Shown here: piece after piece, positions 1 through 64,000 of the stretch
Layout: each line of letters begins with the position of its first letter
Position numbering within the stretch: position 1 is the first letter of the stretch
Source of the DNA: Paramacrobiotus metropolitanus
Lineage: Eukaryota > Tardigrada > Eutardigrada > Parachela > Macrobiotidae
NCBI RefSeq assembly: GCF_019649055.1
Contig: NW_026570367.1
Location: 124,001-188,000 of the forward strand
DNA: 64,000 nucleotides
Direction of reading: 5' to 3'
Notes under the pieces: model-generated
Database searches by the model: none
Told to the model about the DNA's origin: nothing
What the model saw: the letters and a program-made list of their open reading frames with translations, nothing else
Translations under genes and position numbers: made by a program

Positions 1-1
1 C

Positions 2-3000
2 GATGGCAAATGGCTCACGTGGACATATCTGCAATATTATGAAGCAGTGCGCACAGCTGCCAAAGCTTTTATTAACTTGGGTTTGGAGCCCTTCCATGCC
101 GTGGGAATTGCCGGCTTCAATTCTCCAGAATGGTTCATTTCTGATATTGGAGCCATTTATGCTGGGTGAATGCTTTGAATCTCGTTCTAATGTCATTTAA
201 ATGCAGCTTATTATATTATTACTTCAAAGTTTAGTGCAAGTGTGATCTGTAAGTAGCGGCAAAAATCCTTTTATTTTAACATTTGATTATTTTGTTCCAG
301 AGGAATTGCCGTTGGAATCTACACTACAAATTCGCCAGAAGCTTGTTTATTTAATGCTGTCGATTCACGTGCTAATATAATCGTGGTGGAAGATGACAAG
401 CAGCTGCAGAAAATTCTCCAGATTCGAGATCAGCTGCCACTTCTCAAAGCCATTATTCAGTACATTGGAACACCAGTTCAAAAATACGACAACGTGTACA
501 GTTGGGAAGAGTTCATGGCCAAAGCACGCGGAGTCCCTGACTCAGTGTTAACGGAGCGACACAAATTGATATCACCTAATAAATGTTGTACGATTATTTA
601 TACTTCCGGTACAACGGGCAACCCGAAAGGGGCAATGTTGAGCCACGATAATCTCATTTGGACGTCGAAGATGGCGCAAGAATCGGTGGGTCTCAACAAA
701 GATGATGTTTTCATCAGCTATTTGCCCCTCAGTCATGTGGCCGCGCAGATGACGGATCTGTATTTGCCTATTACTACCGGGGGTACGATTTATTTTGCAC
801 AACCGGATGCCCTAAAGGGAACCCTTGTTGATACCCTAAAAGAAGCTCGTCCGACTGCCATGATCGGTGTGCCGCGTGTGTGGGAAAAGATTATGGAAAA
901 AATGCGAGCGCTTTCACGACAGAATGGTGCAGTTAAACAATGGATCGCCAAATGGGCTAAAGATGTCGGTCTGAGAGGAAATTTAGCCAGAATGAAAGGG
1001 TTCGTGAATACTCAAGTTTGTTCCATTCGAAGTTTATTGCTGTTGCTTGCTTGCTCTCTGAATTCCGTAATTATTGACTCGACAACACAGTAATACTGTC
1101 GTGTCTTATTTTCTTCGTCAATATTTAGTATACTTGTATTAGTTCAGGCATTGGGATGAGATAGTTACGATTGATTTAGCATTGATAACCATTTTTATTC
1201 CATCATTCTTTCTGTGACCGTAGTGATGGCGTTCCCTTTGGATGGACAATGGCTAATGCGTTGGTTTTCAAGAAGGTTCGACAGGCTTTGGGTCTTGATC
1301 GTTGTCGCATTACTGCCAGTGGTGCTGCACCTTTAATGCCTCAAACACAAGAGTTCTTTTTGTCGTTGGATATTCCTATCTTGGATATATACGGCATGAG
1401 CGAAAGTTCCGGTAAGTTGAGGAATATAGCAAGGGTTTAATTTTTGGCGTGTACGAGTAGCTTTAACATACCTATACTCCTTATAGTCTCCATCTGCAAA
1501 AAAGGATTGAATATGGGATAGTTAGATTTATTGAAAGTGAATGGCCTCATTTGGCCTGTACTGATCATGTTGTTCGGACTTTTGAGTCGTTGCGCGTATT
1601 ACTTTTAACTGACGTTTGTGTATAACGAAGTAAGAACACCTTCTGTGTGAACTATATCGAAATTTAATGATGATGAACAAACTTTTTTTGGTATTATCAT
1701 GTTTATTAACACATTATACACAGATTATTCCGAATGTGTACGCGGTAGTAAGTGATAAGTACCGCTGTATTTCGTTTAATGGCATAGGTAATTATCGAAA
1801 GTGTATACCGTCGCTTTCTTTGTTTGATGGGGAACACTCCTTGAAATGAATCACTTCTTAATTCTTAAGTTTTGAAACATCAGGTGAGGTGATATGTGGT
1901 GTGTAGAGTCATCAGTCAGTAATTATTTGGGTGCCGGTACTGCCGTCATATTTGTGCTGTGTACATTTATTTTTATGTATGCTATGTATTCTCGGAAATG
2001 TTTCGCATGATTTACTGGAAGGTCAAGAAAATACCATAATAATTCTTTTGAATATAGCTCCACATACAGTGAATAAGCCGGGAGCTTTTAAACTTGGATC
2101 GGCTGGTCGTGAGATGCCCGGATGCAAAACAAAAATTGCCAAACCGGATGCTGATGGAAATGGAGAGGTATGAACTTTTGGGCATAGTAGGGGTCTGAGC
2201 CCCGCCCGTAGTTCTGTTGGTGCGTTCAAGATATTTCCGGATTTTTCTTGCAGATTTGTATGTATGGCCGCCATGTTTTTATGGGTTATTTGGGACTGGA
2301 AGAGAAAACGTTAGAAGCTCTGGACGAAGAGGGCTACCTGCGAACGGGTGATGTGGGTAAATTCGACGAGGATGGTTATTTGTTCATCACCGGCCGATTG
2401 AAGGAGCTTATCATCACGGCTGGTGGTGAGAATATTCCTCCTGTTGCCATTGAGGATCATGTCAAAGCGGAAATTCCCATCGTCAGTCATGCAATGCTGA
2501 TTGGGGATAAACGCAAATTTCTTAGCATTATGCTGACGCTGAAAACCGAGATTGACCTGAATTCTGGCGAGCCGTCAAATAAGCTGTTAAAATCAACACA
2601 GGATTGGTAATAAGAAACCTTCTAAATACAACGTTCCTTAATTCAAAAAAAAATGTTTCTGCTCAGGATAAAAGAATTAACCGGGGAGACGATGACAACT
2701 GTTGAAGAAGCCCGCAAATCGGAAGCAGTGAAGCAGGCTATTCAGAAAGGAATGGAACGTGTCAACAAGAAGGCTACCAGTCGCGCTCAGGTTGTGCAGA
2801 AGTTCGAAATTCTTCCGGTGGATTTCAGTATTCCTGGTGGTGAGTTAGGTGAGTTGTCGCACTGGTTTTTGCTCTGGCTAATCATTAATGATGTCTTCCA
2901 TTTAAAGATGTTTGATCGCAAAACGATTCATAAATTATGGATGTATCACTTTCTTGTGTGGTATTTGTCAGGTCCGACGATGAAATTGAAGCGTCCAGTT

Positions 3001-3057
3001 GCGGCGAAGAAGTATTCAGACGTGATTGAAGGCTTCTATGTTGGAACCGATGAGTAG
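2..3057 (+). CDS. ACSBG: Long-chain acyl-CoA synthetase, bubblegum (ACSBG) type, 5' end cut by window
   Basis: Activates long-chain fatty acids to acyl-CoA using ATP; by family it acts at ER or cytoplasmic membranes in lipid metabolism. Exons that keep frame are 2-165, 301-999, 1224-1411, 2058-2167, 2254-2606, 2667-2848 and 2972-3057 (594 codons, stop TAG). Visible motifs are the AMP-binding loop YTSGTTGNPKG (exon 301-999), the YGMSESSG block before 1411, the hinge region GDVGKFDEDGYLFITGRLKE, and a C-terminus PTMKLKRPVAAKKY that is typical of ACSBG. Human ACSBG1 is 724 aa (recalled), so about 130 N-terminal residues probably lie left of the window. All junctions are GT-AG and one intron is only 60 bp. 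No break is seen. Assignment to ACSBG rather than ACSL rests on the ISDIGAIYAGG and PTMKLKRP segments. Confidence 0.93.
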
Positions 3058-4511
3058 TGCGGATCGGTGATATTTTTGTGCTACCGTTTTCGAGTTGTAT
3101 TTGGTGTGAACGTTGGCTTTGTCTTTGCTTAATCTTGTTTGATCTTTCTTACATTATTGCGTTATTCTGGTTGGATATTCGGACGGTCCGTGTCTTTCCA
3201 GTCTATTATCCCATCGGTATTTACGTTTTTTGTGTGGCTTATGCGAAAGATTTCCTGTGGCTTGCGAGTTGCAACTAAGGATTCTCATTGGACGGGTCCG
3301 GCAGTTGGCTGATCTATGCACATTATGGGTTTGGCCCGTAACTGACTCTCACATTTCTGCAGCTGCGGTGAAGATGGAAATCTAAACCCTAGAATTTCAT
3401 GTGAACCAAAGGCACAAGATTTAAATTTGTTTGTGGTGCGTCTTATTTATTTCTCCTCTTGTACATATTGCGCTAGAGTGACTTGTTGAGGATGAGTAAT
3501 TTATTTTTTTTGTTAACTATTTGTGTGAACTGCCATCTGTGCATCTGGATTGTGCTCTTTAGAAACGAAATTGCTGTTGAGAATTTAGTTTGAGTCTCAA
3601 ATACCTTAAAACTGTGTTTTGCAGAACGTTGGTGTTTGCTACTATAGCTTTCTTTGGATGACTAAAATTTTGTGGAATGTGGACTCGTGTCGTTGTGATT
3701 GCTTCAGAAAGTACAGGAGAAAACTTGGGCAGGGTCTGGAATAGACCATGACTGTGGAGACTGGGGAACACTGGGCAATGGGCATGCAAATGACAGAGGC
3801 AGATGAAGTTAGCACTTCACAATACAAAATCCTTTTCTTGACATCAAATATAAACAACTTAACATACATCTTTGTAGATTACAGTACACAGTAGTGACAG
3901 CACTGATTAAAGCTTGAAAATATAAGAGTAAGTAATTTTGGGCACCTTGATGCTGCATACAGATAGATACAGTCAGAATTTACGTATTGCGGTAGCTTCA
4001 CTAGCGGGTAGATACAACATATTTTCGGCAGTTTAATTATTTTGAAATTTTCAGAAAGCAGCAAGTTAGTAGCACTAAAGGTCGTGAGAAAACGCTTGTT
4101 GCTGTTGTTTTCTTCGATGTTGTATCAACTTGTATGGACAATGGACATAAACGAGCATTTAAAACGTTTCCACAATATGTATGATTACAGACGTATTTAG
4201 AGCAGCATGTGCACTTGTCGCTCGCACATAAAGACTTTCGTAATTTTCGGTTCCGGGACACAGCTGAGTAGTGTACAGAGTAAGTGTAACTTGCCAGACT
4301 TTAGAGCTCTTCGGTCTTGTGTAATGAACCTTGAACGTAAGTGTAACGAAAATGTTATCAACCCACCCGGGTAATATCAAAAGACGAAAGCGCAAGCAAT
4401 TTCCACTTTTTATTTTACCATAACCTATTACGATGATAACTTTCGATCAGGTGGCGTGATTTAATTGATTTTAATTTTTAAGGTTACAAAACATAACCGA
4501 AAAGCCAAAAT
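3058..4511. other. Intergenic stretch between convergent ACSBG and eL29
   Basis: No open frame here resembles a known protein, and the sequence is AT-rich. It should hold the 3' UTRs of both convergent genes. Short open frames (for example 3559-3869 on the minus strand) lack splice context and protein-like composition. Nothing else is supported. Confidence 0.6.
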
Positions 4512-5418
4512 CTATTTTGCTGCGACTTTCTTGGTATTGATTGCTTCCAAAAGAGTGGCGCGTTTCTGCTTGAGATGTTTCACGTGGGCTTTAAGGTTGG
4601 CTCTTCGCACAAAGCGAAGGTTTCGGAGAAACTTGGGATCCACCTGCAAATCAAACAGAGTTTTTCAATAAAGAGAAACAGATCTCGAAGACTTGGTCAC
4701 TTGAACTCGAGTTCCGCAATAAGCCAAAGAGGGCAAGAATGTGAATGCTAGTATGATAGAATTATCCGAAGATTTCTAAATACAAAGGAAATAAGCATCA
4801 AGTACTTCTACAGCTATGCGAAGCATTTTGTGACTTTTCAAACTGCAATTTGAAATCAAGGCAAGTGCCAATCTGATCCAGCAGTAATACTGCTACTTTA
4901 AGCTGCCTTTGACGTTTAAGTGGTTTAACGTTAAAACTTGCTGCTTGCACTTACAAAACAGCAGGAACATTTGAAAATTAATTTAAATTCAGTCTAAGAC
5001 AGGAGCACACTTGGACGCCATCAACCATAAACGAAATATAACTACGCGAAGTACAGTCTGCCCGACAATCCTATCAACTGTAGTTGCAGATGGTTCGTCT
5101 GGACCTTCCGCAGCACGAATCTTAATTCTTGTGAGTAGGTATACGATATAAACGCTATTACTGCACTTACTCCTTGTTTGGACATAAAACGCTCAGTTTT
5201 CGGCCTGTGAATCCCATTTCGATGGTCTTTCCTATCTACAAAAACAAGAAATCATGGAACTACAACCCAATGATGGCGACGGCTCCAAAAACTATATCGA
5301 AGTTGGCCCTTAGTTGGGGAAGCCAGTGCATCCAAGCGCATTAGGTTACTCCCGGCTGAATGGAAACTTGGCGTCACTTACTTTGATTATGATCGGTATG
5401 GTTCTTCGACTTCGCCAT
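4512..5418 (-). CDS. RPL29: 60S ribosomal protein eL29 (RPL29), three exons
   Basis: A small basic protein of the large ribosomal subunit. Reading the minus strand, exon 1 is 5418-5382 (MAKSKNHTDHNQ), exon 2 is 5235-5171 (starts NRKDHRNGIHRPK) and exon 3 is 4643-4512 (starts VDPKFLRNLRFVRRANLKAH), stop TAG at 4512-4514. All junctions are GT-AG and phases close to 77 aa. The NHNQNRK..HRNGI..PK and VDPKFLRN segments are diagnostic of eL29. The exons are too short to stand out as open frames, so this gene is easily missed. The 527-bp second intron was checked by eye for an obvious C/D snoRNA (TGATGA ... CTGA) and none was convincing. The gene is convergent with ACSBG and divergent from the AFG2A gene. 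Confidence 0.93.
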
Positions 5419-6213
5419 GTTTTTCCAAAATTAAAAGAAAAGAATCTCTGGAATTCAACCAAGAACTGAGATAGTAAAACTATCAATACACTGGAACTGC
5501 AAAGGCCTAAGCAAACTTCGTTAGATTCTGACGACGGAGTTCCCCAAGTAGTACCAGTTTAGAGTGAACCGGCTACTGCGCCGTTGCGATGCATTACGCG
5601 TTCAGTGACACCTTGCAGCCTTAAATATCCCGTACGACCCGTAGTCATAACACCTTGTTCTTGTTCTTATACTACTCTCTACGTACACGGCGGCGCTTAC
5701 TTTTATTATCTTTGTGACTTTTTCACTTGGTTGCACGAGTTGCACGCACCATTTTGCATTTTTGCACCAAAATTTTAAATAACGATAAATAAAAGTTTTA
5801 AAAAACTTTCTGACTTTGTGTAGTTGAAGTAGGATCAGCAGGCTCCTACTGTGCATTAGCGTATTATGTGAGTGCTGAAGTGTGTTTTGCAAAGCGTGCG
5901 ACGAGGTTGACGCGAGACCCCGAATACTACGCGAGCTCCAGCTTCCATCTGACATCTCCGGTGAACAGGTGAGACCGTCAAAGTAGAAACAAGTTATTTG
6001 CACTGGATAATGGATATTAGATTTGCCTGGCATGTGATGAAACATTCTTGCACTGAACCGGTTAGATTCCGTCGAGATTCTACTCCGGGATTTTGCAGAA
6101 AAACATTGGGGTTGTAACTGAAATGGCCTGTAATGTTTAAGCTTTTACGTTGATACCGCTTTTACATTTTTATTTTACTAGCATCATTCCATTTCGTTTT
6201 TCCTTTTGTAGGA
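5419..6213. promoter_or_regulatory. Divergent upstream region of eL29 and AFG2A-like gene
   Basis: About 800 bp separate the eL29 start (minus) from the AFG2A-like start (plus), so both promoters should lie here. A GC-richer stretch at 5870-5985 ends in a good donor (CAG|GTGAGA at about 5969), and a strong acceptor lies just before 6212. This suggests a 5' non-coding exon for AFG2A: the frame that would join to its ATG contains a TGA. The 147-codon minus-strand frame at 5602-6045 looks random. No TATA box was identified. Confidence 0.45.
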
Positions 6214-8846
6214 ATGTCGGGATCCACTCCAAAGTCCGGTAAAAAATCTAATAAAAAAGATACGAAGCCCAGGAAAGAATATTCGTACTCGGATGTCGGC
6301 GGATTGACGCCGCAGATTGGAAGTCTGAGGGAACTCGTGGAGATTCCCATCAGACAAAAAGAATTATGGCGTAATCTCGGTTTAAAATTACCACGGGGAG
6401 CGCTGTTACACGGTCCACCTGGGACGGGGAAAACTCTGCTCTGTCGAGCGCTAATAAGCGAAATGGCTAAAGACGGTGTCAGCTGTGTTGTCGTTTCTCC
6501 GCTGGAAGCCGTCAGCAGCGCTGGCTTGTCCAGCTCCGGTGATATGGAACCACATCTGGTCAGTGCCTTCAACAACGCTAAAGGACGCTCGCCGTGCATA
6601 CTATTTATCGACAATCTTGAGACATTCTGCCCGAAGTTTGAGTCTGGCCACATGACTGCGCAGGAATCCAAAGCAGTGGGAATGCTTGTTAATTTGATTG
6701 ACGAACTGGACGAAGTCGACAGTAAGAGATTTGTGGTTTTAGCGTTCCGGAGCGCTGCTTTCGATTTTCATCGTCTGCTTGCAACATTAGTTTAAAAGCG
6801 TCAGACTTTTTTAGTTTGTTTATTTAATTTATTTTGGTGCTCTCTTGCGCTGCATTTTTTAGTTATTTGTGTGATTATCTCTGCCATTTTTTGTTTGTGC
6901 ATTTCTTTAATGTTTTGATTTACCGTACCTGCGCTATGCAAAGCTGGTTGCTTTTAGGTTCGGTATTCCTTATAGCAACATGCATCCGCCCCGACGCCGT
7001 ACCCTCCATACTCCGCCGACCTGGCCGTTTTGATAAAGAAATTTACATTCCGGTACCTGCTTCGGGACCTCAGCGGTACATATTTTTTTGATTATCGGAT
7101 AAGTTTGTGCGACCACACTGGAATACATATATTGCAGTTTGCAGATATTCGATGTCCTGGCGAAACAATTGAACCATGTACTGACCGAGGAGCAACGAAC
7201 GGAGCTCTGCCAGGGTCTGCATGGTTTCGTTGGCGCTGATATTGCGGCACTGTGTTTTGAGGCGGGACTACAAACCACCAGACGTGTTTTGAAGGTAGTC
7301 GCAGGATTATAGTTCATTTCCTTCCTGGTTACAACAGGAAAAGAATTTTCAGACACCGGAAGAAAACCGATTACCAGAGGACTGCAGAATTCACTACCAA
7401 GATTTCGTACATGCCAAACAGTTCATAAAACCAAGCGCTCTTCGGGAAGTGCAAATTGAAATACCAAAAGTATTGAGACCGTTTTCGATTCTTTGTTAAT
7501 CATTGCTTTCTTAAAGATCATTGCTTTCATATTTTGCAGGTTCAGTGGAGAGATATCGGTGGTCAGGAAGAGATCAAGCGCCGTTTAAAGGAATCGGTGG
7601 AATTACCTTTGAAATATCCACAATTATTCTCGGAAATGGGCATTGTTCCTCCTCGCGGTATACTGTTATTCGGTCCTCCCGGTTGCTCCAAAACCTTGAT
7701 CGCGCAAGCAGTTGCCACAGAATCTGGACTGAATTTCATTGCCGTGAAAGGTGGTTGAATATTGTTTAATTTTCCTCATCCGACTAAATTTTAACCGTAT
7801 TTGTGCACTAACTAGGTCCTGAATTGTATAGTAAATGGGTTGGGGAATCCGAGCGGACATTGAGAGAAATTTTCGATCGCGCCAGAACATCGGCACCCTC
7901 CGTTATATTTATCGATGAGATTGATGCCATAGCTTCGTCGCGTGGCACCGCTAAATCCGGCAGCAACGTAGGCGACCGAATTTTAGCCACTTTCCTTAAC
8001 GAGATGGGCAAGTAGCTGATGTTATTTTTTCTAGAAACCAGAATTTTAGTCAGTTGTTTTACATATTTTTTGCTTCAGATGGCGTGGAATCCATGGCCAA
8101 TGTAGTCGTAATTGCGGCAACCAATCGACCGGATGTGATAGACAAGGCGCTTATGCGACCTGGCCGGCTGGATCGTATTATATATGTCCCTTTACCTGAT
8201 GAGTTCTCGCGACGGGAAATATTTCGTGTACGGTTTCGAAAGCTTCCCGTAAGCAGTGCCGTCAGAGACCAGATGGACGAGCTGGTTAGAATTACGGCAG
8301 AATTTTCGGGCGCCGAGGTAAACACATTACGAGTGGTTGGAGACTTTCCATCCAGCCAGACCTGGTATCTTTGTTGTTTTGTACTGTAATCGGAAACAGC
8401 GAAATCGAAAATAAAATTGGTTTTAATGTAGCCGTAAAGTGACTGTTCGATTTTTTATGTCAGTTTTTGATAAAATGCAGACGCTAACGCTGTTAATATT
8501 TTATTTCTTGTTACGGTACTTATTTTATATCGCAGCTCAGTTTTTTGTACTGTTGCAGATCACTGCACTCTGTCAAGAAGCTGCACTTTTGGCTCTTGAT
8601 GACTTAATAGGAACCTCTGAGCCAGTCGAAATGAAATCGGAACTGGAAATCGGTTTTGGTAATATGCAGATCGCTGAATCCGATAAGAAAAAGGAAAAAT
8701 GCCCGATTCCGGGTGAAAAGGCCCCGTGTACTGTTGAAATGGAACATTTCCAGAGAGCGCGGCGGTTGGTTAAACCCCGAACAACAGCCAAGACCGTACA
8801 ATATTATCGAGAATTTGCCGAAAACAGTGCTCTTAATGTGGAATGA
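6214..8846 (+). CDS. AFG2A: AFG2A/SPATA5-like tandem AAA ATPase lacking the N-terminal domain
   Basis: By family, this ATPase releases recycling factors from pre-60S ribosomes in the cytoplasm. Exons: 6214-6721, 6958-7075, 7138-7294, 7338-7469, 7540-7750, 7816-8007, 8079-8317 and 8559-8846, giving 614 aa. D1 has Walker A GPPGTGKT (about residue 67) and a Walker B reading ILFIDN (D133-N134), where the usual Glu is Asn. D2 has the AFG2-type Walker A GPPGCSKT (about 350), [14 protein letters not shown] and an intact FIDEID (409-410). [26 protein letters not shown] matches AFG2A better than AFG2B. Human AFG2A is about 890 aa (recalled); here only about 27 residues precede D1, so the N-domain is absent or encoded by an unseen exon. 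The intron at 8008-8078 is GC-AG. Confidence 0.92.
8008..8078 (+). other. GC-AG intron in the AFG2A-like gene
   Basis: The reading frame requires exon ...GAG ATG G joined to AT GGC GTG, giving the conserved NEMDGVE segment of D2. The donor is therefore GCAAGT, the standard minor GC donor consensus, with acceptor TTCAG. No GT donor in the correct phase lies nearby. Confidence 0.8.
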
Positions 8847-10743
8847 GACAATCCGGAAACTTATATTAACCAGATTGCATTCATTTTTACCTGTGAAAGA
8901 TATATGTTTGGCTAATAGCTTTGCAGAACCTTACCTTGTTAATTATATTTTTCTGGAATTTTGTAAATTTCTGTCATATATACTGATCACGTGGCGTTCG
9001 TCACTGGAGATCGATACAAAATGAGGTTCTGAAAAGGCCTGCGAGGCACATTCCCGCAATTATCCAGAAGCGTCATATTTTAATTTCCCGTCTCCGCAGT
9101 CCGCACACCTTCCAATTACATTTAAAATTATAATTGGAGCCTATCAGCTGAAATATCCCCACCTGCATCTCTACCAGAAACAGACGTAAACGAATAATGT
9201 TAAATTTGCACGAATACCTAAAGGTCTACGGTAACCGTAGCACGCAATGGCTGCGCCAAATTATTTCCATTCGGGTGCGGCCAGCAGGCAAGGGAATCTT
9301 TGTGTCACTGTCATCCGCACATGGAGTGAGGGATGTCGTAGCGCTTACGCTCCGGAGACATGAATGAAAATAGTACCAGCGTTTTTTATCCCAAGTGGTG
9401 TGACACTGGCAGACACCAGACAGCATCTCCGCAACCGGAGTTTTATCGGTGTGCTCCGCTCCGCGGCGGCACATATGGGACACGTGCACGTGATCAAATT
9501 GTCTGACGTCAAAGAATTTGCCGGTCATAGCTAATAATCCTAGCAGTATGTCTCGGCTTTCTTCACAGCATAGCTTCCGGTAGTTGGATCAATGAGAGTT
9601 GGTTACCGGATTAAGGGAGTGGTACTGGGAGCGGCACCACTTACTCTGCCCAATTCATCGCGCCGAATACAGCGTTCGCCGATTGGTAGTAACTGAGATC
9701 GGGACTCGTATCGTGCAGGACCTGCCGGTATGCCACTGAAATTTTCAGTTATCGTATTTGTGGTTTGTAGTGTACACTTCTCCACTCCAGAATGCAGATT
9801 ACAGTTCAAGTTCATTCGCTGTCGTTAATGGTTCAAGATATTAACAAGTTTTCCATGAGAACATTTCGACTCCTACCGTCACAAAATTAGAAAGCAATGG
9901 TAGTCGTACTAGGTACTAAAATAAACACTAGAAAAAACAACTTCAAATACGTCAACTTTAAATACCGCAGAGTATAATAACATGTCAATGTTGGTTAAAA
10001 ATGGTTAATGTTGGTTAATAATCCACAAATAAAAAAAAGAACTTTTTTTCAGTGTTGCAGATATATGTAGTTTACGAATATTAAAGTACAGTACTTATCT
10101 CAATAAAACAACGAAAATTACGGATATTGCACGATGTTCAGCAATTACGCTCAACCTCTAACACCGTCCGTCAAGTCGACCAACAGTTAGATTACAATTT
10201 GTATGTTCTGATTTTCTAAAGCATAGCAAATTCACGATAAGAAATTACGAACAGAGTTTAAATACATTTAAGTAAGATGCACCTTATGGCTGTACAAAAT
10301 GCGGACATTCTGTAAAAGCAATCCAAATAAAAAAATAACATCAACAAAGTACAGTGCCTAGCCGAATCTCACATTCGGACATGTTCAAGATAATTAATGT
10401 CAAGACTAGTTTCAATTCAACAATCCTTTCGCCATATGTTAGCGTGACTGGCGACAAATCCAAGTAACAAAACCCTCGTGTACGTTAGGACGACTCCAGC
10501 AGTTAAAGGTTACGAAAAACAGTCGGATCAAAATGGCTGTGACAAAATTCTGTGGAATTGAGCGAAAGATTCTGAGGCACTTGATCCATAATACGAACCA
10601 ACTGCGACTTCAGCCAGAATGGTTTCCATCTGTCCCTCCATTACGCAGCTGAGCCGTATACACCACTGTAGGAACCACAAACATCTTTTATATGTCATAC
10701 TGTCAGAAGGGAGGACCCGAGTGGCTCGTTGAGCGGCCCGTCT
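8847..10743. other. Intergenic region with one unexplained GC-rich open island (9190-9760)
   Basis: Most of this stretch is AT-rich and empty. Between about 9190 and 9760 the sequence is GC-richer and open in several frames. On the plus strand, two 56-codon frames start at 9199 (MLNLHEYLKV...) and about 9363 (MKIVPAFFIP...); the first ends in a TGA that overlaps the ATG of the second. On the minus strand, 9226-9528 is open for 100 codons, and an acceptor at about 9753 leads to a short open exon (AYRQVLHDTSPDLSYYQSAN...) ending in a GTAAGT donor. I recognise none of these and cannot choose a strand. It may be a small unknown gene or the terminal exons of one. Confidence 0.3.
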
Positions 10744-13145
10744 TCATGGCTGCAACACCGAACTCGAATCCGTCAATACTGAGCTGCAAGCGAGTGGCGA
10801 GGATGATTCCTCTTCCGGGGTCCACGGGATTACTCCTTCGTCTGCACTCTGTGGAACATTTCGGCATGCCGACAAATTCAACCGCCGTTCAAATTCCAGC
10901 AACTGTCCCATAAAATTGAAATTTGGCGAAACATTTGTCTTTTTTCGCTTAACAAAATTATAAGCCCGATTCAGGGGGACGGAGAATTTGTGCATCAAGT
11001 AGGCCACTGTCACGGTCACACTCCGGCTGATCCCTGCACGACAATGTACCAGACAGCCACGCTGATTCCGATGTGCCTCCTCTGGAAAGATAATGAACAA
11101 AATACACATCTCATTTATCGAATTCCACTAACTGTAAATTACTATAATTTTCACAATTCTCTTTAAGGTCTATTTTACCGTGGACTGTAATTTTCCGTCA
11201 ATATTTACCGCAGTGAGTAAGTAAGTAATCAAGCCGCAAATTCGCTGCTTCAGGCATTAACTGTATGCATTAAACAAATACCACGAAAAAGGTTGTCATG
11301 GCGTACCGATAAATTCAATAGCATCATCGAAATACGCCGCAAGGTTTTCGCCAAGGCAGTCTTGAATAGGAATTTGCATATACTTGAAACCAAGTTCCGT
11401 TTTTGTTTCAAAAACATTCGGTAGATTAGGTGTTACGTTCAGGATATACCGAATATTGTACTCCTGGAGCGTATTAAGATCTTGTGCGGTTTCGGCATTG
11501 CCTAAATATAGATAATCCAAAATCTTAAATAATTCCACAGAGTGCCAGCCATCCCGGTTAGTGCCATCCGACTCTTTAGAAAATCCACTATCACAATCGT
11601 TCAAGTCAGCATCACTGCTGCTACTGTTCGATATTTGCAAATTTCGCAGTCCGACCACCGCTTTATCGTCATGGCTACTTTGATCATCAACATGGATACA
11701 GAGCTCGGGGAAACTCTGACCAAATCTTTTATATCCGCCTGTAAAACAACAGTATTACAGAACCGGTATTTTGGCATGCCAGTAAATATAGTTCTCCACA
11801 TGGTGCACATACTTTTAACAACAGATATAGAATCCAACTCATACATATGATAAAAATAACCAGTTAGAATTTGCTACTGTGTGACCGTCATTGGTCGAGG
11901 ACGTAAAATGCTTATCTTTAGATATACCGTACTTATGTGGTTAACCACAAAGGCCCACTCACGATCAGGGCAGCACTTCTGTGAGTTCTGTCCATGGAAG
12001 TTGGAACTGTTCAGTCACATTTGACAATAATTACCACTAATAAGCCTTGACTGCAGTAAGCACTAAACACACACTACAGGATTTCTCCCTTTACATCTCC
12101 GCGAACTAGGCAGTCATGAGTTTTGGTAACATTATGAAAAACAGAAACTGGACCAAACTTGGTGGAATTGGAAGAAGAATTTGTTGTTGCTAAAAAAATC
12201 CACTGTTTACGAGAACCTTTTAAACACGGCGGCTTTCGGATAAAAACTTATCTGGATAGTTAACCAATCCGGAGAACTACGCAGCTTCGACAAATTGCTA
12301 TTTTTTTAACAGCAGCGAAGGTAACGAAAAGTGCGAGCGCACTGACATTACTATAAAAATTATGGAAAAACAATATAAATTATAACGTACTAAATTTGCT
12401 CAAACAAAGAATATATTTATTCTCCCGAGGGTAAACGTCCAAGCACTTCCTCAGGATTTACACTAATTAACGAAATACCGTGAATCCTAGATAAAAATTT
12501 TTTTCCTTCACAATATCAATCATAAAATATCGACGTCCGGTCTATTTGCGCACCAGTAAATTATTACGTGTCGAAACAATATTATATCGGCTTGTAATCC
12601 AAAGCCCACAAAACTTTTGTTATCCGGCATAATATGGCATTTATTCTTAAGTAGTAAACAGTTCGCAGGTTGATAAAAATTTGCTCATTTCGGTCTATTA
12701 ATAACGTTCCGAGAATTTACGATCCGATAAGGTGGCGTAGGTTCATCGTACCGATAAACCCGATAATAAGTACCGTACCTTCCAAATAAACCACTCGGCA
12801 ACCTTCAGCCGCCAATTTATCACCAAAAATCTTGCATATCCTGTTACTGTTATCATCGTCATCGGCACCGGGAGACAGGTCGTCATACAGACAAATCCAA
12901 TCGCTTTTCCAGTGTTGTAAAAAAATATCGCGCGCCTGCGGACACTTGATGACAGCAGGAACAGACAAACTTCCGTTGATCAGACGCTTCAGCATAAGGG
13001 CCGGCAAGCTGACATTAATGGCCGACATAATGTGTCCTTTTTGGCTGTACTCTGCATGGGGACGACAGTCAAGAATGAGAACCGACGGTAGAGCGCTTTC
13101 TAAATGATCACGCAGCCACTCCGAGGTACAAGTGCGTCCAGCCAT
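10744..13145 (-). CDS. DUSP6: MAP kinase phosphatase, MKP-3 (DUSP6/7/9) type
   Basis: A dual-specificity phosphatase that by family dephosphorylates ERK in the cytoplasm. Minus-strand exons are 13145-12779, 11738-11307 and 11081-10744; phases close to 378 aa, against 381 in human DUSP6 (recalled). The N-terminal rhodanese-like domain contains [17 protein letters not shown] and a kinase-interaction-like stretch [13 protein letters not shown], which corresponds in position to the docking motif of MKP-3. The catalytic domain starts near [13 protein letters not shown] and has the signature [10 protein letters not shown] with catalytic Cys near residue 280; the downstream [17 protein letters not shown] block is nearly invariant in this subgroup. 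An in-frame upstream ATG at 13163 could add six residues. The Ser/Asp-rich linker between the domains (11650-11560) is weakly conserved, as usual for the family. Confidence 0.92.
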
Positions 13146-15534
13146 TTTCAACCGCATCCACATTTATGCAGCTGACCGCAGCATGCACGACGACTTCAAT
13201 GCGCACCGTATACTGTACCGTACTGGCATCCAGCCACCACACTACAGTGTTTTCATAGCGCAGCAACGGATTCTCACTCGCTCTGGTCCACTTCGTTAGG
13301 GCACTTCCCTGTCAACATGCAGGAGCTACTGTTGATTCCAGGGATAGAGAACTGCAAAGTTTGTTCTGGGTGTTATATAAGCTCTTCCAACGGAACTATA
13401 AACAACGGGATCGAAAAAGAACTGGAATCCATGGATTTTTTTCTTTATTTGTCGTGAACAAGACAAATTCTTAGACAATCTGTAACAATCAGAAAATATC
13501 GCAGCTTAAACTGGGAAACCTTACAAAAAACGCTTCAAAAATTACCAATAGCTCAGACTGTCGTCTAACTATAGGATTTCAAAAACAGGAAAAAATTAGG
13601 AAAACATACTTGGGCTTTCCGCATCTACGGACGACGAAATCGTAAATCTGCCAAGCACACAAAATTATTCAATACGAGACTTACAGTATACCACAACCAA
13701 GACTTCTCTGCAGCAGTGCGCTTCACTTGTGAATGCACGATAACTAGAATTTCTACTAATAAAGTACCACACCTAGTAAATGATGATGTCATCGTTAATA
13801 GACGGACTTACGGTTACGGTATTTCTGAGCTTACGCTATACAGCGTGTGGGTCTGCGTGATGCCCCAACTTCCAAGTACTTATGTACGAGTACCGTATCT
13901 CAAAGTTACAAACAGTACGGGCATAGTGTATCGGTTCACACTTTTTCCACGGTTTCAGCGGTCTTAATCACCATTTCACATGTCTTATTCCGAAAAATTG
14001 TTTTGTTGTTACTGTTTCAAAAATTTTGGCTTTTGTAGTACTTCTACTAATCTACTGGAATAGTACTAACATCAACATGTCGAGCAACTCGTATGCGGTT
14101 TTCAGATTGCAGCACGTACGCCACCTTTCGGTCCTTTTCGTGTCACGTGCCCTGGCTCCGCGTGCGCGTGTGCCGAACCAACAGTGAGCGTAGCCGCTGA
14201 ACCCAATCGGTTTCCCCGTTTGTCATTAATTTTCGTTTTCTGTTTGCGAGTTTTGTTGTCAATGTTGTGGATGTTTTCGTTTTATTTAGATATCGCGGAG
14301 CTATTTTTGTCTTCTTGAGACTTCTATGCTATTTTGAATTTCTAAGTATTAAATTTCTAGGCTGGCTGTTACCGATGAGCAGAGAATATGTCAAATCTGA
14401 TGCAAACGTTATCGAAGCAAAGTTAAACGTACGTTAAAGTGACTTATACCGTGTATTTGCAAATCTGTGTACGGAATGCTGATGTTGTTTGGTGCTGTTC
14501 GTCAGGTGTTTCCAAACAGGTGCGTGAGCGAGGATATACTTAATTAATAAGGTTGCATTAGCAGGCTTCCCTTTGCAATAAATTTCTCTCTAGTTTATCA
14601 CAGTTTACGTATTAATGAGGCGACAATTTTTCTATTAGGCAATATTTGATTAGTATATGGAACATTTCCTTTATCCACTCTGACATGTCGGTTGAAGATG
14701 TAATTAGTATATTAATTTTATGGAAGTACAGTACAGTACTTTATGGAATGTAAATAACTAGGAAAAATGCACGCTTTGTAGAATATAAATAATAAAATAT
14801 TTTAAAAGCACATTATGTGGGTATTCTAATTTATTTTTGTTGTATTTAATCTGCCAGAGCGAGAAAAATTTGGATTATGAAATACTTAACCCTTTTTAGT
14901 AACGGGGTTGTTTCCCGGCTTCGATAATAAGGCATTTAGGACATTTTAGGCCGTTTGGGACGGTTTGGCAGTCTTACTGTATTGGTTGCAGCCTGCAGGT
15001 GAAGGATAATAATGAAGCCGGTATGACCCTATATTATTATATATAGATGGATAATAGATATACATAACCATGTATATATATTGTATTTTGACTGTTCTGT
15101 ATAGAACTTACGAAAATAGTTAGTCGCTTCAGTGTTGAAGCTTATTTTGGCTACAGGTGATTAGTCAGTTATAGCGGTATTTGTATCTTTGATTGATAAT
15201 ATGCCGTATTTCCGTAAGTGAAGCAGTAACATTGTAAATACAGTGGTAACTCTGGTAAGTGGACACACAGCGAAATTTCTCTTGACGAATTTGCAGCGAG
15301 TACATGTACTCTTGATGACGGAATTTCTTTCGCGTCAGATTGTGAATTAATAATTTTGTTTTGTGCAGTAATTAGGCAACTAGACAGGACATGTAGGTTG
15401 CATCTTTTGTCGTAGAACGGTTACGTAATTAGTAGCGGTACTTTGTTTTACATGTTTATTGTTTTCCATAATGTTATGATTTCAGTCAATCCTAGTCTCT
15501 TGAGCTGACTGCTGAATGCACACAGTATTTTGCA
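13146..15534. promoter_or_regulatory. Divergent upstream region of MKP-3 and DEPTOR-like genes
   Basis: About 2.4 kb lie between two divergent starts. No protein-like frame is supported. A GC- and CpG-rich patch at about 14100-14220 followed by a T-rich tract is the best candidate for the promoter or 5' non-coding exon of the plus-strand DEPTOR-like gene. The patch close to 13160-13330 is a candidate for MKP-3. No TATA box is assigned. Confidence 0.4.
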
Positions 15535-17809
15535 ATGTGTATTATGACTCCGCAGGTGAAAGGATATTCGAGAAGCCATAGAGTAACGTACCGGAAGTGT
15601 GAACAACTAATCGTTAGGACCGACGACGATTCCATTAGCTATTCGTGCACGCTTGCTAAAGAAATGGATGCTGAACATTTGGCGATAGATTTTGAAATAT
15701 TGGCGATCGGCGAACAGCTGAGGTATCGTTTTTAAAAGAAAAACGGTTTTTAATTAGCGTTACTTGGTAATATTTTTTATCGAAGTTTTTTTCAAAGCCT
15801 GTTGAGCTAGGATTAATTGGTTAGTAGGAGGATGTGTGTCACTTTGCACACTCGTAGTTCATAAATAAATTTCATCGGTGAGAATCAGCTGTAATATTTT
15901 CCTGATGAGTTTTTGTATTTTATGTAGAACATCTAAATTAGGGAATTGCTTATTATATGCCTTTATTTTATGACAGTAGCGCAAAAAAGTGAATTTACTT
16001 GGTAAATACCGCTGATACGGCAACACGTTTTACAGATATCCTCTTTATTTAATTTTTTTGTAATTGTATGAAGTGCTAATTTTTGTATCTCATTGTACTG
16101 TAGATATCGTATGCACCTGGCTCCCAACCTTGTCCGTGATCGGCGTTACCACTTGCGAACATATAGTTGTTGCTTTGTGGCCAACGAAACGTTGGACTGG
16201 TTAATCCAGGAAAATGAAGTGCCTAGCCGACAGGCGGGTGTTTTCCTTATGAATATTCTTCAGCAAAACCGCGTCATCCATCATGGTAACCAACTCGCAA
16301 CTCGTTATTCAGTCAGTGATTTAATCGTGCGATTGTGTGACATTGCAGTTTTTGTTTGCTTTTTGATTGCAGTCTGTGATGACCATCTGTTCAAAGACCA
16401 GTATTTATTTTTCCGCTTTCGGCAAGATGATAATACCTTTCCCCTCACGCAAGTGTCCCGTCTGTTCTTCTTTGGACAGCGTTTATACGATCGGTTAGAG
16501 ATTGTTTCGCTTTCCCTGTAATTTATATCAGCTTTGAGCAAATGATTGTTTACGATTTGCTTCTTCGATTAGGTTGCATTCTGAACCAAATTCTTGCTTG
16601 CGAAAGCTGCAGAAAAAGGACAGATCCTGTGTGGATGTTTTCAAAGGAGCCGAATTCACGCAGTGGATAATGCGGAAGGGTGAAGCCCAGAATGTGGAAG
16701 CGGCATTGATTGCTTGCCAGCAGCTTCTCGATTCTGGTATTATACAGGCTGGTAGGTTTACACCGAAAACACTAAGATGTGTAAACAGGATGAACTCAAT
16801 TTATTTCCGGAATGGTTTACTACATCTATTTTTTTTTTAACAGTTGATGGGGATTCTGCCACATTCAAGAACAGTGAATCACTATACCGATGCGCTTTTG
16901 ATTTTAATTATCGGAGGCGTTTGCACGATTTATTCTTACTCTCCTCTGTACAAAAGGAAGCCGGACTGCATAACATAAAATTCATACCAAAAGCAACATC
17001 GGCGTTTGAAATTTATCCTGGGTTTGATGGTAATTTTGAAGCTTATGTGATCTAAATTTTATGTGATTAAAACAAAACATCCTGTAACAGATCATAGCTC
17101 CAAATCCCCTGTATCGCCTACCCCAACGGGGCTGAGTGACGGCTCAACGGGAAGTGCCGGCACATCTCCGATTACATCCAATATTCCAAGGGGAAATTAC
17201 GATACACAGAGGCACATGCTTAAAGAGTCGCTGCTGGAACCTCAGTCGGGATACGTCCGAAAAGTTATTCAAGTCGACTCCGATTCTGTCGGTATGGCAA
17301 TGTGATTAGCGAATAATTAATACAACCAGCTGGTGCTTATCTGTTTCTCACAAATGACATTTCGTTGCCGTGAATTCTGAAGCCTGTAAATGGATTAGCT
17401 TGGTAAATACAGGCAGTGATAAACCCAGTAAAAGTTCTAATGCCAGCTAGGGTTTTTTTCAGGGTATGGATTTGTTTTGCGAGGAGCATCGCCTTGTTAC
17501 ATCCAGACTGTGGATCCGGATGGTCCCGCTGCCGCGGCTGGCGTAAAGGTGGGGTTCCCATATCATCGACCCTCCGAGTGGATGCTCACCAGTCAGAGAA
17601 GTTTAATAGTGAATTTATTGTTGCAGGTTGGACAGTATCTGTATTCTGTCAATGATGTCGTTGTCTTCGATAAGTCCCACAAGGATGTGGCCCGCGTTAT
17701 CGTCGAAAGTGGGGGAAAGATTTGCCTGGTGGTGTTTACGCCAAAAGAATCTGACAGAAATTCCCGATTAGATTCACCAAAAAGCCGCAAAGTTCCTTCA
17801 AATAACTGA
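15535..17809 (+). CDS. DEPTOR: DEPTOR-like protein: two DEP domains plus C-terminal PDZ
   Basis: By family, an mTOR-binding inhibitor that also binds phosphatidic acid through its tandem DEP domains. Exons: 15535-15722, 16104-16285, 16373-16493, 16573-16751, 16844-17029, 17091-17291, 17463-17548 and 17627-17809, totalling 441 aa (human 409, recalled). GEQLRYRM and RRYHLRTYSCCFVANETLDW open DEP1; KDQYLFFRFRQDDNTFPL closes it. DEP2 starts near HSEPNSCLRKLQKKD, with FKGAEFTQWI inside it. The PDZ carries YGFVLRGASPCYIQTVDPDG and PAAAAGVK (about residues 353-430), as in vertebrate DEPTOR. The Ser/Pro/Thr-rich linker (17091-17291) is where degron and kinase sites lie in the human protein, but a clear SSGYFS degron is not visible. 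The ATG at 15535 follows no in-frame upstream start; an acceptor-like CCGCAG at 15558 leaves a spliced 5' exon possible. Confidence 0.9.
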
Positions 17810-18173
17810 AAATGAACAAATATTCTAGTATTAAGCTGACGGATTGGTTTTTTTGGTCAGATGCTCACAGTTAGGTTGGTGTTTCGGTGATTGGGTTGTT
17901 TTGATTTCGGTCTTTTGATCGAAACCTTGACATCAGATTGCTCAACTGAGACGCATGCATTTTTAAAGAGATAGTTCTATTGCAAAAGATGTTATTCTAA
18001 AACATATGTTAGCTAAAAATGTGGCTTTATATTTATTTCCGGTTGGCTCTTGCGTTGGTAACACTTTATTGGGATTTTCATTCACAAAATGGTTTCGGTG
18101 ATTAAATTACTGTAAAATCACAGAAAATCGAAATTTTGTAACTGTCGATAAGTTATAAATTCCAGTAATGCTT

Positions 18174-20367
18174 TCAAACAAAATATTTTCTGTAAACGGC
18201 GGCTTCTGCAGTCATTTCGTTTTGTAAACGAGGTTTGCGTTGATCTTTGTCATGATGTTCCATTTCTTTATAAATCCCGTCATCCCGAAAGTCGCCACTT
18301 TTCCGTGGGAGAATATGAACATGGACATGCTTCACAGTCTGCCCAGCATCCACACCATCCTGTAACATTTACAGTATATGTCGCCAGTAAAACAGTCCGA
18401 GTACTTGCTGCCATGTTTTGCTCAACCCATCTAACCTGCACGCAGACTGTGCACGACGATGTCGTGTAATGTTTCTGTAACATCGTCTCGACTACTTGGA
18501 CAACATGGAACATGTCACTGACTTCTTCCGCTTTAAGTTGGGGGAACTGTTCAACGCGGCGTTTTGTAATTACCAGAACATCTAAGAAAACACAGCCTTA
18601 ATCACATATTAACGCAACCAAAGCCTGCAACAAAACAAACGTACGCCCAGGTACAACAGGTTTCAAATTGACGAAGGCCAGAGAAAGGGTGGTTTCGTAG
18701 AAGACAGAATCCCGCAGCACTATGTGGCCACCAAAATCATATTGTTCCTGTGACCAGCTCTCTACCGGCAGCGGACTGGGAAAGAGCCTGTACAGATCAT
18801 GGCGTCGATGGTTCTGGACCGGCATTGAACTGCGTATGGTCCGGAGCCTGTCCAGATCGATTTCCGCCACGGCCACACCCGGCCCGTCCGAGCACTGCGC
18901 CAGGACAGTTCCCCACGGGTCTACAATCTGCAAAAACAAAATTATCAAGTGCCGCTAACACTAGTAAAACAGTTGGATTACGGACCAACAGCCAAGTAAG
19001 CGTAAACTATGCGCTGACTACTGAATAAAGCCAGAATACTATAAAAGGCCTCCCCTGCGTGGAACACGGGTATTAAATCTATTGCGAACTGCTAAATTGC
19101 ACTGTAAATGTGAGAAATGTGAGAAACAACTACTTCTACGAGAAATTGATAGATAAGTTGTAACTTTTATTACGCTGCAGAAAATTATCTCACCATACTA
19201 TGTCCATAAGAATGGCGTTTATCGTTATGCGATCCACACTGTGCAGCAGCAATCACATAGCACTGATTTTCAATGGCACGAGCTTTCAGTAGCGGCTGAA
19301 GAAAAAAACAAACGAAGCTGTGAAGTTTTTCTTTTGCTTGCCACGGGTAAATTCCGTCAAAAATCCTGTCTCTCACCTCCCAGTGCGAGATCCCGGTGGT
19401 GAGAGTAAACGCGGCAGGATAAACAAGTATTTCTGCTTCCTGTCGGGTTAAAATGCCAGCAATTTCCGGGAATCGCAAGTCATAGCACTGCAAGGAATTA
19501 ACTCAATTACGTATGTGAATTAATGAAACTGGAACGCGAATTTATAACATTACAAAGCAGAAAATATTTTTATATGGTTTGCAGTTCAGATCTGGATCAA
19601 ATTTGCGACTTCTGTTAATAAGTAAGTCTTCCTAATTTCAAATGAAGAGCTGCATGGCCAATGATTTCCGTCGCAGATCTGCAAGACACAGACTAAATTC
19701 CTGCAGCCCTGCTCACGCAAAGAAGTCCAGTTTTGCCGATGGGAGTGTTAACAGGAGGCAGAATGCGAGTTCCTGGAATGCAATAGCGACTTTCGTCCAG
19801 CGTCACTTGTCCCGGGAATATCCACAATAAAGAGATGTGTTTTGCGGTAGGAAGCCGCGAGTTCCCCGTTGGCATCAATCAGAATGTGTGCATTGTGGAT
19901 GCGCTGATCCTTGTCATCTTTGAGATGAAAACCACCGAGTGACAGCCATACTTGCAGACTGCGAGCGAGCTCGCGGTAGGATGTTATTATCGGTCCCGTC
20001 AACGACTCGGCCAACTCCAAACTCTGCGCGAAGTTAGCACAAAGATAGTCGAAGCATTCAGGAAGAAACACCACCTAGCATTGGGATAAAACAGTGCAAC
20101 CGCAGCGCTAAGTAACAACCAAATACTGCTAGCGGTTACGAAAACGTTTCAGGCTTTCTAACTCTAACTGGAATCCAAAAGTACGAAACTTACCTCCGCT
20201 CCTCTGTGCTTTGCCTTGCGTATCAGAGCATGACATATTCCCAGATTCCGCTCCTTATCCGCAGTGGCTGTAAACTGAACAACAGCTGCTAGAACACTTG
20301 ATGGGGACGAGTCCGAGGATGATTTACAACCGGTGGCACATGATTTCTCTACGTCCAGGGATGCCAT
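18174..20367 (-). CDS. NitFhit: NitFhit fusion (nitrilase-like plus HIT hydrolase), with one single-base frameshift
   Basis: Fusion of a Nit1-type nitrilase-superfamily amidase with the Fhit Ap3A hydrolase, as known in flies and nematodes. Minus exons: 20367-20194, 20074-19717, 19487-19377, 19295-19194, 18927-18645, 18581-18436 and 18359-18174. Expected length is about 452 aa. The Nit half shows catalytic FLPE (E near 64), YRKTHL and CYDLRFPE (C near 178). The Fhit half begins [15 protein letters not shown] and ends with the His triad HVHVHI (H402, H404, H406). Exon 2 is 358 nt where 357 is required: the frame changes between [10 protein letters not shown] and QVTLDESRY, at or near the CCCGGG run (19811-19816). 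All later junctions then agree, so an assembly indel is more likely than decay. An upstream in-frame ATG at 20385 is an alternative start. Confidence 0.92.
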
Positions 20368-20385
20368 ACTTACGATTAACAACAA

Positions 20386-22701
20386 ATCCTTGAAAGTTTC
20401 GCTAGAACCTTATTGTTAACAATTATTTTAGTTACTTCATTGATCATTGATATTATCAGCTGTTTACTTATTAGTCGGCGACAGTCGTGGAAAGATTTGG
20501 CAAAACCACAACACACAAATTTCCCACGCACTATTAGTTGCTGAGAAAAGTAAACCGTAGTCCCGATGGCGGATGCCGTAATCCCAGCGGAAATTGCTAA
20601 TAATATTAGTCCTGACCAGCCTGAGTACTATAATTTATAATCACAGTACTATAATTTATAATCTACTCGTATATTATCTGTGGAGGTCTAGAGTAGTGGT
20701 AAGAACGCCACGCTCCAGTGAGAAGAATGGACAACTGGACATATCACTAGAGCGTGAACATAGTTTAATAAATTTTGAAATGTGATTAATATAATATGTA
20801 ACCAAATGTACACTTATACGTTATGTTTTTATTAAAGTGTGCATATATAGATATTTGAGCCAGTTGTTGTTGAAACTATGTACACTGATTTTCGCATTTT
20901 AACTATTTTGTCGCTTTTACGTACCGAATAAATAATGCAAACGTAATAAATCCACAGCAATACAAAGTTCACGCAGTTGGAATTTCATACAGTTATTGCA
21001 CAGATAATATTTGTATGTGATAACAGGCAGTACAGTACGATATAATACTAGCAATGCAACGTATCCTTTTACTAGAATTTAGAAAATTAGTCTACTCTGT
21101 ATTAAATTTTATATTGAATGTGTAACTAGTTTATATTTCCTCGGTGTTTTTTTCAAATCCTGATAATTTTTTGCAGTGAATACCGATGCCTGTCCATGCC
21201 GAACGCAGCGATTGCGATAAATAGGTTAGGTGAAGTACGAGAATTTCAACGGGATTTTCTGGAGTAAACGCTTAAACTGGTGGCACGAATACATAAATTT
21301 CTACCCTATTAGACAGCTGTCCAGGCGCACTATGGTGGCCTAATCGAGCGATCAAAAGGATTATTCAAAGTCTGCTTCGCTACATTAATCCTATCGTCCA
21401 AGGGTTCTTTTCGCATCCTTTTAGCAGAAGACTGTAACATCGTCTCATGTAAAAAAAATGTACCGTTCAGTCCCAATAACGTAACGAAATGTTAGATCTC
21501 TCCTTATAGCACCACTGTTGCCTCCGAGCCGCCTCCGTCCATATAGTTCAGAAATGTAATTATCATTATGTGCACTCGTACAATACGCTCGTACAAGATG
21601 TACGTACTCGTAGTATTATTCTCACACACGGATTGAATATTCTAATTATGAGGCAACTAAAAATAAAAACTATTATGACTTGAGTTGTAGATTTCAGTCG
21701 TTCTTCGTAGATTAATTTCGGCTTTTGTTTGCTGGTAAAAGTTTTCATAAAGACGATTTAGAACGATATTAGAAAATCGTGCACCGGGAGTTCGCGTCAG
21801 TATTAACTTGCTTGTAGGTACGTTGTGGTTTTCACCGTTTTTCTCCGCAGTGCATGCGGGAAACATACCGGGTACGACACTGGCATTATGCCCCTTTTTC
21901 GTGACAAATCATGTGTACCTTTTGTTCGTCGATACTGGAAATTTGTTTGTTACTCGAGTGGTGTATGCAATTATAGAGAAACCGTCAAATCGATTTTCGA
22001 TGCTTCCAGTAGATAACGCCGCATCTTTAAATGTATCCCTTTTCGGAGAGTGCCGGCACAACGTGTCCGTTGCATATGCTCATGTGGGATCATCCTCGTT
22101 GTGTTGAACTGATCGTACATGTGTTAACGATGTCCGCAATCCATATTTTTGAATGGTTGTTGTCATATTATGCTCCAGTGAGACTTTGAGAGTGGTATGA
22201 TGCATGCTTCCCTTGTTCAAGAGATTCTGCACAAGTGAAGCTGTTAGTGTGGCATTATTATTCAAAATTATCTTACGTGGCGTAGCGGTGGCGGTGTTAT
22301 TGAATTTAGGTACGTACTTCATATTTGCATATTAACGCTATTGCTAGAAGCCATTTTAAATGAATGTCTGATAATTGGGTGCATGTACGAAGAGTATTAG
22401 GTGAGGTACGTAGCGGCAAATTTATTCTTCGAACAACAAGGCTTCTACGTGTACATGTAAAACGTGTACTTGGTTTTAAATTGTTTTGCAATTTAAAAGG
22501 CAGCATCAGTATTGTCATATTTTCGTTTCCTTTCGGTTTTATGTAATTTGCTTTTTCCTTTGCCAGTTGATCTGCCAATGACGCTTCCAGCTACTTGTAC
22601 AATTGTACAACGTACAAGTAATATGCCGCCAATGTGCTTGCTCACTGGATAATGATTGTTCATCTGGAGATGACTTTTGTGCTTTTTACAATGGCTTGCA
22701 A
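20386..22701. other. AT-rich intergenic region between divergent NitFhit and contactin
   Basis: No supported coding sequence. It must hold the promoters of NitFhit (minus) and contactin (plus). A short exact tandem repeat lies at 20624-20663. Open frames on both strands at 21566-22580 are AT-rich, overlap antisense to each other and have no recognisable motif. Confidence 0.5.
20624..20663. repeat. Exact 19-bp direct repeat, period 21
   Basis: AGTACTATAATTTATAATC occurs at 20624-20642 and again at 20645-20663, separated by two bases. It is intergenic, about 260 bp upstream of the NitFhit start. Confidence 0.9.
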
Positions 22702-25700
22702 ATGTTGCTACGCTGGGAGTTGACGTCACAGCGGATCATTGTAATTTTATTCATGATGTTATTTCCTGGTGAAATAATCTCTCAAGGTACACCTGTTAGA
22801 AAACTAAAAATATTGCTTCCTACCGTAGTACTCACTTGCAGTTGTACATGTCCTAATTAAATCATGCGGTCGCAATTGAATTAAATAATTGCAAGATGCA
22901 ACTACTGTAGAAGTATATATAACGCATTTGTTGTCGTTAATCGATACGTTATGTATTAAATGTACTTACTGTTAAGTAAGTTACACTGCATGAAGTAAAC
23001 TCCGAAACTCCATTTACAGAGTTCGGGAATGTCTGCCCAAATATGTGGCAATATTATTTGGATACTTGCTATCTTTTTGTGCGGTCAACCGAGCTGAACT
23101 GGGCAGATGCTCAAGTTTATTGTCAAAGATACTTTGCTAATCTCGTCAGCGTGGAAACATTTGGAGAGCATGGATTCGTAACAAATTGGCTTGAAAAAAA
23201 TGATCCAATTCTTGCAGTCAGTAAAAACGTTTTCAACGTAACATCACTTCTTACAGCTGAAAACCTTAAACTCCATGTGCACTGTTAATCAATTCCCCTC
23301 TTGTTAACCCGAATCAGACATGGTACACATCGGGATTTGACGAACTCGGATCCGGAGAATATGCATGGACGACATCGAAAATGTTGGACCGACGAATTAG
23401 CATCAATGATCCAGCTTGGACCAAATCCAGTCGTGGACGATCTACGCCGGTGATCGGACGAGCTCTGGGGTATAACTTTTCCAGCACGTCCAACTCGTGG
23501 TCGTGGATGCCGGTTAACCCGGAAAGAATACTGCCTTTCATTTGCGAACTGCCCGTGCATTTAGCTGCTCTTGTACCGGATTACGAAAGGAGTTTAGGTT
23601 TGTATTTTCAGTTTAACAATAATCAAATAAATTGCCTGAACTGCCTAAACCATTAAGTTATGTTATAAATCATGAAGTTATGTTCACCGATGTTCCTGTG
23701 TATGTGAGCAAACTACAATCACTACAAAGTATGCAGTAGAGCTAAACACGGTACCCATTATTCACGGTTAAATGCAGATTACGGTATCGTTACGGACAAC
23801 GAAATGCAGATCCCAAGTGGACCAATCATTATGCAGGAACCGGCAGATGTCGTTTTTGATTCTACATTCCGATCGTCTCGAAACTGGACAACTATCAGAT
23901 GCACCGCTTCCGGTTTTCCATTACCCGAATATTCCTGGTAAACTGCGCTTGGTATATGTGACGTAACCCAGAAAGAATTTTTGAATGTTACAAAATATAA
24001 ACGCTAAACATATCCTTTTCTCAGTTTGAGTGTTACTTTAAATTCAATATCCGGCAAAATTGATTAGGTACAAGGTACGTTTCGAAGCCGGGAGAGAACT
24101 GAATTATCTTATCGACACTCTGAGCGATATCCGCATGACTCAGACCAATGGGGAACTGACAATTTACGAGCCACTTTCCTCCAAGGATCGCGGAGAGTAC
24201 TACTGCTCAGCTACTAATCGCTATGGAACTGCCATCAGCAAGAGGATATCCTTGAACTTTGGTTGTGAGTGTGGCATCGTCAAAATGCAAAATAACAGAT
24301 GGAGTGTCATTATATTACGATAATCCAATTTTCTTAAGGGACAAGAATGTCATAATTATCAGCTTAAGTGATTTAGATCAACTTGTGTGCGCGCAAACAG
24401 TGCGCTAAAAAACTGTGCTATCTAGCGACATAATTTTTAAAAAATTAAAATTCTGCCATTACATAAAACACGTACCGATTTAACAAATAAGTACATGTTC
24501 GACATTAGACATCAGACTTATGCGGGAAGTGAATTGACTTAAAGGAAGTGCAACAGTAAATCATCACAGTAAATGTGTAATGGTGCGAACTGCGAATTAC
24601 TTTTTAATTTACATAAAATTTGCAATCATACCGTAGATATTGGCGACTTTGCCCTTCGACGGGAAACAATGTTCATTGTGATGTACAATGGCGCTGCCAT
24701 TCCATGTGATCCTCCGACATTTTTCCCAGCTGTTAGTTACGCATGGGCGCGGGATGCATTTCCTAATTTCGTGGAAGAAAACCGGCGGGTTTTTGTATCA
24801 AAGGATGGAAATTTGTATCTGAGTCATGTGGAGCTGTATGACGAAGGAACGTATCAGTGCATTGTGAAAAGTACTATTGGGGATGTGGGCAAAACCGGTC
24901 CATTTTTTAAAGTTGTTGTACGTCGAGAACAAAGTATGGGCCAGCTAAAGATCTGGTCGTCCTTCCCAAGGTCTTTCCACTGCTGCCGGTTGCAGGGAAT
25001 AATGTCACACTGGAATGTTTTGCTTCTGGCTAGTAAGTACATGCCGAAAAAAGTGTTAAGATAACAGAGATTATAGGCTGTTTACTCCGGTTTAAATGGA
25101 AGCTTCTGTCCAAAACGTAAATTCGTTTCAAAGAAATTCCTGTAAACACTTTGCGCCGTAATAATTATCCGTACTCTTACATAAGGTAAGCAGACTGTAT
25201 ACAGAATATTAACTTTTCATTCAATTGTACGAAAAGTTACAAGTACTAACTTTGAGTACACGGTTTGTTCTAAAACCTAAGGGGTAGCTGACAGGTAGTC
25301 TGCGTAAACATACTCGCGTATATGTTTCTATGAATTTGTATTAGACATTCGGTGCCGCATCACCGCCAAGCTCTTGTCGTGCACATAGACTAAGTTATCA
25401 CACATTCCTTTATCTAGCCCAACGCCGACATACGAATGGAAACGTTTAGGAGGCAAAGCCTTCTCCGTGAATCACAAAATGCTGAAGCACAATCGCATCC
25501 TCTCGATCCCCAATGCCCAGGTTGCCGACTCCGGAGACTACGAATGCCGTGCATCGTCGCACCAAGGCATGGTTTCGGCAGTGGTGACCCTGGACGTAAA
25601 AGCCAAACCGCATTTTCTCGCCCACTTAGCTCCGCGGTTAGCCGATACAGGGACGGATGTGACATGGACATGCGCGGCATTTGGTAAACCGACCCTGACC

Positions 25701-28700
25701 TATCGGTGGTATAAAAACGGCGAACTGCTTCATTATCCTTTGATGAAAACCGAAGATTTGGGCCGCTACCAAATCGACGCTAACCGGCTAACTGTGCGCG
25801 CCGTACAGGAGACCCGCGATAATGGAATCTACCAATGCGAAGCCACGAATGTTCTAGGCAATGCCTTTTCTGCCGCGGAATTACGGGTGATATCTTTCGC
25901 CCCCAGTTTTCGCAAGAATCCCGTTAGTTCCATGTTGTATGCGGTTAGTGGGGGCAATATCACGCTGCGCTGTAAACCGGAAGGCGCGCCCACACCGCTG
26001 ATTCGCTGGTTGTACAATGGCGCGCCGCTACCGGCCACGCCCCGGTCTGTTGTATCCGGAAGTGGCGATCTTCTCATTTCTCCGGTGTTGCTGATGGACG
26101 AAGGGACCTACACGTGCGAGGCGACGAATCCACTGGGCAGCGAGCAGAGCAGTGGATATCTGCGCGTATTGCGTGGACCAAGAATGCTGGAGATTCCGGT
26201 TGCGGAGCAGGTTCCGTTCAACAGTTCGACCGCATTGCGCTGCACGGCCGATGCGGATCCTTTGCTGGACATTTCTTATGAATGGTTGCTTAACGGAGCG
26301 CCGGTAAATTTTGGAGAGATGTCCAAATTTTATACAGGCTGGAAACAGAATCGTGGGTACATCTTCATTCGGCAGTTAAGCTATAGCGAATCGGGTGAAT
26401 ACACTTGTGTGGTCAAAACTCCAATTGCCGATCTCGTGCACCGCGCCAATGTGGAGGTCGTCGGTGAGAACAGCAACATCAGCAACACTTGGAATAATAA
26501 CTTTAAATTAACGTAGTGTGCATTTTTCGAAATATCCGATTTGCATGCACACAGAGTATCGAAATTAACCATTGGTTAACAATTCTTAACTTTTACTTCT
26601 CACGACGAATATGTATGTAGTACAATAAGTACATCGTCAGTACCATCGAATATGTACACCGTCAGTACTAACACAGCGCATAATTATTCTGTAGCGTATA
26701 TTATTTGTATATATGCAGCATAACTATCGTTACTGCAACTTCCACGGTAATGACAGTGTACTGGTGATATCACATTTCGTATTACGAGTAAGAAATCCAA
26801 AAGACCATTCACGTGGCCCGTCAATGCATCAATCGATATCTACTGTAGTGTCCCGAGATTTCGGGATTTTCGCTTTGTTAAAATATTAGAAACCTTGTTT
26901 CTAGGACCACCTGGACCACCAAGCGGAATCGTCGCTGCACCACTCCCACTCGGCCCAACGTCTGTCACCCTTCGACTGACCGATGGTTCCCGCCATGGAC
27001 TAGATGCTCTTTTCTACAGAATCGAGTCGCTCGCAAACCAGACAACGTTATGGTCCGTCCTGCTAAGTGGCGTTTCTCCCACCAGAGCGAACAACTTCGG
27101 TCGAAAGGAAATCGACTTAATCAATGCCCTGCATCCATGGACAGCCTACCGGTTCCGCGTTGCAGCCGGAAATTCTCTGGGCTGGAGCGAAGCATCCGCG
27201 CCTTCTGCTATCTACGAAGTGCCGCCCGCTGTACCCTTCCAAGCTCCGACACGGATCAGTGGAGGTGGGGGACGCGAAGGAGATCTTGTGGTAATTTGGG
27301 AAGGTTTGCCGGCGACCCAACAAAACGGCCCCGGTATTGGGTATAAGGTTTTCTTTCGCAAAGCGGCATCCGGCGACAACTTCCGGGAAGAGGTTGTCAC
27401 AGGAAACAGGAATCGAGCGGTGTTCCGAATTGGCGGTGATGAAGTATACCAACCGTACGAAGTGGGGATTAAAGCGTTTAATGTTATGGGAGACGGACCA
27501 GCGAGTGCAACAACAATCCTTTATTCAGCTGAAAAAAGTAAGAGGACGTTGCGGGCAGTACGTAAACGGTTACTGAACGGCAGTTTTCAGTATGTAAATG
27601 TGGATTGCAATTCAGGACTGCTTTTTGTTAGTCCCTGTCATTTTGGGTGACTAGCTTCCAATTATTATTACTCTTTAGTTCCACTGACTGCACCGACGAA
27701 CGTCGGAGGTGTTCCTTTCAACTCTACCGCCATAAAGGTCACTTGGACGCCCATACCAAACAGTCCGGAAATTGCTAGAGGGGCTTTACTTGGTCACAGA
27801 GTAAGCTAGAGCAAAATTGATCATATTATAATTACCGAAACCGACATGCAGCACACAAATTTGCAGAATAAGCAATCAAGAAACTGCGCATAATTTTACA
27901 AATGCCTGTTTCGTTACCACAATACAAAATATGAAATTTCTTATGCTTTACGTTACCGCAAATTAGAGATTACGTAAGTTATTGGGCAGGTCAAATACTG
28001 GCGCCGTGACTGGGACCAAGAAGACGCCTGGACAGTCTTTTTTCCCAATTCAAGTGAATCAACCCTAATAAAAGGATTGGATCATTTTACGGAATATTTC
28101 ATCACCGTAATGGCTGTTAACTCGGCCGGAAATGGGCCGGAAAGTGAACCCGTCGTTGCTCGCACATATCGTTCCGGTACGGCTTATCTGTTGAACATAG
28201 CGTCAGTGCAACATGGCAGTGTGTATCAGTTAGCAGTAGAAACAGCACTTCTCCGCTATGTGAACAGTGGTCGTCAACAAGCGTAATTGCTTGTAGAACC
28301 GAAAGCCTTTCCCATGGGAGTGCGCGTCCGGATACGGGACTGGACGAGTGTCATGATCGACTGGCGCGGCATCATGACCGGGCCACAGGAGGAGCCCATT
28401 GAGGGATACAAGATCCGCTACTGGCGTCAGGGGGAAGATATCAAAGCAGCCAACGACTTAATTCTTCCGCTCAACAGCCTCTTTGGCCGGCTGGAAACTG
28501 TGCTGGGCGGCTTGACGCCCGGACAGGCATACAACCTGCGCGTACTAGGATACAGTGGCGGTGGTGATGGTCGAATGAGTTCACCGGTGTGGCAGTTTAA
28601 AATGGGTATGGTTGTATGTTTGCATCGAAGAAATGGTTTCGCATCTCGCATTCTTTTGTTTTTTGGTCATAGTGAAATTAATGAGTTAGGACTTTAATGT

Positions 28701-29219
28701 AATTCCTGTTACCAAATTCGATTCGTGTCGTAGTCAGCCGCTTTAATTTTAAATTATACAGCAACAACAATAAGAGCAACAACGATCACGTGAGGGCCTG
28801 AGGCCGATGAGGGCAATTTAAAGCTTGCGAGTAATGCCAGTGAGATACTGACATACTCTGCAGGTCTTTATAAGCACCAAACTGCAGTGCTGTACCAGCC
28901 GAAGTATTTGAAAATGATTGGTTATTTGGTTATTACATTTGCTAATTTTTACAGTTGTTCCAAACACTTCGTCCAGACCGATGTGGTCAACCTGGCATAT
29001 GACAGTGCCGTTTTACCTTGCCGTTCTGCATTTGTCCAAAGCCTTCCATATTGTGCATTAACCAAGTTTGTTGTAGCAGTTATCGGTGTAAAGTTACTCA
29101 CCGATTTATTCGAGGATCCCTACAGTAGTGGAAAAGGTCACAGATTTCAAAGAACTCTCGTAGCAATGCATATGCAGGCAATCAGGGTTTCTACGAAGTA
29201 TTTCTTTTGGAGTCATTAA
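22702..29219 (+). CDS. Cont: Contactin: signal peptide, C-type lectin domain, six Ig and four FN3 domains
   Basis: Cell-adhesion protein of septate or paranodal-type junctions and axons in invertebrates. Exons: 22702-22796, 23030-23216, 23318-23597, 23778-23937, 24068-24264, 24637-25032, 25418-26463, 26905-27537, 27679-27800, 27990-28176, 28297-28605 and 28864-29219. Exon 1 is a signal peptide (IIVILFMMLFPGEIIS). The CLECT domain starts CPNMWQYYLDTCYLF. Ig domains follow (RCTASGFPLPEYSW; IPCDPPTFFP, WARDAFPNFVEE as in Drosophila Contactin; through EYTCVVKT), then FN3 domains from PPGPPSGIVAAPL to AYNLRVLGY. Exon 24637-25032 needs one added base near 24925-24938 to pass from FFKVVV to YGPAKDLVVLP. 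Total is about 1,320 aa. The last exon has hydrophobic stretches but no standard GPI-signal ending, so the C-terminus (including a possible 51-bp intron at 28904-28954) is uncertain. Confidence 0.9.
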
Positions 29220-32200
29220 TTGTTGGCGTAATACTGCCTGATGTTCCTGCTGTACTGGTGCATGTGGTCGAAAAAGCGTGTGCTTTCGTTGTGTAATGTT
29301 CAGTTTCCGTTGTCTTCGTATTTCTTACCGTCTTTGATCTTCCGGTTGTGTCACCAAAAGCTGACTCGTGGAAAATTATTAATAAAGTTTGGTGGTTATG
29401 CGAGTTCTTATAAGTACGTATGATTATTAAGGTTTTCACATAACTTGGCCACGTACTGCTGTAGCGTAAAAAAGTCTCCGTTTTTTTGCAGATTAGTGTC
29501 TACTTTCGCGCTGGGATAAAGTTAATAAGATAAATCTTTAGGTTAGACGAAAATATTAGCGCACCTTACAAACCAAGTTGGATAGTGTACATGCAACTTG
29601 GGTTGGTTGAGGGTGGTGCGTTTTGTTACCGATTACCGAGCAGGACGCCTTTTCAGTTTGTCTTACCGTAAATAAGGACTGGCCACTTTTCTAGATGTGG
29701 CCTTCCAGAACCCTCTGCAAATTTTTTTTGTAATTACTGCACTGCTTCGGAGCGTGCGGCAACTTTGACTGCACAAGCGTAGTCGTAACCAGTAATCAGT
29801 TGCAGAAGCTGAGAAGTGGCGGCAAGCGGGACGTCGATAAAGAGACTCGTTTAGTGGATGATCATGAGGCAGCTGTCCGGATGCATGACAGGATGGCACC
29901 TGTCCCTTGACCACTTCTCTGCAATATTCGTCCAGTGATCTATGCTAGTCACGGGCAGAAGGAATACCGAATATACGCGCAGATATATATATACCAGGCT
30001 GCACAATTAACCGCAAGGCCTGATTAAGTCGGCAGGCACCGGGACGCATTCAGGTCAATGGAACAAAGCCGCCGCCCGAAAGCACACTACACCTTGTTGA
30101 TTCAGAGTGATTAGTGGAGAGATGGCTGTAGTCTGTGTCTGTGCGTGCCCCCGCCCGTCCACACCGTTTGGGACCTCCACTTAGCTGTCATCTAAGTGCA
30201 TTACGCATCCCCACTGCTCTGCTAGACGTCTAAAGCAGCAGATTTACTCCGCTTGGCTAATCCGAGCGCCCTCGCTAATGCAATGAGCTGAGAATTGCTG
30301 CGAGCCGGCATCCTTTTAAAGGGCATAAATGAATCGCTTTCATTTGAATCTTCTTAACTTATTAATTCGCATTTGTCCCGCTCGGCGGCATCTTTCATGC
30401 CCACAATGGACTGGTCATCAATGAAAATGTACAAAGACAATGGCGACTACAACTCATTGTCGTGTTAGCGCTGTGTTAACCTTTCGCAAGCATTCAGTGA
30501 AAACGAGAAAAATTCCCATTGTTGAAAATGGTGTAGGGATTGATAAAACTGCACTGTGCCACACGTTGGGTCAACCGCTATCAGTAACCTTTATCGACAC
30601 ATATTAATTAAGCGCTTGGCTGGTACAGCAGTTTTCTCCATGGTTAATTACGGTGCTGTGAACTTTATTTCTCATAATTGCAATATCAGCCAATCTAGGT
30701 ACACCTCATATATCAAATTGACAACGCATATATCGTGTCGCTTTCGCTTGGTGTTTACTTGTCAACACCCGTTGCACACTCTAACAATACTACACACATC
30801 AAGCAACCCAAGCATCCGATCCCATTAAATTAACCCGTCGATTCCCACTGTCTCCATTGCAGAATCATTCCGTGCAGCTGGCTGACTCATCAGCCATCTC
30901 GTGTCAGAATACTGTGAGTCTGTGAGCTGGCCAGCCGAGTAAAAGATCTTCCCAAATGGATACACGGATAAGACCCGATTGTAATAAAACAGATTGCAAA
31001 CCTAGATTTGAATTGATGAACTTCTCAGGGGGCTAATAGTGGCCCATGGCTGTTGGTCGCCGTGCGGATCATGCAGGGAAACCGGCTACACGTTACCGGA
31101 GCACAGCATCCGCGTCGACGCGCAAAACAGAAATGCTTTCTAATTAAAGTGCACCGAGGGTTCAAATGATTAATCATAGGAGTATCCAAAATGACCGGCA
31201 AATAATGCTAACAGCAGAATTTTGCGCATACATGATACATAAAATTTTATTATGGAACAGAATTAAAACTTTTATAGAATTAGGGAAAACCTTTTCAAAC
31301 ATCTCTGGTACCAACGGAAATAAATAGCTGCTTGGAGTGTGATCACGACAAAATTTATATTAGCGGAGATAATATTAATTTTGTTCTTGGAGCTATGTAG
31401 GCGCATTCTACTTCTGATATAAATATATATTTTAATGCTATTGTGCGTAGAAATGTTGACTTGGATATCCGATTTCCACTTTGAATATTAAGCTTGTTCA
31501 CGCAGTGTATCCGTTCCGGTAGAACGCCATGGTCACTTCAAGATCACCTTTCGCAGGCATCAGTTGAAAATATAAGTACTTTATAGCTTGAAGGTTTATA
31601 CAATACTTTCGTTTGCCCGTCCGTAAATTGAACCATCTTGGGCATGTCGTGTGTTAGTCTGGCACGTTTACGATCTAATAAGCAGGCGAGATATGATTGT
31701 AACAGAAGTTGCAAGTACGTACAGTTACAGTATTTATAGTCTAATAATATTATAATAGCATTTTTTTTCTTTAACACGAATATTTATCTGTTCTTAACTT
31801 GAAAAGTTAATTCATTAGGAAAGAATAAACCTAAAAATCACCGTATAATAATGAGGAAGGTACGTTGCAGGCTTATAATTTATAGAGTTTATATCGGGAT
31901 GGATATATGGTTCGCGTCCGAGACCTTTTCCAGATTGTGTGTTCTGCTCATGGTCAGCTACGGCCATCAAAACCGTGCGCTCCACCAAAGCCGCAACCAC
32001 AAAACCGTATTTTATTCTTAAATTGTTTGTACCCACACATGCAAAAGTTTTTTGACTGTTTTTAAGCGTCGTGGCAAGCGACCTTGTAACTACGTATGTA
32101 ATTCCGATAAAATTCTAAAATAAAAAATTATAAGCTCTATAAACGTTGCGGCTTTTTGTCGTGAATCTCGTGATCGTTGCGCCTAACTTCCGAACACTGA

Positions 32201-35200
32201 ACACAGTAATGTGTTTAACACATACCCCTTAATCGATTTTAAATCTTGAGCCAGACAATTATACTCGTAGAAATCAGGAGTCTTCAAGCGGCAGCATAAA
32301 ACGGGAATCGGCAGCTGATTTCAGTGAATCGAGGATGATAATTATAATAATAGTGCACTGATTGATTCTTTGTACACAAAAAGGTGTCATGATCGTCATT
32401 TAGGGTCTTATTCCTTTTTGTCGTAAGGATACACTCAAGGAGTAATGAATTAAAACTAAGACAACACCTTTTGTTCGGTTAACAGGAACAGTATTGATCT
32501 AGCAAAACGAATCGGAAAAATTTGCCGGCTGCATAAATACGTTCCAGTTAGAAGGGCAAAGGCAAGGTTCGAGTGGTCAAGAATAATAATAGTCGTAACT
32601 CGCGTTATCACCTGCTCAGGTTTGGAGCAGCTGGGATCTTTCTGTTTTTGCATTAATATTCAATACTACAACAATTTTGCACTACTACAAGATACGTTTA
32701 AGTTTAACTGTACACACTATTTCACATAATATTCCAATTTGGGTTATCGCTCTCCTATGAAATGTATAATGATTGTGTATTGTGTGCTATACTTCGTAGT
32801 TGCAATGTTTTGCATGTAGTGATTGTAGTCGTAGTAAGCACTGCAGAAAAATCTCCGTATGTTTTCATTCTTTTTGTGTAAACCCTGTAAAGTGCCGATA
32901 AGCGATTACAAACCGACTTTAATCGACAACGACTGTTGGTTGTCGGAACTAGGGAAAGAAATGCGATCTTTGCAAATCATCTTAATTTAATGGAGTAAAA
33001 ATCCACTGGGTAATGACCCAAAAATACCATTAGAATTCCTCTTCCCGGCATGAACCGCACTAGACGACGAAGCAGATTCCAACTGTTTTACAGAAATTGT
33101 ATTTGTATGTCGGCACTGGCATTGCACAAGAGCAGGGACACTTTTCGTGTAATCGGCGCCGGTTTGTTAATTTGACCGGGGTGTGTAATACGATCTCTAA
33201 CCTCTTAATAAGCACATCTTACGACGATAGGAAGAAATTACGGTCACACACGACAGGAACATGCGCAGACACGGCATGGATAACACAGATTCAAGTTTCA
33301 GCATTTTGTAGCAGACATCGTGATCAAGTAGTTTATCTGAGAAAATTCTTAGCGCAGGGTGAACAATGCTTTCTACAATGTAAAATTAAAGCTCATTATC
33401 AGACCTCTGCGGTTCCCACAACCATTACTAAATTGTACTTTAAAGCAGTTGTAGCGAAAAATGCGCGTGTGAGAACAAACTGAGTTGCCGACATTTGTAC
33501 AAATTGTGTATAGTACTCGCTGCGCGGATATTAGCCATTATTCCTTCATTTTATTGTGGATTCTGCAAGTAGACCTCACAAATCACAATAAGAAGCGTTT
33601 ACCGTAGGTAAACGATTAGCGGCACATGCTGGCGCTGTTTCATCAAGGTACCAGCTAAAATACTTTGCCGTTGTATCCTTTAGTTTATTAATGATTTCAA
33701 ATTAATATCGGGGATATGTCAAAACAAAAGTTAAATTTGTCTCAGTTTAGTTTATTCCACAATGTCCTACCAGTAAGCCTTCTATGTGAGGATACGGTAC
33801 TTACAATGTTAGTTTGCACTTTGCAGCTATTAATCGTAAGCATAACATACGGGGACTGGGGAGAAGTATCAAACATTATGAACCTTATCCTTCGTTTTGA
33901 TCTCTTAGATATTTTTTATCATTATGCATATTACGTTATGTATTTCTTACTGCTTACATTTCTATTGTCATAGAGCTTACGTTTTTAGAACTTTTCAAAT
34001 TGCAAACCCATACCGTATAAGCGCTATACAAAGTAATGCAACAAGTTTAACAAGTATAATTTTTTCTTCAACCACATTTTACGGCACGGTTTTCAATAAA
34101 AGTTTTCTAAGGATTGTACTATTAATTTTTTTTGGCTTTTTATGTAAGTGAAATACCATAAGTGGTACAACTGACATGAGTTTGCACTGCATACGACGTG
34201 GCAGAGCTTTGGGTAGAACTCCTTTTTAAAGTTAAATGTCCTGTTTGTTATAGTATGTATTTTATCCATACATCAATGCAAAATAATGGTGCAAGGCTAA
34301 CGCACTACAATACGAGTATTTATATGCCAAAATTTACCATTTGCCCTTGTTACTATTGACCGGACGCTCATCCATGATCCAGTCATACTGTTCCGCAGTT
34401 CATGCATATGTATCCTTTGCTACAAAGTGTATAAGAGTATCTATATTTTATACGTACATGCTTGGTACATGTATAGCTCTGTGGTACAATTAAATGATAT
34501 CGGCATCAGTCGAAATTTTGGCTACGCCCTGATTATCAAAGATTTGATGCAGCTTTTGGTCCTTTTCAGATAAGGCGCAAACCACTAGCACTTCTGTTAA
34601 TGCTTAATCCACCTATAAAGCGGCAAATCTAACCCCTCCCCTTAGACGAACGTAACCATACACTAGAAGTATGGAAGGAATACTATATGAATCCTCTGTG
34701 TGATTCGTGTTTTTACCGATGAAATGCCGGTTTTGGATAAATCAGCGTTCCGTTTGCTACTTACTTCTTTTTGAGCCATTTCTCATTTACATGCAGCAGA
34801 GCATTATAGTAAACCCAGTCAGTTGTGCAAAGAATCCCATATACTCTGATTTACTGTCACTGGACCATTTCTTTCCATATACAAGTGTTTTGATTAATTA
34901 GCGACTCAATCAGATGCACGCTGATTGGAAATGTCCGTGTTTTTGGGATACTGTTCGTTTCTACTGGATTATGTTTGAGTAAAATTACGACTTAACAAAT
35001 CAACCGGCTGAGACAAACGTACCAAACCATGGATTTCGTCATTCTTAAGGTAAGTAGCCCATCTTTGGCATTCATTGCTATCGTGTAACTACTGTAGCAG
35101 TCGCTACTGATTTACTAGAGTTGAATTACACTGTAGCCGGCTTGAGACAAAATAGAGCGGCACCTGCTTAATAATCGGCAGGAAGAAAAAAATCGATTTT

Positions 35201-37716
35201 ATGTTTATTCGGTGAAAGTAAAGGATTACTAGATTAATGCGGTAAATTCAACAGAGCGCTGACCGAAAAACCTAAATGCAACCTGGAAGAGCTATAACAA
35301 CTTGGACAAATATTCAGTCCAGTTTTCTGAAGCAATGAAATAACAAGGACAACATTAGCTTTTATTTATTCGATGAAAAAGTAAAGATACATAGATGGAG
35401 CCTGGTGTGTACATTTTGCTGGATTCGGATGGCATTAGCTATGACTATGATCCGATAAGCGGAATACCCACAAACGCTGTGCGAATGCAAGTGCATTGCG
35501 CACACACCTGCAGTTATTCGGTTCTCAAAATTCGTTACTGCAGGTAACCACTTGAATAATTACGTGCAATGCAAACCTACCAATACAGCAGATAAAATAT
35601 AAAATTTATTTTTCGGTGTAAAATGGCATAAATTAAACGTATTCCGGAACGTATGCGGCTGATTAATAGTGCAGAACTGTTACGGCTCGGGAATTATTGA
35701 CCATTTTTAACTTCCGCCGCAATCGTGGTCCGGATGTCAAACCGCACTGTAGCCTGAGACTGCATATGTAAATGCTTTCTACAAAAACGAGCAAAACTTT
35801 TGAAAACAAAATTTATCATAAAATCAAACCAGTAAAAGATTCGAATTAACTTGTTATCAGCATTAAATAACTATTTCTGGTTAAAGTTAAAAGCAAGGGA
35901 AACTGAAATTTCCAGCGTTCGAAGACAGCGCTTTTATTCAGCAAGGTTCAGTGCGATTCGGTGTTGTCTTTATCTCATTTTATGATATTAAAGCTACTGT
36001 TAACAGAAATATTTACTCTGTTTATTGGTGGCACAGACTGCAATATAGTACTTAACATGGTCAACCGGTTTGCAAAGCCCGTAAGCAAAAGTACCTATCA
36101 GATTCTGACAAATGAAATGTTCTAAAATGGTGAGGTAAAGGTTATTCAGCCAACAAGTTGTCTAACTAGCCCCTGTCCAATATTCATTCAGAATCCAGCC
36201 ATCTTATTTCGTCTTCGGTGAGATTAATATTGTGCTCTATTTACAGCGATCAAATAGAGAGTTTAAGGTTTGATAACCTACTGCAACAATCGCTCTTTTA
36301 TAATCGTTTTGCTTGGATGCAGGAGCGCTGAATGTTGAAGTTTCAAAACCATTTTGCAATTCTAAACAAGTTCTTTCTCCTGCTGGTTAACTTATTTTCC
36401 ATAATTCCGTGTGTGGCTCTCGTAGCGACATGCAACCGGTGATCATGACAGCCTAGACCACATGTGGTTTTAGCCGAGAATGAATAAAAACACGCTTAGA
36501 AAGCTGAGTTGGGTATCAACATATCAACTTCCGGACCACCACATCCAATTTATATACAGCTCCGTAGATGAACCATCGCCTACTTGGTTGAAGTCTGCCT
36601 CGCTGCACGCTGCACGTCATCATAAAAGGCGTAATTTTCATTAATTATGGTATCCGATTTCGAATAACCATCAAAAATGTGACATCAAGAATCAGACAGT
36701 TCTTATTTAGTTTTATTTAACATTAGCGAATTGCTGTGTGGAAATACCAAAAACCTGAGGGACAACGCAAAACATTCCTAAAGCCTGGTCAAATAAAATT
36801 TAGTTAATTATTGAGCATTACGTTAGAATTTAAGAGATTCCATTTCGTTCGTGGTTTATTTAAAGTATCACCTAATATTTCAATAATAAAACTATAATTA
36901 TAGTTTTATATGTAAACACGATGCGCTGGAAGACAATAAAACTGCTGCAATTAAAGGAAAGGAAGCGTGCATTGCAATTTTATCACGCAAGCACGCATAG
37001 CGTAGTAGGCGGTCGCTTTCGTGTTTGTAGAAACAGCTGTAATTATGTATATTTTTATGGTCTTGTCAATGACTAGGATGAGTAATTTCCTCATAAACAG
37101 ATGCGTCAGCCAACAATCCGGGACTGCATGTGCGCTCCGCAGCTAGGTTATATATTTTCCCCGATCGCAATCTGAACAAATCTGTCAGGAATGGGAAGCG
37201 AAATCTCTCATATGCAATGGGCGTAACACTGGCCTGCAGCCGACATAATAATATTTTAAACAAAGATTTTCCCCCTCCTTATCCCGATCCTTTCATTATC
37301 GATGACCCTAATAAATGCAAAGCTCTGCTTGAGCACTCGTAAATGCGAGATTAATGATAGCGCGTCTCTATTGGGTCCTCTTCCCTCTCCGCTTTTGACG
37401 GAATAACAAATTTCTGAGCCCAGATGAAAATGGGACTCATCCGGTTACTGTGGAAATATTAGGCCTAATTACGACGGCCAGATCAATACAAAATTACGAC
37501 TCATCTCAATGCCCCGTCGAACGGGAAAACGGTTATATACGTTAACGTGAGTGCTGCACTGGACAGCTGTAACACGCGCCGTTGACGCTGCTTACGAGTT
37601 ATTGGTAGAGCAATAAGCGCTGTGCAGAGATCCTGTGCGTGTATTTTGCACAATAACCACACGTCGTAATTATGTCTGCGTGTATGTAGTGTTAAGCTTA
37701 ATAATTTATTGTCTAG
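29220..37716. other. 8.5 kb without recognisable genes, probably intron and 5' region of the PDZRN-like gene
   Basis: No frame here matches a known family. GC-richer but stop-filled stretches at about 29740-30300 and 31020-31130 could be promoter or 5' UTR sequence. One minute candidate exon is 35029-35049, with start context ACCATGG, coding MDFVILK and followed by a perfect AAG|GTAAGT donor in phase 0, the phase needed by the PDZRN exon at 37717. The 128-codon plus frame at 33097-33483 has no recognisable motif and is not called. A 22-bp palindrome sits at 36887-36908. Confidence 0.5.
36887..36908. repeat. Perfect 22-bp palindrome
   Basis: The two halves TAAAACTATAA and TTATAGTTTTA are exact reverse complements with no spacer, in AT-rich non-coding sequence. 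It could be a dyad binding site or chance in AT-rich DNA. Confidence 0.9.
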
Positions 37717-40700
37717 GTCAATGGAAAAGACGTCTCCCAGGCGAGTCATGAAGATGTGGCCCAAGCGTTTTTACAAGCCGTGGAACCAATCTCCATTCAA
37801 GTACTCAGAAGAAAACGCTCAACAAATCCATCATCCGTCAGTGAAGTAGCCAAACCGGTCATAAAGGACTCTGTCGGAGCATCACACCCGGCACCCGGGG
37901 AAGCCGATAAGTCATTAGCTGTACAAACAACCAGCAGCCGATCCTGCATCTGTCCCAGGTCAGTAATAATCACAGCAGAATTTATACCTCCCCAAAGAAT
38001 CGTTTTGCTGAAGTTTTCTGTGTTTTGTCGCCGGTTATACAGATGTGGATATAATATTGATGCCGGAGCGGCTGTTGTGGAGACTGGTGTTACGACGAAT
38101 CCACAGTCGGCGTCGGCTATCGGCAGTCTGGATTTGCAGCCGAAAGAGGATTTGGAAGACGACGATGATGGACTGGCTGATGAAGTGGAATTTAAGGTAC
38201 TTTGTAATTACTGTACCAATTTGCTTATATTGCGCCGCGGCATAAACACCCGTCACAATCCGTCAATAGGATTAAGCGGGCTGCCGTATAATATTCCACG
38301 CTGTCGGCACACGCCTGTGCCGCCATCGTGTTATGTGCGCTTACATGCGTAATGGATCACAAATCCCAATGTGAAGAAGCAACAGCTGCTACCACTTTCT
38401 CTAATTCGCTTTTACTTGAGTATTAAGTTTTGGCCGCTGTGAATTATCTGTGCCGCTAATCGCTTCGTCACCTTTTGCTGGACGGCAGGGTAAAATTAGA
38501 AAATATGCTGGGTGCATCAAGTAGTTAAGTAATTATACCGGACAATAAACGATGCCGATCTGACAACTGAAATCGTACAGAACAATAACATCGGCGGTTG
38601 TTTACTTTATATTTCGAACCAGTATAGCGAAGATGTAAATCTTTTTGGATGTTACCATATGTTTGGCAAAACTAGATTTGACCATATTATTAGATTTGCC
38701 AAAGATAATTAAATGTGAGTTGTGTGCTTATTTTTTTGCGAGGCCACTCCTCGACCGGCATCGAGATTGCACGGGAAGCTTGTGCTGAGCAATAAGACCA
38801 TAGTTTCCAGGCAGATTTTGTGTTCTTTTAAATACCGTATATAATTTTGTTTGAAGTGTAAGTCCTGAGTAAAGAATGTCATTATTATTTTGAAAAAGAA
38901 CACTAATAAGTTTTTTTTTAGTTCGTTAGGATACTTCGTATAGGAGCTGCAGACAGCTGCACATAATATTGCAGACTGATACAGAATACAGTGTTATAAG
39001 AATTATGCATGCATGCATCTATATGGGGTATATAATTATTACATGGGAACGGGTCTCTTTACCGCATTGTGTATGACGGCGGTATCGTCAAAGAAATGGC
39101 AAATGGCAGGATAATAATTGTGATGCACAGTGTGCATGATAGTCCGTAGGCTCAGTTTGATTAACTTAACTTATCAGCAACAGCCTCCCTCGAACCACCT
39201 AACAAAAAGAGACTGTCTTCTTTTATATATCGTAAAGGTGGGCGATCTATACTGATGCTAAAATCTAACAAATTTATCAGAACATAATTACAGTAACAGA
39301 TAGATGTCGGTGCATTTGGGACTGTCTTTGCACAGTCTTTATAATAATTACGTATCAGTGTACAGGTTTTCAAAGGCGGGAAAATAATAATTATACTGTA
39401 TTATGTCTGCAATATTTATGTTTGTATTATATTAAAACTAGTGGCACTTATCATATATATAGATATTGTAATATCTGTTTGGTGCTACATGCATCTCTGA
39501 GATACATCTGGCCGATGATGAGCCGCCTGCCGCAGTCCTCACACAGGCATAATACGAGACAGTCGAAATATAGATAAACACAAATACCGATCAAGGGAGT
39601 CCACGAAACGCAGTTTTTATTAGGTTATGACTCAAATTCCATTGTTTGTCCAAAAGGTTTGCACTGAAAGCAGCGTACATATTTAGAGTAGCACGATGTG
39701 TGATGCATTATGCGTTGGTGTAGACAAATTGGTGAGAAATTGTGTCATCTGGTCAATGAGTGTACAGATCCCGGGGAGTTTAAAATAATTTCCGGTTAAA
39801 GCAGCAGTTCTGTACCTGGGACACACAATCATTTCCTGAGTATTATAGTGGAGAAAATGGCAGCATACCACCATAATGGATGGTGTGCGTAGCCCAAGTG
39901 TCCGGGTAATCTGTAATCGGCCAAGTGGTTTCCATTTCTGACAGCTTCAGGGAGAGCAGGAAACATCGAAGAATGACAACAAGCAATACGCGCTTGACCC
40001 CTCTGGCTCGCTCTTATCTGGAGCATATTGCAACCGTTAAATACAATATATGCCATCTTTCGATGGTGATGATAGCGCATGTGCATACTCATTTAATTTG
40101 ACTTCGGCACGTTTGACGCACTCCTGCTGTAGTGAGTACAAAGCACTTTTTCCGAAATAGTCTGAATGTTGATACAAAACATGGTGTGTTTATTGCGTAA
40201 ACGCGCCAAAAAAATTGAACAAAACAGCATTTAACAAAATCTCTTACCGCACAAACCAAAGCGAGCCCGAAAACATGTGAAACGTACACTTTGCAATTTG
40301 ACGTGCACATAAAATTCTATTCTTCTAAATATCGTTAAAGACGAAATCATGTAGGATGCAGAAACAAACGTATCGTTCAAACGTATGGCTTTTTTTCGAT
40401 CGCTTCTGGATAGAGGTACTAGTATGTAAAATTAAAGGCAAAACGCTGTGTTTGTTTCAAAATACTGATCGGAAATATCTTTAAGACGTAATCTTTAAGA
40501 CATCTTTTTACTTTAGCCTTTTTTAAAGACTACATAAACTGATCATTCACATTCGTGCCGAGCACCGGAGCAAAGTGCCTTCATTATTTATGTGCTTGTT
40601 TTTGAAAATCCAATACTGTGCCTTTTTTATTCCATGATATAAAGCGCGTTAAATCCGCATGCTTGAAAATTAATGGCGCTAAGAAAACAAAGCAAGTGAC

Positions 40701-43327
40701 AGGCGCAGAATTTAGAACTACGAAAAGGGTGTTTTTATGGTGTTTGCGGTAGTCGTAAAATGCGTTTATGCGACATGTCAACACCTGGTTTATTTTAAAT
40801 TTCCATCAGAATAGCACTGATAAGAACTCAAGGTGAATAAAGCAGTCCATATTGCTCTTCTGATGGCACACATTCATAACGGGCATGGTAATGAAGTGCA
40901 CGTTATTACGTATGGCGATCAGGCATGTGAATGTGTTCATTTTTCAGGTAACGATAAGGAAGTCGTCTGGTCAGACCAATTTGGATGTGATGTGTCGAAA
41001 TATCAACACAGAAGGTAGCCGCTATCAGGCTGGTTTCGTGATTGTTGATCAGGTGAGTGTGCACAAGAGTTGAATTGTATGTACACACATACGCACACAA
41101 CCGAGTCTGAGGTCATGCCGATAATCTTGGACGTTCTGTAAATGTACAGATAAGGGATGAACAGATCATCAAGGACGGACTGCTTTGCGAGGGTGACCGC
41201 ATTCTGCAGATTAATAATCAGAGCATCAGCGATGCCGATCATGCAATGCGGATGTTTGCTGATCCATCTGTACGACAGTACATTATTCTAATTACTCGCC
41301 CCATCGATGATGAGCAAGATGATGGCGATAGTGTGGAAGAGCTGAGAATGTCCCTTTCCGATGAATTGCACGAAAACGCCGACGGAAGCGTGGACACGGT
41401 AGGTGTCTTCTATAAGAAATTATAAGTTACAATCGGTCTAGGTATATTAATTTTATGCAATGGCAAAACTACTTGTGGCATTTTAATTGAGACCAAATTC
41501 AGTTCTTCTGAGTACGTTTTACATGTGCAATATTATCTGTTTTGTAATATCGTATTAATTCCTGCGCGTGCATTTATGCACATTATTCAAACTGAAATAA
41601 GGGATCAGTTTAGTTTATGATAATTTACACATATTACACCATATTAGTTTTGGGCGCGATCCAGTACAACAATTCGAAAATTCTATGTACAGCAAAAAAC
41701 CACGGGAATGTGTCGTAGATTTCCTGTAGAATATGATGGTGTCATTCGCAATAATTAATCTTACTGTGATTCCAGGATATTCTTGATGGGAGCTTAACCA
41801 TTCATGAAAAGGACAGCGGTTTAGCGGAAAGTTGTAAGAATGATGATAGTTCTGAGAATGACTTGATGTCACCGCGCAGTTCCAAATACAATACAACCAG
41901 TTCCGGTGGATGCTGTGACGATGGTGATAATATTATGGAGATTAATGTCAAGGAAACCGGCATACAAACCGACGCTAATTTGTCATTTCCCCAGCGCCAG
42001 TTTCAAAGCCAGATATCTCTGACGAATATTGAGAATGAATTGCTGGCCATAACCAAACGAATCGAAATGGCACAGATTAATGCCGGCAAAAGCCCAAAAA
42101 ATACCGCAGAAGCTAAAGACCCCCCTACTCCGCCTCCGAAACCGCCCCGTCTGCCGCGAACAACGTCGCTCTCCCCACAGAATGTGGATACTGCTAAAGC
42201 CTTGGTGCCGCGGCGAAAGAAACGCTCGCGTAAACCTTCAGAGGAAGAGAAAAACCAGACTTATATTCCCGTTCGGCCGGGAGTGACCAGATTGACCTCG
42301 CCCGAATTTTGTGCGTTTTCATTGAGTTCCAGTATACCCAAACAAGAGAACAGCATGCTCACATCTGGTTTAAGAGGCAAAACGCACGATAACAATGATC
42401 TAAATACCGTATTTGGTGCAAACAATCTTGGATCAGGGAAACTCAGCTCTTTTACCCCAAAAACTCAAGCCGCTCCAGTTTTGGCTCCAGCTCAGCAAGT
42501 TCCAGTAGGACGGAATTCCTTCAGCTGGCTTAACCATTCGCAACTTAGAACGGTGCGGGAGGATGAAGAACTATGCCCACAAAAACAGCATATTTACGAG
42601 CAAATACTACCAAGCGCCAACTGCCCTTCTCTGCAAAGGTCATCTGGAGTGAAATCATCAGCCAGCAGACGACCGGTACGACTGATTAAGAAAAAAATTT
42701 TCTGTTTCCAGACACCACTATGATCACTTATTGCACTTGTAATTTACTGCAGTTGACTGTACAACGGTGAAATATTTCCGTGAACTATATATATTCATTT
42801 TACCTTGATTACGAACTTGAACATTTTAATTAGCACCTGATCTGCACGTGATAACATATTCATAATAGTACGGATTAGATGATGCTGTCCTTTGCAGCCG
42901 TTTTAAAACCGATCTTACATTAAAGTCGATATTCTTACAGGTGCGCAATAAACTTTTACACGAACGAGCTCAGAGGATTAACAAAGAACGCTGTGGAGTG
43001 ACCACGGACGACGACGCGAAAAGCGAACTGAAACTTGGACGGTACTGGCCTAAAGATGATCGACGCCGGCATCTCGAAAGTGCCGACACTAAACGGCGCC
43101 GCGAAAACGAAGTCTTTCGATTCCAGCTGGCTGTGCCCATGAAACCCAAGATTGTTCTACTTAGCGAACAAAAGCAGCTGCGAAAGTTTGCTAAAAAGGG
43201 GGATGGATTCGATCATAATGTTGGTACCAGCGAACCTGTCGGAAATAAAAGTTGGCACAATACTGCCCGCGCTGCTAATGCTAATAACGGTGTTTGCCAT
43301 TTGACCAACCATGTTACGACCGTGTAA
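37717..43327 (+). CDS. PDZRN3/4-like protein, 3' part (end of PDZ1, PDZ2, conserved C-terminal region)
   Basis: Vertebrate PDZRN3/4 are RING-PDZ E3 ligase scaffolds at synapses and junctions. Exons found: 37717-37958, 38043-38196, 40948-41052, 41150-41398, 41776-42675 and 42941-43327, all in phase. The first encodes the end of PDZ1 (VNGKDVSQASHEDVAQAFLQ, then QVLRRKR). PDZ2 runs from VTIRKSSGQTNLDVMC through GFVIVDQ and DGLLCEGDRILQINN. The next exon has HEKDSGLAESCKNDDSSEN, matching the EKDSGVGRTDES..NDESSE block of PDZRN. The C-terminus has RRPVRNKLLHERAQRINKER, TTDDDAKSELKLGRYWPKDD and ends TTV, a class I PDZ ligand, as in human PDZRN3/4. No RING, zinc-finger or first-half PDZ1 exon was found upstream to 29.2 kb. 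Either they lie in unrecognised exons or this is a short form without the RING. Confidence 0.88.
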
Positions 43328-44504
43328 CATATGGGAACAATACGTCTTTTGGTTTGGTTTAATTTTTGTACCTTTTTCAAAATCCGATTTTTAAAATTCC
43401 TTTATGCAAATGATTTGTTGCAAACGCTAACATTGTGTGATGTGTTTGTTACTTGGTTCTTCAGAGCTTCAGATTTTGAATTATGATGTACATAAATGTG
43501 AGCTATTCAATATATGGCGAGAAGCAAACTACAATTAAATTACCACGGTTAATTCTTCCCTATAGTTATAACCGATTACAATGGCCGCGTTATTGTTGGT
43601 TCCATGATGAAGTCTGCGGCAGGAAAAGTTATGGTTGAGTTACTCGCGAAACAACCCTGCCCGTTACAAAATTGATGTACAAGTACATCCAAATTTCCAT
43701 ATTATCGAAAGATCTCGCAGCATAAGCACTATTATTATTGTTTTTAATTGATGATGCGTACGTATGCGCACTACTGTAGGCACCCGATATTTTCTAATTG
43801 TATACAGTCAGACACAACTAAACACGGTCGCTGCTTTATACAATAAGCACTATTAGTATCCCGACATATGCTTTTAATGTTGCAAAAGCAAGGTTGAGTG
43901 TATACTGCAGAAAGCTAGATTAGAAAGTGTAATGTCATATTAATAATACACGATGAAAACAAGATATGGTTTCGATACAAGAGCGCCTTTCACCTTGAAT
44001 CACGGTTCTTGTCTGGGTCACAATTCGCCGGAAGGGATAGGATTACTCTTCGCTTTTCAGTTAGCCTAGTTCTTCACTTTTTATTATACACCTACCAACT
44101 CCGTTCAGTGAGTACTTACGACGTTGCCGTAGTTGTGGCTAACGCATTGTCTATGGCAGTCAAGTTCAGACTCGTCTTTTGTTTAGCCGACTCGTTTTTT
44201 CATCAACGCCTAGACACAGTGGCGCCAGGAGAACCATAGAACCCCAACCGCAAAATCAACGAATGGATGCAACACAACTGAGCTTTTCGCGCTGATGTCC
44301 AGGCCATTCCCAGTTCTACTCCGCCCATGAGGTAAACTCGTGAAAATATTATCTTGTAATCTGTAGCTATCGGAAAGAACTCACATCCTCACAACTCCAA
44401 TGTCAATAATATTATGGAGAAAAAGTTTAGCACTTTAGAAAAAGTAGCTCAAAAAGTCAGAGCGCTGTTGTTCATTTTAGTCGGATTACAGCTACCTGTG
44501 CTGA
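43328..44504. other. Intergenic stretch upstream of the nuclear receptor
   Basis: AT-rich with no supported frame. It probably contains the 3' UTR of the PDZRN-like gene and the promoter of the nuclear receptor gene. The 76-codon frame at 44009-44239 has no recognisable motif. Confidence 0.5.
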
Positions 44505-46542
44505 ATGGTTTTCTCAATGGAAAGAGCTGGTTTTTATAAAACACTACATGGAACACCGCCGCCATCAGATCGACCGCGATGTGTAGTATGCGGAGACGAG
44601 TCTAGCGGTATTCACTATGGCGTCAACAGGTACACGCAACTGGTGTAATTTTCTCTTTATCTTATTGTTGCAATCGCATCTCATTGCAATACCTCGAGGT
44701 ATCTATTTTTCTACGGTAACACATACCGTTGCTTGCAGAACTTGTATAAAATAATTATACTCTCTGCGTAGTTTACACATATCTGTACATGAACATACAT
44801 ACGCAAAGACCTTTCTTTACAAGTTATGGCATTTACAAAATTTTTCTTCTATCGCTGTCGCTTCCCTTGCGGCGCCGCTAGTGTTTCTAGAGTTCTTTTA
44901 TCAATTAAATTGTATCCTGTAGCTGCATTCGTAAGCAGTTTACATATTGTTAAATGATGTACTGTTTCCGGTGGTAATTTGCTTTTTTCTTTTACAGTTG
45001 CGAAGGATGCAAGGTAAGTGAGAACTTCACTTCGGAGATCTATCGTGACAACACGTTCTGTGTGTGTGCCCTGATCCGAGCTGTACAATACATGCACTGT
45101 AATCCTTGGCAAACATTTAACGGTTTATTGGCTCGTAGTATGGCTAACTATCGTGCTGTCGAGTAAAAACATTAATCATTTTTTCAATGACTGGTTGGAA
45201 TAATTGTCAGCAGGCAGATACTTTAATATTCAGCCGCAAACCGGTTATTTTAGCTTTTCTTTTGTTAAAACATCTATAGATTTTGCGTTTCGGGTTCTGA
45301 TGTGTGTAGTCGAACTCACATCAACATCAAGATGAATCATTACGATTTTTAAAATAAAACTGTGAACACTTACAACATACACCGTACGGTGTGTATAATT
45401 AAAGTGTCGTGCGGCACCCGTTGTTAATTTCCTCTGAATGCAGAACAGTGCATTATGTATGTTTACGCTCTTCTGTTTTGTGTATGTTTATGCTCTTACG
45501 CTTTTTACGCTATTTACGTTTTGGAAACGAATGACTGACCTTTAAATGTCTTCGGCATGCCTACGATCTCTTAACGCTTCCATTTCAGGGATTTTTTCGC
45601 CGTTGCATGGTGAAAGGGATGAGTCAAAAATGCACCAACAACGAAGAATGCGAAATTACAAGATTCGCTCGCAATTCCTGCCAGTTTTGCCGGTTGAAAA
45701 AGTGCATTCGAATGGGAATGTCCCGAAGCGGTAAACACGTACATTAACGAGACGTATCTGTACATCGGTGATGCCCAACCATCGTACATGGGCTTGCAAG
45801 TCTGCGGCGCCGCTAAAACATTTTGCTCAATTTTTTAGCATCCAAAGTGGGCAGACGCCCTAAAACAACCAGCGTTAGTACGGCCGATCTCGTAGCCGCT
45901 GAGCACGCCGAGGCGTTCAATCTAAAACCGGCTCATTCCAAATCCGTCGGCCATCGCCGCTCACAGTCACTCGTTCCACGTACGCTGTCGGCCACTTTCT
46001 CCGGAGCCGATTCCCCGGCCGACTACTCACGCCCTTCTCCCAGCTCCAGTCGCAAGAATTCGGCGACCATATGTGACGGTTTGCGCAACGGTTTAAAAAG
46101 TCTCCGCACGTCTAGTCCATTTAATTCTCATCTGCATTTGCCGTATCCGGACATGAGTGCTGCGCAGTCCACATCCAAGCCGTTGACGCAGTGGTCCACC
46201 CATCCTTCGCCCATTCAGTCACCCAGTCCGCTGGATTTCTCTACCAACTCGGCCAATTATGCTCACTACACTTTCCCGGAACGTGAGCAGTCATTTCCTC
46301 ATCATTTGCAGTCCATGATGCAGCCCAAAGCAACCAACGGGACGGCATCCGGTCACGGTGCGATGTCGTCATGGTCGTCGATGGCGAAGCCGGCGGGCCG
46401 ACCACTCCTGAATGGCGACCATGTTGTTACTCTGTCCGCTGACCACTGGCCAGCGCAGTCGATGTATGAAACGCCTGCAACGATCTTCTCTCCGGGCGGA
46501 TTTAATGGTAACTGTTTCCCGGCGATTTCGGAATCTCAATAA
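44505..46542 (+). CDS. Nuclear receptor with DNA-binding domain and no visible ligand-binding domain
   Basis: A zinc-finger transcription factor. Exons: 44505-44629, 44998-45013 (only 16 nt), 45589-45730 and 45839-46542; phases close to 328 aa. A TGA sits directly before the ATG, so no upstream extension is possible in that exon. Finger 1 reads [21 protein letters not shown] (residues 26-46) with P-box CEGCKGFFRR. Finger 2 spans about C62 to C81 (CTNNEEC ... CQFC), followed by RLKKCIRMGMSRSASKVGRR. The remaining 235 residues are Ser/Pro/His-rich and low in predicted structure, with no LBD signature. PSPLDFS (P225) resembles the PxDLS motif that recruits CtBP in Drosophila Knirps. Finger 1 looks NR1-like, while the SRSASKVGRRP tail and missing LBD recall the Knirps (NR0A) group. 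Only about 600 bp remain before the next gene, leaving little room for LBD exons. Confidence 0.85.
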
Positions 46543-47168
46543 AGGACAGCCTGTTTTTATTCGGGTCCAGTCTGTGCATTTATACGATCTTGGGACCAAT
46601 CTGATCTTACGTCAGCAAACTATGGATGCGCGGAATGTAACATTTTATTTGACAGCTCCCACTTTTTTTCTGGGAGCTGCTCATGAACGTAGTACAAGTT
46701 TTTTGATTGGCTGACACTATTTTGTGATCGGTCACTAGATTTCCTACAGAGTAGTATTTGTTAGTACTTTATTAATACAATATTCCATTGTTGAAATGTT
46801 TGTACCGGTGTTGTCATGTTGTGAAATTTGTGATTCACTGAATATACTCTCGCTTGCTCTTAAAGTCAGATTTGTAAAAAAACATTAAATTAGTGTGGGA
46901 ACATTGCATCTTGACGTTAACGTTGAAAGACGATGAAGGAAAGTCCGATTTCGGTTACCTACTCTATATATTATCTTGCTGTACATTTACGAACAGGGTA
47001 TCGAAAGAAAAACATACGAAAGCTGCTAGAAGTAACCACAGTTAAAAAATTGTGATATTCAGCAGCGCGATAATAGCTCGTTACGGTATTCTGAACATTC
47101 CGGCAAAAATCCGCCATGCTCAGGGCAACATCAGATCAGAAAGGGATATTTCATTTGCAACCGGGTCT
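46543..47168. other. Convergent 3' region between nuclear receptor and CNG-repeat gene A
   Basis: No coding sequence recognised. It is expected to hold both 3' UTRs. Confidence 0.5.
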
Positions 47169-48665
47169 TCATAAAGGTCCAACTTGCCCGTTTGTAACTG
47201 CCGTTGATCCTAATTAAAAAAAACCTGTTATTTTTGGTTAAATTTCCTGATATGCAGTTACCATAAAAAATGAAATAGTGTATGTCCCATCGCCCACCAT
47301 ATATGGTTCACACGGAATTTATTAACAATATTTTCCAGTGCGATTATATTTATACGATAGTGCGTGCGTACAGATCTTAAAAACTGCAGAACTTATACTG
47401 TATAAATTATTTAAGTAAAATCTTATTTTTTGACTTGCTTTTCCAAGAGCTTTCAGTTTTATTTATCAGAGAACTGTACCTAGTGGTGCGATCTGGGATA
47501 TTCCATTTGGTAAAACCGGTATCTTTGGAAGTAAATCCACCACTTCTCTGCTACCAGGCCGGATAACGGTATCTGCGGATATTTGTACTTACTTTTAACA
47601 TGCATAAAGATTAAAATAATGCTCTACCTACGAGTGCATTAAATTTTGCTGACTACGTACGTTTCGCAGTGCAACCGGTAAAAAAGTAAAGCAATAGTTT
47701 CAAAATGACACAGTAACTGTGGTAGCAAAATCAGTGGCAAACTACAAAAGCGTAGCAAAGAAACACTAGCCATTTTCGAATTATTATGGGTACCGATGGG
47801 AAGATTGTTGATTGGGCCGGAAGGGTTGGTAGGGTTAGTGGGATTTGACGGATTGGTTCCACTTCCAGCAGGCAGGGGACCTAATCATCATCACAGTTGT
47901 CACTTACGTTAGAAGGGCCCGGCCTTCATATATGTATGGCGAATTCGGGGTACCGTGCACATGGTGAATGTTACGAAAGTTTACCTATTTGTCCGGGGGT
48001 TACACTAGTGGATCCTACAGCGAAAAAACGGCATGGAGATTTTTCGCATGATGCACATACGCCATGGCTTTAATTTTTGCTTTTATAAAATAGGTTTACC
48101 AATCGGTGCGATTTGTGGCGTTCCGGTCTGCGCCGCTGTAACGAGAATAACAACACACTATTTTTGCTGTTCTAAAAGAGCCCAAATTTTTGCAATTGCG
48201 TTTTATGGCATTCTTAAACTCCTTAAAACACACCATAAAACTGGATTACGAAGTTGACTGTATTTTATACGCAGCCAGCAATTGTTCACTGTACATACCT
48301 GGATTTGCAACAATCGGGCTAAAGGGCAAGACGGATACGGGCGCGCCAGCAATAATATTGCTTTGCACTGTGTTATACGTGCAACCTAAAAGTTGAGTGT
48401 AGTTACGTACACTGTGGAGATCGTCATAACAAAATGCGCAATTTCATTAGTTGTTTTTATTATAATTCCTATGAGTAAATTTAAAATGGAAAGTAAATTT
48501 TACCGCCAAAAGGGTAGGTATAATATGCTCCGTTGCATAAGTACAAAGTATTGCTTGCAACGACAGGGCTTGCGACTGGAAAGGTGTTGAATCCATATGT
48601 GCAACCGCCAAACGGGAAAGCGTACAATCGTCCGTTGCAGTAAAATAACTGCTGCCCCATACGCC
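47169..48665 (-). CDS. CNG-repeat secreted-type protein A (unknown family), first exon unresolved
   Basis: I do not recognise this family. Minus exons: 48665-48504, 48385-48299, 48135-48100, 48014-47985, 47880-47794 and terminal 47209-47169. The five internal exons are all multiples of three and phase 1-1. Exon 48665-48504 has two repeats: YCNGRLYAFPFGGCTYG and LYLCNGAYYTYPFGG (the latter spliced to CTYNTVQSN). The later short exons encode Pro/Asn/Gly-rich modules with ends such as TPQIAPIG, STSVTPGQIG, PTNPSGPINNLPIG and final STAVTNGQVGPL. The Cys/Tyr/Asn/Gly composition and the paralogue's signal peptide suggest secretion. The 5' exon is not settled; a candidate is 49426-49372 (ATG, 55 nt, GTAAGT donor, phase 1), the same length and phase as exon 1 of gene B, but its hydrophobic core is weak. 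Function unknown; structural, cuticle or mucus roles are guesses. Confidence 0.65.
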
Positions 48666-50137
48666 CTGAATATTTGCACATGTACCTAATACTACACAAA
48701 TAAAAGAAAATTATTTCGTTTGTACATAACGAGCCAAACACGGAGGAATAATGGCTTACAACTATTGGTAAATTAAAATTAATAAGTACTTGGAATCTTT
48801 ATATGTACTGTGTGTTGCCATTTTTTCAGCACGCGCGGAAACATTTTGGTTTGATAAACTGTTGCATGGAGTCATTAAAAAAATTTGATCCATTAACTGC
48901 ATGATTTATCTGCACTGTTATGTATTTCTTTGCCAGGATCACGGCTGCATTTGCACATGCTGGCGAGCAAACTCGAGTTTTTTTCCCGGAATCAATAGGA
49001 AAAGGTTATGGTTAGGTCAGAATCTTCTAGAGCAACTGGGATTTAGGGGATGGGCGTTTTTCTGTGATCAGCGAAGCCTGGCAAGTACTTGTCAGATGCT
49101 TATCAAAGAACAATAAAAATTAAGCTTATGGATTTCATAAAGTCAAGTTGCAGAAGGTCAGTAGCTGGAGATCACCCGCAATATCGAGAGGCTTTTGTTA
49201 CTCTTCAAATCAAACAAAACGGGGTGATTAGAAGCTGGGATGATTGGTCGGGAAGGAGAGGGGCCGAAATGCAGGGTACAGTATTCATATATAGTATTCA
49301 TATACTTTGTAATTATGGATTGCTACAGTGTGTTACATGTAAGCTGACCGTGTTAATCAGAAGACACTTACTTATAAGAAATAAAATTTCCAGACGGCTT
49401 ATAAAACCACCGATAGTATTGTTCATGCCTAAGAGGGGCAACATTTAAACTGTTTCCTGCTGTTTCAGATAAACAAACTTCCGTAGTACATAATAATTAA
49501 GGAGTGAATGCGTTAATAGTACAGCTTTAAGAATGGTAAGTGTTGAAGAAAGTACTCTAATAATTTTGAAAACATATACATATGTACGAGTATAGTCCTT
49601 TCCTTGGTGAGCGTCAACAGGACTCAGACATGTGTTAGCAAGCTTTGATGTTTTTGTTCACCTCATTAAATCATGATTACGTTGGCTTATGCAAAAGCCA
49701 TACCCGATATAAATTTGCTTGAACTGAACTTTTTAACATAATGCAACATCTCAAAACCATGCCGCCTTGTACTTGTACATTATTATTAGACTTGCTTCGT
49801 CGCTTCAAATAGCAACAGACGCACCAGCATCGAATACAAAGGACAAAATTATAATCCGTAAAGTTGAAATTGCATCGTATTTGCTGACGCTGAAGTTCTC
49901 GAAAACGTCACTGCTGAATGCTGATTACTGCGAAATGTAATCAGTGCTGTAAAGTATGACGGTTCTTCCTGTAACTGCAGCATCCCGATTATGGTATATA
50001 AGTAGTTTTATCGCACGTTAAGAACATGCACTGCAGATATACAGAGTGCCCCTATATCTTTAGATTGAGCAGTAGCATAAAGCAGCACTAGAAGTCATTT
50101 AATGTCCTGGACAAATGTTGCTGATGGTACATGACGC
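48666..50137. other. Region between CNG-repeat genes A and B
   Basis: Probably the first intron and 5' region of gene A. It holds a short duplicated AT-rich string near 49280-49310 and, on the minus strand, the candidate first exon 49426-49372. No further CNG repeat was found on either strand. Confidence 0.4.
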
Positions 50138-50868
50138 TCAGCGCCGGCGTCGCTTGCCCAGTATAGGTCCCAGCTGACCCGGCACTTGGGGTGCCGTGGA
50201 TCCTGTAATCAAAGCAAATCCTTTTTTCGAAATGGTTCATTGCTTATTTGCTTTCGTTTAGCAGACATACTGATCGAGTGAATATTCGTAGTTATGTATG
50301 AACTGCAGAGTTAAATTACCTATTGGGGCAATTTGCGACACTCCAGCCGGTAAAGCAGGAACGACCAGGGAGAGATGCAGTGTTGAAGGCAGTGTTAACA
50401 GTTGGGGTTGCGATAACCGGCGTTGCGATAACCGGATTCACAACTGTGTTGGTGTTCACGTTCGAAAACACATTGTTATACGTGCAACCTGCGCCAAATT
50501 ACGTCGGTTAACAAAATTAATATCTTTAGCGTAATCTGTTCTGCTTTGCAAAGGTCAAGAAAGACCAACCTGGATAAGGATAAGTGTAATATACGCCGTT
50601 GCAAAGGTAATATGTTCCGGTATAAGGATACGTCAAGGAAGAATATGCATAATTGTTGTAAAAATTGTTGTAATAATTATATGCACATCCTGGATAAGCG
50701 TATGTATAATAAATTCCGTTGCATAAATAATATGTCTGCGCTTCTATCTTGTAATCTGAAAGCGGGAAAGGTCACATAGAGAAGTCAGTTACGCCGTTTT
50801 CCTGTCAACTTACTTGCCAAGAATGCTGCAAACAATATGGTCAAAATGCTTCTGATATCGCTAAACAT
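50138..50868 (-). CDS. CNG-repeat secreted protein B (paralogue of A), with signal peptide and a probable single-base frameshift
   Basis: Minus exons: 50868-50814, 50755-50570, 50488-50320 and 50202-50138. Exon 1 encodes a plausible signal peptide, MFSDIRSILTILFAAFLA. Exon 2 has two repeats, YYLCNGIYYTYAYPGCAYNY and YYLCNGVYYTYPYPG (spliced to CTYNNVFSN), clearly paralogous to gene A. Exon 3 continues with VNPVIATPVIATPTVNTAFN. Near 50390-50360 the reading frame must skip one base to reach PAGVSQIAPIG, which matches PQIAPIG of gene A; exon 4 then gives STAPQVPGQLGPILGKRRRR and stop. Without the shift, the frame stops at 50316 with unrelated residues. Total coding length is 3n+1, consistent with one extra base. 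Internal exons are phase 1-1 as in gene A. Mature protein is about 140 aa and Tyr/Asn-rich. Function unknown. Confidence 0.68.
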
Positions 50869-51716
50869 TTTTTTACTTTATGGTTTTATCAGCAAAATAA
50901 GCGGTTTAGAGACCAAAAGACGAATATTAACTTAACCGCTTCTAATGAGGCATCTCCTAGGTAATTGGCTTGTGTGAGCGTTCATACTTTAAACTTTTAC
51001 TATTATCTCAATTTCTCAAATAACTCTCGTGCAAGAAATCAGTGTAGACTTATTTTTGGTTGACACACTCGAAAAACATGTCACCCTCGTGCAACATATG
51101 TACATCACCACGTGTCTTGGCACTCGCTTGTCAATGTTAATTGGCGTAAATTTTGTTCTCAAGTAATAACTGCGGTCAGAAGTCAGAACCTTCTCGATTT
51201 TTCTGCTGAAATCGCAGTTTGCGAATTACCGCAATAAATTAGACGTACCTAATACATAGTTAGACCATTAAATGCAAAAAGGGGGCCTGACTCAGTTCAT
51301 GAAAAACGTTCTCCGAATTTACTGTACTGCATATAAGGCACAATTAGAATTATATTAATAATTTAATGGTAACGATGTCGCCAGTGTGTGCATACGATGG
51401 CATAGCGTTTGGATATAGGACTGCAACTTAATTAAGACACTTACTTCTATACATTTTTGCCACTTAACTGCACAAAAAGCCCAATAAAAATCGCTTTACA
51501 ACAATTACACCTTAGTCGGCTGAGAGTGTTTTTGACATTTAATTTCCCATCTTCTGATGACTACAACTTTTTAAAAATTCGTAAAAATCGTATATAGAAA
51601 ACACTGTTTTTGGAATCGTTCCCGTCTTGCGACTGACGCAACAAAGAAATACAAAAATTTTGCTGTATAAAACGTTAAAATTTGAGTTTGTTTAAAGGTT
51701 CAAGCATTCTTGTTTG

Positions 51717-52186
51717 TTAGCCATAACGACTCGAATAACGCGATCCGTATCCAGATTGGTAGTAGCGTCCTCCCGAACTATACCGGCTGTAACCTTTTCT
51801 CAGCTTGCTGTCACCACTTTTCTCTTCCACCTGGGCTTCCACGTCCCGCTGATAGCGTCTTCCGTATCCATTTGAATTGTATCGTTCGTAGCTTCCCGAA
51901 TAGGAACCGCCATATCGGCCGTAGGAACCGTATCGTTGCGGATAGTAACTGTCGTAACTTGAATATGCTGAGTAAGGTCGCCGGTAGCTTGAGTAGCTGT
52001 TGTAATACCCACCGGCATATCCTTGATCGATCAGAATTCCTGTAATTTTCAATACAAAACTTAGAATCTGGTAAATAATTTAACATAGTTTGAAATATAT
52101 GCTGGTGTTTAATATCTAGCCGAAATATCTGGTAGCTTACCGGCAAAGAAGACAATGAAGGCGAGCGCGCAGTACACTGGATTCAT
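51717..52186 (-). CDS. Secreted Tyr/Gly/Ser/Arg-rich low-complexity protein
   Basis: Two exons, 52186-52141 and 52039-51717, joined in phase 1, give 122 aa. Exon 1 is a signal peptide (MNPVYCALAFIVFFAG). The mature part is dominated by Tyr, Ser, Gly and Arg, with short repeats such as YSSYRRPYSAYSSYDSYYP, GSYGRYGGSYSGSYERY and a C-terminal RYSSRYG; a short charged insert (DVEAQVEEKSGDSKLRK) divides it. There is no Cys in the mature protein. Such composition occurs in cuticle, silk, glue and shell-matrix proteins and in some antimicrobial peptides; no family can be assigned. A TATA box lies at 52276-52285, as expected for a highly expressed, stage- or tissue-specific gene. It is on the same strand as CNG-repeat genes A and B and about 0.85 kb upstream of B. 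Confidence 0.82.
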
Positions 52187-52275
52187 CTTCGAAAACGTGT
52201 GATTTTCCGAGCTGCAGTAATGAACAAGTTCGATGGTGGAACTTGGAGTTGATGTTCTCTTGTTGAACGTTTCCG

Positions 52276-52285
52276 CTTTATATAC
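52276..52285 (-). promoter_or_regulatory. TATA box of the Tyr/Gly-rich gene
   Basis: Minus-strand GTATATAAAG, 90 bp upstream of the ATG at 52186. It leaves room for a 5' UTR of about 60 nt if transcription starts about 30 bp downstream. Confidence 0.75.
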
Positions 52286-53655
52286 GGCTTGCGGAGCGGA
52301 ACATGTCAGCATTGTTTCAACCTGCAGTTTCGCAGCGCCATAAGCACATTACATGTACGCTCTTAAAACACAAGGATTGTGATCCAACACGGTTCAGCTG
52401 ACTTTGCAGCATCGTAACAAATTTAGGTAGCTATCAGCATCACTTCTACACCAGATTCCAACAATTATTGCACTTACCTTAACAAGAAGCGCGTAAGTAA
52501 CTGACAACACTGTAAGTGATACTTCTAAACGGAAAACGCATTTTCTGTGTTATCCACGAAAGTCTACAATCTAAACTATTGTGTATTTCGAGGCCTTTCA
52601 TTCATGCACAACCTGCAATTTTTTTGGAGACAGCAGTTTCATGGTACAGATACACTGCTCAAGTGTAATGTGTACAGTAGCTCCAAAAACGACGGCTGCT
52701 TGTGTTAATATGTGATATTTTCCTGCCTGCTGTTGCAGCATTAATGCGCTTTCGATAAGACCTCAGGTACACATAAAAGCATCCAAATCCCACAATGTTT
52801 TTATACATGGTGCTCTTCATCAAACAAACCAGTTTCACTCAAAGAAGAGCTATTTTTGTGAATGAAAAGTAGCTCGTCATTTTATTTTTGCTCGTTAAAA
52901 ATTATCCCTAAACAAAAGCATTACGGATCGCACACTATTTAACACACACAAAATATCTGGATTGGAGCTATCACATTGAAACCACACAGGAAGGGGCTTT
53001 TTCTTCCACCAAATGCTTATAAAGGTACGTAAGACCTATATTCCAGCATTCATCGAGTGGAATTTAAAGCAAGTAAAAGCAATAATACGGTCCCCATAAA
53101 ACCAAAGTCACACATGGCAGAGTCAAGAATCCATCAGGGTCATAGTTTCCCTTTACCATATCCGTCCGGATAACTTTCGGAAGCCGACACCCACCAACAC
53201 ACACAAGCTCGCCCTAAACCATGCATGAGCAACTTTTGAGTTTATAAAGGTTTCGAAATACGTATTATAATTCTATAAACGAACCAGAAAATCATTTTCG
53301 AATAACTTCTCTTTGACTTAATAACGCGGTGTTCATCGAGTTTCCGCATTGTGCACGAATCAAATACCGACGCTTTCACTCCCAAAAAGTTGTTCGCATA
53401 TTCTGCCACTTTCGTAGCCCTGAAATTTAAATATTTTCAATAGTATCACTATGAGGAACCGACTACAACCAAACACCTTTCTTGGCTTGGGCAGGCTATG
53501 ATAATCTCCTCTTGGCTTACGATATGGTGCTCATAGACGCATGCTTGTAGGAAAACAGCCAGTACCTAAAGGTCAACACGGCATCTACAGTCTGTACCGA
53601 ACCGTTTTGTTCGAAGCATTTGAGAATAGTATAGAATTCCTTTACGATCGAAGTG
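52286..53655. other. Intergenic region between the Tyr/Gly-rich gene and the PNLDC1-like gene
   Basis: No protein-like frame is visible on either strand, and nothing else was recognised. It should include the 3' UTR of the PNLDC1-like gene. Confidence 0.5.
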
Positions 53656-56600
53656 TTATACAAGAAAACGAATGAAATGAAATATAAGCACCGATATCTT
53701 CCGTACTGTCTCTGTTTTCGTATAGTCTTCCATCGATAAGATAAAATATATGGAAGAACGATACTTTATACCGAAGTGTTGCTTCGAGAGGATCGTTGCA
53801 ACCTTAAAGTTACCGCCACAAAAACGTTCAAAACTATGCGTTAGATACCTGTGATTTGCAGACAGGAACCATCTCATTACCAGACACGAGTCTCACCCAC
53901 GCCTTTAAGCACAAAAAAGCCATATACATACAAAGTCAATAGTGAATCCAATACTAGTATATTATGTTCACCTTGCTGCGAACCGCTTGTTCGTCTTCTC
54001 CAAAAACATTCTAAAATCAAAACTAATTTTCGCTTGAACGCAACTGACCATTAGTACGGTAGATTGACCAACCATAGTTTTGTCGGCAGCAATGTGGAGA
54101 TAAAGAAGCCCTCGGTATTCATCAAGCGCTGCGAAGTCCATTTCCGTACGTAGCAGCAGTAGAGGTGGAAGTGTGTGCAAGGTAGCCTCTCGCTGCCGTC
54201 CAGAAGCAGGAAGCGTACGGGCAGCAGCTTGCAGAGTGCGATTTCGTATTTCGGCCACTTTACTGGCATTCAATACAAATATTGTGTTTAGAAATACTAC
54301 AACAAAATAAAAAATCACTGCAAAAAGATGTCGTTTTGTTGCCGGTGAAATGTTCACCTACCAACACCCGCCATATACGCGTCATAAGCCGCCTCGTGAG
54401 CCTTGTTTTCCGTATCTACGAAGAATCTGCCTATGCATTCTTCCAATGGTATTTCAAATTCCATTCCAACAGAATGAAAATTTACCGTAGTGGTCGTGAC
54501 GATCGTCCTGTTCGAATTTCGGCCCATACTGAAAAACACCAGTTGTCCTGGCGCCAACAACCACTGCGTTAATCGAGCAAAAAACATGGCTAATGAGCCA
54601 CAAACGCTTACTTTGCCGATTTCATTGTACTGAAAAGCTCTTCCAGTGAAGGCGCATCAAAGTGCCCGAATCCATTAATGTTCTGTAATGTTAACAGACA
54701 TGCGGACATGGGACACCAAATAATCCCGGCAAGTAATTAAATAAAATTTTAAAAAATCTGACATACTTCCATCCGCGACACGGCTTGCGTGATGACCTTT
54801 CCGTCATAAAGGTTGGGGAAGACTTCTCGAATAATCGCTTTGAAATCCGCATAATCTTCAGGTATAGGACCGTAAAACGTGTCAACAAGAAACATCAGAT
54901 CTTGAAGCAATTGAAAACCCACTAAAATCTAATAAAGCAGCATCAGCCGTCAAATATCCGTTTTACCAAAATAAATCGTACCGACACCGTTACAGACTTG
55001 CCTTCTTCTCTTGAATAATTTGTGCGAAGATTTTTCCGCCTAAACTAGATTGTTTCAAAAACCTATTTCAAAACATATCAATTACCTTAGTGAACTTGTA
55101 TTCCAAGCGTTTTCTAGTCTCGAACTCATACAATGCTTACCATTCTTCAACAGAGCGATCATTATTCTCGAATGCAGCCCTCTGGTTTGCATTAACAAAC
55201 TGGAACTGCATCTGAAAAATAAGAAACAATGTCTGTATTTACACGCCATTATCAAAAGAAAACTATAGTTTCTACCGAATTCCATGACAATGGTGTTGTC
55301 CAAATCCGCGGAAACATCTCGCGAAGCACACAGTGCAATGCAATGGGAGGACCTGCAATGTTACCGCCGCTCAGAAAACTCAAACAAAGATCTTGCAATG
55401 CATAACTGAAAATGGTCAAGCTATCAATCTCATCGTACTTCTTAATCCTCTTAACTGCTGGGGTTCAAAAGAGCCATTCGCGGAGTCGATGATACTTTCC
55501 ACCGATTGAGCATCGGTTTCCGCCATCCGCAGGGCTTCCGACGAACTAGTTACAAAAACGCATACACATTCCACATGGATCTCGTTTACGTAACAAAAAC
55601 AAAAATTTACAATTCGGCATCCTTCAAGGCGCAAATACCGCGGCGCAATTTGACAGCCAAATGCTCCAGTTCCGCAATGGACAGATTCGGCACTCCACGT
55701 TCAATAACCTGTGAAACAACCCGCTGACCTTTATCAGGGATCGCGTTTGATTCAACTGCTTCAGTTTCAAATGGCACTCAATTTTTCTGCAGGATTGGGT
55801 TTACAAATCGCGGTACAAAAGCGATACTGATGCGACATAACTCGTAAGTGCAAAAATTCTGTTTATTAGCCAGTAACACTAGTGTCGCCCGCCAATCTAA
55901 TTGTAATGTATGCGAAATAGAAAGGAATTAAAATTGCCATTTGTTGTCCACCGTAATCATTTAAATGAAGTGGGTAAAATACTGACATGAGTATTTTTTT
56001 GTAAACAAAATACGATAATATCTTTCAGGTCAGTTTCTGCATTGGTTAAAATATGCGCACCTCATTCAAATCGAAGCCATGATTTTTCAGGAACCGCATT
56101 GCGCTCCATTCACTAACGAAGTTCTTTGTGCGAAAATCTTTAAGCCCAGTGTCAGCTGGTGCCAGGACGATGTTGAAACATGTCACTTTGTAGGTCCTGT
56201 AAAAAACGTCTTGCGAAAGTAAAATGCGCTTAATTACAAGTACTCCACACTCAATTTGTTAGCGCGTTTTCGTGCGATGTTCACCGGTATGACACCAACC
56301 TCTGTTGATCCAAATTATCTCCATGATCAGGGACAGCCTTCGGAAGACGAGTGAAACAAGCCAATCCTGTAAGAAAGTGCAGCAATCGGCGAAATGACAA
56401 GTTACAACCAGTAACAACCAGCGTAAACAACATAACACATACCGAACTGCAGAAGTGAGGCTTCTCGGACATTTTGTCGGAAGCGGCTGTATCGATGATG
56501 GGCCTGATCGAAGCGGGATTCGCGTGAGCCTGATCCGATATTCAGCCCGGAAAATTCTGTGTCAAGGGCTACAGCGCATGGAAGAAAACATCAGCAGTTA

Positions 56601-56768
56601 CAGCTTTCATAACGAGACGTCAGCCATCCCGATCGCCGATCGGCTGTGATTTATGAATGCCTGGGACTCTGACAACTGTGGCGTCGTACCTATGAAGTCC
56701 GCTTGCTTTATGCACGATTCGATTTCTGGAAGCAACTCATCAATGGTGTCAATATTCACAGACACCAT
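53656..56768 (-). CDS. PNLDC1: PNLDC1/PARN-like 3'-exonuclease (CAF1 family), several inner junctions unresolved
   Basis: A DEDD-type RNase; PNLDC1 trims pre-piRNA 3' ends on the mitochondrial surface. Supported minus exons: 56768-56690 (IDELLPEIESCIKQADFI), 56568-56443 (ALDTEFSGLN, with the catalytic D-x-E), 56366-56285 and 56196-56061 (FLKNHGFDLNE). Homologous pieces follow at about 55740-55600 (PFETEAVES...), 54920-54776 (LLQDLMFLVDTFYGPIPEDY), 54680-54612 (FGHFDAPSLEELF), about 54540-54480 (YGPKFEQDDRHDHY) and about 54415-54365 (DTENKAHEAAYDAYMAG, the late catalytic H..D motif). The last frame (53877-53656) ends in a hydrophobic tail (ISVLIFHFIRFLV), like the C-terminal membrane anchor of PNLDC1; this favours PNLDC1 over PARN. 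The usual IGHN motif appears as VGFQ before LLQD. Junctions between 56061 and 54920, and after 54360, are not settled. Confidence 0.75.
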
Positions 56769-57034
56769 TTTCGACAAAACCAGTAGAAGTTTATCAAGCC
56801 CTATTGGATAATTTGCAGATAAATGTCGTACGGAAATTACGAATGATGTTGCAGATCTGTTGCAGAATGCAGATCCACAACAAAAAGACAAAAAAACCTG
56901 CATGTGAGTGCATAGTCATACGGCATGAGGCCTCGTCTGACAACACAATGTTAAGTTTTTTTTTTTTTCTTTTCATACTACCTTTAATAAGTATCACTCG
57001 TAAGTACTAACTAAGTACTCAAAACAACACAAAT

Positions 57035-57598
57035 TCATAAGAAAAACACTTCCTCAATGCTATCCTGATCGGGGATTGTACCCATCACACATATAGCATT
57101 TCCTCGTTGAATTTGAACAGATAGCCGCTGCTTAAAAAACTCTTTCGCCCGCTTCTGGCCCGTGGCGGTTGCTATCCCGTTTCCAACCTTGTCAACGAGC
57201 ATTTTCGTACCGTCCCCCCATGGTCCGTAAACTTCAATCGCTGCCGCTGTGAGGTTGTATCGTGGTAAAAGCCAGGCGTGTTTGATCAGTTTGGCCCGTT
57301 CCGCCAGCTCGGCAGCGGCTCCGACGTTAAGAAAGGTGCGGTCGATATACGAAGCAGCGAGTGTGTCAACGCAGGTCACGTCAGTAGCCAGCGGTTTACC
57401 GCGCTCCCAGGGTATAAGAGTGATCACGTCCGGCCTCTTGCGATCTTTCACTGAGAGACCTTTTGGTTCCATTTTCGCTGGGAAACCGGCGGTCTTCAGT
57501 CCGCGGGTGAATTCCGCGCTAATGCCATCGTGCCGTGGCAGCCTTCCGGCTGACCGCTTACATCGGAGCCCGTGCCGGCCCAATTCATCGACTTGCAT
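57035..57598 (-). mobile_element. Non-LTR retroelement fragment, C-terminal part of the RT polyprotein (minus strand)
   Basis: One open frame on the minus strand (187 codons) encodes the C-terminal region that follows the reverse transcriptase in an abundant group of metazoan non-LTR elements. Recognised markers are GRHGLRCKRSAGRLPRHD, KRPDVITLIPWERGKPLATD, VTCVDTLAASY, and QRLSVQIQRGNAICVMG near the end. No reverse transcriptase core, endonuclease or 3' tail is present, so this is a dead fragment. It begins exactly where the sister segment on the opposite strand begins, giving a head-to-head structure. Confidence 0.8.
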
Positions 57599-57990
57599 CC
57601 GCTGATCTCCAAATTGTGCCCTACGTTGCCCGCCACGGATATAACCACTGCTACACTAGCATGGAAATTGCTAGCGGCAACGGACGAACTTCCTGCTGAG
57701 GCGTTCAGGCATGTCCAGAAAGCGTGGGATACACCGGCAGTACTACATGCGTTTTCCAGTTTGACTGAATTACGGACCACAAAGGAAGAAGTCGCACACT
57801 TGAAGGCGGTGTCAGTGCCCGAATCCGGTGCATGGATTCATGCTTTGCCAGCAGCATGTCTCGGTAACCTATTGGACAACAACGCCTTCCGTATAAGTGT
57901 AGCGCTACGTCTCGGAGCACCAATAGTTACTCCCCATGTGTGTGTTTGTGGCGGACAATCGATGAATTGGGATGTTAAGTCCATCCCAAG
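57572..57990 (+). mobile_element. Upstream part of the same retroelement, inverted (plus strand)
   Basis: This plus-strand frame encodes the stretch that normally precedes the fragment at 57598-57035: AEFRHVQKAWDTPAV-like sequence, then ESGAWIHALPAACLGNLLD, FRISVALRLGAPIVTPHVC and the VCGG knuckle. Instead of continuing into the Cys/His region it breaks off near 57971. A 13-nt string TCGATGAATTGGG, which codes part of the junction, occurs here at 57959-57971 and in reverse complement at 57579-57591. The two halves of one element thus lie head to head with a small duplication at the ends of the inversion. Beyond about 57990 no element sequence is recognised. Confidence 0.75.
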
Positions 57991-58251
57991 GGGTGGCAGC
58001 CACTTAGTTTGCACTTCATCATGAAAGGATATGCCAGCTGATAAACGCATTTATAAACACCGTTGTTTTCCTACTGTCATCCTGTCATCTAGAGCAGACA
58101 TTATTATGACGATTTATAATTTATTGAACGTTTTTCTTTGAAAATACCTTCTTTTAGGATGAACAAATAATATTACGTGTAAAACATTTATGCTTACCGT
58201 GGATTTGATCGTGTAGTGCGTTTCTTCTGTCCTGCAGGTTTTGAAAGTATC

Positions 58252-61200
58252 ATGGCAGGCCGAAGCGACAAAGATAGACACGTTACTCTGGGAGCCGGAA
58301 AATCTGGCAAATTTATAATTCCTGCTGATCCGAGAGGTTTTCAAGATCCCAAGTACTGGTAAGTGACTTTCCTAGGATCGTTCCTTTGCACTCCGATCTG
58401 TCCAACTTGCCTCTGGAATTTACAACACGTGGTGGCCGATTCATTACAGGAACCAGTTTTTTGCGTCGCGCAATACGGCTTTCGAATGGTGAGGCATTAT
58501 TGATTAAAACCTTTGCAGTTTTTCATGGTAATGTTTTGCAATTCACAGGTACGGGAATTTTCTGGAATCAGCGGACATTCTGTGCAAGTACATAAAGCCG
58601 AAAGATAACATTTTGGTCATCGGATCGGGAAACAGTGAACTGAGCGCTGATATGTACCGAGCTGGCTTAAAAAATATTACAAACATCGACATCAGGTGAA
58701 TTTTTGCCTTTCATGCATATTCAGAAATTTCGTGTTTTATAGAAGTTTCTTTGATTTAGTCAGGTTGTAATTGATCGCATGACGAAAAAATATCGAGAAA
58801 GCTGCCCGGATATGAAATTTATTACGGATGATGTCACGAAGGTACGGTAAACAAATTTTCGTAAAAAAGGTTCGAATTACGATTAATACAAGTCGACTGA
58901 CTTAAATTAATTGAATTTCACCATATGTAAGATTTATAGTTTAAAATTGTTATATTACTTAAACAGACTTATGTATTTGGTAGTTTATTCCCTTCGGTAC
59001 TGCATACTATAATTTTTTTTCACTTTTATTTAATAGAAACTTAATTAATTGAATACAGTACCTTTTTTAGTTGCTTCGCATGATTAATTTTGGTGATGTC
59101 GTATTATTTTTTGCTCTACCTAAAGTGCCGGAATTGAAAAACCGTAATACAGACAGATTGTTTTCAGATGGCGACAGTTTCCGATGAAAGCTATACGGTT
59201 GTGCTGGATAAAGCCACATTTGATGCGTTGATCGCCGATGATTCAGCCGCAAGTGGTGAAATCGCTAGAAAAATCTGCAGCGAAGTCGATCGGGTTTTGA
59301 AATGGGGTGGTCGCTATGTCTGCATTAGCTTGGCGCAGAAACATGTTCTCGCTCCCCTAGTTGTTAATATGGCCGAAAAGTTAGTGCAAACTTTTTCAGA
59401 AAATTTTACTTTTATTGGGACTTAAAGTATTTTGCTGATGCTGTATATTATTTTTTTAAAGGAACTATGCTATCCGTGCCCATGTGCTGAATGTGGATAC
59501 ATCGGAATCTGAGCGTCCAAACGATATCGTATTTTGCTTCGTGTTCACGAAAATGAAACCGGGTGGCGCATTAATATGTGACATGCAGTTAAATCCTCGG
59601 GAAAAAATTACTCGCGTTGAAGATCTCCACCAGTTTATAAAGCGCATTCGCGAGCATCAGTACATCCAGACGTTGGCCAAATTTCTAAAACTGGGGTAAG
59701 TTTTCTGAAATACGAATCCAGCGTAGTGCTTTTTAAACATTTATTCTGGAGAGCAGTAAATAAGTATGACATAATTTTCATTAATACTCAAGATAGCATT
59801 TCTAATTCGAAATAGCGCATTTTTAACATTAGTAAATCTGATCAAATTATTGTGGAACAACAGTAAGTGCGCTCCTGTTTTCTCTTCTGTAATTCTTCCG
59901 TTCCATGGGTTTAATTGCAGGAGATATGATGCAGTGGAAGGCGAGCATCTGAAAATATTTAATGAAAAATCCATCCACTGCTACAATCTGTATCCTTTCA
60001 AGCCGCAAGTTAAAAAGGCTCAATTCACTGCAGCTTGCTTTATTATACCGCCAGGGAGGTAATTCTTTTCCACCTTGCTGTGTGAGAATTTTGAATATTC
60101 CTTGTTGGGATCCACAATTTGTAGATCCAAAACGTTTCTTTACGGAACTCACGAAGGAAGGAAAGAAGTGGCTGAACAGAATATAAGTGCTCAGCTGGTT
60201 TTGTTTGTGGAAGTTATTGAGCCACCGAATGGACGGTTTAGTTTTGATGCCGTTAAAGAACAGCTGACTCCACATTTGCGGGATTTGATGCCATTGAAGT
60301 TATTCGAAAAAGTAAGCTGTGGTGAAGGTAGTTTTTGTGAAACTGTCTATCAGTTGTAGAATTTTTTCTATCAGTTTCTTGTTTGTGTTGTGATATTATT
60401 TCAGATTTTGTGTGCGAGTTGCAAAAAAATATCAGCAGTTGGTTGGTTGGTTTTCAGTCGTTTTTTGGTCTTCTTTTCTTGTCGTCAGTATCAAGAACCT
60501 GGCGGGGTATCCGAGTCGTGCACCCGCACATAACTGGGATCGTGTTTGTAGATAATATAAGTTTGTGTTTGTGGATAATAATTATATAGATATAAGTTTG
60601 TGAATAATATAAGTTTTTTATGACCGGATTTCTAATCTGCAGTTTTTCGGAACTGCGAAATTTTTACTGTTTGAAACTTGTGACGAATTTTTGCATCTCG
60701 GGGCGTTCTTTATTTGCCTAGATGGTGTTCCTCACGGATGGTGCATTTCCAGAATCAGAAAAAATTGTGCCTGGGGATGAAATTGTTTACGAAGGCAGTT
60801 CGCCTACAACTGGCGAATACCGCATTTTGGAACGTCGGCTTCCAGGAGAAAATGATTTTGAGCGACGACTGGTATTTCTTGATACTCCGCATGTTATTCA
60901 GACAGAAGTGCGGTTAAAAAAGGGTAATTGTCTTGCCTTCTTACGTTGCTTTAAATCACCTTTCTGAGTTTAGTTTTCTTGATTTTTGTGAGTTATTGTA
61001 GTACCTCCAAATAATGCAAACAAAACAGGAGTAGAATTCAACCGGGATTACCTACCGAGTGACTATCAGCGGTGTATTATTGCATCGCTAATCAACCACA
61101 AGAAACTTCGTGGTCAGTCGATGTGACTACAATGGTATGCGTAAAAAACTAATCGGATTTCGTTATAGATGGACAGAAAATCAAAATTCTGTTAATCGGA

Positions 61201-62281
61201 TTGGGTGGGGGATCTTTAACCTCATTTATGCATCAGAATTTCCCGACGGCTGTGATTGAAGCAGTAGAGATTGACCCTGCAATGGTCCAGATTGCAATAG
61301 AGTTTTTCGGGTTGATCATTGATGAACGATGTGGAGCCCATGTGGGGGATGGTATTCCATATTTGAAGGAAGCAGCACAACGGGATGATCGTTACGACGC
61401 GATCATTATTGACGCAGACACGAAAGATTCTCGATTGCCGCTACGCTGTCCACCTGCCGCCTTTCTCAATCAAGAGATGTTGCGAACAATGCGTGGTCTT
61501 GTTAATCCTGACGGTAATTTAAGCTGACAGTTAACGTATAATAAACAGTAAATACCGGCACTGCTTTCGTATGCATGTGTGAATATTACATATTTGGGAC
61601 GGTTGACAAATACGTGGCTACTAAACTTTCTACTGGCATTACTTCAGTATTGATATATTACTATCTTTAAATTAAATATAATTTATGTTTTTAAATGTCG
61701 AGGCTTATTTTTGGGGAAATATTAATTTGCGTACATCTGCCCAGCTGCCAGGAGAATTTACGTATCGTTTTAAAATTCAAAATTTTTAACGAGATATGTG
61801 GAAGAGGATTGGAAAAGTTTATGGTTTTGTAAATGTTGGGCGTTTTTAGACATTCATTAAAATGATTATCGTCTCCTTGTGACACACGGCACTTTAAATC
61901 AAACACTTACTTACTTTTTTCAGGAATGGTTATCATAAATATATTGACGAGAAAGGTAAGACCGAAAGTAGTCAGGAGAAAATAGTATAGACTTCCGAAC
62001 AGGTGGTACTCTGTTAGGCCGAAATAGCAGACGCAGTGAAGAATGGGATCTTGAACGTCTTCGGGAATGTTGTGTATACGTTGGGACTGGATGATGAGCT
62101 GAATAGCACAGCCGTAGCTTTACACCCAAGCTATTTTGTACCGGGGCCTGACGACAAATTAGACGGTGAATACAAGATGCGTTCTAAAGATGCATTGGAA
62201 TATTGGAAAGAGGGCCTAAGAGAATTTAATCGAAGGATGGACGAGAAAGATGGCGAGATACTGCTGGATGGTATGGTTTAA
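58252..62281 (+). CDS. METTL13: METTL13 (eEF1A lysine and N-terminal methyltransferase)
   Basis: Two-domain methyltransferase; by family, the N-terminal domain methylates eEF1A Lys55 and the C-terminal domain its N-terminus. Exons: 58252-58358, 58450-58488, 58549-58695, 58760-58841, 59168-59379, 59462-59695, 59921-60058, 60125-60311, 60721-60923, 61002-61112, 61169-61513, 61924-61955 and 62019-62281; sum 2,100 nt, 699 aa, the same as human (recalled). Domain 1: FEWYG, then ILVIGSGNSELSADMY (about residues 70-85), VVLDKATFDA and GRYVCISLAQKH. Linker: THEGRKEVAEQN. Domain 2: ILLIGLGGGSL (about 493-503), EAVEIDPAMVQIA and DGIPYL. The exon of only 32 nt (61924-61955) encodes GMVIINILTRK, the strand matching EGVFILNLVCR. 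All junctions are GT-AG and the gene appears intact. Confidence 0.95.
60543..60616 (+). repeat. Degenerate short tandem repeats in a METTL13 intron
   Basis: Three diverged copies of a unit like GTTTGT(A/G)GATAATATAA lie in the intron 60312-60720. This looks like local slippage and is not known to be functional. Confidence 0.6.
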
Positions 62282-64000
62282 TAATATATTTAGTGCACAG
62301 TTAAATAGTTAAATATGTTTAGTATTTTGGTTAATAATATTTCTTTAGTTATTTACGCAGTGTTAGTCGGATAATCGGGTTAGCTTTAACTGAATTTTTT
62401 TAAGTTTTGATTTGGTCAGTTAGGGAGATGTAGATATGTACAAAGTAGTTATCAGGAGAATTCGTGCTTCGAGGCTAGTTTGTAAATACTGGCAAACGAT
62501 AAAAAATTCTTGGTTTTTAAGGGTCACTGTGGTGGAAGCGGTTGGAAATAATATTCACTATTCCATTCCTTATGGGGAAAGAGGAATATGCTGTGCCGGA
62601 AAGCGATTCCAGTTCCTTCAAGTTTAAACAGGACTGAGAACACTTTGCTATGCGATTTTTCTCTTCGCCGTTAATTTGGGTGAATTACACATTGCTTGTA
62701 TTTTCTTTCAGCAGTTAATACTTGTACTGTGGAAGTTGTTAGTTGTTGCGGTTGATCAGTTCTTTTTATTTTTGTATGTTAAAGTATCGCCGCGCTCGGG
62801 TCGGCCCGGTCGTATGAAGGATTTACTAAAAAAATAAAGGTTCATTCGTGCATTAAAGCTTTGAGATTGTTAAGGTAATAAATTTTGCTGATTCGCTCCA
62901 GGCCGTCAAATTAAAAGATGCAGTTACGGACTTTTGAATAATACCGGGAAAATTGTCAGTCAGATACCGAAAGATTTTGCAAATTATCCGTGAATACTGT
63001 ATACGTAGATCACACAGTTTCATAATAATAATGTGCCTCGCTAAGACATGGCACTATAAGACTGAAGCGAAGCACAAAAGTTTTATGCAAAAGTAGTGTG
63101 TGTCATGTACATGTTTTTGGTGGATGAGACCGGAACAAGCATGCAGTTAACTGGAAGCACAGCTGGAAGTGTGCCGGTAAAGTGCACATTTAGATCGCTC
63201 CGCTAGAATCTTTACTACAGCGGTCTCAGTATATTGGTATCAAATTATTAAATTAAATTAGAACCAGTTAATATCTATATTAGAACACTTATTACTTACT
63301 ATGGAGTACTTGTACAAGTAGTTGTGATACAGTACACGAAGCAGAACTAAAATTGTGGGAAAAGAACAATTTGAATGTGCATAATTTGCATCAGTATGTA
63401 CTAATAAGTACTGAGCAGTTTAGCTACGTATACAGTAGTGTATTATAAGGTGCTAGCTGATTGCGGTGAGCGCAATGTAAAATTGAACTGAATCCTGTAA
63501 AAACTTGATCAGCAAATCTTTCGATTATTACCTATTAGCACCTGCGAGACATATCTGTATAATATTTCATGTGGTTACAACAGCAGTATGTCAATAACTA
63601 CAAACCTTTGGCAACTGAAGTGATTGTGAGCAAATGGCGAGGCGGTCGGTAACTTCTCCACACAGGAACTAGGTCGGGGGATGATTTCTTAAGAGTCGAG
63701 CGGTGAGAGGGAAGAGTACTGCGTCCTTGTATGTGCAGCCATAAAACCCATACTTCAGTATTGGAACAACCATACGAGGCCCATGATTCGGCCAAGGAAA
63801 ATGTGTTGCAATGCCGTATCACATATATGTGCGGCGATTGTGCGAGTATCTCTAAAGATGGACCGCGTCGGCGTTTGTCTCTCATTTTCGTGTGTTATGG
63901 AATGGTCGACATCCATGGACGGCTACGACTATAGATACAAATGAACTGATCAATGGTCCGATAAGTTGCATATATAGAGCAGCGCGACAGTAAGTACCGT
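62282..64000. other. Downstream region of METTL13 to the window end
   Basis: AT-rich with no frame of recognisable protein character. A polyadenylation-like AATAAA occurs near 62833, which could end the METTL13 transcript. The overlapping open frames at 63598-63934 are antisense to each other and are not called. Confidence 0.45.

Follow-up and report, generated by a model that had tools for sequence, protein, structure and literature searches.

An apparently undescribed family of two-cysteine repeat genes in the tardigrade Paramacrobiotus metropolitanus

The genome of P. metropolitanus appears to contain a real family of genes built on a short two-cysteine repeat, here called the CNG module, which is undescribed as far as comparison with Pfam, NCBIfam, PDB, GTDB and IMG/VR reaches. 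The module was found in at least 10 genes on seven contigs, in up to ten copies per gene (assembly of 169.8 Mb in 533 contigs). A sequence-only reading of the window, the 64,000-nucleotide stretch of contig NW_026570367.1 analyzed here (bases 124001-188000 of contig 147 in the assembly), had proposed two adjacent minus-strand genes within 47169-50868, and both were recovered (Table 1); describing them as a pair was too narrow, given the size of the family. We lean toward the view that the window genes are members of a modular family of secreted structural proteins, in which disulfide-closed hairpins would be carried on disordered linkers within an extracellular matrix.

Gene models in the window

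Gene 1 begins with an exon whose ILTILFAAFL segment reaches a peak hydropathy of 2.89, and its second exon has an HMM score of 53 bits. Between them, the two window genes carry four CNG modules (QTYYLCNGIYYTYAYPGCAY, GTYYLCNGVYYTYPYPGCTY, QQLFYCNGRLYAFPFGGCTY and NTLYLCNGAYYTYPFGGCTY), in line with the common repeat that the sequence-only reading had proposed; the full motif, searched without splicing, occurred twice in the window and in none of 100 Markov-randomized windows. The Pro/Asn/Gly-rich modules that it had described as ending in PIG or PGQxG correspond to tail exons that end in QIAP(I/L)G or GQxG. Four tail exons of gene 2 carry the recurring endings AQTGTPQIAPIG, STSVTPGQIG, PNGISQIAPLG and STAVTNGQVGPL, and gene 1 closes with the two-part unit also seen in gene 2, here PAGVSQIAPIG followed by STAPQVPGQLGP. 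A genome search, which may miss exons so short, found no such tail outside the window pair and no second copy of TVIRPGSREVVDLLPKIPVLPNGISQIAPLG from exon 7 of gene 2.

Table 1. Features of the window (by window position) and other loci carrying the CNG module (by contig position)
Feature	Position	Strand	Content
Gene 1	50868..50138	-	Signal-peptide exon, two CNG modules, short Pro/Gly tail
Gene 1 exon 1	50814..50868	-	Start codon and predicted signal peptide MFSDIRSILTILFAAFLA; ends in phase 1
Gene 1 exon 2	50570..50755	-	186 nt, phase 1-1; CNG module 1, Tyr/Asn spacer, most of CNG module 2
Gene 1 exon 3	50320..50488	-	169 nt; end of module 2 (GCTY), Asn/Val/Thr/Pro spacer, then PALPAGVSQIAPIG in the other frame
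Gene 1 exon 4	50138..50202	-	GSTAPQVPGQLGPILGKRRRR and stop
Gene 2	49426..47169	-	Two CNG modules, then six more Pro/Asn/Gly-rich exons
Gene 2 exon 1	49372..49426	-	MNNTIGGFISRLEILFLI; donor GTAAGT, phase 1; alternative ATG at 49444
Gene 2 exon 2	48504..48665	-	162 nt, phase 1-1; CNG modules 3 and 4
Gene 2 exon 3	48299..48385	-	87 nt; end of module 4 (GCTY) and spacer
Gene 2 exon 4	48100..48135	-	36 nt; AQTGTPQIAPIG module
Gene 2 exon 5	47985..48014	-	30 nt; STSVTPGQIG module
Gene 2 exon 6	47794..47880	-	87 nt; PLPAGSGTNPSNPTNPTNPSGPINNLPI module
Gene 2 exon 7	47480..47572	-	93 nt; TVIRPGSREVVDLLPKIPVLPNGISQIAPLG
Gene 2 exon 8	47169..47209	-	GSTAVTNGQVGPL and stop
Upstream neighbor gene	51717..52186	-	Exons 52186-52141 and 52039-51717; predicted signal peptide, phase-1 intron
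CNG genes A and B	C4 756-759 kb		Two genes
CNG gene	C9 486-487.5 kb		One gene, six modules
CNG gene	C164 203.6-204.7 kb		One gene, six modules
CNG gene	C55 267 kb		One gene
CNG gene(s)	C85 447-452 kb		One or two genes
CNG genes	C87 439-442.7 kb		Three exon sets

All of the internal exons had been expected to be symmetrical in phase 1. This is the case for exons 3 to 7 of gene 2, which are phase 1-1 throughout with GT-AG borders and include the two tiny exons of the predicted 30 to 36 nt, but it fails for exon 3 of gene 1, which at 169 nt is asymmetrical as it stands. Near 50372-50366 within this exon, the frame appears to shift by one base between the CNG modules and PAGVSQIAPIG; when the exon is read onward in the CNG frame, a different C terminus results, and the QIAPIG ending lies in another frame. 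The QIAPIG frame of gene 1 is backed by homology to gene 2, given that the two endings differ 3, 2 and 7 times at codon positions 1, 2 and 3, respectively. A small intron that would restore the frame was considered and rejected: the sole phase-compatible donor and acceptor would leave about 25 nt and, as judged from the sequence, the conserved PAGVSQIAPIG would be lost.

The start of gene 2, whose first exon was located via its GTAAGT donor, can be modeled in two ways. With the acceptor at 48665, the gene stays in frame with no break but has a poor signal peptide (hydropathy of 1.89), while the alternative acceptor at 48691 provides a good signal peptide (ILFLIILGTCANIQG, hydropathy of 2.91) and requires a one-base frame break in exon 2, before YCNG. 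Since each window gene thus has an apparent frame break, that of gene 2 under the model with the good signal peptide, the pair may have suffered damage or been misassembled. We considered that both genes could be decaying copies whose tail exons are remnants, a scenario that is compatible with a matrix role for the rest of the family and that we rate as unlikely. It would account for the inconsistency between the halves of gene 1 exon 3 and for the lack of a good in-frame signal peptide in gene 2 unless a second break is assumed, and long exons of a comparable kind are intact in the paralogs. However, every modeled splice site is GT-AG, the modules are free of in-frame stops, and the four window modules show a strong synonymous bias. 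Nanopore reads were used to assemble this species (PMC11191345), so indel errors in the assembly are possible as well as real damage. The window genes are two of the more divergent, and possibly damaged, members of the family.

The CNG module across the genome

The module has the consensus [Y/F]-x-C-N-G-x8-[G/A]-C-x-Y, with Thr as the consensus residue before the last Tyr. We defined the family by the pattern [Y/F]xC[N/G][G/N]x9CxY with a C-x11-C spacing, to which all four window modules conform. The C-x11-C spacing is kept in 30 of 31 modules from six genes, and modules follow one another at 26 to 41 amino acids. The cysteines counted in mature proteins all fall inside modules, two in each: 20 in the ten modules of gene A (one of which spans an intron), 12 in the six of gene B, and 4 in the two of gene 1 and likewise of gene 2. 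The shorter pattern CNGxYY is not above background in total across the genome (49 matches versus 51 in a reversed control), and its matches concentrate at the family loci.

Synonymous substitutions strongly predominate between module copies, which indicates that the frame is translated and constrained. The four window modules pooled gave a pS of 0.67 and a pN of 0.26. For the two modules of gene 1, the values were 0.89 and 0.08, with 11 synonymous differences over about 12 sites and 4 nonsynonymous differences over 48 sites. Between the C9 and C164 genes, dN/dS was 0.135 over 136 codons. Judging from these patterns, the CNG genes encode translated proteins under purifying selection.

Window and paralog modules served as queries for the genome search, and genes were counted by reading exons in genomic sequence alone; the search results are lower bounds. 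The C9 and C164 genes share about 74% DNA identity; they were therefore taken as paralogs rather than haplotypes of one gene. This identity extends into noncoding stretches, suggesting a segmental duplication. The genes at C85:446.8-447.4 kb and C55:267.2 kb are 63 to 72% identical to gene A, and both end in QCHSPCKxQTSSxRIxVIKL, which was not seen in the other members.

The sequence-only reading had also proposed that modules are gained or lost as phase-1 exons without breaking the frame. Gene 2 and the varying number of modules among paralogs agree with the first part. In genes 1 and 2, the C164 gene and one C87 gene, a phase-1 intron splits the Gly that precedes the second Cys, and in gene A a phase-1 intron splits the second Cys codon itself. 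A phase-2 intron lies within a module in the C9 and C164 genes (two of the six best-modeled genes), so phase 1 is usual in the family but not universal, and the window exon with the apparent frame break also departs from the proposal.

Among the genes whose start was modeled, genes 1, A and B and one C87 gene (C87-2) have a hydrophobic N-terminal exon ahead of the modules, as judged by hydropathy only, and by the same measure that of gene 2 depends on the acceptor chosen. Charged residues (Lys, Arg, Asp and Glu) are absent from the mature proteins of gene A (338 amino acids) and gene 1 (97 amino acids) and make up 1.6% of gene B and 4.0% of gene 2; Ala accounts for 7 to 11% across these four genes. 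The spacers differ by gene and are rich in Tyr/Asn, Thr/Pro or Gly/Tyr/Ser, and in Pro/Asn/Gly in the window. In the C87 genes, the CNG modules adjoin stretches rich in Tyr/Asn/Gly or Gly/Tyr/Ser.

No CNG protein matched Pfam-A, NCBIfam or PDB sequences, and no HMM search placed the repeat in a known domain family in Pfam-A or NCBIfam. Searches of GTDB bacterial and archaeal genomes and IMG/VR viral contigs with single-sequence queries, which reach close relatives only, found no relative, and horizontal transfer from bacteria or viruses was rejected at that reach. The repeat string had no match in the open-access literature searched, nor did that literature yield a comparable protein family described from the cuticle or eggshell of tardigrades. 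The earlier statement that these putatively secreted proteins belong to no described family thus stands against these resources and against a CBM_14 profile.

A possible origin of the module as a degenerate half-domain of CBM_14 (peritrophin-A) was weighed, given that CBM_14 also has a Y-x-C-x-NG-like segment of Tyr, Cys and Asn-Gly and is common in the genome, with 126 matches, of which one lies about 20 kb away from the C4 cluster. This origin is very improbable and was rejected on two comparisons: PF01607 did not match any of six family proteins even at E values up to 10, and when a profile of 28 modules was compared with one of 30 CBM_14 domains from this genome, the probability was below 1%. 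CBM_14 is, moreover, a six-cysteine domain, in contrast to the two cysteines of each CNG module, with no similarity in sequence or profile.

A candidate role in extracellular matrix

The structural reading that we favor builds on the N-terminal exons with their hydrophobic stretches, the cysteine pair that is nearly invariant, the purifying selection, the size of the family and the composition of its proteins. From these sequences we infer that each CNG module probably forms a small beta-hairpin with its turn at Asn-Gly and Tyr-rich strands, which one disulfide between the two cysteines (C-x11-C) would close. Asn-Gly favors a tight beta-turn. The structure prediction of a repeat pair that the sequence-only reading had suggested was run with AlphaFold on the exon 2 modules and placed strands on either side of each Asn-Gly; with a pLDDT of only 46, the model is counted as a weak hint. 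The modules would be strung along flexible, disordered and nearly charge-free linkers whose composition differs by gene. After secretion, the proteins might self-associate through their hairpins and join an insoluble extracellular matrix, such as the cuticle, the lining of the buccal-pharyngeal apparatus or the eggshell, where their tyrosines would be on offer for cross-linking.

Points that count against the matrix reading include the low confidence of the structure model, the frame irregularities of the window pair itself and the Thr/Pro-rich linkers, which would suit a mucin-like coat equally well. In such a coat, which might be a gut lining, a gland product or an egg glue, the modules would hold together Thr/Pro linkers bearing O-glycans, and the secretion would be soluble or gel-like rather than a solid matrix. 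Gene A, with 26% Thr, and the TPTTTTTG-type linkers that separate the modules of the C9 and C164 genes point in this direction. In the window genes, as in gene B and the C87 genes, Tyr, Asn or Gly is abundant instead of Thr, the mature part of gene 1 contains 22% Tyr, and one C87 gene passes the glycine threshold of silk-like proteins. We regard mucin-like or adhesive secretions as a somewhat unlikely explanation for the family. A role as small cysteine-rich effectors, such as antimicrobial or similar peptides, would fit the predicted secretion, the repeated cysteine-pair units and the multigene clusters; it is highly unlikely given the single cysteine pair per unit, the long low-complexity linkers and the up to ten tandem units per protein, and the near absence of charge argues against cationic peptides.

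The nearest described parallel, in kind only, is the C. elegans pharyngeal cuticle secretome, which includes low-complexity proteins that are biased against charged residues together with Cys-rich families (PMC9629831). Its APPG and IDPA-C proteins are likewise ecdysozoan and are made for a cuticle; like the putatively secreted CNG proteins, which are also depleted of charge, they are secreted, low in complexity and multigene, and some of the families are Cys-rich. The CNG module was not found in the part of that report on which this comparison by description rests; the likeness is offered as one of kind rather than descent.

Silk-like structural proteins, for which lineage-restricted evolution is typical, have a signal peptide, for which the hydrophobic N-terminal exons of CNG genes are candidates, and their definition is without any two-cysteine unit, in contrast to the defined unit of the CNG module (PMC4944945). 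Their threshold of at least 25% Gly in 80 residues is reached only by C87-2, a gene with a CNG module and a Gly/Tyr/Ser tail (maximum of 0.263), compared to 0.06 and 0.125 for genes 1 and 2. Nematode epicuticlins are also secreted tandem-repeat proteins and are cuticle proteins predicted to be disordered, but their repeats are 49 to 51 amino acids long, Ala/Gly-rich and near-perfect with GYR/YGDE motifs, whereas CNG modules are short, imperfect and two-cysteine (PMC11529277). The secreted arthropod cuticular proteins and Drosophila GYR/YLP arrays resemble the putatively secreted CNG proteins in being clustered and low in complexity, with conserved tyrosines (PMC2932725). The absence of cysteine is described as a hallmark of arthropod cuticular proteins (PMC2932725), which counts against the matrix reading given that a cysteine pair defines the CNG family and is present in every module; no cuticular-protein domain (CPR and relatives) was matched in Pfam.

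A bolder form of the matrix reading, which we put forward only tentatively, is that of a tardigrade-restricted system of protein materials, in which a charge-free, disulfide-stapled hairpin with interchangeable linkers would build the cuticle or the ornamented eggshell of macrobiotids and would owe its diversity to small phase-1 exons that were duplicated. The easily recognized module makes the members of this multigene family candidates for proteomics and localization. The family bears on how lineage-specific proteins evolve in ecdysozoan matrices, and its nearly charge-free, cysteine-paired design would be of interest for protein materials that resist drying. Should expression be confined to glands, or the genes prove to be pseudogenized, this would be an ordinary lineage-specific secreted family.

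Neighboring loci

The gene upstream of gene 1 encodes a Tyr/Ser/Gly/Arg-rich mature protein with neither cysteine nor CNG module, and a TATA-like TATATAAA is present at 52284. No relative was found elsewhere in the genome at an E value of <0.001. The gene has two exons, and its architecture of a predicted signal peptide and a phase-1 intron is like that of the CNG genes, making it a possible member of the cluster and giving a hint that matrix genes may be clustered here.

On the plus strand at 45535-46542, convergent with gene 2, an exon encoding a zf-C4 nuclear-receptor zinc finger precedes a long open frame rich in Ser and Pro. Long overlapping open frames at 57035-58024 have, by eye, the look of a retroelement remnant, and the frame at 57038-57655 had no Pfam match. 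The assembly contains five DM-domain genes, including a tandem pair on contig 5 at 2.135 and 2.163 Mb; this agrees with the published account of P. metropolitanus, which reports a 170 Mb genome, five DMRT genes and a tandem pair of more than 30 kb on scaffold 5, with the synteny block at 1.96-2.37 Mb (PMC11191345). A check of tardigrade origin by lipocalins yielded just an ordinary fatty-acid-binding protein. Elsewhere in the genome, dense CBM_14 arrays at C30:304-353 kb, and also on C37, C8 and C66, are candidate tardigrade peritrophin or cuticle genes.
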